From positions 1 to 64,000 of the forward strand of contig JAKZES010000019.1 of NCBI GenBank assembly GCA_022548915.1: a DNA stretch of 64,000 bases. The letters run 5' to 3'. This stretch comes from Verrucomicrobiaceae bacterium E54 (GTDB taxonomy: Bacteria; Verrucomicrobiota; Verrucomicrobiia; Verrucomicrobiales; Akkermansiaceae). This document shows positions 1 through 64,000 of this stretch, piece after piece. The position numbers were made by a program, and so were the translations under genes. The notes below the pieces were generated by a model, which did no database searches, was not told where the DNA came from, and saw only the letters and a list, made by a program, of their open reading frames with translations. How positions within the stretch are numbered: position 1 is the stretch's first letter; every line of letters starts with the position of its first letter.

Positions 1-79
1 GGCCTCGCGCGGTCCTTGTCGGTCGATTTTGCTCCCTGGTTGAATGGATCCGGCGTTATGACGTCGGATGATGATGCCG

Positions 80-850
80 ATGAAACTTCCCGCGACCCTC
101 CCCCTGCTGGTCGGGCTGGCATGCCCGTGCGTTCTTTCCGCTGAAGAGTCCGACGCCCACCTGCCGCGGCAGGTCCAGGTCCAGGTCGAGTTTGTGGAGT
201 TGGATCACAAGGATCTGACCAAGCTCCTCTTTCTGTCGGCGCTCGAGGTGGCCGACGCCACGCCGCTTCGCAAGACGGTGGCGGAGATGGTGAAGAAGGG
301 AGAGGCAAACGTGCTGGAGACGATGATGGTGGTGGCGCGGAGCGGCGAGAAGGCGACGAGCGAGTCGATCCGGGAGTTCGTTTATCCGACCGAGTATGAG
401 CCGCCGGATATCCCCGACGAGGTCAACGTGCCCGGCGAACCGGACGGGAAAGGAGTCTCACCGGAAGAACTCAAGTGGATGGGGATGCTGCGGACCCAGT
501 TCACGCCGACGGCCTTTGAGACTCGGAACCTGGGCGGCACGCTTGAGGTTGAGCCCGGCCTTTCCGACGACGGGCGGATCGTGGATCTCAAGTTTTCGCC
601 TGAGATCGTCTGGCACACGGGAAACACGGTCTGGGCGGAGGACAAGGATGCCCACGGCAATGTCTCAAAGGTTCAGATGCCGCAGATGTACAGCCTCCGC
701 GTGAATACGGCGATTACCTGCATCGATGGTCAGTACAATCTGGTAGCGGTACTTTCGCCCAAAGATCAGGACGGCGTAACGGACTTCACCCGCAAGGTGA
801 TGATGTTCGTGAAATGCGACGTGGTCGTTGTGAAGGAGACGGGAAAATGA
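80..850 (+). CDS. Secreted secretin-like protein, paralogue 1 of 3
   Basis: This is an uncharacterised protein of about 256 residues with an N-terminal signal peptide (MKLPATLPLLVGLACPCVLSA). Start codons are also possible at 68, 71 and 74; 80 was chosen because it gives the most compact signal peptide. Near the N-terminus is a QVQVEFVELDH motif. The C-terminal half runs FETRNLGGTLEVEP, then DGRIVDLKFSPEIV, then a strand ending in CIDGQYNLVAVLSP. That order resembles the C-terminal domain of type II/III secretins (established family knowledge), but no pore-forming N-domains precede it. It overlaps the next paralogue by ATGA and is probably translationally coupled to it. The function is unknown, and the secretin relationship is inferred from pattern only. 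Confidence 0.75.
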   Translation: MKLPATLPLLVGLACPCVLSAEESDAHLPRQVQVQVEFVELDHKDLTKLLFLSALEVADATPLRKTVAEMVKKGEANVLETMMVVARSGEKATSESIREFVYPTEYEPPDIPDEVNVPGEPDGKGVSPEELKWMGMLRTQFTPTAFETRNLGGTLEVEPGLSDDGRIVDLKFSPEIVWHTGNTVWAEDKDAHGNVSKVQMPQMYSLRVNTAITCIDGQYNLVAVLSPKDQDGVTDFTRKVMMFVKCDVVVVKETGK

Positions 851-1596
851 AGCGGTTGTTCGCGCTTCTTTCCCTCGTGCCTGTCGCGGGGATGGCATCG
901 GTCGCGGACTTCGATCCGTTTGCGCCGCCAGAGCCACCGAAAATGGTGCGGGTTCAGGTCGAGTTTGTGGAGGTGGCGCACGCGGACTACACCGAATGGA
1001 TGATGGGCAATCGGAGTGCGTCCGATGCCACGGCGTTGCGGATGAAGTTGGCCGGACTGGTCGAGCAAAACCAAGCCAAGGTCGTGGAGACGATGATGGT
1101 GGTGGTTCAGAGCGGCAAGAAGGCGAGCAGCGGGTCCAATTGTGAGTTCATTTGGCCGCTTGTCTACGAGCCGCCGAGGCTTCCCACACCCGGCCACTTC
1201 CCCCTTCCACCAGATGACATACGGAGGATTCGGCTTGGCATCCCGCTCACACCCACGGCCTTCGAAACTCGGAATCTCGGGAGTAATCTTGAGATTGTCC
1301 CAACCGTCGCGAAGGACGGGAGAACGATCTCGCTGGAATTGGCTCCAGAGCTTGGGTTTCTGGCAGGCCATGTGGCTTACCGTGATTTCATCACGCCCGA
1401 TCAGCACCGGTTTCAGCAGAGGCATCCCATCTTCATCACCCAGCGGGTGAACGTGGAACTGACCTGTCGAAGTGGGAGTTACGCGCTGGTGACGGTCCTG
1501 ACGCCGTCGGACGAGGACGGTCAGCTTGATCCGAGCAGGAAGACGATGGTTTTCGTCAGGTGCGACGTCGTCGAGGTGAAGGAGGTGTCCCCATGA
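847..1596 (+). CDS. Secreted secretin-like protein, paralogue 2 of 3
   Basis: This is a protein of about 249 residues, paralogous to both neighbours. The start at 847 lies in the ATGA overlap with the upstream stop and gives a clear signal peptide (MKRLFALLSLVPVAGMASVA). The mature N-terminus carries a DFDPFAPPEPP linker, followed by the shared VRVQVEFVEVAHADY motif. A conserved ETMMVVVQSGKKA segment follows, then FETRNLGSNLEIVPT and a final strand with TCRSGSYALVTVLTP. It ends in a second ATGA overlap with paralogue 3, so the three genes form one operon. Function unknown. The secretin-like C-terminal core suggests an envelope location, which is inference. Confidence 0.75.
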   Translation: MKRLFALLSLVPVAGMASVADFDPFAPPEPPKMVRVQVEFVEVAHADYTEWMMGNRSASDATALRMKLAGLVEQNQAKVVETMMVVVQSGKKASSGSNCEFIWPLVYEPPRLPTPGHFPLPPDDIRRIRLGIPLTPTAFETRNLGSNLEIVPTVAKDGRTISLELAPELGFLAGHVAYRDFITPDQHRFQQRHPIFITQRVNVELTCRSGSYALVTVLTPSDEDGQLDPSRKTMVFVRCDVVEVKEVSP

Positions 1597-2444
1597 AGGG
1601 GCTGTTGGGAGCGTCACTTCTGGCCTTGGTCGGAGGTCTGTTGGCCGAGGAAGGTGTGGATCCCTTCGCGGCGTCCGATCCTTTTGCAACCGAGGGTGAT
1701 TTTGATCCGTTCGCATCGAAGCAAGATTTTGATCCGTTTGCACCACCTCCACCTCCCGGTCCTCCGGATCCTTCCAATCCAGATCGGGATCTTCCCAAAA
1801 TCATCCGGGTTCAGGTCGAGTTCGTGGAAGTGGCACACTCGGACTACATCGAATTGATGGCGGGGAACGCCGACACCTCGGATGCGGCCGAGCTGCGGAA
1901 GAAGCTCGCAGGAATGGTCGAGGTCGACCGGGCCGAGGTGGTGGAGACGATGATGGTGGTTTGCCGCAGTGGTGAGAGGGCGACCGCGGAGTCGATCCGG
2001 GAGTTCATTTATCCGACGGAGTATGAGCCGCCGGGCTATGAACCACCTCCACTGCCGCCAGAATGGATTCGGAGAATGAACAATCTCGCTCGACTGCGTC
2101 TTCCGACCGCGCACACCGCTTTTGAAACCCGGAACGCCGGATCTACCTTCGATATTGCCCCGAATCTCGGCATCAATGGGAGGATCATCGACCTTCAGCT
2201 TGCTCCCGAGATCGTCATGCTGACGGGCTACGAGGTGTACGCCGAGTTCGAGGCGCTGGGCGGCCATGTGCATCAGGACAAGTGGCCGGTTTTCACCACC
2301 CAACGAACCAACAACTCGCTGACCTGCATCGATGGTCAGTATGTGCTCGCCAGCGTCCTGACTTCATCGGACGAGGAGGGGGAGATCGACCCGAGCCGCA
2401 AGATCCTGGTCCTCGTGAAGTGCGACGTGCTGGTGGTGAAGTGA
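1593..2444 (+). CDS. Secreted secretin-like protein, paralogue 3 of 3
   Basis: The start at 1593 gives a signal peptide (MKGLLGASLLALVGGLLA) and a 283-residue protein. It differs from its paralogues by an expanded N-terminal linker holding four DPFA units (DPFAASDPFA, then two DFDPFA copies) followed by a proline run. The rest matches the family: IRVQVEFVEVAHSDY, ETMMVVCRSGERATAESIRE, FETRNAGSTFDIAPN, GRIIDLQLAPEIV and CIDGQYVLASVLT. It is the last gene of the three-gene operon and converges on the ligase gene 19 bp downstream. The repeated DPFA units look like slippage-prone linker growth. Function unknown. Confidence 0.75.
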   Translation: MKGLLGASLLALVGGLLAEEGVDPFAASDPFATEGDFDPFASKQDFDPFAPPPPPGPPDPSNPDRDLPKIIRVQVEFVEVAHSDYIELMAGNADTSDAAELRKKLAGMVEVDRAEVVETMMVVCRSGERATAESIREFIYPTEYEPPGYEPPPLPPEWIRRMNNLARLRLPTAHTAFETRNAGSTFDIAPNLGINGRIIDLQLAPEIVMLTGYEVYAEFEALGGHVHQDKWPVFTTQRTNNSLTCIDGQYVLASVLTSSDEEGEIDPSRKILVLVKCDVLVVK

Positions 2445-2463
2445 CTTGGAGGCGGGCGGCCTC

Positions 2464-5295
2464 CTATCCGAGCAATGCTTTTGCCGAGCGCAGGGTGTCG
2501 ATGTCGGCGAGGGTCTTGTCGCGGCGGATGGCCTTGATTCGGGGGAAGCGCAGAGCGAGGCCCGAGTCGTGGCGCTTGGAGGGCTGGATGGAGTCGAAGG
2601 CGATCTCGAGGACGAGGTTGGGCTCGACGAGATGCTTGCGGCGCTTCTTCTCGAGAGTGTGCTTCTGGAAGTGGTCGGTGAGTTCCTCGATCTCAAGGTC
2701 GGTGAGGCCGCTGTAGGCCTTGCCGATGATGCGCAGGGTGTCGCTGTCCTCGTCGCGCACGGCGAAGGTGTAGTCGCTGAGAAGTTCGGCGCGTTTGCCG
2801 TGGCCCTGCTCGGCGGCGACAACGACGCAGTCGAGGGTGGGCATGACGCCCTTGAGCTTGAGCCAGGCCATGCCGCGGCGGCCGGGGAGGTAGGGGGAAT
2901 CGGGTTGCTTGGAGATGAGGCCTTCATGGCCGTCGGCGAGGGCCTGCTTGAAGGCGGTCTCGAGGGTGTGGATGGAATCGGCGTGGATCAGGGGAATGGG
3001 GGTGATGCGGCGCTCCCGTCGCCCTTTCAGGGCTCCTGAATCGAGCTCGCTGGGGGGACCCAGGGTTGCACCCTGGGCTGTCGACCGTCGCCCCGTTGGG
3101 GCTCCCGAGGTGGACGAGGTGTCGGGGAGTGTTGGGGCTTCCGGGGTGGATGGATTGAGCAGGGCTTCGAGGTGACGCCGGCGCTGGGTTAGGGGGTGGT
3201 CGAGGAGGGTGGAGCCGTTGTGGAGCAGGATGTCGAAGGCGATGAAGTGAACGGGGGGAAGGTCGGACTCGGAGAAGAGGTCGGTCTGCGCGGTGTTGAG
3301 CCGGCCGAGGCGTTTCTGGAGGTCGAAGAAGGTGAGGCGCCGGCCCTCGGCGTGGGCGATGATCTCCCCGTCGAGGATGAAGTCGCCGGGGATCGCCCGC
3401 GCGGCTTCGAGGAGCTCGGGAAACTGGCGGTCGATGGGCTTGAGGTCGCGTGAGTAGAGTCCGACACGGTCGCCGGATTTGTGGAGCTGGCTACGGATGC
3501 CGTCGTACTTCGGTTCCAGCCAGAGGGAGCGGGGAGCGGGGAGCGGGGAGCGGGGAGCGTCCGTGGAGTGCCTGGTGAATATGGTGGCGGCGGATTCGCC
3601 CGGGGAGGCGAGCATGACCTTGACCGGGACGAAGGGATGAAGAGCGGCCCGGTCGAGCAGGCCATCCCGGGCAAGTTCGGCGGTTTCGCCGAGATCCCCG
3701 GTGAGCATGTGGGCGCGGCGCAACGCTTTCGGGTCAGCGTCGAAGGCAACGGTCAGGGCGTCCTCGACGAGGCCTTCCTTGAGGCCGATGCGGAGGTCAC
3801 CGGTGAGGAGCTTGACCAGCGTTTCGCCCTCGGCGGGGTGGAGGGTGCGGAGACGGCCGCCGAGAGCCTCGATGCGGCCGATCGAGCTTCCGCTTCCGGC
3901 AAGTTCACGGAAGAAGCCGAGAATTTCCGGGAGATCGACCGGGGAGGGTTGAAGGGGGAGTTCCTCGAGAAGGAGCCGGGCGGTGCGGGCGGCGTCGTTC
4001 TGGGTGGTTGAGATCTCACGGTAGCGGATTTCCCGGGCACCGGGGAGTGAGAGCAAGGCCCGGCGCAGGGTGGCGGTGCCGGTTTGGAGCTGCCCGTCGC
4101 GGCGGGGAAGTGCCCGACCGGTGAGCCAGGTGGTGGCAGTGGCGAGCGGGACACCGGGCCTCCGGAGGTAGTCGGCCAGCAGCTCGATCTTGCGGGTGCG
4201 GCGCTGGGTTTCGCCGACGAGCCGACAGAGGTCGGTGAAATCGGCGAAGGGGCAGGATGGCCGGCGATGGCGGTCCCTGGCCGGAGAACCCGGTTCCTGA
4301 GGGCGTCCGCAGACCTGGAGTTCGAGTTGGTCGTTGCCCATGGCCGACCACGCCTCGATCCCGCGCTGGCGGAGTTCGGCGGCAAATTCCCGGGCGTAGC
4401 CATGCACCGTGAGCACGCGTTTCGGTTGGACGCGCCGGACGCACTCCAGCAGGCCGGGGTGGTCGGCGTGGTCGGAAAGCGCGATGGCTTCGTCGGTGCG
4501 GTAACGGTAATTGGCGCCCGGGGTGAGTGCCCAGCCGCTGAGCATGGCAATGCGGCGGTTGCGGATCGATCGGAGCAGTTTCGAGCGGACCGCGTTCGGC
4601 GGTGCGATCACCGCGGTTCCGGGTGGAACCGTGCCTTCGAGAAGGGCGGGCTCGGGGACGGTATCGAGGCCGGCCGCGCGGCAGGCCTCGGTCATCTCGG
4701 CGACCTTGGGGTGGAGCACGGCGGGGATGCCGTGCTCATGGATCAGTGCAAGGGCCTCCTGGGCCTTGCCGAGCGAGTAGCCGAGAAGCACGGGGACCTC
4801 GTCGTCGTGGAAGGCGTTGTCGATGAAGCGCAGGACCTCGGCCTCGATCTCGAGCGGAGAAGGAAAGGTGAATTTCGGCAGGGCGAAGGTGGTTTCGAGG
4901 ACCAGCAGGTCGGCCTGACGGAAGGCCATTTCCTCGGCGGCACGGCCGCGGCGGACCTTGAAGTCGCCGGTGTAGAGCAGCGTGGCACCGTCATCGAGGC
5001 GGGTGACGTGGATCATCGCCGAGCCGAAGATGTGCCCGGCCGGGAGCAGTTGGACGCGATGCCCGTTGAGCTCGTGCGTCGAGTGCCAGGCGAGCGGGAG
5101 CAGGCGTTTCTCGGCGAGCTTGTAGCGGGCCCGGACGAGGGCGGCGGTGGTCGCCGAGCAGATCGCGGTCTGGTGGCGGGCGAAATGGTCGGCGTGGGCA
5201 TGGGAGACAAAGGCGAGCGGCTTGGCATCCCAGGGGTCGAGCCACAAGTCCGCCTCGGGAAGGTGGAGGCCGCGGTGGAATTTGACGGGGATCAC
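2464..5295 (-). CDS. Fused DNA exonuclease (metallo-beta-lactamase) and ATP-dependent DNA ligase
   Basis: This 943-residue protein joins two DNA-repair enzymes that are usually encoded by separate neighbouring genes (ligase-associated exonuclease plus cisplatin-response-type ATP-dependent ligase). Residues 1 to about 330 are a metallo-beta-lactamase/beta-CASP-like exonuclease with the metal motif HAHADH at 32-37. Residues from about 345 onward are the ligase, with the nucleotidyl-accepting lysine in EPKYDGIRS at position 596 and an OB-fold-like C-terminus. The GTG start at 5295 was chosen because a GGAAG lies just upstream and the exonuclease fold begins there; the open frame continues upstream only through a repeat element. 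Two repeat-derived insertions lie inside the ligase half, described separately. The family is thought to act in double-strand end processing and repair. Confidence 0.88.
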   Translation of the reverse strand: MIPVKFHRGLHLPEADLWLDPWDAKPLAFVSHAHADHFARHQTAICSATTAALVRARYKLAEKRLLPLAWHSTHELNGHRVQLLPAGHIFGSAMIHVTRLDDGATLLYTGDFKVRRGRAAEEMAFRQADLLVLETTFALPKFTFPSPLEIEAEVLRFIDNAFHDDEVPVLLGYSLGKAQEALALIHEHGIPAVLHPKVAEMTEACRAAGLDTVPEPALLEGTVPPGTAVIAPPNAVRSKLLRSIRNRRIAMLSGWALTPGANYRYRTDEAIALSDHADHPGLLECVRRVQPKRVLTVHGYAREFAAELRQRGIEAWSAMGNDQLELQVCGRPQEPGSPARDRHRRPSCPFADFTDLCRLVGETQRRTRKIELLADYLRRPGVPLATATTWLTGRALPRRDGQLQTGTATLRRALLSLPGAREIRYREISTTQNDAARTARLLLEELPLQPSPVDLPEILGFFRELAGSGSSIGRIEALGGRLRTLHPAEGETLVKLLTGDLRIGLKEGLVEDALTVAFDADPKALRRAHMLTGDLGETAELARDGLLDRAALHPFVPVKVMLASPGESAATIFTRHSTDAPRSPLPAPRSLWLEPKYDGIRSQLHKSGDRVGLYSRDLKPIDRQFPELLEAARAIPGDFILDGEIIAHAEGRRLTFFDLQKRLGRLNTAQTDLFSESDLPPVHFIAFDILLHNGSTLLDHPLTQRRRHLEALLNPSTPEAPTLPDTSSTSGAPTGRRSTAQGATLGPPSELDSGALKGRRERRITPIPLIHADSIHTLETAFKQALADGHEGLISKQPDSPYLPGRRGMAWLKLKGVMPTLDCVVVAAEQGHGKRAELLSDYTFAVRDEDSDTLRIIGKAYSGLTDLEIEELTDHFQKHTLEKKRRKHLVEPNLVLEIAFDSIQPSKRHDSGLALRFPRIKAIRRDKTLADIDTLRSAKALLG
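3009..3110. repeat. Palindromic repeat element embedded in frame in the ligase gene
   Basis: Three hairpins lie close together: GCCCTTTCAGGGC (3021-3033), CCCAGGGTTGCACCCTGGG (3059-3077) and GCCCCGTTGGGGC (3090-3102). Together they look like an intergenic palindromic element, yet they are read through as low-complexity, Pro/Gly/Ser/Arg-rich sequence between two conserved ligase blocks. The flanking protein text (an arginine-rich helix ending near EALLNPS, and PLIHADSIHTLETA) is normal for the family, so the insert is probably a surface loop. Identity as a mobile repeat is inference. Confidence 0.55.
3524..3558. repeat. Five-unit 7-bp tandem repeat inside the ligase gene
   Basis: The unit GGGGAGC occurs four times perfectly (3531-3558), preceded by one copy with a single mismatch. 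It is translated as a PLPAPRS-type linker about 14 bp from the catalytic KYDG codons. Because 7 is not a multiple of 3, gain or loss of one unit would shift the frame and remove most of the ligase domain. Confidence 0.8.
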
Positions 5296-5319
5296 GGGAT
5301 CTTCCGGATGGTTCGAAGC

Positions 5320-5436
5320 CCAAGTTCCAAGTGAGAAGTTCCAAGTGCCAAGCGAAGTGCGCCTGCGGCGGTCAAACGGGGGCGCGACAGCGTCGCGCGC
5401 TCCAGTTGGAACTTGGTCCTTGGCCCTTGGAACTTC
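5320..5436. repeat. Dispersed CTTGGAACTT inverted-arm element, copy A
   Basis: The left arm carries AAGTTCCAAG repeats (5321-5350) and the right arm carries their inverse CTTGGAACTT (5405-5436). The arms enclose a GC-rich inner hairpin (GCGCGACAGCGTCGCGC). The element lies between the SDR gene and the exonuclease-ligase gene, and its right end carries the TGA stop of the SDR gene. Related copies occur near 24.8, 29.8, 34.1 and 52.0 kb. Confidence 0.7.
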
Positions 5437-6112
5437 ACGCGACCGTGAGCGGCTGGCCGTTGTGTTTGGCGGTGAGCGACTGGAGGAAGGGGATGGCGGT
5501 CTTGGCCCATTGCTTGGCGTCCGGATAGCCGGAGGACTCGGCACCGAAGCAGGTGCGGAGCATGTCGGTGTCGATGATGCCGGGATTGAGCGGGATCGCG
5601 GCGAGGCCGGGGGGGAGTTCCTGGGCGAGGGCCTGCATCAAGCCTTCGATGCCCCATTTGGAACAACAATAGGGAGCCACCTCGGGGGAGGTGGAACGGC
5701 CCCAGCCGGAGGAGAGGGCGACGACGATGCCGGATCCGCGCTGGATCATGGCGGGAAGTGCCGCGCGGATCAGGTGGTGGACCCCGTTGAGGTTCACCGC
5801 CGTGAGCCGGGCGAATTCCTCGGGCGGGATCTCCCAGAGGGGGGCGGGGGGATTGATGATGGCGGCATTGGCGACGAGCAGGTCGGGCGGCCCGTGGAGG
5901 GCGATGGCTTCGTCGGTGAAGCGTTCCACGGCGGCGCAGTCCGTGACGTCGCATTCCCGGACGAGGTGGGGGTCGCCGAGGTCGGTGGTGAGGGCGTCGA
6001 GCGCGTGGGCGGAGGTGCCGCAGCCGCTGACCGCCCAGCCGTCCTTGGCGAAGCCGAGGGCGAGTTCGCGGCCGAGTCCGCGGGTGGCGCCGGTGAGAAG
6101 CAGGTGTTTCAT
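5435..6112 (-). CDS. Short-chain dehydrogenase/reductase
   Basis: This is a 225-residue classical SDR, a cytosolic NAD(P)-dependent oxidoreductase of unknown substrate. The nucleotide-binding glycine motif TGATRGLG is at residues 7-14, and NAA follows strand 4 near 82. The catalytic set is Ser134/135, Tyr148 and Lys152 (YCCSK). The length fits a single Rossmann domain of this family. It is encoded upstream of the exonuclease-ligase on the same strand, with a repeat element between them, so co-transcription is uncertain. The specific reaction cannot be told from sequence. Confidence 0.85.
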   Translation of the reverse strand: MKHLLLTGATRGLGRELALGFAKDGWAVSGCGTSAHALDALTTDLGDPHLVRECDVTDCAAVERFTDEAIALHGPPDLLVANAAIINPPAPLWEIPPEEFARLTAVNLNGVHHLIRAALPAMIQRGSGIVVALSSGWGRSTSPEVAPYCCSKWGIEGLMQALAQELPPGLAAIPLNPGIIDTDMLRTCFGAESSGYPDAKQWAKTAIPFLQSLTAKHNGQPLTVA

Positions 6113-6204
6113 TTGGTCATTGTGAGCGTGGAAGCTGGAAAACGGGAGGGATTTTCTACTCCGGAGTGGGTTGCACGCCGGTCGGACCCGGTTAAACTCC
6201 GGCC

Positions 6205-6951
6205 ATGATTTTCGAGATTCTCGCCCAGTATTCCCAGCAGCCGGCTGGTGGCCAGTCGATGTTCAGCGGTGGCTACCTGCTGCTTATTTTCGGAACCATG
6301 GCCGCGAGCATGCTCGCCAGCGGCATTCTGAAGGCGAAATTCCGCAAGTATTCGCAGGTGCCGACGAGCATGACCGGGGCCCAGGTCGCCGAGCTGATGC
6401 TGCGCCAGAACGGGATCACCGACGTGCGGGTGATCAGCACGCCGGGCCAGCTGACCGATCACTACGATCCGAGAAACAAGACGGTGAACCTGAGTGACGT
6501 GGTCTATGGTCAGAACAGCGCGGCGGCGGCGGCCGTGGCGGCCCACGAGTGCGGCCATGCTCTGCAACACCAGCAGGCCTACGCCTGGCTCCAGTTCCGC
6601 TCGAAGATGGTGCCGATGGTCACCCTCGCGAGCAGGATCCAGCAGTGGTTGCTGATGCTGGCGATCTTCGGTCTGTTCGCCTTCGGCTCGGGATCGCTGA
6701 TCCTGATCTACGTTTTCCTCGCGACCTTCGTGGCGACCACCCTGTTTTCCATCGTGACGCTGCCGGTCGAGTTCGATGCCTCGAAGCGGGCCCTCGCGTG
6801 GCTCGACAAAAGCCAGGCCGTGCGCGGCATGGAGCACGCCCAGGCCAAGGATGCCCTTTTCTGGGCGGCGATGACCTACGTGGTGGCCGCGCTGGCGGCG
6901 ATCGCCCAGCTCGCCTACTGGGCGATGATGCTGCTCGGGCGGCGGAACTGA
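6205..6951 (+). CDS. YugP-type membrane zinc metallopeptidase
   Basis: This 248-residue membrane protein carries the zinc-binding HExxH motif as HECGH at residues 114-118. The order is an N-terminal hydrophobic helix (about 22-42), the peptidase motif, then hydrophobic helices around 150-190 and at the C-terminus (about 222-242). That arrangement matches the YugP/neutral zinc metallopeptidase family, whose substrates are largely unknown. It is transcribed divergently from the SDR gene. A hairpin with a short T-rich tail follows at 6983-7013. Confidence 0.85.
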   Translation: MIFEILAQYSQQPAGGQSMFSGGYLLLIFGTMAASMLASGILKAKFRKYSQVPTSMTGAQVAELMLRQNGITDVRVISTPGQLTDHYDPRNKTVNLSDVVYGQNSAAAAAVAAHECGHALQHQQAYAWLQFRSKMVPMVTLASRIQQWLLMLAIFGLFAFGSGSLILIYVFLATFVATTLFSIVTLPVEFDASKRALAWLDKSQAVRGMEHAQAKDALFWAAMTYVVAALAAIAQLAYWAMMLLGRRN

Positions 6952-6982
6952 GTCCAATGGCCTGAAAAGCCATGAGAACGAA

Positions 6983-7013
6983 GCCCGGGGTTGACGACTC
7001 CGGGCCTCTTTCT
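6983..7013 (+). terminator. Probable intrinsic terminator after the metallopeptidase gene
   Basis: A GCCCGG...CCGGGC stem (6983-6988 with 7000-7005) is followed by CTCTTTCTC. The hairpin is good but the T-tract is interrupted. Confidence 0.5.
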
Positions 7014-7112
7014 CGCGACCCGCTGGGCCGCGGGCCTGCGACCCTTGGAGCCGTTTTTTGATGCGGGCGAGCTTGAATGTTCGGGATGCCTCGGCTTTGC
7101 TCCGCGCCGCGC

Positions 7113-9113
<2,001 letters not shown>

Positions 9114-9170
9114 TCTGACCCTGTCGGCGGGCGGGTGATGTACGTCGTTCCTCAGGAGGTCTTCCTTGCG

Positions 9171-9213
9171 GGTTGTGCGCCTCGCACGATGCGGCCCCCT
9201 AAAGGGGGGACTA
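9171..9213. repeat. Intergenic hairpin element between convergent genes
   Basis: Two hairpins, GTGC-GCCTC-GCAC and CCCCCT-AA-AGGGGG, lie between the helicase and the acyltransferase gene, which converge here. The TAG stop of the acyltransferase gene (9211-9213) sits at the edge of the element. It may act as a bidirectional terminator. Confidence 0.45.
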
Positions 9214-11763
9214 CGAACCACCGCTGGCGGGCGGGAAGAGGAAGCTCTCCTCGTCGACGGAATAGCCGTCGAGGATGATGTCGTCGGGCGCGGCGGGACC
9301 CGAGATCACGATGCCCTCGTCCCGTTCCCGAATGGAAAATCCGGGCAGCACGATGCCGCAGCTGCCGGGTTTCGAGCCGGCTTGGGAGCGGCTGCGGGCG
9401 TGGTGGACATCGCCCCCGGGCAGCGACATGGCGATGATCACTCCATCGACGGCGAGGCAGGGAAGATGAGCCCATCCCTCCACATTGAGGGGTTCGAGCG
9501 CCCTTGAGCTGAAGTCGTAGAACTGATGGCCGCCACCGGGCCTCGGGTGGGATGCGATCTTGTCGCGAAGAACTTCACCACCGACCCACTGCCTCTCCTG
9601 ATGCTCGTCGATCTCGGAGTGCATCGAGATCCGGGAACGGTGGATGGAGGCGAAGGCTTCGAGGCCGTCGAGTGCTTCGACCTCGGGGTCATTCTCCAGC
9701 CGGGCGATCCGTTCGCGACGGAGCAGGCCGTTGACCAGGCCGATCTGGTAGCCGTTGGCGCGGGCGGCAGGGTCCGGTCGTTTCCGCCAGCGGGGAGCCC
9801 GCGCTTCGAGGGCCTCGGTCGCCGCGTCGAGCAGCCCTTGCCGGATACGCGCCAGACGGGCATCGGCCGGGTCGATCGGATCGCCGAAGGATGCCTGCAT
9901 CTCGTAGGGGAAACGATGTGGCAGCTTGGTGAAGTAGCGGTTGTTTTCGTAGGAGAAGATCGAACCCCAGGCACCGTCCAACCACAGCGGAACCACCGGT
10001 GCCCCCCCTTGGCGGGCGATCAGTTCGAAGCCGCGCTTGAGCTCGCGCAGGGTGCCGGTGCGGGTGAGCTGGCCTTCGGGGAAGAAGCACACCACATCGC
10101 CCCCGGCGAGGGCCTTCGAGGCGGTTCGCAGTGCCTCGCGGGGTTTGTTCAGCGCGATCGGCACGGTGTTGAAGAGCCGGCAGAACCAGCGGATCGCCGG
10201 ATTCTTCATGAACTCCGCATCCATGACGAAGCGCACCGGCCTCGGGCTGGCGGCAGTGATGAAGAAGGCGTCGGCCCAGGTCACATGATTCGGCAAGAGC
10301 AACACCCCGCCGGTCTTCGGCAGCCTGTCGTCCCCGACCGGGCGAATCCGGTAGAACAGGCGGATGAGGGTCAGGCCGATCACCCGCACCAGATCGCCGG
10401 GCATGAGTCGCACGATGTACCAGGTGATGAAGCTGCACAGCACCGCCGCAGCGAGGAGTTGGAGGTGGTAGCCGGGCAGCGGGCTGATGCCCAAGGCGGA
10501 GATCCCGGCCGCCAGACCCTCGACGAAGGCGGCGGCGAGAATGCCGGCGAGACAGTCCTGGAGGTTGACGGCCGACTGCAGTTCGCCGCGCTTGCCTGCC
10601 GGGTAGCGGTCCTGCATCCAGGCGTTGAGCGGGGCGAGGAAGATGGCCGCGAAAAAGGCGAGGGCCCCGACGCCCCACAGGAAGGATCCGCTGGAGGGGC
10701 GGAGGATGGTCATCAGCATCGCGCCAAGGCCCAGGGACTCGTTGTCGAGCAGCGCGAGGCTCGAGGTCGGATCGGCCAGGCTGGCGAGAAGCACCGCGGT
10801 GAGAGTCATGGCGGCTCCGCCGAGCGGGACCCAGCCGAGCTCGATGCGCCTGCGGAGCAGCAGCGAGGCGACGCCGAAACCGGCGGCCATGCCGAGTCCG
10901 GCGGCGGCCATGAACCACGAGGAGAGCGTGCCGAATCCTTCCTGGCCGTCGGTGAGGGTCTTGGCGAGCTTGACCGACCAGAGGTTGATGAAGGTGGCAA
11001 AGCCCCAGAAGAAGGCGACGGCGAAGGACGCACGCCGGAGCGGCAGGTCGGCCCACAGGTCGCGCAGGTGGCGGAAGTGCTCGAAGGCGACGCGCCGCGT
11101 GAGCGGGCCGGCGCCCTGTCTCGGTGTGCGCGGCACGATCCAGGCCATGATGATGGCCGGCACGGCGACGGCGGTGAGGACGACCATCGGGGCGAGCGCG
11201 GTGTGCCAAGCCACGTCGGGGGTGCCCCCGGCGGCGGCGTAGCGCTTGTCGTAAACGACCCCGGCGATGATCTGTCCGGCGAGGATCGCGAGCATCGCCA
11301 TCATCTGCTGGATCCCGGCGGCGAAGCCGAGGTGCCGGGAGCCGACGAGTTCCTTGTTGATGCCGATCTTGGCCGGGCTGAAGAAGGCCGATTGGACCGC
11401 CAGCGCAAAGAAGCCGCACAGGGCGAGCGTCATGTTGCCCAGCCAGATTGCGCCACACAGCCAGCCGAGGATGAGGAGCTGGGCGATGGCGGCGCCGAGC
11501 ATCACGTCGCGCTTGGAAAAGCGGTCGCTCAGCCAGCCGGCCAGCGGCGCGAACAGCACGAAAGGCAGCGCGATGAAGATCGTGGCCCAGCTTTCCACTG
11601 CGGCACCGAGCAGCTGGTAGCCGATCGCACCGCCCAGCGGGACGAGCACGAACTGTGCGGCCTTGTCGTTGAACGCATTCTGAGTCTGCTGGACGATCAT
11701 GCTCCAGAAGCCGACCCACTCGCGTTTCGTGGGCTCCACCTGGGGATCGGCTTCGGGAAGCAT
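9211..11763 (-). CDS. MFS transporter fused to PlsC-type acyltransferase
   Basis: This 850-residue inner-membrane protein has an N-terminal MFS transporter (about 1-440; FNDKAAQFVLVPL near the start, many hydrophobic helices, GWLSDRFSKRD loop). A PlsC-type glycerolipid acyltransferase follows, with NHVTWAD (H493 and D498 of the HX4D motif) and FFPEGQL. The layout recalls LplT-Aas fusions that import and re-acylate lysophospholipid (family knowledge). The last 200 or so residues do not form a normal acyl-ACP synthetase; only a short stretch (CGIVLPGFSIRERDEGIVI, then SGPAAP) looks faintly like an AMP-ligase tail. ATG 11763 was chosen over a TTG at 11799; neither has a clear ribosome binding site. 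Confidence 0.82.
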   Translation of the reverse strand: MLPEADPQVEPTKREWVGFWSMIVQQTQNAFNDKAAQFVLVPLGGAIGYQLLGAAVESWATIFIALPFVLFAPLAGWLSDRFSKRDVMLGAAIAQLLILGWLCGAIWLGNMTLALCGFFALAVQSAFFSPAKIGINKELVGSRHLGFAAGIQQMMAMLAILAGQIIAGVVYDKRYAAAGGTPDVAWHTALAPMVVLTAVAVPAIIMAWIVPRTPRQGAGPLTRRVAFEHFRHLRDLWADLPLRRASFAVAFFWGFATFINLWSVKLAKTLTDGQEGFGTLSSWFMAAAGLGMAAGFGVASLLLRRRIELGWVPLGGAAMTLTAVLLASLADPTSSLALLDNESLGLGAMLMTILRPSSGSFLWGVGALAFFAAIFLAPLNAWMQDRYPAGKRGELQSAVNLQDCLAGILAAAFVEGLAAGISALGISPLPGYHLQLLAAAVLCSFITWYIVRLMPGDLVRVIGLTLIRLFYRIRPVGDDRLPKTGGVLLLPNHVTWADAFFITAASPRPVRFVMDAEFMKNPAIRWFCRLFNTVPIALNKPREALRTASKALAGGDVVCFFPEGQLTRTGTLRELKRGFELIARQGGAPVVPLWLDGAWGSIFSYENNRYFTKLPHRFPYEMQASFGDPIDPADARLARIRQGLLDAATEALEARAPRWRKRPDPAARANGYQIGLVNGLLRRERIARLENDPEVEALDGLEAFASIHRSRISMHSEIDEHQERQWVGGEVLRDKIASHPRPGGGHQFYDFSSRALEPLNVEGWAHLPCLAVDGVIIAMSLPGGDVHHARSRSQAGSKPGSCGIVLPGFSIRERDEGIVISGPAAPDDIILDGYSVDEESFLFPPASGGS

Positions 11764-11812
11764 CGGGCCGAGCTTGGCGGTGACAGGGCCGCTCGGCAAG
11801 GTCGGGGGTCAA

Positions 11813-11926
11813 GGAGCGCCGATTATGAAATCGGCACCCCACCGCGAGGCGGAGGGGAAGCAAATCACCCCGCTCGTGCCATCCTCGGGCACCAACCCGT
11901 CATGCCGGTTTCATCACCGGCGCTCC
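11813..11926. repeat. Paired GGAGCGCCGGTT palindromic units in opposite orientation
   Basis: Arm 1 (11813-11836) reads GGAGCGCCGATTATGAAATC and on to GGCA. Arm 2 (11903-11926) is its near-exact inverse, ending in CACCGGCGCTCC. Each arm also folds on itself. The pair fills the gap between the acyltransferase gene and the yggU-like gene. A single unit of the same family lies at 17345-17368. Confidence 0.65.
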
Positions 11927-11944
11927 TCGTGCTACCCTGGCGGC

Positions 11945-12196
11945 ATGAAGCTGGTGGTGCGGGCGGTGCCGAATGCGAAGCGCAGCGAGTGGATCGGCTG
12001 GGAGGAGGATCCGCGGGCCGGGCGTGTCGCGCGGGTGCGGATTGCCGCGCCGCCGGTGGACGGCAAGGCGAACGAGGCGTTGCGGAGCTTCCTGGCGAAG
12101 CACCTCGCGGTGCCGAAGTCGCAGGTGATCCTGGAAAAGGGTCGCAGCTCGCGGCTGAAGACCTTCACGGTGCCGGAAGGCTGCCTGCCCGAATGA
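11945..12196 (+). CDS. DUF167/YggU-family protein
   Basis: This is an 83-residue protein with the complete family pattern: MKLVVRAVPNAKRSEW at the N-terminus, then VRIAAPPVDGKANEAL, then LAVPKSQVILEKGRSSRLK. The family is small, cytosolic, widely conserved and of unknown role. The ATG at 11945 aligns exactly with the usual family start. The gene ends 38 bp before the glycosidase start on the same strand, so the two may be co-transcribed. Confidence 0.88.
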   Translation: MKLVVRAVPNAKRSEWIGWEEDPRAGRVARVRIAAPPVDGKANEALRSFLAKHLAVPKSQVILEKGRSSRLKTFTVPEGCLPE

Positions 12197-12234
12197 CTTG
12201 CAACATCCGCACCGGACGCAGGGTAATCCGAGTC

Positions 12235-14847
12235 ATGAGAAGGTGGATTTGGTTCCTGCTGACCGGTGCGGCGGTGGCCGCCGAGCCGGTGTGGATCGAG
12301 GGTGAGGCCGCGACTCGCGCGGAGGTGAACCGTCACCCGTGGTATCACGGACAGGTGAAGAAGGAGGAGCTATCGGGCGGGGACTTCCTTTCGCATTTCG
12401 ACGACGCTCGTGAGGGCAGGGCGGACTACAGGTTCGAGATCGAAGCGCCCGGCGACCACGAGCTGTGGCTGCGGTCGAACCCGGTGAAGAGCTGGCTCTT
12501 CTATCAGCTCGACGACGGAGCCGAGAAGGAAGTTGATTTCGGCAAGGGGCTGACCGGGCAGGTCAACCTTGCGGCCGACGGCAAGCCGGACCTGCGCTTC
12601 ATGGCCTGGTGCCGGGTCGGGACCTTCCCGCTGGCGGCCGGGGAACACCGGCTGAAATTCCGCTTCGCCAGCGAGCTGTCGCATCACGGGTCGATCGATT
12701 GCTTCGTCCTCGCTCCGCCGGGATTCAAGCCGGAGGGGACGCTGAAGCCGGGGGAGATCGAGCAACGCCGCGACGAGCTGGCGAAGGGCGGGGACGGCTG
12801 GCTGCCGTGGCTTCCCCAAGCCGACGGCGAGTCGCGGATCAGCCTGCGCGGGCTCAACGAGCGCGTGGCCGGCGAGCACGGCCGCATCGTGGCGAAGGGC
12901 CCCGACTTCGTGCACGAGAAGACCGGCGGAAAGGTGCGCTTCTGGGCGGTGAACGGTCCGCCGGACGATCTCCACGGCGAGGACCTTGCCGCTTGCGCGC
13001 GGATGCTGGCCGACCGTGGCGTGAACCTGGTCCGCCTGCACGGCAAGGTGTTCGACGAGGCGACCGGCGAACTGGACCGGGCGAAGGTCGGGCGCATCCA
13101 CGAGGTGGTGGCGGCGATGAAGAAGGAGGGGATCTACTCGCATCTCTCGATCTACTTTCCGTTGTGGATGAAGCCGAAGCCGGGCCCCGGCTGGCGCGAG
13201 GGCTATGACGGCGGACGGCATCCCTTCGCGCTGATCTTCTTCGAGCCCGAATTCCAGGCGCTGCACCGGCAGTGGTTGGCGGCGGTGCTGGAGGGTCTGC
13301 AGGACGAGCCGGCGGTGTTCGGGGTCGAACTGGTCAACGAGGACTCGCTGTTCTTCTGGACCTTCGACGAGAAAATCATTCCCGATCCGCAGTTGCGGAA
13401 GCTGGAGCGGCGCTTCGCGGCCTGGGCGGGGGAGAAACACGGCTCCGTCGATAAGGCGGTCGAGGCGTGGGGCGGAATGCGGCATCCGCGCGACGGCGAC
13501 GGACGGCTGGGCTTCCGCGGGCTGTGGAACATCGTCAACGAGCGCACGCCGCGCGACCAGGCCACCGCGGACTTCCTGCTCGGGGTGCAGCGCGGGTTCT
13601 ACGAGGAGACGACGGCATGGCTGAGGGAGCGGGGCTTCAAGGGCCTGGTCACCGCCTCGAACTGGCACACCGCGGATGCGGCGCGGCTCGGGCCGCTCGA
13701 GCGCTACAGCTACACCACGGGGGATTTCATCGACCGCCACGGCTACTTCGGCTGCGGGCACGAGGGCGACAATGCGGCCTGGTCGGTCCGCGACGGCCAC
13801 ACCTACGTGGATCGTAGTAGCCTGCGCTTCGAGGGGACGAAGGGAGGGCGCGATTTCTCGCATCCCGTGATCGACCTCGAGATCAACGGCATGCCGTCGA
13901 TGATCTCCGAGACGACCTACAATCGTCCGAACCGCCACCGCGTCGAGGCGCCGTGGGTGTACGCGGCCTACGGGCTGCTGCAGGGCACCGACGCGATCGT
14001 GCATTTCGCGCTCGATTCGGCCGGGTGGTCGGTGAAGCCGCGCTTCTTCATGCAGCCTTGGACCCTGATGTCACCGACGCAGGCCGGGCAGTTTCCGGCG
14101 GCCGCGGCGGTTTACCGGATGGGTCTGCTGCAGGAGGGCGCGGTCGTCGCGGAGGCGGCGCTTTCGCTGGAGGACGCGGTGGCCTTGAAGGGCAGCCCGC
14201 TGGCACCGGCGGCGAATCTTGACGAACTGCGGAAGGTCGGCGTGCCGGACGGTGTGGAGGCGCGCGGCGGCATCGATCCGCGGGTGCACTTCACTGGTCG
14301 CACGCGGCTCAACGTGGGACAGGGTGATAGCCGTGCGGCGAGGGTCTCGACGGCGGGCATCGATGCGGAAGGCGAGCGTTTGATGAGTTCAACCCGTGAG
14401 CTGGCGCTCGACTACGGCAAGGGGCTGCTGCGCCTGAGGGCGCCGGCTGTGCAGGGAGCCGTGGGGGCGCTGGCGGGCGAGACGCTGGATTTTCCCGACC
14501 TCGGGATCCGCTCGCCGATGGAACTGGGCGCGGTGGTGGCGGTGGCCCTGGACGGACGCCGGATTCGCGACTCGGGCCGGATCCTGGTGCAGGTGATGAG
14601 CGAGGAGAAGGCGAACGATTTCCGCGATGTGGAGCTTTCGGGCGGAAGGAAACGGATCGAGTCGATCGGCCAGGATCCCTGGATGATCCGTGAACTCGAG
14701 GGAGAGTTGAGCTTGAAGCGCGACGACGCCGAGGAGCTGAGTGTCGAATCTCTCGACTGCGACGGTCGGGTGGTGGGCAAGGTTCAGGGAGCCGGGCGCA
14801 TCGCGTTTCGGAACGATGTCCCCTACTACCTGATCACCCGGCCTTGA
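12235..14847 (+). CDS. Secreted GH-A-clan-like glycoside hydrolase
   Basis: This 870-residue protein has a signal peptide (MRRWIWFLLTGAAVAA). An N-terminal carbohydrate-binding-like region runs to about 220. A TIM-barrel-like catalytic region follows, starting near WAVNGPPDDLHGEDL and RGVNLVRLHG. The putative acid/base is Glu369 in VELVNEDS and the putative nucleophile is Glu559 in SMISETTYN, the spacing and context expected of clan GH-A enzymes (family knowledge). The exact GH family and substrate are not clear; GH5-like or beta-galactosidase-like assignments are both possible. It probably acts on polysaccharide outside the cytoplasm, consistent with the nearby sulfatases. Confidence 0.75.
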   Translation: MRRWIWFLLTGAAVAAEPVWIEGEAATRAEVNRHPWYHGQVKKEELSGGDFLSHFDDAREGRADYRFEIEAPGDHELWLRSNPVKSWLFYQLDDGAEKEVDFGKGLTGQVNLAADGKPDLRFMAWCRVGTFPLAAGEHRLKFRFASELSHHGSIDCFVLAPPGFKPEGTLKPGEIEQRRDELAKGGDGWLPWLPQADGESRISLRGLNERVAGEHGRIVAKGPDFVHEKTGGKVRFWAVNGPPDDLHGEDLAACARMLADRGVNLVRLHGKVFDEATGELDRAKVGRIHEVVAAMKKEGIYSHLSIYFPLWMKPKPGPGWREGYDGGRHPFALIFFEPEFQALHRQWLAAVLEGLQDEPAVFGVELVNEDSLFFWTFDEKIIPDPQLRKLERRFAAWAGEKHGSVDKAVEAWGGMRHPRDGDGRLGFRGLWNIVNERTPRDQATADFLLGVQRGFYEETTAWLRERGFKGLVTASNWHTADAARLGPLERYSYTTGDFIDRHGYFGCGHEGDNAAWSVRDGHTYVDRSSLRFEGTKGGRDFSHPVIDLEINGMPSMISETTYNRPNRHRVEAPWVYAAYGLLQGTDAIVHFALDSAGWSVKPRFFMQPWTLMSPTQAGQFPAAAAVYRMGLLQEGAVVAEAALSLEDAVALKGSPLAPAANLDELRKVGVPDGVEARGGIDPRVHFTGRTRLNVGQGDSRAARVSTAGIDAEGERLMSSTRELALDYGKGLLRLRAPAVQGAVGALAGETLDFPDLGIRSPMELGAVVAVALDGRRIRDSGRILVQVMSEEKANDFRDVELSGGRKRIESIGQDPWMIRELEGELSLKRDDAEELSVESLDCDGRVVGKVQGAGRIAFRNDVPYYLITRP

Positions 14848-14855
14848 GGGGAAAT

Positions 14856-14925
14856 GTGACCGGGCCTTCCAGGCCCGGTTTCACAAACGCTGATCGGGGA
14901 CTACGGGCCTGGAAGGCCCGGTCAC
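14856..14925. repeat. Nested palindromic repeat with CCGGGCCTTCCAGGCCCGG core, copy 1
   Basis: A perfect 22-bp inverted repeat (14856-14877 with 14904-14925) is built from a unit that is itself palindromic. It lies between the convergent glycosidase and PQQ-protein genes and could terminate both. Similar units occur at 42.65 and 53.86 kb. Confidence 0.8.
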
Positions 14926-14933
14926 GGCCTGCT

Positions 14934-16166
14934 TCAGCGACCACTGATTTTCCACAGGTGCTTCTCGGAGCGCAGGATCAGGTGACCGTCGATGACGGCC
15001 GGTGAGGCGAACAGGCGGTCACCCATGTCGATTTCGGAGAGAATTTCGGCACCGTCCTTCTTCAGCTCGAGTACGTAGGCGATGCCGTCCTCGGTGAGGC
15101 AGTAGAGGGTGTCGCCGCACAGCAGTGGGGAGGCGGAGAAGTTGCCGGCGAGCCGCTCGCGCCAGAGTTCGTCACCGCTTTTCATGTCGAAGCCGCTGAG
15201 GAAGCCGCCGTCGTCGAGCACAATCACCTGCTCGTTGGCGATCAGGAAAGAAGGCGTCTTCGGAATGCGGCGGTCGACGGTCCAGGCAAGATGGCTGTCG
15301 GTGACGTCGCCGGTGGCGCCGTCGAGCCGGATCGCGAGCAGCTTCGGCTTGAGGAAGCCGGTGGCGAGGTAGACGTGGCCCTTGCCGACCACCGGCCGGG
15401 GCACCACCGAAAAGCCCTCGCCGTAGTCGAGCTTCCACAGCAGCTTGCCGTCGGTCGGCCTGTAGGTGCCGACCATGCCGCTGCCGGGGCTGATGATCTG
15501 CGGCCGGCCGTCGTGGGTGACCAGCGTCGGCGTGCAGAAGGAGAACTTGCGGGCGACCTCGGCGTCGCGCGGGGTCTTCCACGCGGTGGTGCCGTCGTTG
15601 CGGTTCAGCGCATAAACCGCGGGATCCTTCTCGGCATCGACGTTGATGACGATGAAATCACCCGCCGCGATCGGCGAGCTGCCGTTGCCGTGCATCGGCG
15701 GGTAGGAAATCTTGCGCGTCCAGATCGTCGAGCCGTCGTCGAGCTTGAGCGCAGCCGTGCCCATGTGGCCGAAGTGGACGTAGACGGCTTCGTCGATGAC
15801 GAGCGGCGTCGGGGTGGCGAGGCTGTTCTTCGGATGGAGGGCCTTGAGTTCGGCCTCGGTGGGCTCGAAGAGGTCGACCGACCACTGCTCGGAGCCGTCG
15901 GCGAGCGAGTAGGCGTGGGCGCCGAGGATGGTCTTGCCGTTCTTTTCCGCCGAGGTGGTGACGACGATCTTGCCCTTGGCCACGACCGGCGACGACCAGC
16001 CGTAGCCCGGCAGCCGGGTCTTCCAGGCGATGCCTTCGGTGGCGCTCCATTCCCGGGGCGAAGGGCCGGCGATCACGCCGTTGCCATCGGGTCCACGGAA
16101 CTGTGGCCACGAATCGACCGCTGTCGCGGCGGTGGCGAGGATGACCAGGATGAGCAGCGGTTTCAT
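14934..16166 (-). CDS. Secreted PQQ-like beta-propeller protein
   Basis: This 410-residue protein starts with a short signal peptide (MKPLLILVILATAATA). It then shows the WPQFRGPDGNGV opening typical of Planctomycetes/Verrucomicrobia secreted propellers. Repeated blade motifs with a terminal tryptophan follow (AWKTRLPGYGWSSPVV, LAWTVDRRIP, ELWRERLAG, HLWKISGR). The fold is the one shared by PQQ dehydrogenases and BamB. No catalytic residues could be identified, so it may bind rather than oxidise substrate. The start at 16166 overlaps the stop of the glycerate kinase gene by four bases, which supports that start and indicates a shared operon. Confidence 0.82.
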   Translation of the reverse strand: MKPLLILVILATAATAVDSWPQFRGPDGNGVIAGPSPREWSATEGIAWKTRLPGYGWSSPVVAKGKIVVTTSAEKNGKTILGAHAYSLADGSEQWSVDLFEPTEAELKALHPKNSLATPTPLVIDEAVYVHFGHMGTAALKLDDGSTIWTRKISYPPMHGNGSSPIAAGDFIVINVDAEKDPAVYALNRNDGTTAWKTPRDAEVARKFSFCTPTLVTHDGRPQIISPGSGMVGTYRPTDGKLLWKLDYGEGFSVVPRPVVGKGHVYLATGFLKPKLLAIRLDGATGDVTDSHLAWTVDRRIPKTPSFLIANEQVIVLDDGGFLSGFDMKSGDELWRERLAGNFSASPLLCGDTLYCLTEDGIAYVLELKKDGAEILSEIDMGDRLFASPAVIDGHLILRSEKHLWKISGR

Positions 16167-17305
16167 GGGTGGGGCGGCGTGGAATCGGGGGATTCGAGCA
16201 GTTTCAGCAATGGCGTCCGGCAAACCTCTTCGCGCAGGAGCGCTGCGGCGCAACGAATGAGTTCCTCGAACGGGCGTCCGGTGTCGGCGAGGGCACCGAT
16301 GTGGGCGAACAGCCCGGCATTCCGCACCGCGTCATCCGCGATGCCGCAGTAGCCGGCGACCGGAATGCCGCGGGCCCGGCGGGCGAGCGCGACCGGGCCC
16401 TTGCCGCCGAGGCTCTGGACGTCCAGCGAACCCTCGCCGGTGAGGACCAGGTCGGCGGCCGCGATGCGCTGGTCAAAGTCGAGCAGGTCGGCCAGCAGGT
16501 CGAAGCCGGGAACCAGCGAGGCCTTGGCGAAGTGGAGCAGTCCAAAGCCAAGGCCCCCCGCCGCGCCGGCACCGGGCGTCTCGGCGGAGGCGTGGTCGCC
16601 TGTGATCTCGACGAGCCGGGCGAGCGCGGTTTCGAGGACCTCCTGATCCTCCGGGCTTGCTCCCTTTTGCGGGGAGAAGACGGCGGTGGCCCCGCGCACG
16701 CCGAGCAGGGGGTTGTCGACGTCGCAGGCGACGGTCACCGGCGGGAGTTCGAGTCGTGACGCGTCATCGATGCGGACGACTTGCGGAAGATTCACCGGCA
16801 GGGGATCCAGCTCGCGTCCGTCGGCATCGAGGAAGCGGATCCCGAGCGCGGCGGCGAGACCGCAGCCACCGTCATTGGTGGCGCTGCCGCCGAGGCCGAG
16901 AAACACGCGACGGACGCCGTGGTTTCGGACCGCATCGGCGAGTTGCAGGCCGACGCCGCGGGTGGTGGCGGTGAGCGGATCGCGTTCGTTCTCAGCCAGT
17001 CGCTCGATGCCGGCGGTGGCGGCCATTTCGATGACCGCGACCGGGCCGGAGTCGGTATCGGCGAGGAGGTAGCGGCTCTGCATCGACCGCCCGCGGGCAT
17101 CGACGGCTGCGGTTTCGATCCAGCGTCCGTTCAAGGCCGGCTGCAGCGCCTCCATGAAGCCCTCGCCGCCGTCGGCGATCGGGCAGAGGTCGATGCAGGC
17201 GTCGGGAACGGCGTCGCGGACCCCCGAGGCCATCGCCTCCGCGGCCTCGAGGGCAGTGAGCGAGCCCTTGAACTTGTCGGGGGCGATGAGGATGCGGTGG
17301 GGCAT
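16163..17305 (-). CDS. Glycerate kinase (GarK/GlxK family)
   Basis: This is a 380-residue cytosolic kinase that phosphorylates glycerate with ATP, feeding glyoxylate or sugar-acid breakdown into glycolysis (family knowledge). The family signatures are all visible: ILIAPDKFKGSLTALEAAEAM at the N-terminus, DLCPIADGGEGFMEAL, FLGLGGSATNDGGCGLAAAL and VLTGEGSLDVQS. The length matches the family. It is followed with a four-base overlap by the PQQ-type propeller gene. A TCATAACCGGC hairpin element separates it from the aldolase gene. Confidence 0.92.
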   Translation of the reverse strand: MPHRILIAPDKFKGSLTALEAAEAMASGVRDAVPDACIDLCPIADGGEGFMEALQPALNGRWIETAAVDARGRSMQSRYLLADTDSGPVAVIEMAATAGIERLAENERDPLTATTRGVGLQLADAVRNHGVRRVFLGLGGSATNDGGCGLAAALGIRFLDADGRELDPLPVNLPQVVRIDDASRLELPPVTVACDVDNPLLGVRGATAVFSPQKGASPEDQEVLETALARLVEITGDHASAETPGAGAAGGLGFGLLHFAKASLVPGFDLLADLLDFDQRIAAADLVLTGEGSLDVQSLGGKGPVALARRARGIPVAGYCGIADDAVRNAGLFAHIGALADTGRPFEELIRCAAALLREEVCRTPLLKLLESPDSTPPHP

Positions 17306-17344
17306 GGTGCTTCAAACGGGCTGGGTTTGTGGCACTTCGTCTGT

Positions 17345-17368
17345 TGCCGGTTTCATAACCGGCGCTCC
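17345..17368. repeat. Single GCCGGTTTCATAACCGGC hairpin unit
   Basis: This unit of the family seen at 11813-11926 has a perfect 7-bp stem (GCCGGTT with AACCGGC). It directly abuts the TAA stop of the aldolase gene at 17369-17371 and may serve as its terminator. Confidence 0.6.
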
Positions 17369-18103
17369 TTACGCCTGCGAGAGCAGGTCATCGAGGAGCG
17401 AGGAGGCACCGAGGCGGAAGGTGGAGGGGGTGACCTCGGGAAGGTGGCTGCTGGCCAGTTCGTGGTAAACGAGCGCGTCGGCGTAGGTGCGGATGCCACC
17501 GGCGGGTTTCACCCCGATGACCTGGCCGGTGTTGGCGTGCCACTCTCGGGCGGCCTCGAAAAGGATGCGGGCGTGGTCGGGTGTGGCGCCGTGCTTGCCC
17601 ATGCCGGTGGAGGTCTTGAGGAAGTCGGCGCCGGCTTCGAGGGCCACCTGGCAGGCGGTGCGGATGGTGTCGGCGTCGCCGAGGTCGCAGGTTTCGAGGA
17701 TGACCTTGAGGTGGGCCGCGCCGCAGGCGGACTTCATGGCCTCGAGTTCGGCGCGCAGGCTGACGAGATCACCGGAAAGGAGCAGGCCGCGGGGGATCGC
17801 GATGTCGATTTCCTTGGCCCCCGCGGCGACCGCGAGCTCGATTTCGCGGGTCTTCACTTCCAGCGGTGCCTGCGAGCAGGGAAAGGCGGCGGCGACGCAG
17901 GCGAGCACGACCGGCGAGCCGTCCAAGGCCTCGGTGGCGACAGCGGCGAAGTTCGGCCAGGTGCAGAGGGCGGCGCAGTGGATCGCGGGGTCGCCGGCGA
18001 CCGGCTGCATCGCACGCTTCGCCAGGGCGCGGACATCGTCGGCCGAGTCGGTGGTGCCGAGGGTGGTGAGGTCGAGGAAGGGGATCAGCTCGTGGGCTTG
18101 CAT
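17369..18103 (-). CDS. deoC: Deoxyribose-phosphate aldolase
   Basis: This 244-residue TIM-barrel aldolase cleaves 2-deoxyribose 5-phosphate into glyceraldehyde 3-phosphate and acetaldehyde in deoxynucleoside salvage. The Schiff-base lysine is Lys163 in ADFLKTSTGMGKHG. The second conserved lysine is in VIGVKPAGGIRTYADA, and ALCTWPNF and KEIDIAIPRG are also conserved. The start at 18103 matches the family N-terminus; the frame continues upstream but without family-like sequence. No other deo genes are adjacent. Confidence 0.92.
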   Translation of the reverse strand: MQAHELIPFLDLTTLGTTDSADDVRALAKRAMQPVAGDPAIHCAALCTWPNFAAVATEALDGSPVVLACVAAAFPCSQAPLEVKTREIELAVAAGAKEIDIAIPRGLLLSGDLVSLRAELEAMKSACGAAHLKVILETCDLGDADTIRTACQVALEAGADFLKTSTGMGKHGATPDHARILFEAAREWHANTGQVIGVKPAGGIRTYADALVYHELASSHLPEVTPSTFRLGASSLLDDLLSQA

Positions 18104-18163
18104 GGCGCGGAGGTTAGCTCCTCGGTGCGGCGAGCCAAGCGCGGGTTCGATCTTGGGGTCCGT

Positions 18164-18296
18164 AGACTGCGGCGCTTGAGCGCCGCTCTGGCGAAGCACT
18201 TCAGTGCGAAGCTGCCGGGAGGGTGGGGTGGGATGTTCAAGGCGGTGCCCGTCGATGAATCGACTCGCTGAGAGCGGTGCTCAAGCACCGCAGTCT
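18164..18296. repeat. 26-bp inverted repeat of a AGACTGCGG-type element
   Basis: Arms at 18164-18189 and 18271-18296 are inverted copies with two mismatches (AGACTGCGGCGCTTGAG type). Each arm also forms its own hairpin (GCGCTTGAGCGC and GGTGCTCAAGCACC). The element fills the space between the aldolase start and the end of the first sulfatase gene. Confidence 0.75.
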
Positions 18297-18304
18297 AGAG
18301 CGAC

Positions 18305-19852
18305 CTACCGGCCCTTGACGCAGTAGGGCGGACGGTCGAAGGCGTCGTCGAGACGGGGGTCCTTGCCCTTCTCCAGCTCGGCCATGAGTTGTTTGCGGAG
18401 TTCATTCAGCTCCTCGGCGAAGCCCGGATCATCGGCGACGTTGTCGGTTTGGAAGGGATCGAGTCCGAGAAAATAGAGCTCCTCGGCCGGCCGCTTCTCC
18501 CAGCCCTCGCGCAGTACGAGTTCGAGACCCTCGTCATCCTGATTGCGGATCAGCCAGGTCTTGGTCGGCGAGGCGTCGATATCGGCATAGGCCGCGCGGG
18601 TGTTCTCGTCGATCTGGGAGAAGTCCGGTTCTTCCTCATCGGCCATCTTCGGATCCCCCATCGGCCAGCGGTCGGGCTTGAAGTTCCGCACGTAGAGGAA
18701 GTCGGGGGTGCGCAGGGCCCGGACCGGATAGGGCAGGTAGCCCTCGCGGGCGTTGCCGACGTGGACCTCGCGGCCGATGAGGGCCCAGTTCCGAAGGTGA
18801 CCGTCGCACCAGCCTTTGACCAGACACGGCAGCAGGTCCTCGCCGTCGGGATCATCGGGCGAGCTTGTCCCGGCCGCCGCAAGGAAGGTCGGCGCCAGGT
18901 CGATGAGGGAAACCGGGGCCCGGATCACGCGTTCTTTCTCGATTTGCCCGGGCCAACTCATCGCGAGCAGCACGCGCGAGCCGAAGTCGTGGACGTTGCA
19001 CTTGCCGCGGGGGAAGCCCGGGATGCCGTGGTCGCCGCTGATGACGACCAGGGTGTTGTCGAGTTCACCCATCTTCTCGAGTTCGGCGATGATCACGCCG
19101 CAGGCCTGGTCGAAGGCCATCGCCTCGCCAAGGTAGTCGGCGAAGTCCTCGCGCACGATCTCATTGTCGGGGAGGAAGGGCGGCAGTTTGCCCTTCAACT
19201 GGTCGGGATCGAGGCCCCACAGCTTCTTGCCCGATCCCTGGATCCAGGTGCGGTGGGTGTTGGTCGGGTTGAAGGAGTAGAAGAAGGGTTGGCCGTCCTT
19301 GCGGTCCTTGAGGAAGGCCTGGAAGTTGCTGCGGACGTCTTCGAAGATCTGCCCGCGGATGTCGGGATTCCGGGTGACCTGCTGCGAGAAGGTGCTGATG
19401 CGGTTGCCCTTTGGGGAATACTGATGTTTTTTGCCCCCGATCAGGCGGTCGGGAATGTGCCACTTGTGGCTCCAGCCGACGTGGTAGCCGGCGCGGCGGA
19501 GCGTTTCGGGCATGCCAACGATCTTGTCGCCGGGATCGGGCGTTCCCTTCTGCCAGCGGCTGTGGAGTTGGGAGAAGGACCCGTTGCGGAAGAAATGCCG
19601 GCCGGTGTATAGCGCCCCGCGCGAGGGGGTGCAGGAGGGCGCCGAGACGAAGGCATTGTCAAAGCGTGCCCCCTGGGCGGCGATCTTGTCGAAGACCGGC
19701 GTCTTGATGATGTCGTTGGGTGAGGGCTGCTCCGGATCGGCGTAGGCCGAGGCGTAGCGCCCGAGGTCGTCGGCGAAGAGCAGGACGATGTTGGGCTTTT
19801 CCGCCGCGAGGGTGGAAAGGGTGCCGAGGAGCAGGAGTGCAAGGAGCTTCAC
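18305..19852 (-). CDS. Secreted sulfatase 1
   Basis: This is a 515-residue exported sulfatase with a signal peptide (MKLLALLLLGTLSTLAA). The metal-binding NIVLLFADDLG motif follows, and the formylglycine site CTPSR has its modified cysteine at residue 74. A VVISGDHGIPGFPRGK segment gives the second metal site. Type I sulfatases hydrolyse sulfate esters after conversion of the Cys to formylglycine (family knowledge). The substrate cannot be set from sequence; a carbohydrate sulfate is likely given the neighbours. One of three sulfatases in the window. No formylglycine-generating enzyme gene was seen. Confidence 0.9.
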   Translation of the reverse strand: MKLLALLLLGTLSTLAAEKPNIVLLFADDLGRYASAYADPEQPSPNDIIKTPVFDKIAAQGARFDNAFVSAPSCTPSRGALYTGRHFFRNGSFSQLHSRWQKGTPDPGDKIVGMPETLRRAGYHVGWSHKWHIPDRLIGGKKHQYSPKGNRISTFSQQVTRNPDIRGQIFEDVRSNFQAFLKDRKDGQPFFYSFNPTNTHRTWIQGSGKKLWGLDPDQLKGKLPPFLPDNEIVREDFADYLGEAMAFDQACGVIIAELEKMGELDNTLVVISGDHGIPGFPRGKCNVHDFGSRVLLAMSWPGQIEKERVIRAPVSLIDLAPTFLAAAGTSSPDDPDGEDLLPCLVKGWCDGHLRNWALIGREVHVGNAREGYLPYPVRALRTPDFLYVRNFKPDRWPMGDPKMADEEEPDFSQIDENTRAAYADIDASPTKTWLIRNQDDEGLELVLREGWEKRPAEELYFLGLDPFQTDNVADDPGFAEELNELRKQLMAELEKGKDPRLDDAFDRPPYCVKGR

Positions 19853-19879
19853 CCGGAAGAGTGCGCTGGTTGGGCGGGC

Positions 19880-20083
19880 GATCTTTCAGGCGGAGTGGCT
19901 CCTTGCAGGAGCCATATCAGGGCGTGGCGGTCTCCCGACCGCAGGGGGAGGCAATGGATTCTTCGAGAGCCAGGTCCGGCCATGGGAGCGGCTGAAAGCC
20001 GCCCGGCCCCGTCATCCGCCTTCGCCAAGGTTACGGCGCGGCAAGTGGGCGCTTGCAGAGCGCCACTCCTACCCGATGATGGC
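19880..20083. repeat. 204-bp direct repeat, left copy
   Basis: This copy is nearly identical to 20909-21113; I see four differences within the core from GAGTGGCTCC onward. It contains the hairpins GGCTCCTTGCAGGAGCC and GGCGCTTGCAGAGCGCC. Its right edge lies two bases from the stop codon of the PIN-domain gene, so the repeats bracket the toxin-antitoxin pair. Confidence 0.9.
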
Positions 20084-20084
20084 G

Positions 20085-20579
20085 TCAATCGTGGGATTCC
20101 CCGGCGAGCTGGGCGACCTTCGCAAGCAGGCTTGGCAGCACCCAGAATCCAGCCCGATCTTCAAGCATTCTGACGGAGGGCAGCACTTCGCGGATCAAGC
20201 CGCTTTTCTTGGCTTGGATCAGGACACCAAGGACGCCGACAACTGCCAGACCAAGGCATACAGCCGCAGCTCGACCAGCCTGCTCGTCCATCAGCACGAG
20301 ATCCGCGCCGGTTTCAATGGCAAGCGCCAAGGCGGCGATTTCCCCCATGTCGAGTCGCGGGTTGGAAAGGAGGGATTCCGGTATGGAAGGTGCCGAGGTG
20401 ACTTCGACAAACCCGGGAAAAGACAGGCCGAGGAAGCGAGGATCGGCTTCGGCCAGACGCTGGAATTCCGCGGCTACCTCGGGCGGTGCCAGAATTCGAC
20501 CGAAGAGGAGGAACAGCAGATCCTCCTTGCCGATGCAGCTCAGGTTGAGAATGACCGAGGTGTCGGTGATGACGATCAT
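20085..20579 (-). CDS. DUF3368-type PIN-domain toxin (putative ribonuclease)
   Basis: This 164-residue protein begins MIVITDTSVILNL, the PIN-domain opening with its first metal-binding aspartate at residue 6. Other likely active-site acids are in MGEIAALALA and LVLMDEQAGRAAA. The whole matches predicted nucleic-acid-binding proteins of the DUF3368 family, which pair with UPF0175 antitoxins (family knowledge). It overlaps the upstream small gene by ATGA. PIN toxins usually cleave RNA; the target here is unknown. The gene pair is flanked by long direct repeats, suggesting movement as a cassette (inference). Confidence 0.8.
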   Translation of the reverse strand: MIVITDTSVILNLSCIGKEDLLFLLFGRILAPPEVAAEFQRLAEADPRFLGLSFPGFVEVTSAPSIPESLLSNPRLDMGEIAALALAIETGADLVLMDEQAGRAAAVCLGLAVVGVLGVLIQAKKSGLIREVLPSVRMLEDRAGFWVLPSLLAKVAQLAGESHD

Positions 20580-20809
20580 TTCAAGCGCCGCAATGAGTCG
20601 AGGTCGGCTTCGAGCATCTCCTCGGTATAGCTTGGAATCCGGCGGCGGATCAATTCCTGATCGAAGGTTTCCCGATCCATGCCCGCGATCCTGCAAGCGA
20701 CCCCGCGCGAGACGCGTCCGGCGGCATAGAGTCCGCAGGCGAGGTCGAGACGAAGCACGTCGTCGCCGAGGTTCAGCAGTGCGGGGTCGTCGGGCAGGGT
20801 CAGGATCAT
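20576..20809 (-). CDS. UPF0175-family antitoxin
   Basis: This is a 77-residue protein with the typical UPF0175 layout: an N-terminal strand region (MILTLPDDPALL), then RLDLACGLYAAGRVSRGVACRIAG as a helix-turn-helix-like block. A MDRETFDQELIRRRIP segment follows, before an acidic tail that is likely to contact the toxin. It precedes and overlaps the PIN gene by four bases (ATGA), the usual order for this toxin-antitoxin type. It is expected to neutralise the PIN toxin and repress its own promoter. Confidence 0.82.
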   Translation of the reverse strand: MILTLPDDPALLNLGDDVLRLDLACGLYAAGRVSRGVACRIAGMDRETFDQELIRRRIPSYTEEMLEADLDSLRRLK

Positions 20810-20908
20810 GGCGAGAGCCTAGTCGATCGGGCAGGACTGGACAACTCAATCAAGAATAGGGTTCTGCAAAGGTTCTCGGAATCCTTCACGCCGCTGAAGA
20901 TGACGGCG

Positions 20909-24953
<4,045 letters not shown>

Positions 24954-24966
24954 CTAGGGTCCGCGC

Positions 24967-25947
24967 GTGCTGCACTGGTTCGAAAATGGCGCTTTCCCCC
25001 TCTATCTCGCCCCGATGGCGGGGGTGACCGACGTGGTCTTCCGGCAGATCTGCAAGGAAATGGGGGCGGACGTGATGGTGACCGAGTTCGTCTCGGCCGA
25101 GGGCATCATGCAGGCCGACGAGCGGACGCGGAAATACACCGAATTCACCGACGAGCAGCGGCCGGTGGGGGTGCAGTTGTTCGGGGCCGATGGGGAACGG
25201 ATGGGCGAGGCGGCACGCAAGATCGTCGACTGGAAGCGCCCGGATTTCATCGACATCAACTTCGGCTGTCCGGTGAGCAAGGTGGTGTCGAAGAACGGTG
25301 GCTCGTCACTGCTCCGGAACTGTCCGGTGCTGGAGAGCGTGGCCCGTGGCGTGGCCGAGGCCTGCGAGGGGGTGGTGCCGGTGACGGCGAAGATCCGGAT
25401 CGGCTGGGACGAGAAATCAATCAATGCCGTGGAAGTCTGCCGCATTCTCGAGGGGGCCGGGATGCAGGCGATTTCGATCCATGGCCGGACCCGGGCCCAG
25501 GGATATGGCGGCGAGGCGAACTGGGAGGTGATCGATGCCTGCGCCCGGGCGGTGGGCGTGCCGGTGATCGGCAACGGCGACATCGCGACGGGTGAGGACC
25601 TCGAGAGGCGCAAGCGCGAGACGGCGGTGAGCGGCGTGATGATCGGGCGCGCGGCGATGCAGAATCCGTGGGTGTTCCGTCAGGCCAAGCACTACCTCGC
25701 GACCGGTGACCAGATGGCCCCGGTGCCGCTGGACGAACGCTGGGAACTGGTGGTCCGGCATTGCCGGATGGCGGCGGAGTGCCGACGCTACGGCACCGAG
25801 CGGCATGCGATCATGGCGATGCGGGCGCGCCTGATGGCCTACTGCAAGGGGTTTCCCGGGGCGAAAGAGCTGCGGCAGCGCCTGTGCAAGGTCGAGAGCG
25901 TGGCCGAGGTCGAGGACATCGCGGCGGCCTCGCTGCAGGCGGCGTAG
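24967..25947 (+). CDS. dusB: tRNA-dihydrouridine synthase (DusB-type)
   Basis: This 326-residue flavoenzyme reduces specific uridines of tRNA to dihydrouridine. The FMN-binding APMAGVTDVVFRQICKE opening is near residues 15-31. The catalytic cysteine is Cys101 in DINFGCPVSKVV, and SIHGRTRAQGYGG and PVIGNGDIATGED are typical. A GTG start at 24967 is used; there is no earlier family-like sequence. It is preceded by repeat copy B and followed closely by a small regulator gene on the same strand. Confidence 0.93.
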   Translation: MLHWFENGAFPLYLAPMAGVTDVVFRQICKEMGADVMVTEFVSAEGIMQADERTRKYTEFTDEQRPVGVQLFGADGERMGEAARKIVDWKRPDFIDINFGCPVSKVVSKNGGSSLLRNCPVLESVARGVAEACEGVVPVTAKIRIGWDEKSINAVEVCRILEGAGMQAISIHGRTRAQGYGGEANWEVIDACARAVGVPVIGNGDIATGEDLERRKRETAVSGVMIGRAAMQNPWVFRQAKHYLATGDQMAPVPLDERWELVVRHCRMAAECRRYGTERHAIMAMRARLMAYCKGFPGAKELRQRLCKVESVAEVEDIAAASLQAA

Positions 25948-26013
25948 GAGGCGCCCATCTTTGAGGTTCATTCGGGCTTTGCGGGGAGGCGGCGGACTGC
26001 TATTTCCCCGCCC

Positions 26014-26514
26014 ATGGAAAGTCACGAGGTGCTGCGCCAGACCTTCGCCAAGACCAGTCCGAAGGCGGTGGCCGCCGACCTCGGGGTGTCGCTTTCACTC
26101 GTTTACAAATGGGCCGAGAAGCAGGCCGAGGACGGTTCGGGAAGCCGCAATCCGCTCGACCGATTGCTGAAGATCGTGGAGCTGAGCGGCGACACGAAGA
26201 TTGTCGAGTGGCTGTGCCGGAAGAGTGGCGGGTATTTTGTCCGCAACCCGGAGAGCAACTGCAAGCAGGGCCTCGAGGTCCTGCCCGCGACCAACGAGAT
26301 CGTGGGTCAGTTTTCCGGTCTGTTGCAGCGGATTTCCGAGGCTGCCGCCGACCACTCGATCACCTCCGACGAGGCCGCCGAGATCCGTGAGTGCTGGGAC
26401 AAGCTGAAGAGTTATGCCGAGGGCTTCGTTTCGTGCTGCGAGGAAGGCGACTTCGAGCAACTCGAGAAGATCCCGCCACCGAGCGAGGGACCCAAGCGCT
26501 ACTACACGGATTGA
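26014..26514 (+). CDS. CP76/CII-like helix-turn-helix regulatory protein
   Basis: This 166-residue protein has an N-terminal helix-turn-helix-like block (SPKAVAADLGVSLSLVYKWA, about 15-35). A conserved segment follows with NPLDRLLKIVELSGD, IVEWLCRKSGGYF and a helical C-terminal half. The whole pattern resembles phage regulatory protein CII/CP76 family members. It is likely a cytosolic DNA-binding regulator. Its location just downstream of dusB and away from any phage genes suggests a domesticated regulator. The target is unknown. Confidence 0.7.
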   Translation: MESHEVLRQTFAKTSPKAVAADLGVSLSLVYKWAEKQAEDGSGSRNPLDRLLKIVELSGDTKIVEWLCRKSGGYFVRNPESNCKQGLEVLPATNEIVGQFSGLLQRISEAAADHSITSDEAAEIRECWDKLKSYAEGFVSCCEEGDFEQLEKIPPPSEGPKRYYTD

Positions 26515-26516
26515 GC

Positions 26517-26660
26517 GGGGGGCTCCTTGCAGGAGCCCTATCGGGGCGGGGCGACCTTCTGGTCGCGGACTGATGGCCGGCCTGCCGTGACGGGCTTTAC
26601 CGTGCGGACCGGAGTCCGCCACGCCCCGTCATGGCGCTTCGAAAAGCGCCAATCCTATCC
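26517..26660. repeat. Relative of the 204-bp element, third copy
   Basis: It begins with GGCTCCTTGCAGGAGCC and ends with GGCGCTTCGAAAAGCGCC then AATCCTATCCC, like the two direct repeats. The middle has diverged and has its own hairpins. The TAG stop of sucrose synthase (26655-26657) lies in its final bases. Confidence 0.65.
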
Positions 26661-29048
26661 CATCCGCTCGACGATGGGGCGGTAGACGCTGGAGTAAAAC
26701 AGCCGGTCGTAGGCCCTCGCGCCGGAGCGTTCGAGGTGGCTGACGAATTTCCAGAAGCCATAGACCCGCGACAAGGTCATGAGCCGGCTGGCATAGAGGC
26801 GCCAGGTGTAGCGGGCCTCGACCCGGTCGATGCCGCCGCGGGAGATTTCGGTCCAGTGCCCCGGCTCGCGCTGGCAGCGCTCGAAGAACTCGACCATGCG
26901 CTTGGCTGCGGCTTCGCCGTGGTTGGAGTCGATGTGGAAACCGCTGACGCCGTCCTCGATGATCTCGAGCGGCCCGCCGTGGATCGTGGCGAAGGTCGGC
27001 AGGCCGGAGGTCATCGCCTCGATCACCGTCAGGCCGAAGGCCTCGAACTGCGCCGGCTGGACGAAGATGCCGCGGCGGTCGGCAATGGTCCGGTAAAGCT
27101 CGCCGTTGAAGATCTTGTCCGACTGCTTGGGCACCCAGCGCAGGTGGCCGTGCAGGCCATGGCCGTGGATCAACCGGTGAAGGTGCTCGATCTCGCGCCG
27201 TTCCTCCTCGTCGTCCGATTCCTCCAGCGCGGTGCAGCCGCCGATGATGAAGACATTTGCCAGCTCTCGCAGCCGCGGGTCGCGGCCGAACCATTCGACG
27301 AAGCCGGTCACGTTCTTCACCTGGTCGAGGCGCGACATCAGGAAGATGATCGGCTTTTCCCGGTCGTCGAAATGCGACACCGCACCGGGGAAATCGCCGT
27401 GGAGGAGTCGCTCGATGTCGTCGGCCAGATCGCCGATCCGCCGGTCCTTTTCGGTGTGCGGGAAATACACGTCCTCGTCGGCACCGGGGGAGACGATGTT
27501 GAATTTCGGGTCGTAGATGTCGATGCCCTTGGTGACGCGGTACAGGCCCGGCATGGTGTAGGCCGAGTAGCTCTCATACTGCCCCACGCTGGTCTCGCTG
27601 CCGGCAATCTCCTGATAGGTGGAGGTGATGATGAAGTCCGCCGAGTTCATCGCCAGCAGGTCGGCGGTGAAGTGGGCCGAGAAGTGATACTGGTCCTCGT
27701 TCTGGCGCCAGTAGAGGTCGGAGAAGAGATACTTCGTCTTCTCCAGCGCGTGGGCGATGTTGCACTGGGTCACTTCGAGGTGCTCGGCGACGAGGGTGGC
27801 GACGAGGTTGCCGTCGGAGTAGTTGCCGACCACGAGGTCCGGCCGCTCGCCGAGCTCGGCGAGGATGATCTTCACCGAGTTGAAGGCGAAGCGTTCCAGA
27901 TAGGGCCAGACCTGGAAGCGGGAGATCCATTGGGGCAGCACCTCGCCGTTGGGGCGGGTGAAGGGGACGCGCAGGATGCGCGCGTTGCGGGTTCCCTGGA
28001 TGCTTTCCTCCGGGATGTCGCAGCCGGTGTTGCCGGCGTCGGGGATGAGCCGGGTGACGACCACGATCTCCGGGTCGCTGTCGATGCCCTGGATCCGCAG
28101 CCGTTCACGCATCTCCTTCTCCAGCGCGCGGACCTGGTCGAGGATGTAGACGACCTGGCCGCCGGTGTCGGGCAGGCCGAGGACGTTCGATTGTCCGAAA
28201 AAGCCGTGCGGGCTGAAGATCGCGACCGAGAAGATCATCGGCACCCGGCTGAGGAAATCCTCGATGACCGAGGGCGAGGGGGCGTCGATGACCTCGGAGA
28301 GCAGGTCGAGGGTCTCGAGCACGCGGCCGGCGGTGTCGCCCCAGCCGGCCAGCAGCCCGAGCGCGGTGAGGCTGTTGCGGATCGCGGCCCACGGCGTGTC
28401 GGCGGGAATGTCGGCGAGCAGCACGCGGGCCTCGTCGACCGCATCGCGCATTTCCCCGGGCGTCTCGATCCGCTGCGAGAGCATGAGCTGACGATCCTTG
28501 TGGTGATGGAGACGGAGGAAATCGTGCAGGGTGGACAGCCGCTTGTCGGGATCGGTGAAGAGCCGGTTGGCAAGGGTCCGGTTGAGGTATTCGACGCCGC
28601 GGCCGATGTGGCGCCGGTCCTTCATCAGCGGCACGTCGTTCAGAAAGGCGGCGCCGTCGTACTCGATCGCCAGCTCGGCTTGCGCATCGGGACCGTCGAT
28701 CAGGGCCTCCCGGAAGCGCATCAACTCCGAGGTCGTGATGGTCTCGTAGGAGAGCTGGTCGAGGTGGAAGCGCCCGCAGCACCAGCGGCCGATGGCGGGG
28801 CGGGTCTCGACCACCAGCCACGGGTCGTTGAAGGCCGCATTCATGGATGTGGCGAGCACCTTGCGAAGCGGCGAGGAGGCATCGAGGTCGCCATCGATCG
28901 CCTCCTCGGCTCCGGCGATCAGGTCGAGGATGTCCGACTGGAGGAGGAAGGTGCGACCGGCGTCGCGGAGACGCTTGAAGAAGGCGTAGAGGAAGAGTCG
29001 CTCGGACTCGGTGGGGAGGATCGTCTCGTTGTCGGGTCGCGGGGTCAT
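26655..29048 (-). CDS. Sucrose synthase
   Basis: This 797-residue GT4 enzyme reversibly converts sucrose and a nucleoside diphosphate into NDP-glucose and fructose. The length and layout match plant and bacterial sucrose synthases: an N-terminal regulatory region, then [20 protein letters not shown] with [14 protein letters not shown]. The GT-B C-terminal domain follows, with [30 protein letters not shown] and the donor-site EX7E motif in [20 protein letters not shown]. No sucrose-phosphate synthase or phosphatase is nearby. It is encoded just upstream of queC's 3' end with five bases between the genes, and its stop lies in a repeat element. Confidence 0.9.
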
Positions 29049-29052
29049 GGGA

Positions 29053-29736
29053 TCAGTCGGGCGCTTCGGGGATGGGCGGTTCTGCGAGGTAGCTTGTGGG
29101 ATCGGGGATGCCGGCGAGCTGGAAGGCCTCGCGGCGCTCGACGCAGGTGCCGCAGGTGCCGCAGTGGATCTCGCCGCCCTTGTAGCAGGACCAGGTTTCG
29201 GCGAAGTCGATGCCGAGCTCGGCGCCGCGTTTTGCGATGCCGGCCTTGTCCATCGCGATGAAGGGGCGCAGCAACTCGACTTGCTCGTAGGTGCCGTGCT
29301 TCATCGCCGCCGCCATGGCCTGCATGAAGGGTTCGCGGCAGTCCGGGTAGATGGCGTGATCGCCCGAGTGGGCGGCGATCACCAGGGCCCCGGCCCCCGC
29401 GCTTTCGGCGAAGCCGCAGGCGATGGAGAGCATGATCGCATTCCGGAAGGGGACGACCGTCCGCTTCATGTTGTCCTCGGCGTAGTGGCCGTCGGGGATC
29501 GCCCCGCCACTGCGCAGCAGGTCCGAGGCGAAGTGCTCGTTGATGAAATCGAGCGGGATGGTGTGGTGCGGCACCCCCGCCCGTTCCGCATGCAGTTTTG
29601 CGAAGGGGATCTCGCGGGCGTTGTGTTTCGATCCGTAGTCGAAGCTAAGCGCCGCCAGCACCTCGTGCCCGCCAAGGGCGTGGTGGAAGGCGGTGACGGA
29701 ATCCATGCCGCCGCTGAGCAGGACGACCGATCTCAT
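29053..29736 (-). CDS. queC: 7-cyano-7-deazaguanine synthase
   Basis: This 227-residue cytosolic enzyme makes preQ0 from 7-carboxy-7-deazaguanine, ATP and ammonia in queuosine biosynthesis. The PP-loop SGGMDS is at residues 8-13, and FDYGSKHN and [12 protein letters not shown] follow. The C-terminal zinc site is seen as [22 protein letters not shown]. The start at 29736 is fixed by the PP-loop family N-terminus. The gene lies directly after queF on the same strand, with a CTTGGAACTT element in between. queD and queE are not in the window. Confidence 0.93.
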
Positions 29737-29757
29737 CGGCGTTTCGGCGGGGTCTTG

Positions 29758-29790
29758 GCTTGGAACTTGGAACTTCTCACTTGGAACTTT
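29758..29790. repeat. Dispersed CTTGGAACTT element, copy C (one arm)
   Basis: Three CTTGGAACTT-type units occur, without the inverted partner arm. The element overlaps the last codons of queF and provides its TGA stop (29777-29779). Confidence 0.65.
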
Positions 29791-30193
29791 CGGGTTCCGG
29801 GTGCCGGGCCTCGCAGGTGAGCTGGATGCCGCCGCGGGCACCGAACGAACCGCTGACCGTCAATTCAGTCGGGTCGAGCGCCGCGACCAGGTCGTCGAGG
29901 ATGCGGTTGACGATTTCCTCGTTGAAGGCCGGCAGGTTGCGGAACGAGCCGAGGTAGAACTTGAGCGACTTGGTCTCGACGCAGCGGGCGGCCGGGATGT
30001 AGCGGATCACCACGTGGGCGGTGTCCGGTTGTCCGGTCACCGGGCAAAGCGAGGAGAACTCCGGGCAGTCGAGCGTGATCCAGAAGCGGCGGCCGGGCCG
30101 GCAATTCCCGAAGGTTTCGAGTTTCGCCTCGTCCGGGGATGCGGGGAGCCGGGTCTCGGAATGGCCGAGCAGGGTGAGATCGTCAGGCGTCAC
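29777..30193 (-). CDS. queF: NADPH-dependent 7-cyano-7-deazaguanine reductase
   Basis: This 138-residue short-form QueF reduces preQ0 to preQ1. The catalytic cysteine is Cys50 in EFSSLCPVTGQPD, and Asp57 is the conserved acid. KSLKFYLGSFRNLPAFNEE is the family signature, and its glutamate binds substrate. The C-terminal residues (PESSK) come from the repeat element that contains its stop codon. The gene is followed 40 bp later by queC on the same strand, consistent with a queuosine operon. Confidence 0.93.
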   Translation of the reverse strand: MTPDDLTLLGHSETRLPASPDEAKLETFGNCRPGRRFWITLDCPEFSSLCPVTGQPDTAHVVIRYIPAARCVETKSLKFYLGSFRNLPAFNEEIVNRILDDLVAALDPTELTVSGSFGARGGIQLTCEARHPEPESSK

Positions 30194-30238
30194 GCTGCGA
30201 GGCTACCGCGGCTCCGGGGGCGGGTGCAAGGGGCGGGG

Positions 30239-31318
30239 TCAATCGTATCCCCAGGTCTCGTAGGCGAATCCGAGTTCCCGCTTCAGCATTCGGTCGGTCT
30301 CCGGGTCGTCGGGGTGACGGTTGGGTTTGTAGTCGGCAAGCGATTCGACGTATTCGAACAGTTGCGTGCGTTCGCCGGCTTCCAACGACTCGCCGATGCC
30401 ACCGAGGACCTTTTCCACGCCGGTCACCGGGTCGGCGACGAGCTCTTCGTAGCGGATTTCCGTGTAGCGACAGGGCGCGAGGCGGGCGCGTTGCTCGAGG
30501 TGCGCCTTCATCATCGACCGGTAGTGCTCGATGCGGCGGTGATCCCTTTCGAGGTTCTTCGGCGACTGGAGCGCGAACCTTTCCGTGAGTCCGTCGATCA
30601 GGGCGGCGGTGGAGTGATAGACGGCCTTCGGGTGGCGGACGATGTGGATGAAGCGGGCACCGGGGAAGACTTCGCTCAGGAAGTCGAGTCGTGCGGTGCT
30701 CGCCGGATTCTTGAACAGGATGGTCCGGTCGGTTCCATCGACCAAGCGGGTCTTTGCGGCAACCAGTTTGTAAGCTTTTGCGAAGGCTTCGAGTTCGCCG
30801 GGCTCCATGCCTTCGAACAGCACGGCGCGACGGAAGATCTCGGCGGCATTCCGCGGGAAATAGACGAGATGGAAGACGGAAGTCAGGCAGAGGGCGGCGA
30901 GGGCCATTTCCTCCTCCTGGGGTTCCTCGGGGCCCACGACCATCCGGTCGAAGCCGCGGTCCGAGCTCTTCATTCCGCCGGCCACCATGCCGTCGGGAGG
31001 ATTGTCGCCCAATGGATTGATCGCATCGGCGGTGCGCAGCGTGGCGAACCGTCCGCTGCGGTGCAGGAGATTGTGGAGCAGCGTGGTGCCGCTGCGCCAA
31101 TGGCCGACGATGAAGATGGGTGGATCCGGACGCACCGCCTCGCGCAGTCGTTCCATTTCCTTCTCGTGCCCGGAGCGCGATGCGAAGCTCGCTGCCGACG
31201 TGGCGACGAAGGTCGGCCAGGCACGCACGGACAGCGGTGCGTATCGCCACTGCAACTCCCACCACACCGGCCATCGCGCGCAGGCGAGGGGATGGTAGAG
31301 GAGGGGTTTCCAAGGCAT
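30239..31318 (-). CDS. Sulfotransferase-family protein
   Basis: This 359-residue protein has the 5'-phosphosulfate-binding loop FIVGHWRSGTTLLHNLLHRS. A 3'-phosphate-binding region follows with RFIHIVRHPKAVYHS. Such enzymes transfer sulfate from PAPS to hydroxyl or amino groups of lipids, sugars or proteins (family knowledge). The acceptor is unknown. A conserved C-terminal region with RYTEIRYEELVADP is present. There is no signal peptide, so it is probably cytosolic or membrane-associated. Confidence 0.85.
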   Translation of the reverse strand: MPWKPLLYHPLACARWPVWWELQWRYAPLSVRAWPTFVATSAASFASRSGHEKEMERLREAVRPDPPIFIVGHWRSGTTLLHNLLHRSGRFATLRTADAINPLGDNPPDGMVAGGMKSSDRGFDRMVVGPEEPQEEEMALAALCLTSVFHLVYFPRNAAEIFRRAVLFEGMEPGELEAFAKAYKLVAAKTRLVDGTDRTILFKNPASTARLDFLSEVFPGARFIHIVRHPKAVYHSTAALIDGLTERFALQSPKNLERDHRRIEHYRSMMKAHLEQRARLAPCRYTEIRYEELVADPVTGVEKVLGGIGESLEAGERTQLFEYVESLADYKPNRHPDDPETDRMLKRELGFAYETWGYD

Positions 31319-31375
31319 GCCGCAATCAAGGGAGCGTTGGCAGCCGGAGGCAAGGATACTCGGTTGGAATTCCGA

Positions 31376-31771
31376 TTACGAATCGATCCTCCGGATCCGT
31401 GGCGGGGCCGGGGGATTGGAGCGGGGAGACCCGGCGTTTCTGGATCGGTGGTCGTCGCAAAATTGTTCGACCAGGGTTCTCTGGTCGGGCTTCAGCATCG
31501 CGGAACGGGCCATCCTTTCGACATGTTCGGATGCAGGACCGAAGCCCCAGTTGGGGTAGGGCTGGATGACATCCTCCGGCCAGATCTTCGCCCCGGAGCT
31601 CCGGTCGACGAGATAGACGGTCTGGTCTCGGGCGGTGAGCACGAAGCGGGGGCTGAGGATGACTTCCATCGGGAGCAGGCCATCCTCACAGCGGATGGCG
31701 GGCCAACTTCCACGGTGGGTGCCATTGTGGCGAGAAAGATCGGCAGCAGTCGATCTACTCCGGTGCGCCAA
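31376..31771 (-). CDS. Hypothetical protein, possibly the end of a frameshifted gene
   Basis: This frame of up to 131 residues has a coding-like stretch from about residue 22 (PAIRCEDGLLPMEVILSPRF, then TARDQTVYLVD, PYPNWGFGPASEHVERM). Codon choice is GC3-rich from about 31700 downward. The TTG at 31771 is doubtful as a start; ATG at 31669 would give 97 residues. A coding-like frame immediately upstream (31755-31895) is in a different phase. The pair may therefore be one gene split by a frameshift. I do not recognise a family. Confidence 0.4.
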   Translation of the reverse strand: MAHRSRSTAADLSRHNGTHRGSWPAIRCEDGLLPMEVILSPRFVLTARDQTVYLVDRSSGAKIWPEDVIQPYPNWGFGPASEHVERMARSAMLKPDQRTLVEQFCDDHRSRNAGSPRSNPPAPPRIRRIDS

Positions 31772-31898
31772 CGGAAGTGATCGAGAGGTCGCCCTCGGGG
31801 ATCGATGCCCCGGGGCGCGGATCGGGAAGCGGGCACCGACTGCCGCCGCGGAAGGCCGTGAGCTCGTCCGCGGCGGGCAGGCGGATCCAAGGTGAGGT

Positions 31899-32525
31899 TC
31901 AATCGCGCCGGCGCTGGCGGCTCATTTCATCCATGCGCTTCTCGAGCCGTTCGATGGCCTGGCCCTGTTTCTCGAGCTGGGCGCGCATTTCGCGCAGGGC
32001 GCGGGCCATGCGCTCGGCGCCCGGGTCGCCGCTCCGGGCTTCGGGCTTCTTGTCGGTCTTGCGGTCGGCTCCGGGTTGCTGCCGGTCGCGGTTACCGGGG
32101 CGCACCGGGGGATCGATGCGGATTTCCTGCTTCTTGCCTTCCTGGAGGACCCAGAGGACAAGCGGCTTGCCGCTCCGGGCGCTGGCCGCGACCGCTCCCC
32201 GCAGGGAGTCGAGGTCGCCGACCGGCCTCTTGCCGGCGCTGAGAATGATGTCGCCGTTCTTGAGTCCGGCCCTGGCGGCGGGGCTTCCCTCGACCACGCG
32301 ATCGGCGATCACTCCCGTGTCCTCGGGAAGTTGAAGGTGCTTGCGCAGGAGGCCGTCGAGCGATTCGACCATCACGCCGATGCGCCACTGGGTCGACGCA
32401 ACATCCCGGGTGCGCTCGGCTTCGGGGGCGCGCCGGGGTTCCCGCTCGGGGCGATCCTGGCACCAGGCAGGGGTGGCGAGTGAGGCCAGAAGGGTCAGGC
32501 CGATGAGGATGGATTTCGTTTTCAT
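31899..32525 (-). CDS. Secreted PDZ-domain protein with C-terminal coiled coil
   Basis: This 208-residue protein has a signal peptide (MKTKSILIGLTLLASLATPAWC), a short charged linker and one PDZ domain (about 48-135; GVIADRVVEGSPAARAGLKN then GDIILSAGKRPV). A charged linker and a coiled-coil-like tail follow (MARALREMRAQLEKQGQAIE). No protease domain is attached, so it probably acts as a scaffold or adaptor in the periplasm. After its TGA stop the same frame stays open for 47 more codons with coding-like usage. Confidence 0.82.
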   Translation of the reverse strand: MKTKSILIGLTLLASLATPAWCQDRPEREPRRAPEAERTRDVASTQWRIGVMVESLDGLLRKHLQLPEDTGVIADRVVEGSPAARAGLKNGDIILSAGKRPVGDLDSLRGAVAASARSGKPLVLWVLQEGKKQEIRIDPPVRPGNRDRQQPGADRKTDKKPEARSGDPGAERMARALREMRAQLEKQGQAIERLEKRMDEMSRQRRRD

Positions 32526-32628
32526 GGTACAGGGTGAAACGTCACCGATGGCGGAAAGTTGTGCATCGAATCGCGGGAAAGGACCGCGTCCCGCTCTCCC
32601 TCATCCCGGGGATGGCGTCCCGCGTTCC

Positions 32629-34107
32629 TCACAACCCGGGATACCGGCCCTCGCGCACTTTCCGGAGCATCGCCTGCATGGCCTCGACCCGCTCGGGGTG
32701 CTTCTTGGCCAGGTTGTGGCGTTGCCCGATGTCTTCCTTCAGGTTGTAGAGTTCGGCGGGCGTGCCGTCGTCGGCGGGTTGCCCGTGCTTCTCGTTCCAG
32801 GCCTTGGGCGCGGGACGGAGGTAGCCGGTCTTGGCGTCGATCAGCAGCCAGTCGCCGTCGCGGAAGGCATAGTGGTCCTTCTTGGTGTTGTGCACCATCC
32901 GCGTGCGCGGTCCTGCATCCGTTTCACCCTTGAGGTAGGGCAGGAAGTTGAAGGAATCGATGGCCTGGCCGTCGGGAATTTCGCCGCCAAGCGCGGCGGC
33001 CAGGGTGGCCATCAGGTCGACCTGTGAAATGAGGGCGCCTGACACGGAGCCGGGCTCGGTCAGGCCCGGCCAGCGGATGAGGAAGGGGACGTGATGGCCA
33101 CCTTCGTAGATGTCGCGCTTGAGGCCGCGCAGCGGGGTGGATGACCAGTGGTCGTATTTCTCGTCGCGGGCGTAGGCGTAGGCCTCGGGTCCATTGTCGG
33201 CGGTGAAGACCACGATGGTGTTGCCGGCATGGCCGCTTTCCTCCAGTGCCTTGAGGATTTCGCCGCAGGCGTGGTCGGTCTGGTAAACGAAGTCCCCATA
33301 GGGCCCGGCATCGGATTTCCCGTCGAACTCGTCGTTGGGGATGATCGGCGCGTGGGGAGAAGGGAAGGGGACGTAGAGGAAGAAGGGCTGGTCCTTGCCC
33401 TGGCGCGACCGGACCCACTCGACGCTCTTCCCGGTCAGGGTCGGCAGCACCTGATAGAAGTCCCAGTCGGAGAGCGCCGGACCTGGGCGGGCTTCCCAAT
33501 TTCCCTCCTTGGTCGGCTCTTCGAACTTCCCCGTGATCACGCTGTCGGGGGCCCGGACCAGCTTGTCATCCTCGATCCAGGCATAGGGTGGGAAATTGAT
33601 CACGGTGTCGCCGAAGTAGTGGTCGAAGCCGTGGGCGAGCGGGCCGTCGGGCACCGGCTTCGACCAGTCGAAGTCGCCGGGCTGGATCGACTTCGGCGGG
33701 GTGCCCGGCCTGCGGATCGCGTCCCAGTCCCAGCCGAGGTGCCACTTGCCGATGCAGGCGGTGGTGTAGCCCTTCTGCTGCAGCATTTCCGGCAGGGTGA
33801 GCTGATCGTCCTTGAAGACCGAGGAACCGAGCGCCTGGACGATGCCGTGGAAGTCGCGCCAGTGGTGGCGGCCGGTGAGCAGCGCGTAGCGCGAGGGCGT
33901 GCAGATCCCCGAGGAGGAGTGGCCGTCGGTGAAGCGCAGCCCGGTGGCGGCCAGCTTGTCGAGGTGCGGGGTCGGAATCTTCGACTTCGGGTTGTAGCAG
34001 CCGAGGTCGCCGTAGCCGAGGTCGTCGGCGTAGAGGATGACGATGTTCGGGGGAGCGGCGCCGAGTGAAAGCGTGGCGGCGGCGAGAATGGCGAAGAATG
34101 CCTTCAT
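32629..34107 (-). CDS. Secreted sulfatase 2
   Basis: This 492-residue sulfatase has a signal peptide ([18 protein letters not shown]). The [16 protein letters not shown] metal motif follows, and the formylglycine motif is CTPSR with Cys69. [13 protein letters not shown] and [16 protein letters not shown] are the other conserved catalytic-site blocks. It is closest in layout to arylsulfatase A-type enzymes. The start at 34107 gives a clean signal peptide; the frame upstream is repeat sequence (copy D). It is separate from sulfatases 1 and 3, and the three differ clearly in sequence. Confidence 0.92.
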
Positions 34108-34118
34108 GCCTTCGAGCG

Positions 34119-34155
34119 TGAAGTTCCAGGTGGGAAGTTCCAAGGGCCAAAGGGT
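34119..34155. repeat. Dispersed CTTGGAACTT element, copy D (one arm)
   Basis: AAGTTCCAGG and AAGTTCCAAG units lie 12 bp upstream of the sulfatase 2 start codon, so the element overlaps its 5' leader. Confidence 0.55.
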
Positions 34156-34175
34156 CGGCGGCACGGCCCGTGGGG

Positions 34176-34730
34176 TCAGAGTCCGAGTGTGACTCGGACT
34201 TCCTGTTCGACCACATCGAGGCCCTTGAGCAGCAGTTTGGCGGCAGCGGTCTTCGCGTTCCGTGCCTCGAGTCGGTAAACCGGCCGGGACTCAAGAAATT
34301 CTCGCGCCGCGACTGAGGCGGCCTCGTTCACCTGCGCCTCCCATTTCGCCGGGATGCCCTCGATTTCGAGTCGTTCGAACCTGGCGTCATCCAGGAAGAA
34401 CTCCTGTCGGGAGGGGTCATAGCGGAGTGCGGTGGTCAGCGTGGCACCGCCCTGCAGGTTCCGCGGTTCGTCTTCAAGACGGAGGTTGAGCATGACATCC
34501 AGGCCGACGCGGATGCGATCCTCGTCGGCAAGCAGCGTGACCTCGGGATTGGTGAAATCGAGGGTGAACACGAACAGATAGGTCTTCGAAGCGGGGAAGC
34601 GCTCGGCCAGGGCGGCGTCGATCTGGTTCTGGGTGATCGTGACCTCGTAACGCTTGCCTTTGAAGTAGAGGACACCCCCGCAGAGGAGGAGGCCGAGGAG
34701 GGTCAGGCCGATGACGAGGGCTCGCTTCAT
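34176..34730 (-). CDS. DUF1439/YceB-like envelope protein
   Basis: This 184-residue protein has an N-terminal membrane anchor ([20 protein letters not shown]) that includes a cysteine, so it could be a lipoprotein or be held by the uncleaved helix. The rest shows the pattern of YceB-type DUF1439 proteins: [19 protein letters not shown], then [21 protein letters not shown]-terminal [20 protein letters not shown] also fits. This family has a lipid-binding-like (SMP/BPI-related) fold but no assigned role. The assignment is by pattern. Confidence 0.65.
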
Positions 34731-34771
34731 GGGATCGTGGTGCGGGCTGGAGCCCATGGTCCGGTTGCCAA

Positions 34772-35650
34772 CTACTGTTGTCCGGTGGACGGGTCTTTCA
34801 TCATCCGATCCAGGGCGCGGGCGAAGCGGGCGGGCGATTCGGGATCGTAGGGAAAGTAGAGCGAGGGTTCGATCAGTTCGACCTCGATGACTGCGGGTGA
34901 TCCGTCGGGGAGGCGCACGAGGTCGACGCGGGCGTAGAGCAGGCGCTCGTCGATGGCGTCGAGGGTGCGCGCGCCGGCGGCCAACAGGTCGTCCTCCGGG
35001 TGGACGGCCCGGATGAGGCCACCGTGTTCCTCCTGGACGCGGAAGTCGCCGGCCTTCGGAGTCTTGACGATGGCGTGGCTGTATTCCGAGTCGAAGTAGA
35101 AGAGGGAGTGCTCACCCTCTCCCTCGATCGACTCGATGAATGGCTGCACGATCAACGGCTGTCCTGAGAAAGTGGCCAGCGGCCAGGTGTCGGGCTGATA
35201 GCGGCAGATGATCGAGATCCCGTCGGCGTTGGCGCCGACCAGCGGTTTGGCGACGAGGCGTTCGGTGCGAAAGTGATCAAAGGACTCGAGAAGCACGGCC
35301 GGGTCGAGGTGGTCGGGCCAGAGTGAGGGGATGATCGTCACACCGCGTGCTTCAAGTTCGCGAAGGTAGGTCTTTTCAAGGTTCCAGCGACAGGTCTCGA
35401 TGGGATTGAGGACCCGGGCGCCGGCTCGCTCGATCTCGGCGAGCCGGCTCAGGAAGGCGTCGGGCCGGAGTTGGTAGTCCCAGGTCGAGCGGATCACCAC
35501 CGCGTCGAAGTTTCCCCAATCGACGTCTTCGGCGGTCCACGGAAGCGTCTCGACCGACCAACCCAGCGCTTCGAGCGGCGGGATGGCGAGGTGGTCGTAA
35601 ATGAAGAAGCCGGTGGGATCGGCGAGGGTGAGGAAGGCGCAACGTGGCAT
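34772..35650 (-). CDS. ATP-grasp protein (RimK/glutathione synthetase-like)
   Basis: This is a 292-residue cytosolic protein with an N-terminal Rossmann-like region (MPRCAFLTLADPTGFFIYDH, VIRSTWDYQLRPDAFL). A nucleotide-binding lysine follows in RLVAKPLVGANADG, then the metal-binding C-terminal segment YARVDLVRLPDGSPAVIEVE and LIEPSLYF. ATP-grasp ligases join a carboxylate to an amine through an acyl phosphate. The substrates are unknown, but the pattern resembles stand-alone RimK-like proteins that modify small molecules or peptides. Confidence 0.8.
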   Translation of the reverse strand: MPRCAFLTLADPTGFFIYDHLAIPPLEALGWSVETLPWTAEDVDWGNFDAVVIRSTWDYQLRPDAFLSRLAEIERAGARVLNPIETCRWNLEKTYLRELEARGVTIIPSLWPDHLDPAVLLESFDHFRTERLVAKPLVGANADGISIICRYQPDTWPLATFSGQPLIVQPFIESIEGEGEHSLFYFDSEYSHAIVKTPKAGDFRVQEEHGGLIRAVHPEDDLLAAGARTLDAIDERLLYARVDLVRLPDGSPAVIEVELIEPSLYFPYDPESPARFARALDRMMKDPSTGQQ

Positions 35651-35763
35651 GGGCGGCCGGAAGGTTGAGGGTCGTTTTGTGGCAAGACCGCCCGGGACGC
35701 AACCCGTTCACCAGACTCTCGCTCGGCGAATCGCTGAAAGCCCGGAGGGCCGGTGACCGTTGA

Positions 35764-37293
35764 GTGGGCGTGAGTGCGGCGCTTCGGCTGATGGCCATCT
35801 TCCTCCTCGTCAGTGGGTTGGAGGCCAGGGATCCTTCCTCGCTTTGGGGCGAGGGGGGCGAGGCGTGGGACCCGGCCGGGCGCCTGCCGGACTTTTCCTT
35901 CGCCGGCTACCATTTCGGCGAGAAGGGCCTTCCCGAGGTCGAGGCGGTCGCCGATGTGACGGATTTCGGAGCCGTGGGGGACGGGGTCACCGACTGCACC
36001 GAGGCGTTCCGCCAGGCGATCGCCGAAGTGGAGGAGGGAGCAATCTTGGTCCCGCCCGGCCGGTTCCTCATCCGTGACATCCTTTGGATCGAGAAGCCGG
36101 GGATCGTGCTGCGTGGCGCCGGACCGCGCCGGACGATTCTCCTCGTCGATACCGAGCTTGAGGACGTCCGTCCGAACATGGGTGCGACGACAAGCGGCAG
36201 GCCGACGTCGAACTACTCGTGGTCGGGTGGTTTCCTGTGGGTGAAGGGGAAGATCGACCGGCCCCGCGTCGCGAAGATCGTCCGGCCGGCGGAGAGGGGC
36301 GGGCGGATTCTCGAGGTGGGCGACACCTCCGGACTCGAAGCCGGGATGCGGGTGGTCATCCGCCAGCAGGATGACGAGGGCAAGTCCCTGCTGTCGCACC
36401 TTTACTCCGGGGATTCCGGAGACGTTTCGAAGATCACCTCGCCGGTGGAGCCGGAGATGGTGGCCCGGATCGCGACGATCGACGGCGATTTGATCGAACT
36501 CGACCGGCCCCTGCAGATCGATGTGCGGATGGACTGGACACCGGCGCTGCACGGCTTCGAGCCGTCGGTCGAGGAGGTGGGGATCGAGGATCTGGCGATC
36601 GAGTTTCCATCCAAACCCTACGCCGGGCATTTCACCGAGCGGGGGATGAACGGCATCGCGATGAACGGGGTCGCGAACTGCTGGGTCCGCAACGTGCGGA
36701 TCTCCAACAGTGACTCGGGTGTCTATCTGAGCGGGGTGAACTGCAGCATGAAGGGCGTGCTGCTCGACTCGGTGCGCGAACCGGAGAAAGGATGCACCGG
36801 CCACCACGGGATCACGGTCGGCAGGGATTGCCTGGTCGAGAACTTCATTTTCAAGACCCGCTTCATCCACGACATCACCGTGACGAGTCTCGGATCCGGA
36901 AACGTGATCAAGAACGGGCGCGGGCCCGACCTTTCCTTCGACCACCACAAGCGGGCGCCGCACGACAACCTGTTCTGCCGAATCGATGTCGGCGAGGGGA
37001 AGTCGGTCTGGCGCTGTGGCGGGGGTGCCGCACTTGGCCGCCACAGCGGCGCTCGGACAACGTTCTGGGCGATCGAATCGAAGCGTCCGATCGCCTGGCC
37101 GCCCGATGGTTTCGGGCCCGACTCGATGAACCTCGTCGGAGTCCGCGGAAAAGGCCCGGGAGTGACCGACATCGACGGTCGCTGGCACGAGATGATTGAA
37201 CCGTCCCTGCTGGTGCCCTCCGACCTTCACGCCGCGCAGCTCAAGCGTCGAATGGCCGACCGGATTCCGGTGACGACCGGATCAATCGAGTGA
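35764..37293 (+). CDS. Secreted pectate-lyase-superfamily beta-helix protein
   Basis: This 509-residue protein carries a signal-like N-terminus. The start is GTG at 35764; GTG 35770 or ATG 35791, beginning MAIFLLVSG, are also possible. It then shows the Pectate_lyase_3 opening VTDFGAVGDGVTDCTEAFRQ. Right-handed beta-helix repeats follow (GIVLRGAGPRRTIL, NGIAMNGVANCWVRNVRIS, then SDSGVYLSG). Such proteins often cleave acidic polysaccharides or act as scaffolds for carbohydrate binding. Catalytic residues could not be set from sequence. It fits the polysaccharide-degradation theme. Confidence 0.8.
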   Translation: MGVSAALRLMAIFLLVSGLEARDPSSLWGEGGEAWDPAGRLPDFSFAGYHFGEKGLPEVEAVADVTDFGAVGDGVTDCTEAFRQAIAEVEEGAILVPPGRFLIRDILWIEKPGIVLRGAGPRRTILLVDTELEDVRPNMGATTSGRPTSNYSWSGGFLWVKGKIDRPRVAKIVRPAERGGRILEVGDTSGLEAGMRVVIRQQDDEGKSLLSHLYSGDSGDVSKITSPVEPEMVARIATIDGDLIELDRPLQIDVRMDWTPALHGFEPSVEEVGIEDLAIEFPSKPYAGHFTERGMNGIAMNGVANCWVRNVRISNSDSGVYLSGVNCSMKGVLLDSVREPEKGCTGHHGITVGRDCLVENFIFKTRFIHDITVTSLGSGNVIKNGRGPDLSFDHHKRAPHDNLFCRIDVGEGKSVWRCGGGAALGRHSGARTTFWAIESKRPIAWPPDGFGPDSMNLVGVRGKGPGVTDIDGRWHEMIEPSLLVPSDLHAAQLKRRMADRIPVTTGSIE

Positions 37294-37375
37294 GCGAAAA
37301 GCACGGCCTTGAACCGGGGGTCGATGGGTTACTCGGCGAATTGACATCGCAGTTCGGCTTGTGGTCCTCTTTGCC

Positions 37376-37439
37376 AGCACTCCGACGAGCCGAAGGTCCA
37401 CGCGCTGCGTGGGCTCCGATGTAGGCCCGAAGGAGTGCT
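37376..37439. repeat. Weak inverted repeat in the gap before the defence island
   Basis: AGCACTCC (37376-37383) is inverted as GGAGTGCT (37432-37439), with a further CCACGCGCTGCGTGG hairpin inside. It is the only structure I see in the 212-bp gap from 37294 to 37506. Confidence 0.45.
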
Positions 37440-37506
37440 TCCGTTTTCTGGCTTCACCCAGGTTTGGAATATTCAGCCTCTTTTGGGCAGATAGCGAAAC
37501 CGAGAT

Positions 37507-37944
37507 TCAGCGGCTCGGGTTCTTTCGTGGGGTGGTGGATTTTGCGGCCTTCTTCTTCGGCTCGTAGAAGGAAACACTCGGGAGGAGGTAAACGCCCGAC
37601 TCCATCCTGCCGGAAAGGCCCGCGATCAGTTCGCGGACGCTTCCAAACAGGATGCTCGCACCATTGACGCCGACGAGGCGCGGGATCGCTTCTTCCGGGT
37701 ATTCATTGCGCACGCGAAAGTCCCCCTCGATCTCCACCTCACCGCACACGGAAGCCGTCGGCTCTTTCTCGTTCCCGCCGAACTTGACCTTCAATTGTAC
37801 GCGCCACGCCCTTGGATCGTCCTCGCGGGTGAGAAGGGTGGTCGTCGCGGTGACGACATCGGGCTTGGATGTTTCCTCGCGGCCGGTTTCCTTGACCGTG
37901 ATCGCGACGAGTCGGCTCCGCTCAAGCTGCAAGGGCGAATTCAT
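37507..37944 (-). CDS. SecB-like chaperone of a TAC module
   Basis: This 145-residue protein aligns by eye with SecB over its whole core: LQLERSRLVAIT (compare SecB FQIQRIYTKDIS), then WRVQLKVKFGGNEKEPTASV. VNGASILFGSVRELIAGLSG and then YLLPSVSFYE match SecB NILFPYARECITSMVSRG and LNLAPVNFDAL in order. A basic lysine-rich tail follows. The gene starts 23 bases inside the end of the antitoxin gene. In toxin-antitoxin-chaperone systems such a SecB-like protein protects the antitoxin from degradation (established for M. tuberculosis HigB1-HigA1-Rv1957). A role as housekeeping SecB is unlikely given the context. Confidence 0.78.
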   Translation of the reverse strand: MNSPLQLERSRLVAITVKETGREETSKPDVVTATTTLLTREDDPRAWRVQLKVKFGGNEKEPTASVCGEVEIEGDFRVRNEYPEEAIPRLVGVNGASILFGSVRELIAGLSGRMESGVYLLPSVSFYEPKKKAAKSTTPRKNPSR

Positions 37945-38311
37945 TGGAATCGGCGGCGAGGGTCTCGGGGTCAGACTTGGCGTCGGGCTTGGTGGTCCGT
38001 TTCTTCTGCACGTTGATCCACATTCCCTCGCATTCGCGGGGCAGGAGGTGGGCGCGGAGGTCGCAGCCCACCGCGTCGGAGATCTTGACCAGGCTGTCCA
38101 CGGTCAGGTTGCCGGGCTGGTTCAGCACCTTCGACACGTAGGCGAGGCTGGTGCCGAGGCGGCGGGCGAGCTCGGTACGGTTCACGCCTTGCTCCTTCAT
38201 CCGGTCCAGCAGGGACTCGGTGAATTCGAGGGACACCGCCTCCACCCGGTAGGTGTGGCTGTCGCGGGCCTTCTCGAAGGCCCTGGCAAGTTTCTTGAAG
38301 GGGTCGCTCAT
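37922..38311 (-). CDS. XRE-type antitoxin with C-terminal tail (TAC module)
   Basis: This 129-residue protein has a lambda-repressor-like helix-turn-helix at about 34-90 (TESLLDRMKEQGVNRTELAR, RLGTSLAYVSKVLN, NLTVDSLVKISDAVGCDLRA). A 35- to 40-residue tail with MWINVQKK and EFALAA follows. HigA-type antitoxins of TAC systems carry such a tail as a chaperone-addiction region (family knowledge); this tail is the candidate. The gene overlaps the toxin gene by ATGA (38308-38311) and the chaperone gene by 23 bases. It is expected to bind the palindrome at 38736-38751 and repress its operon. Confidence 0.82.
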   Translation of the reverse strand: MSDPFKKLARAFEKARDSHTYRVEAVSLEFTESLLDRMKEQGVNRTELARRLGTSLAYVSKVLNQPGNLTVDSLVKISDAVGCDLRAHLLPRECEGMWINVQKKRTTKPDAKSDPETLAADSNEFALAA

Positions 38312-38727
38312 GGTTCGATGATGGTGACTTGGTTGCGTTTGCTGGCGGCCTTGTAAGCCTTCATCCGCCGGGTGGCGGTCTTGAGGTCCTTTTGCGGGGT
38401 TTGCTGCGACTTTTTCACGATGCCGTGGGTGCAGATGACGAGCCGCCCCTTGTCGTGGAAAAAGAAGAGCCGCAGGCATCCGGCTTTGAATTCCTTGAGC
38501 CCGCCGCAGCCTTTGAGCTGGCGGACCTTCTGCTTGTTCGAGGGTAGTCCGTGCTCGGCGCTCCGGATGAGCAGGGCGGTGAGCTTGGAAAAATCGTCGA
38601 CATGGTCTTCGGCGGCTTGGGCGAGGAAATCGGCGACCGGCCACTTGCCGTCCTCCCCGAGCGCGAAGATCCGGCAGCGCGGTTCTTCGGAGTCTTCAGC
38701 GGGGAACGGCAGGCGTCGGAGCTGCAT
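38308..38727 (-). CDS. HigB/Gp49-like toxin (TAC module)
   Basis: This 139-residue protein resembles the HigB/phage Gp49-like RelE-superfamily toxins: WPVADFLAQAAEDHVDDFSK, then NKQKVRQLKGCGGLKEFKAG. CLRLFFFHDKGRLVICTHG and KKSQQTPQKDLKTATRRMKAY follow, the usual basic-strand-then-helix ending. Such toxins cleave mRNA on the ribosome. It is the first gene of the three, as in HigBA-type operons where the toxin precedes the antitoxin. The start codon lies 8 bp from a palindrome and next to a -10-like box, so the transcript may be leaderless. Confidence 0.83.
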   Translation of the reverse strand: MQLRRLPFPAEDSEEPRCRIFALGEDGKWPVADFLAQAAEDHVDDFSKLTALLIRSAEHGLPSNKQKVRQLKGCGGLKEFKAGCLRLFFFHDKGRLVICTHGIVKKSQQTPQKDLKTATRRMKAYKAASKRNQVTIIEP

Positions 38728-38732
38728 GAGGA

Positions 38733-38759
38733 ATATTAACCCGTGGGTTAAGGCGTCAA
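38733..38759 (-). promoter_or_regulatory. Promoter and operator of the TAC operon
   Basis: On the minus strand, TTGACG (38754-38759) serves as a -35 and TAATAT (38733-38738) as a -10, 15 bp apart. Between and overlapping them is the inverted repeat TTAACCC-AC-GGGTTAA (38736-38751), a likely antitoxin binding site. The expected transcription start coincides with the toxin ATG at 38727. Confidence 0.7.
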
Positions 38760-38821
38760 GGGGCTTGTGAGTCCTTCTTGGGCGGCCGGCATGGTAGGCT
38801 CATTGATTTGGTTCGGAAGTC

Positions 38822-39502
38822 CTAAAGAAATTCCGCGAGACGGTTCAGATCGGTTGAGTGGAAGGCGGAGATGTTTGGAGGATCGTTCCAGTCCCGATCG
38901 ATCTCGGATTCAAAGGCCCGGCTCTTCGCAAGCTGATTCAGAATGTCGGCGACGATTTCGACCTCGTAGTAGCGGAGAGTCAGCGGACGGGTAAGAGCCA
39001 CCAGTCTCAGACGGCGGTGCCATCCGGGAAGGATTCGTGGACGGGATACTTCGGACCGATGAATGCAAGGCAACTCGACCAGCATTTTTGCCAGTTCGCG
39101 AAGCCGTTGTTCCTGGGTCTCGCTTTGCTTGCTGGTCACGGTCGCGGTGAACCTTAGAACCAGGTCGCTCCGCGTCTCGCAGGCGCCACGCGCTTCGGCA
39201 ACGAGCGCGTCATTTGGAAGGATGTTCCCTGACTGGTCGACCACCATGCCATCGAGCTGCGGGTAGCAGTCCCCCAGCCGGACTTCGAGCCATCGCTTCA
39301 CGGTCATCTTGCCACTGGCCGCACGCTCGAAAGCGTAAGAGGATGGGTCTGGGGATGAAGCATTAAAGCCGTTTCTGAACCGAAGATGGATGAAGAAACC
39401 CTCGATGGTGGAGATCCGACCTGCGAGGTCTTCCAACTCGGTCGGGGTTGCAGGGTAGACACCCCTGGGAATCTGGTAGGTGGCTGATGCTTTGGTGGTC
39501 AT
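38822..39502 (-). CDS. Unknown protein coupled to the restriction-modification gene
   Basis: This 226-residue protein has no recognised family. It begins MTTKASATYQIPRGVYPATP and contains LEDLAGRISTIEGFFIHLRF, WLEVRLGDCYPQLDGM and RRLRLVALTRPLTLRYYEVE. It has no signal peptide or membrane segment. Its start overlaps the stop of the type IIG enzyme gene by ATGA (39499-39502), so it is co-translated with it. It may be a partner or controller of that enzyme, or a separate defence gene. Its codon usage is less GC-rich than the window average. Confidence 0.65.
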   Translation of the reverse strand: MTTKASATYQIPRGVYPATPTELEDLAGRISTIEGFFIHLRFRNGFNASSPDPSSYAFERAASGKMTVKRWLEVRLGDCYPQLDGMVVDQSGNILPNDALVAEARGACETRSDLVLRFTATVTSKQSETQEQRLRELAKMLVELPCIHRSEVSRPRILPGWHRRLRLVALTRPLTLRYYEVEIVADILNQLAKSRAFESEIDRDWNDPPNISAFHSTDLNRLAEFL

Positions 39503-42500
39503 GCCTTGGCACCTTCCACCAACGCGATCTCGTCGGCGGTGAGGCCGTAGAGTTCGTAAACGAGCCGGTCGATGCGGCGGTCGGTGATCGCGATGTCCTC
39601 CTCCAGCCGACGCAGGCTCTCCGGGTTCTTCTCCGACGCCTTGTCTTCGTGCAGCTTGAGCATGCGCTCGACCAAGGAGACCATCTTGTCGTGGACCTCG
39701 ACGTCGGCGGGGTTGGTGAAGTCGATGCGCCGAATTGGCAGCTTGCTCACAGTGTTTTCGAAGTATTCGTAAATTCCTCCTCCTTTGAGCTTACCAATTC
39801 CGCGGAACCGCACGGTAAGAAGTTTCGAGTTCAGTAGCCCGAGAAGGTACAGCAGGTCTTCGCCTCCTGGCTCGGGTTCAAATATGACGGTCGTATCCGT
39901 GAGTCCGAGATACTCCTTGTGTGCATCGAGTCCGAACCTGTTATGAGTAGCGAGGTAGGGGCAGAGGATGCGACGCTTGCTGTAGTGTTCCCGGTGTAAC
40001 GGCCAAGTGAACCTCCACCAGTCGCAATTGCCGCGGCGGAACGCAGCTCGCCCTCTTAGCTTCTCTGAGTTCGACGTGAGATAGTTCTGCAAGCTCTTCG
40101 GTAAGTCATCGAAGCTCCGAATCTCCTCAAGGTAGAGGGTCTTCTCGCCGCGATTCCTTATGCTGAATCGCTGAATGTCGGAGTTGGTTGCGCGCGAGAA
40201 GAAAAGAGATTCCGGAACGGAGAATTCTTCGATCTCTGAGCCCGATAGTTTGCCGAAAACGGAATTGGCACCGGTTTGCATGCCTTGACCAATGTGGCAG
40301 ATCTCACCGAGGACTTGTCCATTTGAGTCGACCTTTCGGTACAGCTCCAAGGTCTCCGTCGACCCGAAGATCCAAGGCTTGCTTCCGAGCGCATTCAGGT
40401 CCCGTGAGTAGTGCTTGAAATCAGGCCCTCGCTTATTGCGCAAGTCGGGGAGCTTCCCCGTAGCTTGAAAGTGAAAAGCGTCAGTATTACCCGCAGATGG
40501 CTGGTCAGTAACGATGATGGCCGTGGCGATTCCGACCCCCTCAAAGACCATGAAGTCACGGAAATCGATGATCTCGCGAATCCGTGAGGAATTCGTGAGT
40601 TGTCGGCGAAGTTTATCCGCTTTGAATGCTTCGAGAAATGCTCTGGAAACGATCATGCCGCAGGTTCCGGACGAAACCCGAAGGGCGAGCGCTAGAAAGT
40701 AGAAGAGTAGATCAGTCTTGTCGTTGTAGACCTCAGGGAAGCCATGCTTCAGATAGCGAAGCTTTGGATCTTTGTTTCCCCAGACATCATCGATGCTCAG
40801 ATACGGCGGATTCCCAATCACGCAGTCGAAGCCGCCCTGCTCAAATACCTCGGGGAACGCCGTCTCCCAATCGAACACGTTGATCCGGTATCTTGTTTCG
40901 TCATCCAGTTCCGGCAGATCCGGTTGGTCGTAGAAGTCGGGGCCAATCAGCGAGTTGCCGCAGCGGATGTTGTGGCCGAGGTCGGGAAGGATGCGCTGGC
41001 GCTCCTTGAGGAAGTCGCGCTGGACGACCTGCTCGGTCTCGCCTTCGAGCACCTTGAGCAGCAGTGAGAGCTTGGTGACCTCGACGGCCTGCGAGTCGAT
41101 GTCGACACCGTGGATGTTGTTGAGGAGGATGCGCTTCTTCTCGGCGGTGGTGAGTCTCCATTCCCCGCCCTTGGCCTGGTAGATCCGGGGGTGTTTGCCG
41201 CCGGCGTGGCGCTTGATCTTGGCCACGTCGGGCTTGCGCTCGGGGCCGAGCGTGTACTGGTCGAGGTGCCAGTCGAGCAGGAATTGGTAGGCGACGATGA
41301 GGAAGGAGCCGGAGCCGCAGGCGGGGTCGAGGACCTTGAGCTTCTCGGCCTGCGAGACGGGGATGGGTTTCGGCTTTTCCGGGTTGGGGCCATTCAGCAG
41401 ACGGCCCAGGGTGTTTTCCACGATGTAATCGACGATGTATTTCGGCGTGTAATAGACCCCGCCGGCCTTCCGGACTTCGGGCTTTTCCTCGATCTTGGCC
41501 TGGTGGGCGGGGGTCAGGCGGATGGTCTTGCCGAGAAACTGCTCATAGACCTGGCCGAGGATGTCGGCGGGCAGGACGGAGAACTCGTAGGGCGACTCCG
41601 GGTAGTAGAGATTTTTGAGGATATCCTTGAGGGCCTTGTCATCGAGCCGGAGGTCGGGCGTGAGCTGGTCGGGTGCGCCGGGGCGGCCGCTTTCGTCGCG
41701 GAAGTGGAAGAGGCCGGAATTGTAGCGGTCGTCGGCGCGGCGGAAGTGTTCGAGCAGCCGGGGGTAGGTGTTGGCGCCGTTGGCGAGGGTGAGCAGTCGT
41801 CCGTAGTCCTCGGTACCGCGGTCCTCGCAGATGCGCAGGAAGATCAGGCGGTCGATGGTCTTCTGGACGGCGAAATTGAGGTCGAGGACCGAGAGGTCGG
41901 GGTTGCGCAGGGCGAAATTGCGCGCGAGCAGCTCACGCCAGCGTTCGATCTCGGCGAGGAAGGCATCGTCGACCTCGGCGGTGCCGCGCTTCTTCTTCGA
42001 GCCTTCGGCATAGCGGTCGAAGGAGCCCTTGCGCACGGCTTCCCGGGAGAAGATGTCGGCGATTTCCTCCCAACGGTCCTCGTACTGATCGTAGGTGAAA
42101 TAGAGGGTGCGGGCGGTGGCGGCCTTGTCCCCGGGGCGCGGCCGGATCCGGCAGTCGTAGGCGGCGAATTCCTCGAAGTCGGAGAGCACCGAGAGGGCGA
42201 GCTTCGCCGACCAGCCGTAGCGGCGAACCTGGAGCGCGGGGTCGGGGTGGTCCTTGAGGTTCACGCAGGGGGCCTTGGCCTCGACGAAGAACTTCCAGGC
42301 CGAGGGGTTGAGACCGCCGTTGATCGAGAATGCGTAGTCGGGCGCCCGGGTGCCGCCGCGGATCTTGATCGAGGCTTCGTGGATGACGTCGGTGTAGGCC
42401 GGGGCGTTGCCTTCGCGGTTGTTGACATCCCAGCCGAGGGCCTCCCAGAAGGGATCGAGAAACTGCCGTCGGAGCTGCGTTTCATTGTAGGCCGCCGAGC

Positions 42501-42564
42501 GGTAGTGCTCGCGGTTGTTTTCGAAATTCTCGACCAGTCGCTTGACGGCATCCGGAGCGGGCAT
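39499..42564 (-). CDS. Type IIG restriction-modification enzyme (fused endonuclease and adenine methylase)
   Basis: This 1021-residue single-chain enzyme both cuts and methylates DNA. The N-terminal nuclease is a PD-ExK type, with Asp76 in APDYAFSINGG and EAK at 95-97 (WKFFVEAKAP). The methylase motif I LDPACGSGSFL is at about 412-422, and the catalytic NPPY is at 585-588. The C-terminal third is the target-recognition region (TaqI-C-like), ending in a helical tail. The section from about 39750 to 40900 is visibly richer in A and T than both flanks, suggesting that the recognition domain was exchanged. It precedes and overlaps the unknown 226-residue gene. Confidence 0.9.
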   Translation of the reverse strand: MPAPDAVKRLVENFENNREHYRSAAYNETQLRRQFLDPFWEALGWDVNNREGNAPAYTDVIHEASIKIRGGTRAPDYAFSINGGLNPSAWKFFVEAKAPCVNLKDHPDPALQVRRYGWSAKLALSVLSDFEEFAAYDCRIRPRPGDKAATARTLYFTYDQYEDRWEEIADIFSREAVRKGSFDRYAEGSKKKRGTAEVDDAFLAEIERWRELLARNFALRNPDLSVLDLNFAVQKTIDRLIFLRICEDRGTEDYGRLLTLANGANTYPRLLEHFRRADDRYNSGLFHFRDESGRPGAPDQLTPDLRLDDKALKDILKNLYYPESPYEFSVLPADILGQVYEQFLGKTIRLTPAHQAKIEEKPEVRKAGGVYYTPKYIVDYIVENTLGRLLNGPNPEKPKPIPVSQAEKLKVLDPACGSGSFLIVAYQFLLDWHLDQYTLGPERKPDVAKIKRHAGGKHPRIYQAKGGEWRLTTAEKKRILLNNIHGVDIDSQAVEVTKLSLLLKVLEGETEQVVQRDFLKERQRILPDLGHNIRCGNSLIGPDFYDQPDLPELDDETRYRINVFDWETAFPEVFEQGGFDCVIGNPPYLSIDDVWGNKDPKLRYLKHGFPEVYNDKTDLLFYFLALALRVSSGTCGMIVSRAFLEAFKADKLRRQLTNSSRIREIIDFRDFMVFEGVGIATAIIVTDQPSAGNTDAFHFQATGKLPDLRNKRGPDFKHYSRDLNALGSKPWIFGSTETLELYRKVDSNGQVLGEICHIGQGMQTGANSVFGKLSGSEIEEFSVPESLFFSRATNSDIQRFSIRNRGEKTLYLEEIRSFDDLPKSLQNYLTSNSEKLRGRAAFRRGNCDWWRFTWPLHREHYSKRRILCPYLATHNRFGLDAHKEYLGLTDTTVIFEPEPGGEDLLYLLGLLNSKLLTVRFRGIGKLKGGGIYEYFENTVSKLPIRRIDFTNPADVEVHDKMVSLVERMLKLHEDKASEKNPESLRRLEEDIAITDRRIDRLVYELYGLTADEIALVEGAKA

Positions 42565-42641
42565 GGTGTTAGGATGGCCGGACTGGGTCGGCGGGTCAAT
42601 GCGGGGGGGAGGTGTGACTGATGGGGCTTGTCGGGCGCATT

Positions 42642-42714
42642 GTGGCCGGGCCTTCCAGGCCCATCGCCGACTTCGACATGGGATTGCCGACGGGGCTGGA
42701 AGCCCCGGTCACGG
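42642..42714. repeat. CCGGGCCTTCCAGGCCC-type repeat, copy 2
   Basis: Two palindromic units, GGGCCTTCCAGGCCC (42649-42663) and GGGGCTGGAAGCCCC (42692-42706), lie in the 225-bp gap between the sulfatase 3 end and the restriction gene start. Nothing else is seen in this gap. Confidence 0.6.
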
Positions 42715-42789
42715 TTCGTGGCATCCGCCCGCTCGCGCATCGGCCGGACCGGATGATGCGCGAGTGGGTTCACGCGGTCCTTCACTCGC

Positions 42790-44304
42790 TCAGTCCAGCG
42801 AGCGGATGCCGCCCTTGGCCTCGCGGATGGCGATCAGCTTCTTCCGCATGGCGGTGGCGCGATCGGGGTGTTTGGCGGCGACGTTGGTGGTTTCGCCGAT
42901 GTCCTCGGTTAGATGGTAGAGTTCATCCTTTTCCGGCTTGCCGGCGAGGATGAACTTCCACGGGCCTTCGCGCAGGGCGAGGGTCTTGGCTTCCTCGACC
43001 ATGTAGGGCAGGCCCTTGTCATCGTCCCCGAGGAAGGCGGGCAGGGTGTTGCGGCTGTCGATGGCCTCACCTTCGGGGATCTCCTGTTCGAACAGGGAGG
43101 CGAAGGAGGCGAGGAAGTCGATCTGGCTGACCAGTGCCTCGGAGACGCCGGGCTCGATGCGTGCCGGCCAGCGGACGAGGAAGGGGACGCGGGTGCCGCC
43201 TTCGTAGATCTGATACTTGCCGCCGCGGTAGGGGCCGGAGCCGTCGTGACCCTGATCCACTTCCTGGGTCGAAGTCTTGACGACCGTGCCGTCGTCGTAG
43301 CCGTCGTCATAGACCGGACCGTTGTCGCTGGAGAAGATGACGATGGTGTTGTCGGCGACGCCCTGCTCTTCGAGCACCTCCATCAACTCACCCACGGCCC
43401 AGTCGAAGTGGACCATCGCGTCGCCACGGAAGCCGGTCTGGCTCTTGCCGTGGAAGCGCGGGTGCGGGGCCCGCGGGACGTGGATGTCCTGCGCCGAGTA
43501 GAAGAGGAAGAAGGGCTTCTCCTTGTCGCGATTCTCGATCCACTCCTTCGATTTTTCGACGAAGGTGTCGGTCATGGTTTCATCGTCCCACAGAGCCGAC
43601 TTGCCGCCCCACTGGGTGCCGATGCGGCCGATGCCGTTGATCACCGAGTGATTGTGGCCGTGGGTGTTGCGGTAGTAGGTCATCGCCTCCGGGTTCTTCC
43701 GTCCATCGGGGTAGACGGTGCAGTCGACATCCGGCTTCTTCGCGCCGACAAAGAGCGGATCGGCGGGGTCGAGGTTGAGGACGCGGTGGTTGAGCAGATA
43801 GACGCAGGGCACGCGGTCGTTGGTCGAGGGGAGCAGGAAGGAATGGTCGAAGCCGAGCTCGAGCGGGCCGGGTTTGACCTCGCCGTTCCAGTCCACCGGT
43901 TCGCCCTTTTTCCCGAGTCCCAGGTGCCACTTGCCGACGATGGCGGTCTGGTAGCCGGCCTTCTTGAAGACATCGGGCAGCGTGAGGGCGTCGATCGGAA
44001 TGGTCAGCGGGGCGTTGGGCGCGAGGATGCGGATGTTGTGGCGGAAGCCGTGGATGCCGGTGAGCATCGAGAAGCGCGAGGGCGTGCAGGTGGCGGCGGT
44101 ACAGTGGCCGTCGGTGAAGCGCAGGCTCTGTCCGGCGAGCTTGTCGAGATGGGGGGTCGGGTTCTTTACCGAGCCCTGGACGCCGATGTCGCCCCAGCCG
44201 ACGTCGTCGCCATAGATCAGCACGACGTTGGGCTTGTCGGCGGCGGTGACCGCAGCGGGGAGAGCCAGCAAAGCGGCGAGCAGATGGGGAAGAGCGGCTT
44301 TCAT
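42790..44304 (-). CDS. Secreted sulfatase 3
   Basis: This is a 504-residue exported sulfatase. The signal peptide is MKAALPHLLAALLALPAAVTA, with the start at 44304; an upstream in-frame ATG at 44310 is possible. The metal-binding NVVLIYGDDVGWGDIG block follows, and the formylglycine motif is CTPSR with Cys73. AIVGKWHLGLGKKGE and IVIFSSDNGPVYDDGYDDG are the other active-site blocks. A KYQIYEGGTRVPFLVRWPAR segment is typical of arylsulfatases. The substrate is unknown, though carbohydrate sulfates are likely. It is transcribed towards the restriction-modification gene. Confidence 0.92.
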   Translation of the reverse strand: MKAALPHLLAALLALPAAVTAADKPNVVLIYGDDVGWGDIGVQGSVKNPTPHLDKLAGQSLRFTDGHCTAATCTPSRFSMLTGIHGFRHNIRILAPNAPLTIPIDALTLPDVFKKAGYQTAIVGKWHLGLGKKGEPVDWNGEVKPGPLELGFDHSFLLPSTNDRVPCVYLLNHRVLNLDPADPLFVGAKKPDVDCTVYPDGRKNPEAMTYYRNTHGHNHSVINGIGRIGTQWGGKSALWDDETMTDTFVEKSKEWIENRDKEKPFFLFYSAQDIHVPRAPHPRFHGKSQTGFRGDAMVHFDWAVGELMEVLEEQGVADNTIVIFSSDNGPVYDDGYDDGTVVKTSTQEVDQGHDGSGPYRGGKYQIYEGGTRVPFLVRWPARIEPGVSEALVSQIDFLASFASLFEQEIPEGEAIDSRNTLPAFLGDDDKGLPYMVEEAKTLALREGPWKFILAGKPEKDELYHLTEDIGETTNVAAKHPDRATAMRKKLIAIREAKGGIRSLD

Positions 44305-44467
44305 GGGCATGGATGGCATCGACGGGAGCGGGATGGATTTTCTTTGGCGACGCCGTTTTGGATCGGAATGGACGGGGCGTCCAGCCTGCTTCCGGGCATG
44401 AGGGGTCCGCCGAATCAGGAGTTTCGCCGATCGGCTCGCAAAGCGGAGCGTTGCACCACCTGCGATG

Positions 44468-44502
44468 AAAAAAGCCCGCTCCGGATCGACCGGAGCGGGC
44501 TT
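44468..44502 (-). terminator. Strong intrinsic terminator of pckG
   Basis: A 12-bp stem AAGCCCGCTCCG (44472-44483) pairs with CGGAGCGGGCTT (44491-44502). On the minus strand it is followed by six Ts (44468-44473). It lies 20 bp after the pckG stop. Confidence 0.88.
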
Positions 44503-44522
44503 GGAATTCGGGAGACGCCGGA

Positions 44523-46361
44523 TCAGCTCAGGCGGGCGGCCAGCAGCTGCTGTTGGAACACGAGTTCCTTCGGCATCAGGTCGTAGAGCTTGAGGAACAG
44601 GTTGCCCTGGTCGACGAGTTCGGCGGCCCATTCCTCGGGGTTGTAGGCCATGCACTTGTCGAACTGCTCTTCGGTGAAGCCTTCGAGGCCCTCCAGGTTG
44701 AAGTCCTCGATGTGCGGCGTCCAGCCGATCGGGGTCTCGTGGCCGGCGACCTGGCCCTTGCAGCGGTTCACGATCCACTCGAGCACCCGCATGTTCTGGC
44801 CGAAGCCCGGCCACAGGAACTTGCCGTCCTCGTCGAGGCGGAACCAGTTCACGTGGAAGAAGCGGGGCAGGTCCTTGATCTTGTCGCGCATGTCGAGCCA
44901 GTGGTGGAAGTATTCGGCCATGTTGTAGCCGCAGAAGGGCAGCATGGCCATCGGGTCGCGGCGGACGCCGGCCTTGAGGCCGATCGCGGCGGCGGTGACT
45001 TCCGAGCCCATGGTGGCACCGACATACACACCGTGCGACCAGTTGAAGGCCTGATAGACCAGCGGCATCGTCGTCGGCCGGCGGCCGCCGAAGATGATGG
45101 CCGAGATCGGCACGCCGTCGGGATTCTGCCAGTCGGGGTCGATCGTCGGGCACTGCTCGGCCGGGGCGGTGAAGCGCGCGTTCGGGTGGGCGGCGAGTTC
45201 ATCGCTGTCGGGCGTCCAGTCCTTGCCTTTCCAGTCGATCGCGTGGGCCGGCGGGTCGCCGTCCATGCCTTCCCACCACACGTCGCCGTCATCGGTAAGC
45301 GCGCAGTTGGTGAAGATCGCGTTCTCGGTCATCGAGTCCATCGCGATCGGGTTGGTCTTGTAGGAGGTGCCCGGTGCGACGCCGAAGTATCCCGTCTCGG
45401 GGTTGATGGCGTGCAGTTTGCCGTCCTCGTGACCCCACATCCAGGCGATGTCGTCGCCGATGATGGTCGTCTTCCAGCCCTTGTCCGCGTATTCCTTCGG
45501 CGGGATGAGCATGGCGAGGTTGGTCTTGCCGCAGGCGCTCGGGAAGGCGGCGGCGACGTAGGTCTTCTCTTTCTCGGGCGACTCGAGACCGAGGAGCAGC
45601 ATGTGCTCCGCCATCCAGTCGTGTTCGCGGGCGATGTTCGAGGCGATGCGCAGGGCGAGGCACTTCTTGCCGAGCAGGGCGTTGCCGCCGTAGCCGGAAC
45701 CATAGGACCAGATCTCGCGGGTCTCGGGGAAGTGGCAGATGTACTTCGTCTCATTGTTGCAGGGCCAAGGGACGTCCGTGTCGCCGGGCTCCAGCGGGGC
45801 TCCCACGGTGTGGATGCAGGGAATGAAGTAGCCGTGACCGTCGCGCTTCTTCTCGATCTCACCGGCGTCTTCCGCCTCGAGTTGGTCGAGCACCTTTTTG
45901 CCCATGTGGGTCATGATGCGCATGTTGACGACGACGTAGGCGCTGTCGGTGATCTCGACGCCGATTTTCGCGAGCGGCGAATCGAGCGGGCCCATGCAGA
46001 AGGGGATCACGTAGAGGGTGCGGCCCTTCATGCAGCCGTCGAAGAGCGGCTTGAGGGTGGCCTTCATCTCCTTGGGATCGGCCCAGTTGTTGGTGCCACC
46101 GGCGGCACCCTTGCGGCGGGTGCAGATGTAGGTGCGGTCCTCGACGCGGGCAACATCCGAGGGAGTCGAGCGGGCGAGGAAGGAATTTGGGCGCTTTTCC
46201 GGATTGAGGCGCGTGAAGGTGCCGGCGTCGCAGAGTTCCTGCGTCAGCTGGTCCCATTCCTCCTGCGAACCGTCACACCAGTGGATGTTGTCGGGTTTGC
46301 AGAGGGCGGTCATTTCCTCGACCCAGGCGGCGAGGGCTTCGTGTCGGGTGGGATTGCTCAT
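44523..46361 (-). CDS. pckG: Phosphoenolpyruvate carboxykinase (GTP)
   Basis: This 612-residue cytosolic enzyme converts oxaloacetate and GTP to phosphoenolpyruvate in gluconeogenesis. The nucleotide-binding P-loop with the reactive cysteine is [13 protein letters not shown] (Cys277, Lys279). [20 protein letters not shown] binds metal, and [13 protein letters not shown] at the N-terminus is diagnostic of the GTP-dependent form. The length fits. A strong terminator follows at 44468-44502. No other gluconeogenic gene is adjacent; the neighbouring rhomboid gene is divergent. Confidence 0.95.
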
Positions 46362-46544
46362 TGCGGCGCGAGTCCAGACGAAGCCTCGTGGGGCGGCAAT
46401 TCGATCCGAGAATATGCCGCTGTTTCGGAGGAATTCGCGCAGTCCCGCGGGTTCGATCAGAGAATCCGCGTAGAAGCATGAGGATCAATGCGCGATGGGG
46501 CTGGCCTTGCGGGGTCTCCGGACGCGTGGTAACGACCCTCCGCG

Positions 46545-47450
46545 ATGGGCTTTCAGGATCGGGAATACGCACGACCCGCCCCGGCGGCCATGCCGCGGGT
46601 GCCGGTGGTCACCAAGTGGTTGCTGATCCTGAACATCGGGATCTTCCTGCTGGATCTTTTCCAGCGACCGGAGGGCATGCCCGGGGGCGTGCTTTCGTGG
46701 GGACCCCTGAATCGCTGGGGGTGTTTTGTTTTCGAAACCTCGGTCATGCAGGGGCGAATCTGGGAGTTCCTGACCTTCCAGTTTCTCCACAACGACTTCG
46801 GGCACCTCGCGTTCAACTCGATCGGCATTTTCTTCTTTGCGCCATTCGTCGAGCGCTGGTGGGGCGCCCGCCGCTTCCTGGCCTACTACCTGCTCTGTGG
46901 GGCGGCCGGGGGGGTGTTCTACTCGCTGCTGCTCATGGTGGGCTTGCTGCCAAACTCCGATGCCGGGACGCCCTTGGTGGGGGCCTCGGCGGGGGTCTTC
47001 GGGCTGATCTTCGCGGTCTATCGGCTCGCTCCCGCGGTGCAGGTGAGGTTGCTGATTCCGCCGATCACCCTGACCATGCGTCAGCTCGCGCTGGCGCTGG
47101 CGGCCCTTGCCGTCCTGGTCATCGTCGGTGGACTTGTTTTCCCGAGCGCCCGCATCTTCTGGAACAGCGGCGGCGAGGCCGGTCACCTGGGCGGGGCCTT
47201 GATGGGGCTACTGTTGATGAGTTTTCCCGGTCTGCTGGGCAAGCCGACCGGATTCCGCGGCAAGGTGGTGCGCGACGCCCGCTTCGTCCGTCGTGGCGGT
47301 CCGCCGAAACTGCGCCCGCGGACCCGCGTGGATCTCGACCAGGAGAGCGAGGTCGACCGGATCCTGCAGAAGATTTCCGAGCACGGCCTCGACAGCGTGA
47401 CCGATGAAGAACGCCGCACCCTTGAGGACGCCAGTCGACGCAAGCAATGA
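46545..47450 (+). CDS. Rhomboid-family intramembrane serine protease
   Basis: This is a 301-residue inner-membrane protein with about six hydrophobic helices. The catalytic serine lies in VGASAGVFGLIF (GASAG motif) and the catalytic histidine in GEAGHLGGALMG. HNDFGHLAFNSIGIF gives the conserved HxxxHxxxN on helix 2. A charged cytoplasmic tail follows from about residue 235. Rhomboids cleave transmembrane substrates. The gene ends in an ATGA overlap with mazG, indicating a shared transcript. Confidence 0.9.
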   Translation: MGFQDREYARPAPAAMPRVPVVTKWLLILNIGIFLLDLFQRPEGMPGGVLSWGPLNRWGCFVFETSVMQGRIWEFLTFQFLHNDFGHLAFNSIGIFFFAPFVERWWGARRFLAYYLLCGAAGGVFYSLLLMVGLLPNSDAGTPLVGASAGVFGLIFAVYRLAPAVQVRLLIPPITLTMRQLALALAALAVLVIVGGLVFPSARIFWNSGGEAGHLGGALMGLLLMSFPGLLGKPTGFRGKVVRDARFVRRGGPPKLRPRTRVDLDQESEVDRILQKISEHGLDSVTDEERRTLEDASRRKQ

Positions 47451-48241
47451 CCGATCGTGAGATGATCGAGTGCTCGGAGAAGGCGCGGCAGATGGATCGC
47501 CTGCGCGCGATCATGCATCGGCTGCGGGCACCCGGCGGGTGTCCGTGGGATGCGGAGCAGACGCATGCAAGCCTGGTTCCGAACCTGATCGAGGAGGCCT
47601 ACGAGACGGTCGATGCGATCCAGCGTGACGACATGCCGCATCTCCGCGAGGAGCTCGGCGACCTGCTGCTGCAGGTGGTTTTTCACAGCGAACTCGCCTC
47701 GGAGCGCGGTGACTTCGACGTCGACGAGGTGGCCCGCGAAATCAGCGAGAAGCTCATCCGCCGCCACCCCCACGTGTTTGCGACGAGTGGAGCGGACGAC
47801 GCCGAAGCGGTGCTCAAGCAGTGGGATGAGATCAAGCGCTCGGAGAAGGGCACCGGGAGAGAGCCCTTCCTTCACGGCACCGGCAAGGGCCTGCCGGCCC
47901 TGCTGCGGGCGGCCAAGCTTCAGAAGAAGGCCGCGAAGGTTGGCTTCGACTGGCCGGACGAGGAAGGCGTGAGGGACAAGATTCGCGAGGAACTCGACGA
48001 GGTGGAGTCGGCGGACTCGCCCGAGGCCGCTGCCGGGGAGATCGGTGACCTCCTGTTCTCGGTGGTGAATCTCGCCCGTTTTCGCAAGCTGGATCCCGAG
48101 GTGCTGCTGGCCGATGCGAACCGCAAGTTCGAGGAGCGCTTCGGCGAGATGGAGAAGGCCTTGCGGGAGCGCGGCCGGTCTCTCGAGGACGCCTCCCTCG
48201 ATGAGATGGAGGCAGCGTGGCAGGCGGCGAAGAAGCGCTGA
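47447..48241 (+). CDS. mazG: MazG nucleoside triphosphate pyrophosphohydrolase
   Basis: This 264-residue cytosolic hydrolase cleaves NTPs to NMP and pyrophosphate, sanitising the nucleotide pool. Both MazG repeats are visible. The first holds CPWDAEQTHASLVPNLIEEA and then HLREELGDLLLQVVFHSELA with the EExxE metal motif. The second, shorter repeat holds EELDEVESAD and AAGEIGDLLFSVVNLAR. It overlaps the rhomboid gene by four bases (47447-47450), which sets its start. Confidence 0.93.
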   Translation: MTDREMIECSEKARQMDRLRAIMHRLRAPGGCPWDAEQTHASLVPNLIEEAYETVDAIQRDDMPHLREELGDLLLQVVFHSELASERGDFDVDEVAREISEKLIRRHPHVFATSGADDAEAVLKQWDEIKRSEKGTGREPFLHGTGKGLPALLRAAKLQKKAAKVGFDWPDEEGVRDKIREELDEVESADSPEAAAGEIGDLLFSVVNLARFRKLDPEVLLADANRKFEERFGEMEKALRERGRSLEDASLDEMEAAWQAAKKR

Positions 48242-48370
48242 AACGGGAGGCTTGGCTTCCGCAAGAAATGCGCAAAGTCGGCTGGCTTGCGCATAGCCTC
48301 TAGCAGCTGCGTCGGAGGATGGTGCGGGTGTCCCGGGGAAACCTTCCGGGTACAATAATCCACCCAGAGA

Positions 48371-49333
48371 ATGATGAAGCCGATCACAACGATCACCGCC
48401 CTCGCCGCAGCCCTCACAATCACCGCATCAGCCAGTGTGATCGCGACCGCACCGGAAGCTCCCGTCGCAACCACCACCCGTGGCGGCTTCGAGACCGCCC
48501 GGCGCCCGATCACCAATCCGACGCTGTTCGACCTCGCGCTGCCGACCACCAACATCCACCCGATCTACATCTATCACGGCTTGCCGAACCAGGTCTCCAT
48601 TCCCGGTGGCACGATCCCGATGGGTGGCAACGTTCAGGTTTACGCGCTTCAGTTCGAGATCGCCTTTACCGAGCGCCTGTCACTGGTCGCGACCAAGGAC
48701 GGTTACGTGCAGATCGATCCGAAGACGACTCCGCTGTGGTCCGACAAGTCGGGATTCGCGAACATCGCCGCCGGTCTCAAGTACGCGTTCATCCTCGATC
48801 CTGTCAATGAACTGGCGGTGAGCGGCACGGCGACCATCGAGTTTCCGACCGGGAACCACGACGTCTTCCAGGGTGAGGGCGATGGCGCGATCAACCTGAT
48901 TGTCTCGGCCCTGAAGATGGTCGACGACCTGCAGCTTGCCGGTGGTGCCGGGGTGAAGATTCCCTTCGATGGCCAGATGGCGACGACCTCGTTCATGAGC
49001 GGCCACATCAGCTACGAGGTGGTGCCATGGTTCATTCCGTTGGTGGAGCTCAACTGGCACCACGTCCTCGATGCCGGCAATGGTCGGCCGAGTTTCTTCG
49101 GCCAGGCCGGCGGAGCCGTGCCGGTGGTTGCCGCCTTCGAGGGGCACGACCTGCTGAACTTCGGCGCGGTGAATGCCTTCCACAACCGCGACCTCGTCAC
49201 CGTCGCCGCGGGTTTCCGCTCGCGTCTTAGCGAGAGCGTGGACGTGGGGTTCGCCTATGAGTTTCCGATCACCAGCAGGGAGAAGGGCATCATCGACGAG
49301 CGCTTCACCCTGGACCTCATCTGGACCTTCTGA
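48371..49333 (+). CDS. Putative outer-membrane beta-barrel protein
   Basis: This 320-residue protein has a signal peptide (MKPITTITALAAALTITASA, with the start at 48371 or 48374). It then shows alternating amphipathic strands such as LQFEIAFTERLSLVATKDG, ELAVSGTATIEFPTG and DLVTVAAGFRSRLSESVDV. It ends in phenylalanine (LIWTF), as outer-membrane barrels usually do. The strand pattern is reminiscent of MetA-type phenol-pathway barrels, but no substrate is inferred. A TACAAT box at 48351-48356 is a likely -10. A strong terminator follows at 49360. Confidence 0.72.
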   Translation: MMKPITTITALAAALTITASASVIATAPEAPVATTTRGGFETARRPITNPTLFDLALPTTNIHPIYIYHGLPNQVSIPGGTIPMGGNVQVYALQFEIAFTERLSLVATKDGYVQIDPKTTPLWSDKSGFANIAAGLKYAFILDPVNELAVSGTATIEFPTGNHDVFQGEGDGAINLIVSALKMVDDLQLAGGAGVKIPFDGQMATTSFMSGHISYEVVPWFIPLVELNWHHVLDAGNGRPSFFGQAGGAVPVVAAFEGHDLLNFGAVNAFHNRDLVTVAAGFRSRLSESVDVGFAYEFPITSREKGIIDERFTLDLIWTF

Positions 49334-49359
49334 TTTCCGGGTTGTTCAAGGAACTGGGA

Positions 49360-49396
49360 AACCCCGGGTGGCCATCGGTCGCCCGGGGTTTTTTGT
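49360..49396 (+). terminator. Strong intrinsic terminator after the barrel-protein gene
   Basis: The stem AACCCCGGG (49360-49368) pairs with CCCGGGGTT (49382-49390) and is followed by TTTTG. It lies 26 bp past the stop. Confidence 0.85.
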
Positions 49397-49549
49397 TAGG
49401 AGGCGGGCCGCCCCCGGCCCGCGACGGGTGAGCCGGCCGTTCGGGCAAGGCATCGCTCAACGGTTGGGCCGGCCGCTGGGGTCGCGGCGCGGGGGCGCGC
49501 CACCTCCAATTGGGCTTGGCCCGGAGGGCTTCCGCGCTAGCGTCGCGGC

Positions 49550-50629
49550 ATGCGCGAAAAGGCCCTTTCCCTGCTGAAGCAACTCACCGAGGCCCACTCG
49601 GTGCCGGGACACGAGGATGAGGTCCGGGGCATCTTCGCCGACGAGCTGAAGGATGCGGGTGAGCTCTCGACCGATGGCAACGGCTCGGTGTTCTGCGATG
49701 CGGGGGGCGAGGGGCCGCGGGTGCTCGTCGCCGGGCACATGGACGAGGTCGGCTTCATGGTGCAGAACATCACCTCCGATGGCTTCCTCCAGTTTCTTGC
49801 GCTGGGTGGATGGTGGGAGCACAACCTGCTGTCCCAACGCGTCGAGGTGCGCACGGCGGATGGTCGCAAGGTGCTCGGCGTGGTGGCTTCCAAGCCGCCT
49901 CATTTCCTCTCAGAGGCCCAGCGAAGCCAGGTGCTTTCGATCGACAACATGTTCATCGATGTCGGGGCGTCGTCGCGCCAGCAGGCGACCGGGGAGTTCG
50001 GCATCGCGCTGGGCGATCCGATCGCGCCGGTAAGTGCTTTCTCCCCGATGGCGGCGGAGGATCTCTACATGGCCAAGGCCTTCGACAATCGGGTCGGCAT
50101 GGCCGGGGCGATTCATTGCGGTCTGCTGGCAGGCGGGCAGGAAAGGGGCAATCGCCTGCTTCTTGCGGGAACCGTGCAGGAGGAACTCGGCCTGCGCGGG
50201 GCCCGCACTGCGGCACGCTACGCCAAGCCCGACGTGGCCATCGTGCTCGAGGGTCCGCCGGCCGACGACACCCCGGGCTTCAACCGCGCCGATTGCCAGG
50301 GCAGGCTCGGCGGGGGCGTGCAGATCCGGCTTTTCGACAGCAGCGCCCTGGGGAACCCGGCCTTCGCGCGCCTGGCGCAGCAGGTCGCCCGCGAGGAGTG
50401 CATCCCCTTCCAGGTCACGGTGCGCCGCAGCGGCGGCACCGATGCCGGCAGCTTCCACCTCGCCAACGAGGGCGTGCCCTGCATCGTGCTCGGTGTGCCG
50501 GCCCGCTACATCCATTCGCACAACGCCATCATCGACCTCAACGACCACCTGCACATGGTCGCCCTGGCGGCGGCCCTGGCGAGGAGGTTGGACGAGTCGT
50601 CCGTCGCCGGTCTGACGCGATATCTGTAG
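49550..50629 (+). CDS. M42-family metallo-aminopeptidase
   Basis: This 359-residue cytosolic peptidase of the tetrahedral-aminopeptidase (FrvX/glutamyl aminopeptidase) family removes N-terminal residues from peptides. The metal-site motif GHMDEVGFMV is near residue 64. FDNRVGMAGAIH gives a bridging Asp, and TVQEELGLRGARTAA supplies the catalytic Glu pair. ARYIHSHNAIIDLND gives the C-terminal His ligand. The length matches the family. It stands alone, transcribed towards the fucosidase gene. Confidence 0.92.
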   Translation: MREKALSLLKQLTEAHSVPGHEDEVRGIFADELKDAGELSTDGNGSVFCDAGGEGPRVLVAGHMDEVGFMVQNITSDGFLQFLALGGWWEHNLLSQRVEVRTADGRKVLGVVASKPPHFLSEAQRSQVLSIDNMFIDVGASSRQQATGEFGIALGDPIAPVSAFSPMAAEDLYMAKAFDNRVGMAGAIHCGLLAGGQERGNRLLLAGTVQEELGLRGARTAARYAKPDVAIVLEGPPADDTPGFNRADCQGRLGGGVQIRLFDSSALGNPAFARLAQQVAREECIPFQVTVRRSGGTDAGSFHLANEGVPCIVLGVPARYIHSHNAIIDLNDHLHMVALAAALARRLDESSVAGLTRYL

Positions 50630-50646
50630 GGAAGCCGCCGAAAGGT

Positions 50647-51852
50647 TCACTCCGCCTCGCGGATCATCCGGCCCACCTCGGCAAGGGTCTTGACGTCGAT
50701 GTCGCGGAGCTTGCCCTCGTAGTTCGGGCCGATGTTGATCGAGAAGATGTTCCCGAACTTGCGGGCGCCCTGGTAGTCCGCAAAGAGCTTTGAAGCCGGG
50801 TGGCAGAGACCGTCGTGCTTGGGCAATGAGTAGAACCACTCGGCCCCGCCACGGTGCTTCGGCAGGATGGGGTAGGTGAATTCGGCGACGAGGTAGCCCT
50901 TGAAGGAGCCTTCGGCCTCCTGGTTGTAGCGCGTGGCGCTCTTGTCACCGATTTCTCCCGGGCGACCCTTTTCGCGCAGACACAGGCGTCCCGCGGGTTC
51001 GCCGTGATTGAACCCCACGAAACTGTTCGGCTGGAACTTGTGGACCCATTCCACGGTTTCGTCGTGCGACAGCCCGCCGGTGCCGGCCGCGTGATCCATC
51101 CACCAGAACTCGATCGGGCCGTAGCGTGTCAGCAGTTCCTCGAGCTGGGCCTTCTTCATTTCCGGATTACGGCCGCCGTTCCTTCCGCCGTCGGCGGCCC
51201 CCGGCCAGTTCCAGTCGCCCTCGGAAAAATACAGCGCAAGCTTGATCCCGTGTTTGTCGCAGGACTTGCGGAGCTCGGCCAGCACGTCGATGCCCAGCGG
51301 GCTGTTGGTGACCTTCTTTTCGGTGGTGGCCGTGTCCCACAGGCAGAAGCCGTCGTGGTGTTTGGCGAGGAACAGGATGTATCCCATGCCGGCGTCCTTC
51401 GCGGTGCGGCACCACTGGTCGGTGTCGCAGCCGGTCGCCTTGAAGAAGGAGGCATCCTTGTCCAGTGTCGGCGTCCATTCCTTGCCGTAGAAGGTGCTGA
51501 AGGACCAGCAGACGAACATCCCCCACTTCATGTCCTGGATCTGCCTGGCCCGGACTTCGTCGGGCAGGCGTTCCGCTGCAGGGGATTGCCGGGCCTTCAC
51601 CCAGGTCAGATCATCCTGGTGGAGGCGATCTTCGCGGATCCGGATCGATTGACCGTCGGGGAGTTCGACCGTGACCTCGCCCTTTCCCGGATCGTAGGAC
51701 TGGAACTCCCCTTCGAAGTTTCGCTTGCCGTCGGCACTGGTCCAGGTGCGGGCCGCCAGGGAGGGGGCGAGAAGCAAGGCGAGGGTGAGGGCGACGGCCG
51801 GGATGACTCCATAATCGCAGAGTCGGCGACCGGCGGATGAGGCAAATTTCAT
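50647..51852 (-). CDS. Secreted alpha-L-fucosidase-like (GH29) enzyme with SHD1-like domain
   Basis: This 401-residue exported protein starts at 51852, where a GGAG lies just upstream; its signal peptide runs to about residue 32. Residues about 34-85 (RTWTSADGKRNFEGEFQSYD and then ELPDGQSIRIREDRLHQDD) match the SLA1 homology domain 1 seen on secreted Planctomycetes/Verrucomicrobia enzymes. The catalytic part shows KWGMFVCWSFSTFYGKEWTP, FLAKHHDGFCLWDTAT and IEFWWMDHAAGTG, where the Asp in WWMDH fits the GH29 nucleophile position. It probably removes alpha-L-fucose from glycans outside the cell membrane. A GH29-like lineage with another specificity cannot be excluded. Confidence 0.8.
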   Translation of the reverse strand: MKFASSAGRRLCDYGVIPAVALTLALLLAPSLAARTWTSADGKRNFEGEFQSYDPGKGEVTVELPDGQSIRIREDRLHQDDLTWVKARQSPAAERLPDEVRARQIQDMKWGMFVCWSFSTFYGKEWTPTLDKDASFFKATGCDTDQWCRTAKDAGMGYILFLAKHHDGFCLWDTATTEKKVTNSPLGIDVLAELRKSCDKHGIKLALYFSEGDWNWPGAADGGRNGGRNPEMKKAQLEELLTRYGPIEFWWMDHAAGTGGLSHDETVEWVHKFQPNSFVGFNHGEPAGRLCLREKGRPGEIGDKSATRYNQEAEGSFKGYLVAEFTYPILPKHRGGAEWFYSLPKHDGLCHPASKLFADYQGARKFGNIFSINIGPNYEGKLRDIDVKTLAEVGRMIREAE

Positions 51853-51954
51853 GACGGACTCCAGATGCATCAGGGGATACGCCGGAGGGGAGAAGGATGT
51901 GTCAGGAAGTGCCTGCGGTTCAGACTTTCCGGTCGGTTTGGGATGGACGCGGAT

Positions 51955-51994
51955 TTTTGGTTTTGGCACTTGGAACTTCTCACCTGGAACTTCG
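51955..51994. repeat. Dispersed CTTGGAACTT element, copy E (one arm)
   Basis: GCACTTGGAACTTCTCACCT and then GGAACTTC lie 18 bp before the lgt start codon, in the leader between the divergent fucosidase and lgt genes. Confidence 0.6.
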
Positions 51995-52011
51995 AGGCGC
52001 AGCCTCCCCCC

Positions 52012-53058
52012 GTGTTCGCGACCTACGTCCACGATCTGAATCCGGTGATCTTCCGGATCACGGAGACGATTGCGCTGCGCTGGTACGGCCTTTCCTACCT
52101 GGCGGCCTTCGTGGTCGCGGTGCTGCTGCTCAACCATCTGGCAAAGCGGAAGCTGTGGGTGCTGCCCCCGGGCGCGGCCGGGGACTTCATTGCCGCCGCG
52201 GCGATCTTCGGCGTGTTCATCGGAGGGCGGCTCGGCTACATGCTGTGGTACTGGCCGCGGGCGCACGGGTGGTCCTGGGTCACGGAGGATCCGCTGGTGA
52301 TCTTCCGCGTGTGGGAGGGAGGCATGGCCAGCCACGGCGGGATCCTCGGGCTGGTGATCTTCACCTGGTTCTACGCGAGGAAGAAGGAGGTCTCGTGGAC
52401 CGGGCTCGGTGACGGCCTGTGCGTGGTCGCGCCGCTGGGCCTGATGTTCGGCCGGTTGGCGAACTTCCAGAACGGCGAGCTTTACGGGCGCGTCAGCGAA
52501 GGGGTGGCGTGGGCAATGAAATTTCCGAAGGCCCTGATGGAACGGCCGCAGCAGGAGGGACGCTTTCTCGAGGCCGCCCTGCAGGATGCGGAAAAGGCGG
52601 GCGGCTATTTCGACGCCAAGCTCGCGGAACTCGAGACGTTGGATCCGGGGCTCGCGGCGGAGGTTGCCGCCCGGCCCGAGTATTTCCAGGGCCTGCGTTT
52701 CGAGTGGATGCAGCAGGCGCAGCTGGACCATCCGGCGATCAGCCAGGCCATCGCGCCTTTCCTTGAGCCGCGGCATCCCTCGCAACTCTATCAGGCGGCG
52801 GGCGAGGGGTTGGCGCTGTTCCTGATCCTCTGGGTGCTCCGCGTGCGCCATCCCCATCTGCCCCATGGGGTCCTGACCGGTGTGTTTTTCATCGGCTACG
52901 CGGTCTTCCGCATCCTCGGCGAGCAGTTCCGCGAGCCGGATTCCAAGATGGTGGGCCCGCTGACGAGCGGGCAGTTCCTTTCACTCTTCATGATCCTCGC
53001 CGGCGCGGCCTTCATCGCCGTGGCGGTCCGGAGGAGGAAGATCAGCGCGGAATCTTGA
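52012..53058 (+). CDS. lgt: Prolipoprotein diacylglyceryl transferase
   Basis: This 348-residue inner-membrane enzyme transfers diacylglycerol to the lipobox cysteine of prolipoproteins. Conserved parts are ALRWYGLSYLAAF in the first helix, GGMASHGGILGLV with the essential His, and RLANFQNGELYGR. The start is GTG 52012, after which the family N-terminus begins at once; earlier in-frame codons are repeat sequence. Compared with E. coli Lgt it has an extra loop of about 80-90 residues (rich in Ala/Glu, roughly 170-255). The LysM lipoprotein gene converges on it and overlaps its 3' end by 17 bases. Confidence 0.9.
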   Translation: MFATYVHDLNPVIFRITETIALRWYGLSYLAAFVVAVLLLNHLAKRKLWVLPPGAAGDFIAAAAIFGVFIGGRLGYMLWYWPRAHGWSWVTEDPLVIFRVWEGGMASHGGILGLVIFTWFYARKKEVSWTGLGDGLCVVAPLGLMFGRLANFQNGELYGRVSEGVAWAMKFPKALMERPQQEGRFLEAALQDAEKAGGYFDAKLAELETLDPGLAAEVAARPEYFQGLRFEWMQQAQLDHPAISQAIAPFLEPRHPSQLYQAAGEGLALFLILWVLRVRHPHLPHGVLTGVFFIGYAVFRILGEQFREPDSKMVGPLTSGQFLSLFMILAGAAFIAVAVRRRKISAES

Positions 53059-53497
53059 GCCGCTGACCGATCCGGATCAGGGAGCCACTGACACCATTGG
53101 CGCTTTGGATCTTGCCGACCGTGGTGCCGTATTTTTTCGCCAGACCATACAGCGTGTCGCCCTTGCGAACGGTGTGATAGGTGACGGTCGGCTTGGGCTT
53201 CGGTTTTGGTTTCGGCTTTGGCTTCGGCTGCGGTCGCGGAGTGGGGGGCGTGACGCTCTGCTGCGAGGGCGGAGTGTTCTGCGCGATCAACGGTGGCTCG
53301 GGTTCCGGCTCCGGCTGAGGCTCCGGTTCGGCAGGTTTGTGATTCCACTTGGAAGGGTTGTCCGCCCAGGCTTCGACGTAGTTTCCGCGGCTGTCGAAGG
53401 GGCCGGTCCCGGAAGGATGCGGACCCGCAAAACCACCACAGCCCACCAGCGCGACGGCCAGAAGGAAAGCGACGGACAGGGAGAAGCAATTCCGCAT
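53042..53497 (-). CDS. LysM-domain lipoprotein
   Basis: This 151-residue lipoprotein starts at 53497. The signal peptide ends in a lipobox with its cysteine at residue 20 (LVGCGG), so it should be lipidated by Lgt. A low-complexity linker with PEPEPEPP and a KPKPKPKPKPKP run is followed by one C-terminal LysM domain (YHTVRKGDTLYGLAKKYGTT and then GSLIRIGQRLKIP). LysM binds peptidoglycan, so it probably tethers the outer membrane to the wall or anchors a complex there. Its 3' end overlaps the convergent lgt gene by 17 bases. Confidence 0.9.
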   Translation of the reverse strand: MRNCFSLSVAFLLAVALVGCGGFAGPHPSGTGPFDSRGNYVEAWADNPSKWNHKPAEPEPQPEPEPEPPLIAQNTPPSQQSVTPPTPRPQPKPKPKPKPKPKPTVTYHTVRKGDTLYGLAKKYGTTVGKIQSANGVSGSLIRIGQRLKIPR

Positions 53498-53654
53498 GGC
53501 GCGAGTATGCGACTTCTGGGCCGCTTGCAAAGCATGTTTAAGATACCCGAACGACAATCCTTCAAGGTCCTGGTGCCTCGAGAGTTTTGCCACCCGTAGC
53601 TCCGGGCCACACCACCCTCCGCTCCGGCCGCGCTGCGCTTGCCGGAGCGGAGGG

Positions 53655-53730
53655 TGGTGGAGCATAGCGGGATCGAACCGCTGACCTCGTCATTGCGAAC
53701 GACGCGCTCTACCAACTGAGCTAATGCCCC
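53655..53730 (-). tRNA. tRNA-Ala (CGC anticodon)
   Basis: The 76-nt cloverleaf on the minus strand starts GGGGCATTAGCTCAGTTGGT. The acceptor stem GGGGCAT pairs with ATGCTCC (one G-U pair). The anticodon loop TTCGCAA gives CGC, which reads the GCG alanine codon. The T-arm GGTTCGATCC is normal. The CCA end is encoded. Confidence 0.95.
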
Positions 53731-53856
53731 TCAAACGTCCGGTGGACCGGCGGAGAGGTGCCATCCCGATGCCATAAGTTCAAGGCGAAAGGCGTGCCAG
53801 GGTGTCACTGAAGATGGTGGGCGGAGCGAGGCGGCGTGATCGGCAAGCGGCAGGCT

Positions 53857-53925
53857 GTGGCCGGGCCTTCCAGGCCCGTGGCCCGGATCGACATTCGTGA
53901 TGCCGGGCCTTCCAGGCCCGGCCAC
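53857..53925. repeat. CCGGGCCTTCCAGGCCCGG repeat, copy 3
   Basis: Two palindromic GGGCCTTCCAGGCCC units (53863-53877 and 53905-53919) lie between tRNA-Ala and the end of the DUF1501 gene. The outer ends GTGGCCGGG and CCCGGCCAC are inverted copies. Confidence 0.75.
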
Positions 53926-53960
53926 CTACCGTTTCCCACCACTTCCATGCACCCGGCGTG

Positions 53961-55397
53961 CTACAGCAGGATGTCGTGCAGCACGTGCCCGTGGACGTCG
54001 GTCAGGCGCATGTCGCGGCCGCCGAAACGGAAGGTGCTCTTGGTGTGCTCGATGCCCAGCAGGTGGAGCATCGTCGCGTGGATGTCGTGCATCTCGATGC
54101 GGTCCTGCACGGCCTTGTAGCCCCACTCGTCGGTCTCGCCATAGCTCACGCCGCCCTTCACGCCGCCGCCGGCCATCCACATCGTGAAGCCGAAGGGGTT
54201 GTGGTCGCGCCCGTTGCCGCCCTGGGCGAAGGGCGTGCGGCCGAACTCGCCGGCCCACACCACCAGCGTTTCCTCCAGCAGACCGCGCTTTTCCAGATCC
54301 TCCAGCAGGCCGGCGATCGGCTGGTCCACCGACATGCAGTTGAACTCGTGGCCTTCCTTGAGCTTGTTGTGCTGGTCCCAACGATCGCCCGCCCCGTCGG
54401 GGCAGGTGAGTTCGATGAAGCGCACGCCGCGCTCGACCAGTCGGCGCGCGACGAGGCACTGACGGGCAAAGGTCTTGGTGCCCTTGTGACCGGCATCGAA
54501 GCCGTAGAGTTTCTTGGTGGCTTCGGTTTCCGAGTCGAAATCCATCAGGTCGGGCACCGCGGTCTGCATCAGGTAGGCGGTCTCGTAGTTGCGGATCGCC
54601 GACTCGATCGCCTCGGATTGCCCATACGAGTCGAGTCCGTGGGTGTCGAGCGAACGCAGCGCGTCAAGTTTGCTGCGCTGGAGTTCGGGCCGGGCCTCGC
54701 CGGGCTTGATGTTGGCCACAGCCTGACCCTGGGTCTTGAAGACCGATCCCTGATAGGTCGCGGGCAGGAAGCCGGAGTTGAAGTTGTCGAGCCCGCCCGG
54801 CGGGATCAGTCCGCCATTCAGCACGACGAAGCCGGGAAGGTTCTGGTTGAGACTGCCCAGTCCGTAGCCGACCCAGGCACCCATGCTCGGACGGCCCTGG
54901 ATGCCGGAACCGGTGTGCAGGAAATAATTGGCCGCGGTGTGCTCGGAGAACTTCGAGGTGCAGGACTTCAGCATCGCCAGCTTGTCGGCGTGCTTCGCCA
55001 CGTGGGGAAAGAGGTCGCTGACCCAGTGGCCGCATTCGCCATACTGGTTGAACTCCCACGGCGATGCCATGACCTTGCCGACGTTGTCGAACTGGGTCGG
55101 CTCAAGCTTGCCGATCGCCGTCTTCGGGTCCTCGCCGTTATGCTTTTTGAGCAGCGGCTTGTAGTCGAAGGTGTCGATCTGCGACGGCCCCCCGTCCATG
55201 TAGAGGAAGATGATGTTGCGGGCCCGCGGGCGGTAGTGCGGCGGGCGCGGCAGCAGGGGGTCGGTGCCGGTGGGCAGCCCGGCAAAGGCGCGGTCCCCGA
55301 GCAGGGCGGCCAGAGCGACGGCACCGAACCCGTGGGCGCCCGTCTGCAGGGCTTCGCGTCGGGTCACGGGACGCTGGATGAAATTGCGGCAATGCAT
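53961..55397 (-). CDS. DUF1501-family exported protein
   Basis: This 478-residue protein has a twin-arginine-like N-terminus (VTRREALQTGAHGFGAVALA) and the full DUF1501 pattern: NIIFLYMDGGPSQIDTFDYK, then FSEHTAANYFLHTGSG. GVRFIELTCPDGAGDRWDQH and LVVWAGEFGRTPFAQGGNGR complete it. The fold is alkaline-phosphatase-like, related to sulfatases, but the reaction is not known. It lies four bases after the cytochrome-c-domain gene on the same strand, the standard pairing in Planctomycetes and Verrucomicrobia. Confidence 0.9.
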   Translation of the reverse strand: MHCRNFIQRPVTRREALQTGAHGFGAVALAALLGDRAFAGLPTGTDPLLPRPPHYRPRARNIIFLYMDGGPSQIDTFDYKPLLKKHNGEDPKTAIGKLEPTQFDNVGKVMASPWEFNQYGECGHWVSDLFPHVAKHADKLAMLKSCTSKFSEHTAANYFLHTGSGIQGRPSMGAWVGYGLGSLNQNLPGFVVLNGGLIPPGGLDNFNSGFLPATYQGSVFKTQGQAVANIKPGEARPELQRSKLDALRSLDTHGLDSYGQSEAIESAIRNYETAYLMQTAVPDLMDFDSETEATKKLYGFDAGHKGTKTFARQCLVARRLVERGVRFIELTCPDGAGDRWDQHNKLKEGHEFNCMSVDQPIAGLLEDLEKRGLLEETLVVWAGEFGRTPFAQGGNGRDHNPFGFTMWMAGGGVKGGVSYGETDEWGYKAVQDRIEMHDIHATMLHLLGIEHTKSTFRFGGRDMRLTDVHGHVLHDILL

Positions 55398-55401
55398 GGC
55401 G

Positions 55402-58266
55402 TCAGCGGATGAAGATGAATTCCTTTTTGTTGAAAAGCAGATGGGCGAGGTCGGACCACACCCTGAGGTCGTCGCGGCTCGTTCCGTGCAGCCCGGCCTG
55501 GCGGTCGAGGAACTCGTCGAGCATCGACCGTTCCGGCGCTTGCAGGTCGCGGGAGAAGGCGGTGGCGTAGGCCATCGTCAGGCGCTTCGCGGGGTCGGGT
55601 TCGGTGAGCAGTTGCCTCGCCCAGCGTTCCGCCTCCGCCGCCACGAAGGGGTCGTTCATCAGCACCAGCGACTGGGCGGGGACGTTCGAGTTCGAGCGCC
55701 GGCCCATCGTGCTGAAGGGGATGGGGTAATCGAAGGCAAGGTGGAAGGGCGGCAGGAAATTGCGGCGCACCGCCGTGTAGAGGCTGCGCCGGCCCGCGCC
55801 GTCGAGGGGCCCTGCTTTCGGGCGTCCCCGGCCTTCCATGAAGGAGGTGAGATGAACGCCCACCGGAGGACCGCCGAGCTTCGGGTCGAGGCGCCCGGAC
55901 ACCGCCAGGATCGCGTCGCGGATGGACTCGGAGGTCAGACGCTTCACCCGGAATGCATGGAGCTTTTCGTTGGTCGGATCCTTTTCGGCGATCTGCCCGG
56001 CGGTGAGCTCCGGATGCGGGATGCAGGACATCCGGTAGGTGCGCGAGAGGACGATGGAGCGGATCAGTTGTTTGTTGGACCACCCGGATTCGACGAAGCG
56101 GGCGGCCAGCCAGTCGAGAAGTTCGGGGTGCGAGGGCTCCTCGCCCATCACGCCGAAATCGTCGACCGTCGGCACGAGACCGCGTCCGGTGAGGTGGTGC
56201 CAGATGCGGTTGGCCTGCACCCGCGCGGTCAGGGGGTTTTCCGGTGACGTGACTTCCTCGGCGAGTTCGAGCCGGCCGCTGCCGGTCTCCGGAATGGCGC
56301 CTCCACCCAGGGCGGTGAGGAAGCGGCGGGGGAGTTCCTCGCCGAGGTTCTGGTGGCCGCCGCGGATGTGCAGCCGATCGTTCTCCGGCGTGCCATCGGT
56401 CATGGCCAGCACGTAGTCCGGCGCCGGCATCCGTTTCCAGACGGCCTGCGCCTGCTCCATGACCGGAGCGAGGGCGTCCGGGTCGGCGATCGGAACCAGC
56501 GGCATTTCCTCCGCTCCCTTCGCGTAGGCGATCTCGTCGATCGCGATGTAGCCGTCGCCCTCGTCGATGAATTCGAGGTGGACGCGGTGCCCGACATACT
56601 TGTGGAGGCGTCCGGCGAATCGTTTCCACTGCCACGCTCCGTTGGTGTCGATGCCCTTGCCCTTGAGTTCGAGTCCATTGAAGAGGAGTGCGTTGAACTC
56701 GTCCATGAAGTAGCCATCGACCACGATCCGCGCGCGGACGCGCCCGGTGGCGGCGAGCCGGACATGCAGCTCCGGCTTCTTCAGGGTGAAGGTCGGCGAG
56801 CGCAGGGTGCCGTGAAGGGGGGCTCCATGGAGGCCGCTGTGCCAGACGCCGGCCGGCACGTGGTTCGTGGTGGCGGGCAGCAGCGCCACTTCGAGCTTCT
56901 CTCCGCCCGTGGGCTTCTCGGGAAATGCCTCTCCCTCCCTCATCCATCCGGCCGGCGACGATCCATCGAAGCCCCAGAGTTGCTCCGGACTGCGGGCCCG
57001 GTCGGACGGGGCGGGAGGGCCGGCGGCCAGGGCGGTGGCGCGCTCCTGCAATTGCCGGAGTTCAGTCGCACCGGCCGCGATCGCTCCTCCCGGGTCGCGC
57101 GGGGCGAGTGCCCTCCGCGAACTCTGGAGGTAGCCCGTCAGCGAGTAGTAGTCCTCGTCGGAAATGGCGTCGAACTTGTGGTCGTGGCAGCGGGCGCAGG
57201 AAACCGTCAGGCCGAGGAAGGATTTCGAGAACACATCGACCTGGTTGTCGATCCGCACCGCTTCGTCGCCCCGGACGTCGGTCGGGGCGTGGGTGGCCTC
57301 ACCGAGCCACCAGAATCCGGTGGCGGTGATGGACTCGTTGAGCCCGGTGGACTCGTCGACCCGTGGGTCCGGCAGCAGGTCGCCGGCGATCGCCTCGCGG
57401 ATCATCCGATCGTGCGGCACGTCTTCGTTGAAGGCCTTCACGACGTAGTCGCGGTACTTCCATGCCTCGGGAATGTCGTAGTCGAACTCATGGCCGTAGC
57501 TTTCCGCGTAGCGCACCAGGTCCAGCCAATGGCGGCCCCACTTCACGCCGTAGTCGTCGGAGGTGAGATAGGCATCCACGACCTCGGCGTAGGCCTCGGG
57601 TGAATTGTCATCGAGGAAGGCGTTCACTTCCTCAGGTGTCGGGGGCAGGCCGCGGAGGTCGAAGCTCACCCGGCGGATCCACGTCCGGCGGTCGGCGTCC
57701 GGCGCGGGCTTGAGTCCGGCTTCCTCCAGCCCGGCGAGGATGAAATGATCGAGCGGTTCCAGCGGCCACGACTTGTCCTCTACCGGGGGCGGTTCGACGT
57801 CGGCCACCGGCTGCCAGCACCAGTGGCTGTCGCGCCGGGCTTCGAGGTCGAAGTATTCGCGGTTGCCGCCCGGCTCGGGCGGAGCTTCGTCGGGCCAAGG
57901 TGCCCCCATTGCCACCCACCGCTCGAGATCGGCGACCTGATCGTCGCTGAGCCGGGTCTTCGGAGGCATCTGCAGGTTCACATTGGTGTAGCGGACCGTT
58001 TCGATGAGCAGGCTTTCGTCCGGTTTCCCGGGGACGATGGACGGCCCGCTGTCGCCTCCCCTGAGGATCGCGGCCCTCGAATCGAGGAGCAGGTCCGCCT
58101 TCAGCTTCTTGGAGTCGACGCTGTGGCACTCGTAGCACTGGGCCGCCAGCAGAGGCCGCACCTTCTTCTCGAAGAACTCCAGATCCGCCGCCGAAGGCTC
58201 CGCCCCCACCGGGCCCGCTGCGATCAAGCAGCCGAGGAATGCGGGGATGGAGCGAAGGACGGGCAT
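55402..58266 (-). CDS. PSCyt1/DUF1549/DUF1553 cytochrome-c-containing protein
   Basis: This 954-residue exported protein has a signal peptide (MPVLRSIPAFLGCLIAAGPV). A Planctomycete-type cytochrome c domain follows with heme motif CYECH near residue 44 and a Met-containing NLQMPPKTRLSDDQ ligand region. A DUF1549 domain comes next (RVSFDLRGLPPTPEEVNAFL, and a second Cys motif CARCHDHKFD). A jelly-roll-like insert lies near 460-580, and DUF1553 closes the protein (RVQANRIWHHLTGRGLVPT). The role is unknown; with the partner DUF1501 protein it is linked to polysaccharide use. The partner gene follows after four bases. Confidence 0.9.
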   Translation of the reverse strand: MPVLRSIPAFLGCLIAAGPVGAEPSAADLEFFEKKVRPLLAAQCYECHSVDSKKLKADLLLDSRAAILRGGDSGPSIVPGKPDESLLIETVRYTNVNLQMPPKTRLSDDQVADLERWVAMGAPWPDEAPPEPGGNREYFDLEARRDSHWCWQPVADVEPPPVEDKSWPLEPLDHFILAGLEEAGLKPAPDADRRTWIRRVSFDLRGLPPTPEEVNAFLDDNSPEAYAEVVDAYLTSDDYGVKWGRHWLDLVRYAESYGHEFDYDIPEAWKYRDYVVKAFNEDVPHDRMIREAIAGDLLPDPRVDESTGLNESITATGFWWLGEATHAPTDVRGDEAVRIDNQVDVFSKSFLGLTVSCARCHDHKFDAISDEDYYSLTGYLQSSRRALAPRDPGGAIAAGATELRQLQERATALAAGPPAPSDRARSPEQLWGFDGSSPAGWMREGEAFPEKPTGGEKLEVALLPATTNHVPAGVWHSGLHGAPLHGTLRSPTFTLKKPELHVRLAATGRVRARIVVDGYFMDEFNALLFNGLELKGKGIDTNGAWQWKRFAGRLHKYVGHRVHLEFIDEGDGYIAIDEIAYAKGAEEMPLVPIADPDALAPVMEQAQAVWKRMPAPDYVLAMTDGTPENDRLHIRGGHQNLGEELPRRFLTALGGGAIPETGSGRLELAEEVTSPENPLTARVQANRIWHHLTGRGLVPTVDDFGVMGEEPSHPELLDWLAARFVESGWSNKQLIRSIVLSRTYRMSCIPHPELTAGQIAEKDPTNEKLHAFRVKRLTSESIRDAILAVSGRLDPKLGGPPVGVHLTSFMEGRGRPKAGPLDGAGRRSLYTAVRRNFLPPFHLAFDYPIPFSTMGRRSNSNVPAQSLVLMNDPFVAAEAERWARQLLTEPDPAKRLTMAYATAFSRDLQAPERSMLDEFLDRQAGLHGTSRDDLRVWSDLAHLLFNKKEFIFIR

Positions 58267-58361
58267 CGTGGATGGGGCGGTGACGTTCGCCCGAATACGT
58301 CATCCAAGCACCGGATTTTCAACAATCGAGCCCGAAACGCGGTCCCAACGCCCCTTCAAGA

Positions 58362-58443
58362 TGCCGGGGACAGGACTCGAACCTGCACACCTTGCGGCGC
58401 CTGATCCTAAATCAGGTGCGTCTACCAATTCCGCCACCCCGGC
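58362..58443 (-). tRNA. tRNA-Leu (TAG anticodon)
   Basis: The 82-nt minus-strand tRNA begins GCCGGGGTGGCGGAATTGGT. The acceptor stem GCCGGGG pairs with CCCCGGC. The anticodon loop TTTAGGA gives TAG, and a short variable arm typical of class II tRNA-Leu is present. The CCA end is not encoded, unlike in the tRNA-Ala gene. It lies in the 364-bp gap 58267-58631, where only this tRNA and one hairpin were found. Confidence 0.94.
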
Positions 58444-58542
58444 ATGTCGTGACGCTTGTGCCAAGCCGGGGCCACGCTGGCCAGCGAAAGTGATAGGAGG
58501 CCGCAGGTTCCCGCAGGAGCCAAGCCCCCCGGGGGAGATGCA

Positions 58543-58573
58543 AACAAGGGAGCCCGGCGAGGACTCCCTTGTT
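58543..58573 (-). terminator. Putative terminator of the toroid-protein gene
   Basis: The perfect 10-bp stem AACAAGGGAG (58543-58552) pairs with CTCCCTTGTT (58564-58573). The T-tract on the minus strand is weak. It lies 58 bp past the stop of the gene at 58632. Confidence 0.5.
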
Positions 58574-58631
58574 GACTGTGTTTCAGGCGGAGAGGCTCCA
58601 TTCGACGAAGAAAGAAGCCGCTCCGGGGCCT

Positions 58632-60728
58632 TCACGGGACCGGAACGGTCGAATCGAAGGCGGCACCGTCGTCCTGCGGGACGTCCTTTCTGTCATGGGG
58701 CACGCCCACCTGCACTTCGCCGGAGCAGAAGCCACCCCGACCATCATCGGCCGTGAACGAGATGTGATACACACGACCGTTGCCGGCCCGGTTTGCGGGT
58801 CCGCAGCGCTCGGAGCGAAGCCACGCGGTGCTGGTGCCGATTCCGTCGCCGTCCGGCGAGAAACAACCGTCACCGGTGGTGTCCACCGGCTCGTCCTGCC
58901 GGATTGCATCGATGGTGATCGTCACCGGATCCCCGTCCGGATCGATGACACCCAGGACCTCGATGCCCACCCACTTGTGGTTGGGTGGCCACAGGAGGTC
59001 GCTGCTGGCAAAGGCGTCAGAGCAATCCGGGGGCTGGTTCGGGATGAAGGTCGCCTCGTCGCTCGTGGCGCAAGTCACCTGGGCGCAGCACGTGGTGCTT
59101 GCCGTGAAGGTGAGGTCGACAGGATCCGATGCTCCGACCGGTGCCATGACCGAAACGACGTTGTCGGCGTCGATGCTGACCGTCCAATCCATGGGGATGC
59201 CGTCGATGGTCCAAACCACCGGGCCGACGCCACCATACGACAGGTAATCGTCGAGGTCGAAGGCGGCGAAAGGTGCCACCTGGTCCGGCACACCGCTGAC
59301 TTGCGGTGTTTCGCAGACGTTGACGACCACGCAGTCCTCCGTCGAGGCGGTGGCTCCGCCGCCGCTGGTCACCGTCAGAACCGCCTTCCATTCATGCAGG
59401 CCGGGCGTGTCGGCGGGAACGCTGAACGGCTGGGTCGCCGTGCCCTGGAAGTCCTCGAGCGGGATCTCGGCGACCATGCCGCCGTCTTCGAACAAGGTCA
59501 GCACTCCATCGGCCGGGAAGCGCTCCACCGCATAGGTGACAGAGACCTCATAACCGGTGTCGCAGGAGCACTCCGGCGCTTCGACCGAGACCTCGACCGG
59601 AAACACCGTGGCTTGCAGGATGACCACATACCACGCGCTGCTCAGCCAAGGATTCCAGTAGTCATAGCCCGGCCAGGACCCGTTCGCGTTCTGAAGATCA
59701 ACCAGGAATTGCGAGTAGTCGCCATGCCAGTCGCCGGCGGATGTGTCGGGTGTGGCAAGGGCGTTCGGAATCGTTGCAACATCCATAAGTTCAAGGCCCT
59801 TGAAGACACTGAACATCGCGTAGGAATGTCCCTTGTTTCCGTACCAGGTTGCGCTTGGTCCGGTGTTCCACCGCTGGTTGAGGAACTCCAGCGCCGCCTG
59901 TGCCCTGCTGCTCGTGGCATCGTCGCCCACGTAATGCATCTGGACCAGCAGTCCGCCGGTCTTCGAGCAGTTCACGTAGGTGTTCGGGTCGGAGTAGCCC
60001 GAGCCGCCGCTGGTGTCGTTCTGGATGTAGTCGATCCAGATCTGCAGCTCGTCCTTGACCCATGCCGGGGCACAGATGCCCCACTGCTCCGCTGCGACGA
60101 GTCCGAGCACCGGCCACTGGGCGGTCGAGTTGTCGGAGTCGGTGGATTGCGAGTGGTATCTCCAGCCGCCACGACCGGTGCCGCTGTCGACCTGGCCGAA
60201 GGCGGCCCAGTCGACCACGTCCTGCATCAGCTCGCGATAGGTCATTCCCGTGAACGGTCCGGTGTTCACCAGCCGGTCCGGAGTGCTGCTGGCCACGAGG
60301 GTCTGCATGATCATGCCGGTCTCATAGACTTCGCGATTCACCGACTCGTCCCACCAGCAGATCCCGATGCCATTGCCGTTGGAATCCGGGTCTCCGGCGG
60401 GTTGGGGGGAGATGCTGATCGTACGGGCACGCGCGAGGATGTAGTCGAGGCCGTCTTCAACCTGCGCCGAATACACCGACCCTCCTCCGGGGAGATGGCC
60501 TTCGTTCTCGAAGGCGAGCACCGCTGTCGCGGTGTAGGCCAGGGGATTGGGCCCAGAGGGGCCGAAGGAACCGTTGGGGTTCTGTTGGGTGGCCAACCAA
60601 GCCAGGCCGTCTTCGATGGCCTGGTCGATCTCAGCCTGAGTGGCTGCGATTGCCGACGAGGCGGTGAGTACCAGTGCCAAAACACCGGTCGCCGCGCCAA
60701 GCAGACTCGATTTGGGGGTTGTCTTCAT
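58632..60728 (-). CDS. Secreted terpenoid-cyclase-like toroid protein with Ig-like tail
   Basis: This 698-residue exported protein has a signal peptide (MKTTPKSSLLGAATGVLALV). An alpha/alpha toroid of the prenyltransferase/squalene-oxidase-repeat type follows, with repeats such as GLAWLATQQNPNGSFGPSGP, GRGGWRYHSQS and LVDLQNANGSWPGYDYWN. A tail of Ig-like or cadherin-like modules comes next (SVEAPECSCDTGYEVSVTYA; then VSGVPDQVAPFAAFDLDDYL; then LWPPNHKWVGIEVLGVIDPD). Soluble exported toroids of this kind are known in Planctomycetes but have no assigned role. No catalytic DxDD-type motif was found. It lies directly downstream of an AraC-type regulator on the same strand. Confidence 0.75.
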   Translation of the reverse strand: MKTTPKSSLLGAATGVLALVLTASSAIAATQAEIDQAIEDGLAWLATQQNPNGSFGPSGPNPLAYTATAVLAFENEGHLPGGGSVYSAQVEDGLDYILARARTISISPQPAGDPDSNGNGIGICWWDESVNREVYETGMIMQTLVASSTPDRLVNTGPFTGMTYRELMQDVVDWAAFGQVDSGTGRGGWRYHSQSTDSDNSTAQWPVLGLVAAEQWGICAPAWVKDELQIWIDYIQNDTSGGSGYSDPNTYVNCSKTGGLLVQMHYVGDDATSSRAQAALEFLNQRWNTGPSATWYGNKGHSYAMFSVFKGLELMDVATIPNALATPDTSAGDWHGDYSQFLVDLQNANGSWPGYDYWNPWLSSAWYVVILQATVFPVEVSVEAPECSCDTGYEVSVTYAVERFPADGVLTLFEDGGMVAEIPLEDFQGTATQPFSVPADTPGLHEWKAVLTVTSGGGATASTEDCVVVNVCETPQVSGVPDQVAPFAAFDLDDYLSYGGVGPVVWTIDGIPMDWTVSIDADNVVSVMAPVGASDPVDLTFTASTTCCAQVTCATSDEATFIPNQPPDCSDAFASSDLLWPPNHKWVGIEVLGVIDPDGDPVTITIDAIRQDEPVDTTGDGCFSPDGDGIGTSTAWLRSERCGPANRAGNGRVYHISFTADDGRGGFCSGEVQVGVPHDRKDVPQDDGAAFDSTVPVP

Positions 60729-60952
60729 TTTCTTGTGTCGTTTCTGCGACGGCCCGCCGAGCAAGGCCGTGGGGCGGAGCGGCGGGCAGCCGGTTCGGTT
60801 TCGGGCCGGGGACAATGTCCCGCGGCCATCAGGCGCCAGTTTCCCTCCTTCCCGCGGGCCGGCAAGGGACGGATCTTTTCGAACAGCGGAGCAATTTCTT
60901 GATCGCGGGGAACGCTGGACGGGCTCCCGCAGGGTCGTTCGCCATACCGCCG

Positions 60953-62047
60953 TCAACGCGAGACCTGGCGCCACTGCGACGGAGACATTCCAAGATGTTG
61001 CCTGAACGCATGGCGGAACCAGCAGGCACTCGCGTAGCCACTGGCTTGGGCAATCTCCGCCACCGTGAGACGGGGATCCTGCAGCAGCCTCCGGGCCTTC
61101 GCGAGCCGCAGTTCCTGCACGTAGGCATGGAAGGGGATTCCCGTTTCCCGGGCGAAGACGGTTGAGATGTAGGAGGGCGAACGGCGCACGCTGGCGGCGG
61201 CGTCGGCCAGGCCGAGGGTTGGTCGATGGTAGTGCTGCAGGACGTAGTGCCGCACCTGGTCGACCAACTGTGCCGGGCGGGGAAGTTCCGCGGGAACCAA
61301 AGGCTCACCGGACAGTTCGGGAAGTCGTTTTCGCAACGAATGACGCAGCTCAACGTCGCTCTTCCGGATGGCCTCCCTTTCGCGCCTTGCATGGTCCAGT
61401 GCCTGTCGCAGTTTCTCGGCTTCAAGCCGTGATTCCAACCCGTGGGCGACGATTTCGAGCAACTTGACGGCTTCCCCGAAGGCCATGCCCCCCCGCGACT
61501 GCCTGGGCGGGTGAGGTCCGGAGGCCGGTTTGTCATCGGAATGCCCCTTCATCCGGAGCGGGGATTTTTTTCCGGAGGATGTCGTCCTCTCGCGGTCCGG
61601 ACCGGGCGGAATCGGCCCTTGGATGACCAGGGTGAGCACGAAGCCCTCTTCGGAGCTCAGGTCGATCCGGCAGTTCTTCCGCCCGCAGGCTCCGCCGAAA
61701 ACTCTTCTGTTCGTCTTCACCCGCCCGGCTTCCATCCAGTTGTGGCCGAGGCAGGCGGCACAGCGTTCGAGGTCGTGGGGCGTTTCATGGATGGAACCCT
61801 CGGGGCACGACCGCTCCAATCCAGTCCAGGACAGAAGATGAAGCCGTAGCCCGGTGAGGTTGGTGAAGTCGCTGGCGATGTGGTGATCGAGTTCCTTCCG
61901 GATGCAATCCGCACAGCGCTTCAGGCTGCAGAGGGAACAGGCCTGTTCGTCCGGAGTTCCGGTGGGCGGCGTCCCGCCCCCGTTTTCATCACGCTGGCCT
62001 GCCGCGGCCATCGTTTCCGTAACCCCGTTGTTGTTTCGAGGATTCAT
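60953..62047 (-). CDS. AraC-family regulator with cysteine-rich sensor
   Basis: This is a 364-residue cytosolic regulator. Residues about 36-145 form a cysteine-rich region (CSLCSLKRCADCI, LERSCPEGS, ERCAACLGHNW, FGGACGRKNCRIDL) that looks like a PocR-type metal or redox-sensitive sensor. A linker and coiled-coil-like helix follow (LESRLEAEKLRQALDHARRE). The C-terminal 100 residues are a standard AraC DNA-binding domain with two helix-turn-helix motifs (LADAAASVRRSPSYISTVFA and VAEIAQASGYASACWFRHAF). It lies upstream of the exported toroid gene and probably controls it. Confidence 0.85.
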   Translation of the reverse strand: MNPRNNNGVTETMAAAGQRDENGGGTPPTGTPDEQACSLCSLKRCADCIRKELDHHIASDFTNLTGLRLHLLSWTGLERSCPEGSIHETPHDLERCAACLGHNWMEAGRVKTNRRVFGGACGRKNCRIDLSSEEGFVLTLVIQGPIPPGPDRERTTSSGKKSPLRMKGHSDDKPASGPHPPRQSRGGMAFGEAVKLLEIVAHGLESRLEAEKLRQALDHARREREAIRKSDVELRHSLRKRLPELSGEPLVPAELPRPAQLVDQVRHYVLQHYHRPTLGLADAAASVRRSPSYISTVFARETGIPFHAYVQELRLAKARRLLQDPRLTVAEIAQASGYASACWFRHAFRQHLGMSPSQWRQVSR

Positions 62048-62350
62048 GCCCGTTGCCGGGATTGCCAGGCCGCGGGAGTGGCACCGGCCGGCATCATCGT
62101 TTCAACCCCACTCCGGATCCGAAGGCTAGCCAGGACAGGGGAGGGAGGTCAAATGGATTGAAGCGAGCTGGATTGAATCGAGCCCACCGGGCTTCGGCCT
62201 TGGTGCCGAAGCCTGCGGCGAAGGAATGGTCTTTTGGAAAAGCGGGGCAGACTGGGACCGGTCATCGATCCCGGGGGCGTGAGACGATCGGGTGATCTGG
62301 TTCCGGAGACTTGGATTCGTCTCGTGCTGCTCTACCCGCGTGCTCCCGAC
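62048..62350. other. 303-bp gap without a supported gene
   Basis: I see one hairpin (GCTTCGGC at 62191-62198 with GCCGAAGC at 62205-62212) and no coding-like frame. It probably holds the promoter of the AraC-type gene and the 3' region of the shortened DUF1080 gene. Confidence 0.5.
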
Positions 62351-62665
62351 TCAGGGGAGCTCCACAATGTGGATCCGGCGATACCGGACCTCGAAAGGAG
62401 CGCCCGAGTGGGTTTGGAGGGCGATCAGGCCGGTGCGGGGGATCTCGGGGTCCTGCTCCTCGTAGTCGACGGTGAGGATTCCATTCAGCCAAAGGCGTAC
62501 CCGTGGGCCCTCGCAGCGGATGCGATAGGAGTTCCAGCCGTCCTCAACCCGCCACCATTGCTCTTCACCCTTGCGGATCTCCCAGCCGTCGAGCGACTTG
62601 CCGTCGAAGAGCGACTCGGCGTGCAGGGTGGCCAGGAGGAGGGGGAGAAGCAGGAGTCGTTTCAT
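62351..62665 (-). CDS. Internally shortened DUF1080 (3-keto-disaccharide hydrolase-like) protein
   Basis: This 104-residue exported protein has a signal peptide (MKRLLLLPLLLATLHA). It begins like a DUF1080 domain (SLFDGKSLDGWEIRKGEEQW and then WRVEDG). It then jumps straight to the C-terminal part (WNSYRIRCEGPRVRLWLNGI, GLIALQTHSGAPFEVRYRRI). The central strands that normally lie between VEDG and the EWNSYRI-like block, about 80-90 residues, are absent while the frame is kept. It may be an in-frame deletion product and is perhaps inactive. DUF1080 proteins are associated with carbohydrate processing. Confidence 0.75.
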   Translation of the reverse strand: MKRLLLLPLLLATLHAESLFDGKSLDGWEIRKGEEQWWRVEDGWNSYRIRCEGPRVRLWLNGILTVDYEEQDPEIPRTGLIALQTHSGAPFEVRYRRIHIVELP

Positions 62666-62704
62666 GGCGTTGGTGTCGTCCGTCCAACAGATTGCAGCAC
62701 TTTG

Positions 62705-62787
62705 GAACCGCAGATTAAGGGGATTACGCGGATTTATCGAGATCAAGCAATCTGCGTAATCTGATTACCCCCCCACAATCTGTGGTT
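62705..62787. repeat. CCGCAGATT inverted-arm element, copy 1
   Basis: AACCGCAGATTAAGGGGATT on the left is inverted on the right as ACAATCTGTGGTT. A middle ATCTGCGTAATCTGATTA strand pairs partly with ATTACGCGGAT. It lies between the DUF1080 start and the membrane-protein gene. Confidence 0.7.
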
Positions 62788-62813
62788 CATCATTTTCCTT
62801 GTTAGGATTGGTT

Positions 62814-63755
62814 TCATGGCTCACCCCGCTCGATCTTCAGCAGGGCGCTGTCGATGAGGTCGAGGGCCGAGCCGAAAGTATCATCGACATAGTAGAGCGA
62901 CCACGCCTCCTTGCCATCCTCGTCCTCGCGTTTCGGATAACCGACGAGGTCGAGGGTCTGGAAGGTGAGCGGCAGGAGTTCGTCGATCTCCACGGCGTAG
63001 ACCAGCGACGGCTGGTCGTCGTAGGGACCGTGGGCGTCGCCCGGCTGGTTGATCTCGATGAGCAACTTGTAGGGCGTCGAGGTTTCCGGGTCGGCGGGAA
63101 GGATGTAGTCGGCCGGATCGAAGGAGCCGTTCGGGGTGGGGGAGGAGACCAGGTCGACTTCGCCCTTTTCCTCCGCTTCCTGCTTCGCCTTCTCCCAGCC
63201 GGCGCGCTTGAATTTCCAATAGGGCAGCGCGGCGGCCGACTCCATGTCCGGTTCGTGGAGCGTCTTGATGTGATACGCGCCCTGGTTTTCCAGCCAGATG
63301 GCGAAGGCGGGAGGCTGCTGCGGATCGAAGCCGGTGCCGGCCTTCACGGTGAGCGCCATCCGGTAGTGGTCGGCCGGACTGTAGCGGTAGATAAGGTGAT
63401 CCTCCTCCATCTCGAAGCGATCCAGTGCAGGGCCGAGGTTGCGGCTCAGACCGAGTACGGATTTCACCGGGGCCGGCTGGAAGTAGAAGAGCGCGGTGAG
63501 CGCACCGGTCACGATCAGCGCCACCCAGATCGCGCGGCCGTGGGCGTATCCCCTGAGCGGGCGGAAGTTGTTGAGCACGTGCAGACCGACGATTCCGATG
63601 AACAGGAATCCCATCAGCGAGTGCAGGCCGATGATGGTGATCGAGAACGGCCGGACGAATGCCAGCACCCCGGTGACGGCCATCACCAGGAATGTGAGCG
63701 AGATGAAGAGCGAGGTGGATCGCCTTCGCAGCGTGCCGAGGTTGCGCTTGGCCAT
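62814..63755 (-). CDS. Membrane protein with cytochrome-b-like N-terminal helices
   Basis: This 313-residue protein has three N-terminal hydrophobic helices (about 15-35, 38-60, 75-93) with histidines at positions typical of DUF4405 or cytochrome-b-type membrane domains (IIGLHSLMGFLFIGIVGLHV). A long periplasmic domain follows with YRYSPADHYRMALTVKAG and PYKLLIEINQPGDAHGPYDD, resembling DUF2271-type proteins. A heme-binding role is possible but unproven. Repeats of the CCGCAGATT family flank it on both sides. Confidence 0.7.
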   Translation of the reverse strand: MAKRNLGTLRRRSTSLFISLTFLVMAVTGVLAFVRPFSITIIGLHSLMGFLFIGIVGLHVLNNFRPLRGYAHGRAIWVALIVTGALTALFYFQPAPVKSVLGLSRNLGPALDRFEMEEDHLIYRYSPADHYRMALTVKAGTGFDPQQPPAFAIWLENQGAYHIKTLHEPDMESAAALPYWKFKRAGWEKAKQEAEEKGEVDLVSSPTPNGSFDPADYILPADPETSTPYKLLIEINQPGDAHGPYDDQPSLVYAVEIDELLPLTFQTLDLVGYPKREDEDGKEAWSLYYVDDTFGSALDLIDSALLKIERGEP

Positions 63756-63821
63756 GGGCCCTAGGGTAGTCCGTCTTGCAGGCAGTGTGCGATCATCTTG
63801 GTTTTTGAAAGAGCGTTGTTC

Positions 63822-63900
63822 ACCGCAGATTCAGGGGATTTGGTGGATTACGCAGATGATTTGATTTCTGAAAATCTGAGCAATCCCCTCAATCTGCGGT
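63822..63900. repeat. CCGCAGATT inverted-arm element, copy 2
   Basis: ACCGCAGATTCAGGGGATTT at the left is matched by the inverse AATCCCCTCAATCTGCGGT at the right. The unit is the same family as 62705-62787 and lies upstream of the membrane-protein gene. Confidence 0.8.
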
Positions 63901-63933
63901 TTCCATCAATTTCAATCTGTTGGAGGAACGACG

Positions 63934-64000
63934 CTAGGCTTTGTCGGGAATGATCGCACCGTGCTCTTGGAGCAGCGCGTGGAGACGTTCGAGTGGAACT
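63934..64000 (-). CDS. 3' end of a gene leaving the window
   Basis: The last 21 codons of a minus-strand gene are visible, translating as VPLERLHALLQEHGAIIPDK and A before a TAG at 63934-63936. GC-rich third positions support coding. The gene continues beyond 64000; function unknown. Confidence 0.6.
   Translation of the reverse strand, partial: VPLERLHALLQEHGAIIPDKA

Follow-up and report, generated by a model that had tools for sequence, protein, structure and literature searches.

Secretins are known as outer-membrane channels, and the question raised by the left end of a contig from Verrucomicrobiaceae bacterium E54 is what three much shorter secretin-like proteins, encoded there one after another, have kept of that architecture and what they may do with it. 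The contig (C110, from a genome of 5.9 Mb) was analysed from its first base over a stretch of 64,000 nt, hereafter the window, and proteins of this kind, secretin-like with a short core, are termed minis. Gene 1 (80..850, forward strand) encodes P0001, an A-type mini of 256 aa that has a signal-peptide-like start and lacks the DPF motif; gene 2 (847..1596, forward strand) encodes P0002 (249 aa) and gene 3 (1593..2444, forward strand) encodes P0003 (283 aa), two second-position paralogues of the same clade. A sequence-only reading had described three coupled paralogues at 80-2444, and the open reading frames indeed lie there, overlapping by 4 bases at 847-850 and again at 1593-1596. P0001 shares 42% identity with P0002 and 49% with P0003, which have 57% in common with each other, the three being alignable over most of their length. 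The common signal peptide, the VQVEFVE block and the C-terminal core in secretin order claimed by that reading were all recovered, since each member has a signal-peptide-like start and the blocks VQVEFVE, FETRN, GR..(I)(D/S)L..PE and G-x-Y. The same is true of the expanded DPFA repeats of the third protein: the linker of gene 3 holds four copies (1659..1742, forward strand; residues 23-26, 29-32, 38-41 and 47-50 of P0003), that of gene 2 a single one (913..924, forward strand) and P0001 none.

The contig starts at base 1 of the window, 79 bases before gene 1, and an additional copy may lie upstream, beyond the contig start; the array of a related genome (G003) starts with the orthologue of P0001. 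Downstream, the trio is followed by a DNA-ligase gene on the other strand, and no pilus genes adjoin.

Origin of the core in PilQ

All three window proteins match the NCBIfam Amuc_1098 family (NF042912), the PilQ or type IV pilus secretin found in Verrucomicrobiota, in the C-terminal part of the profile only, with E-values of 3e-31 for P0001 (108 bits), 4e-19 for P0002 (68 bits) and 8e-22 for P0003 (77 bits), all under the curated cut-off of 750 bits. Two full-length members of this family are encoded in the same genome, on contigs C111 (878 aa, 1176 bits) and C200 (816 aa, 1013 bits), both separate from that of the minis. The trio and this PilQ have the C-terminal core blocks FETRN, RSGEKA and YPTEYEPP in common, and P0002 and P0003 also its DPF linker motif, whereas the TPR, the N domains, the lip and the AHL (amphipathic helical loop) of PilQ are missing from the trio, whose proteins of 250-280 aa, against 800-900 aa, come from tandem genes on another contig. 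Amuc_1098 itself, named PilQ, is given as the most abundant outer-membrane protein of an Akkermansia proteome study in an excerpt of that report (PMC4960237). The Pfam Secretin family (PF00263) stays below its gathering cut-off of 27.5 bits in P0001 (19.3 bits) and P0002 (21.6 bits) and gave no Pfam match for P0003; one relative, L088, exceeds the cut-off with 39.1 bits. Judged from such profile scores, the sequence similarity of the window proteins to secretins exceeds chance, and the trio derives from the C-terminal domain of the Verrucomicrobiota PilQ of the Amuc_1098 family.

The fold points the same way. A model of P0001, built on 48 aligned minis, reached a mean pLDDT of 89.4 and a pTM of 0.80, and all 24 of its Foldseek matches among solved structures at E <= 0.001 are secretins, the full-length superpositions having a high rmsd because the chains are of unequal size. 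The first 28 matches given by VIA-align 2 are likewise all secretins (Z 8.8-13.5, 129-154 aligned residues), and the one that follows, at Z 4.3, is unrelated. The best VIA match is pIV of filamentous phage f1 (PDB 7ofh; Z 13.5, rmsd 2.4 over 129 residues), with inner and outer sheet both matched; unlike the trio, pIV forms a channel and possesses a lip region as well as domains N0 and N3, as an excerpt of its description has it (PMC8563730). RcpA (PDB 8odn; Z 12.0), a secretin of the Tad system that has just one N domain, is an example of a reduced secretin, which in contrast to the trio keeps the AHL, the outer barrel and the S domain, is pilotin-bound and forms C13 and C14 channels, according to part of its report (PMC10499894). 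A profile search with the 48 minis against solved-structure sequences gave nothing significant, the single match being RcpA at E 0.079, so the structural link relies on fold comparison together with the homology to PilQ. The earlier picture of secretin-like proteins without N domains and short of the usual pore length agrees with the secretin fold of the P0001 model, with the lengths and with the absent N domains, and the predicted fold, on which that picture had staked its case, matches secretins. We regard it as almost certain that the minis are a PilQ-derived secretin core.

Pilotins had been suggested as well. By a crude rule, 44 of the 48 minis have a signal-peptide-like start, and a lipobox, also by a crude pattern, is found in 2 of the 48 and in none of P0001-P0003; secretins take all the leading VIA places for the P0001 model, with no pilotin among the matches listed. 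With the lipobox pattern absent from the three and the fold that of a secretin, the pilotin reading was dropped. For the surface proteins likewise suggested, the export signal is what can be seen, and a surface location may or may not apply.

Missing membrane elements and conservation of the remainder

The comparison covered 48 minis, namely the three of the window and 45 chosen from loci of named genomes (truncated, double-domain and some further copies were set aside, as were the minis of other genomes of the genus), and 48 full-length secretins, 38 of more than 780 aa and 10 of a second PilQ kind, with five shorter full-length genes, cut at contig ends or starts, set aside. From FVE to RSGEK the minis span 38-52 residues (median 45; 45-46 in the window proteins, 46 in P0001) and the full-length proteins 121-145 (median 138); from the DG(Q)Y block to RK the minis span 15-22 residues (21 in the window proteins) and each of the 48 full-length proteins 43, and at neither place, lip or AHL, do the two ranges overlap. 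Both the apical/beta-lip region and the AHL are absent from 48 of 48 aligned minis. In gene 1, strand a of the secretin core (residues 30-42, the VQVEFVE block; 167..205, forward strand) is kept according to the model and the alignment; a short helical stretch (residues 43-75; 206..304, forward strand) is placed at the apical/beta-lip site by model, alignment and length count, and a short loop (residues 226-237; 755..790, forward strand) is placed at the site of the absent AHL by alignment and length count. The AHL of the C111 PilQ in the same genome, VPILGDIPILGRLF, has no counterpart at this loop. The LGdIPxLG-type AHL pattern (VPxLGdIPxLG) occurs in no mini listed, being a strict pattern that also misses some full-length secretins.

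In T2SS secretins the apical region lies between the motifs [QN]W and [AVMG]LI[VILMF], as stated in an excerpt of PMC10550240, and in our reading of the alignment the first absent stretch would correspond to this region, which holds the beta-lip. The beta-lip is the main membrane-spanning region of secretins, and an excerpt of PMC6532946 describes the AHL as a feature of every secretin with a characterised structure, regarded as the part that first contacts the membrane. Other parts of the core remain. The spacing YEPP..FETRN is 18-49 residues in the minis and 21-40 in the full-length proteins, and PEIV..MP is 24-28 and 33-54, respectively; in our assignment the gate 1 and gate 2 loops would both be kept, gate 2 in a shorter form, and of the four strands in the outer sheet one seems to be lacking. 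The edge strands a and d are conserved at 2.45 and 2.61 bits against a family mean of 2.14, three other core strands more strongly (2.85-3.16 bits) and the gate 1 segment least (1.28 bits). The periplasmic N domains are absent from P0001-P0003. We read an N-domain-like segment ahead of the mini core in L079, L080, L082, L084 and L088, the last with two mini cores after it, and because some relatives keep such a segment, the membrane parts were probably lost earlier than the N domains. It is likely that the minis do not form an outer-membrane channel, and as the tests for lip, AHL and N domains came out negative in the window proteins, filing these as a secretin channel is unwarranted.

The sequence-only reading had also spoken of degenerate secretins, and one explanation would have the minis as decaying fragments of duplicated pilQ genes. 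They are indeed truncated relative to PilQ, and a few relatives look broken, such as a 165-aa frame with a stop in G016. Against decay, the frames are open, and dN/dS with the G003 orthologues is 0.13 for P0001 and 0.29 for P0003 (0.19 for P0001 with H. rosea), and the other nine pairs gave 0.11-0.41, except for 0.78 in one near-identical pair with few changes; several pairs have almost saturated synonymous sites. P0002, compared with its paralogue P0003 only, gave 0.29. Purifying selection thus acts on P0001 and P0003. A tree built on 208 core columns sets the 48 minis apart from 30 full-length secretins of both PilQ kinds by one branch with 100/100 support, and the split appears in 100% of 200 bootstrap trees; this branch measures 1.33 changes per column, and several minis are long-branched. 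The tree, which is unrooted, is consistent with a single origin of the mini group. Given the selection on P0001 and P0003, one conserved group spanning at least four families and the same two losses in 48 of 48, the term degenerate is misleading and decay is hardly credible; a pseudogene reading of the window genes was dropped, being refuted by the selection and length data.

Within the genus, 15 of 18 genomes hold 1-13 minis (counted by hand with each open frame of roughly 200-620 aa taken once, leaving out the broken G016 frame and a piece of a full-length-type gene that lies at the end of a G012 contig), and G013 holds full-length genes only. The profile matches 135 of the 145 genomes in the family sample, mostly via full-length genes among the matches listed, and because most genomes match, co-occurrence with PilQ proves nothing. 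Minis occur in at least nine of the 16 family genera among the matches listed, and no mini is among those listed for g3, taken as Akkermansia. In the class sample 134 of 286 genomes match at E <= 1e-15, with minis in families f1, f2, f4 and f41 among the matches listed; the scan of named genomes used the best 80 of 250 relatives.

Pairs, operon partners and the DPF motif

A tree of 69 mini domains from a chosen part of the loci contains an A clade of 30 rows and a B clade of 16 rows, each with modest support (SH-aLRT 85). At junctions of separate A and B genes the A gene comes first in 12 of 12 cases from nine genomes (our count, with L061, which records one genome a second time, left out), Haloferula sp. 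BvORR071 encodes a 490-aa protein made of an A domain and then a B domain, and in the double-domain lineages L051/L057 and L088/L098 the first and second domains fall into different clades. A different pair is found in the window, G003 and H. rosea, in the order P0001-type then P0003-type, with P0002 as an extra copy of the second kind. The fusion of genes that are separate elsewhere is the usual evidence for a physical partnership, and heteromers are proposed mainly on this ground; from the sequences, the chance that the minis are heteromeric seems about even. Pairing is not universal, as at least nine loci have a single mini (L048, L049, L058, L062, L071, L075, L078, L083 and L087). The model of one natural two-domain protein, made from a 3-sequence alignment (pLDDT 52.6), is too poor for its interface to be read.

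Clustering of the ORFs that neighbour minis yielded three kinds of partner, one of them a serpin-like protein of mostly 352-366 aa (14 ORFs at 12 loci in ten regions, two BvORR071 regions being present twice in the set). Nine such genes occur in 7 of the 18 genus genomes and seven of the nine adjoin minis, the remaining two being in G008 and in the mini-free G013. The assignment to serpins is weak: of seven members, six score below cut-off with the Pfam serpin family (best E 0.0012) and one gives no match, the family found no match among solved-structure sequences, and hhalign against five true serpins gave E 0.0046 with a probability of 7.6%; two relatives exceed the Pfam cut-off, G084, beside a mini, with 30.8 bits and G027 with 27.4 bits. 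Inhibitory serpins have small residues at the loop positions where this family has bulky charged ones, which speaks against classical serpin inhibition.

Another partner is a VIT-VWA-SLBB-TPR protein of 1050-1130 aa at nine loci in eight regions (L044 and L067 being the same); in that of L070, Pfam places VIT above cut-off and SLBB and TPR below, the VWA being our reading. Of 60 family genomes, 11 match at E <= 1e-30, and in seven of them the matching gene directly adjoins minis (G001, G024, G025, G028, G030, G039 and G064, G039 being the genome of the query itself); a second copy in G024 and the one in G037 show no mini adjacency among the matches listed, and three distant matches are in g3. 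The third kind is a histidine kinase with an OmpR-type regulator at six loci of five genomes (L051, L052, L057, L086, L087 and L091), called from ORF clusters and Pfam-tested for the L057 pair, with the L091 kinase in two ORFs. Overlaps of 4 bases join a mini to the serpin-like gene at L040, L042, L046, L048 and L062 and to the VIT-VWA-SLBB gene at L044, L047 and L070. These two partners were looked for in the window's genome and in G003 and turned up in neither genome, so the minis have no obligatory partner.

The DPF motif is found in the linker of all 48 full-length PilQ (38 + 10) and of three out of three g3 genes, 51 of 51 in all, and in the linker of none of 18 full-length PilQ-type genes outside the window's order, one of which has a DPF in the counted range, inside a strand-like segment; in this sample, only the window's order and near relatives have DPF in the linker. 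The motif lies ahead of the core in 14 of the 48 minis and occurs in nine of nine VIT-VWA-SLBB proteins, with 15 copies in 9,813 aa against 1.4 expected from background (Poisson 3e-11, a figure that ignores shared ancestry and linker composition, two of the nine being the same gene). In the serpin-like family, [DE]PF[A/G] is present in eight of ten complete sequences, two of the eight being near-copies, between a hinge-like strand and the serpin-like C-terminal signature, the place of the serpin reactive loop. A general habit of exported proteins was discarded as an account, as 16 of 267 signal-like ORFs against 28 of 474 background ORFs with DPF give no sign of enrichment (minis and the VIT-VWA-SLBB cluster left out of the background, spurious ORFs and the serpin-like family included). 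DPF may serve in docking, mark a site of cleavage or reflect shared ancestry in PilQ-derived linkers; shared ancestry is the sole simple account for the minis and leaves the two unrelated families uncovered.

A proposed role and its alternatives

We propose that the minis arose from the C-terminal secretin domain of an Amuc_1098-type PilQ through loss of the membrane-inserting apical/beta-lip region and the AHL, and in the window's lineage of the N domains too; deprived of lip and AHL, they presumably could not build an outer-membrane channel. The double-sheet core would be kept, including its edge strands a (VQVEFVE) and d (RKVMVFVK), which we read as the joining surfaces of secretin subunits, and would be used for oligomerising, giving hetero-oligomers wherever a second kind of mini occurs, A joining B or P0001 joining the P0002/P0003 type. 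Such oligomers would reside in the periplasm or on the periplasmic side of the outer membrane and provide the envelope with an accessory module or scaffold, which probably connects with the type IV pilus machinery or with operon partners, in part via the DPF-bearing linker. As a whole, this best explanation of exported non-channel envelope modules, probably heteromeric, falls just short of an even chance, its weakest steps being location, stoichiometry and the pilus link, and the narrower statement of an accessory envelope module linked to pili or operon partners is offered tentatively. A more far-reaching version, in which non-channel hetero-oligomers of the PilQ core form a new envelope system, the DPF[A/G] of PilQ, part of the minis and VIT-VWA-SLBB proteins is a shared docking or cleavage site, and the serpin-like [DE]PF[A/G] acts as bait, or as a mimic, for the receptor or protease that they share, seems distinctly unlikely.

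A pore is one alternative for a protein whose fold matches secretin channels: the minis could be minimal secretins still able to build a pore in the outer membrane, singly or as heteromers, with the short core sheet spanning the membrane, and the core double sheet and, in our assignment, both gate loops are kept. The lip and the AHL, held in an excerpt of PMC6532946 to contact the membrane, are however absent in 48 of 48 minis, and one of four outer-sheet strands appears in our reading to be missing, which makes a pore quite improbable. Direct action on full-length PilQ, by capping, plugging or co-assembly in the ring as modifiers, would suit the two full-length PilQ genes of the same genome, the core strands and partly the linker motif common to minis and PilQ, and the single minis that occur with no mini partner. 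The minis (C110) and the full-length genes (C111, C200) nevertheless lie on different contigs, the ordered A-B pairs and the fusions point to mini-mini partners, and the core has strongly diverged from PilQ (1.33 changes per column); such a modifier we consider unlikely.

The minis might instead have a sensing or binding role in the periplasm or outside the cell, with the secretin sheet serving only as a stable scaffold and the histidine kinase, VIT-VWA-SLBB and serpin-like partners responding. This would fit the kinase and OmpR-type regulator at six loci, the VIT-VWA-SLBB protein at nine and the adjoining serpin-like proteins, as well as the gate 1 segment as the least conserved part (1.28 bits), but no ligand or binding site was identified and the window trio has no such partner alongside, and we judge sensing possible, if somewhat unlikely.

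A word search of one open-access library found no earlier description of such proteins. If the preferred reading of non-channel envelope modules is true, a secretin core can be co-opted for work other than that of a channel, and the minis would offer natural material for separating the elements of oligomerisation from those of membrane insertion. Several uncharacterised envelope proteins of Verrucomicrobiota are tied into testable operons, and members of the family should be annotated neither as a secretion-system channel nor as a gene fragment.

An ORF with exonuclease-like and ligase parts beside the mini trio

Next to the three exported secretin-core paralogues (minis) lies a single ORF of 1026 aa (window 2464-5544, minus strand) in which, according to NCBIfam profile matches, two parts are combined. 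Residues 90-398 resemble a ligase-associated exonuclease (TIGR04122), and the stretch covering about residues 434-1025 resembles an ATP-dependent DNA ligase. NCBIfam has a distinct model for each, and the ORF scores under the equivalog cut-offs of both.

Partner genes of minis and the DPF motif

At six loci (L051, L052, L057, L086, L087, and L091) the mini genes, which in some cases encode double-domain proteins, stand ahead of genes called as a histidine kinase, in two ORFs at L091, and an OmpR-type regulator, with the calls checked against Pfam at L057. Another neighbour is a secreted, remotely serpin-like family (L040, L042, L046, L048, L049, L062, L069, and L072), which carries [DE]PF[A/G] at the reactive-loop position; in several genomes its gene and that of the mini share a four-base overlap.

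Among the PilQ-type genes at L159-L178, the linker DPF motif of full-length PilQ, the type IV pilus secretin, was found in three genes of the genus taken as Akkermansia and in the linkers of none of the 18 sampled outside the window's order. Immediately 5′ of the PilQ gene on contig C111 of the window's genome are two plus-strand ORFs (L009:323-2414), which by resemblance may encode pilus-assembly proteins of the inner membrane like those encoded around Amuc_1100.

Public name of a relative

The records CAMCYK010000002.1 (L061) and CAMCYK010000053.1 (L067), apparent counterparts of contigs C2 and C53 of comparison genome G007, are titled “Akkermansia muciniphila”. This name seems mistaken, because G007 was grouped with the window's genus rather than with the one taken as Akkermansia.
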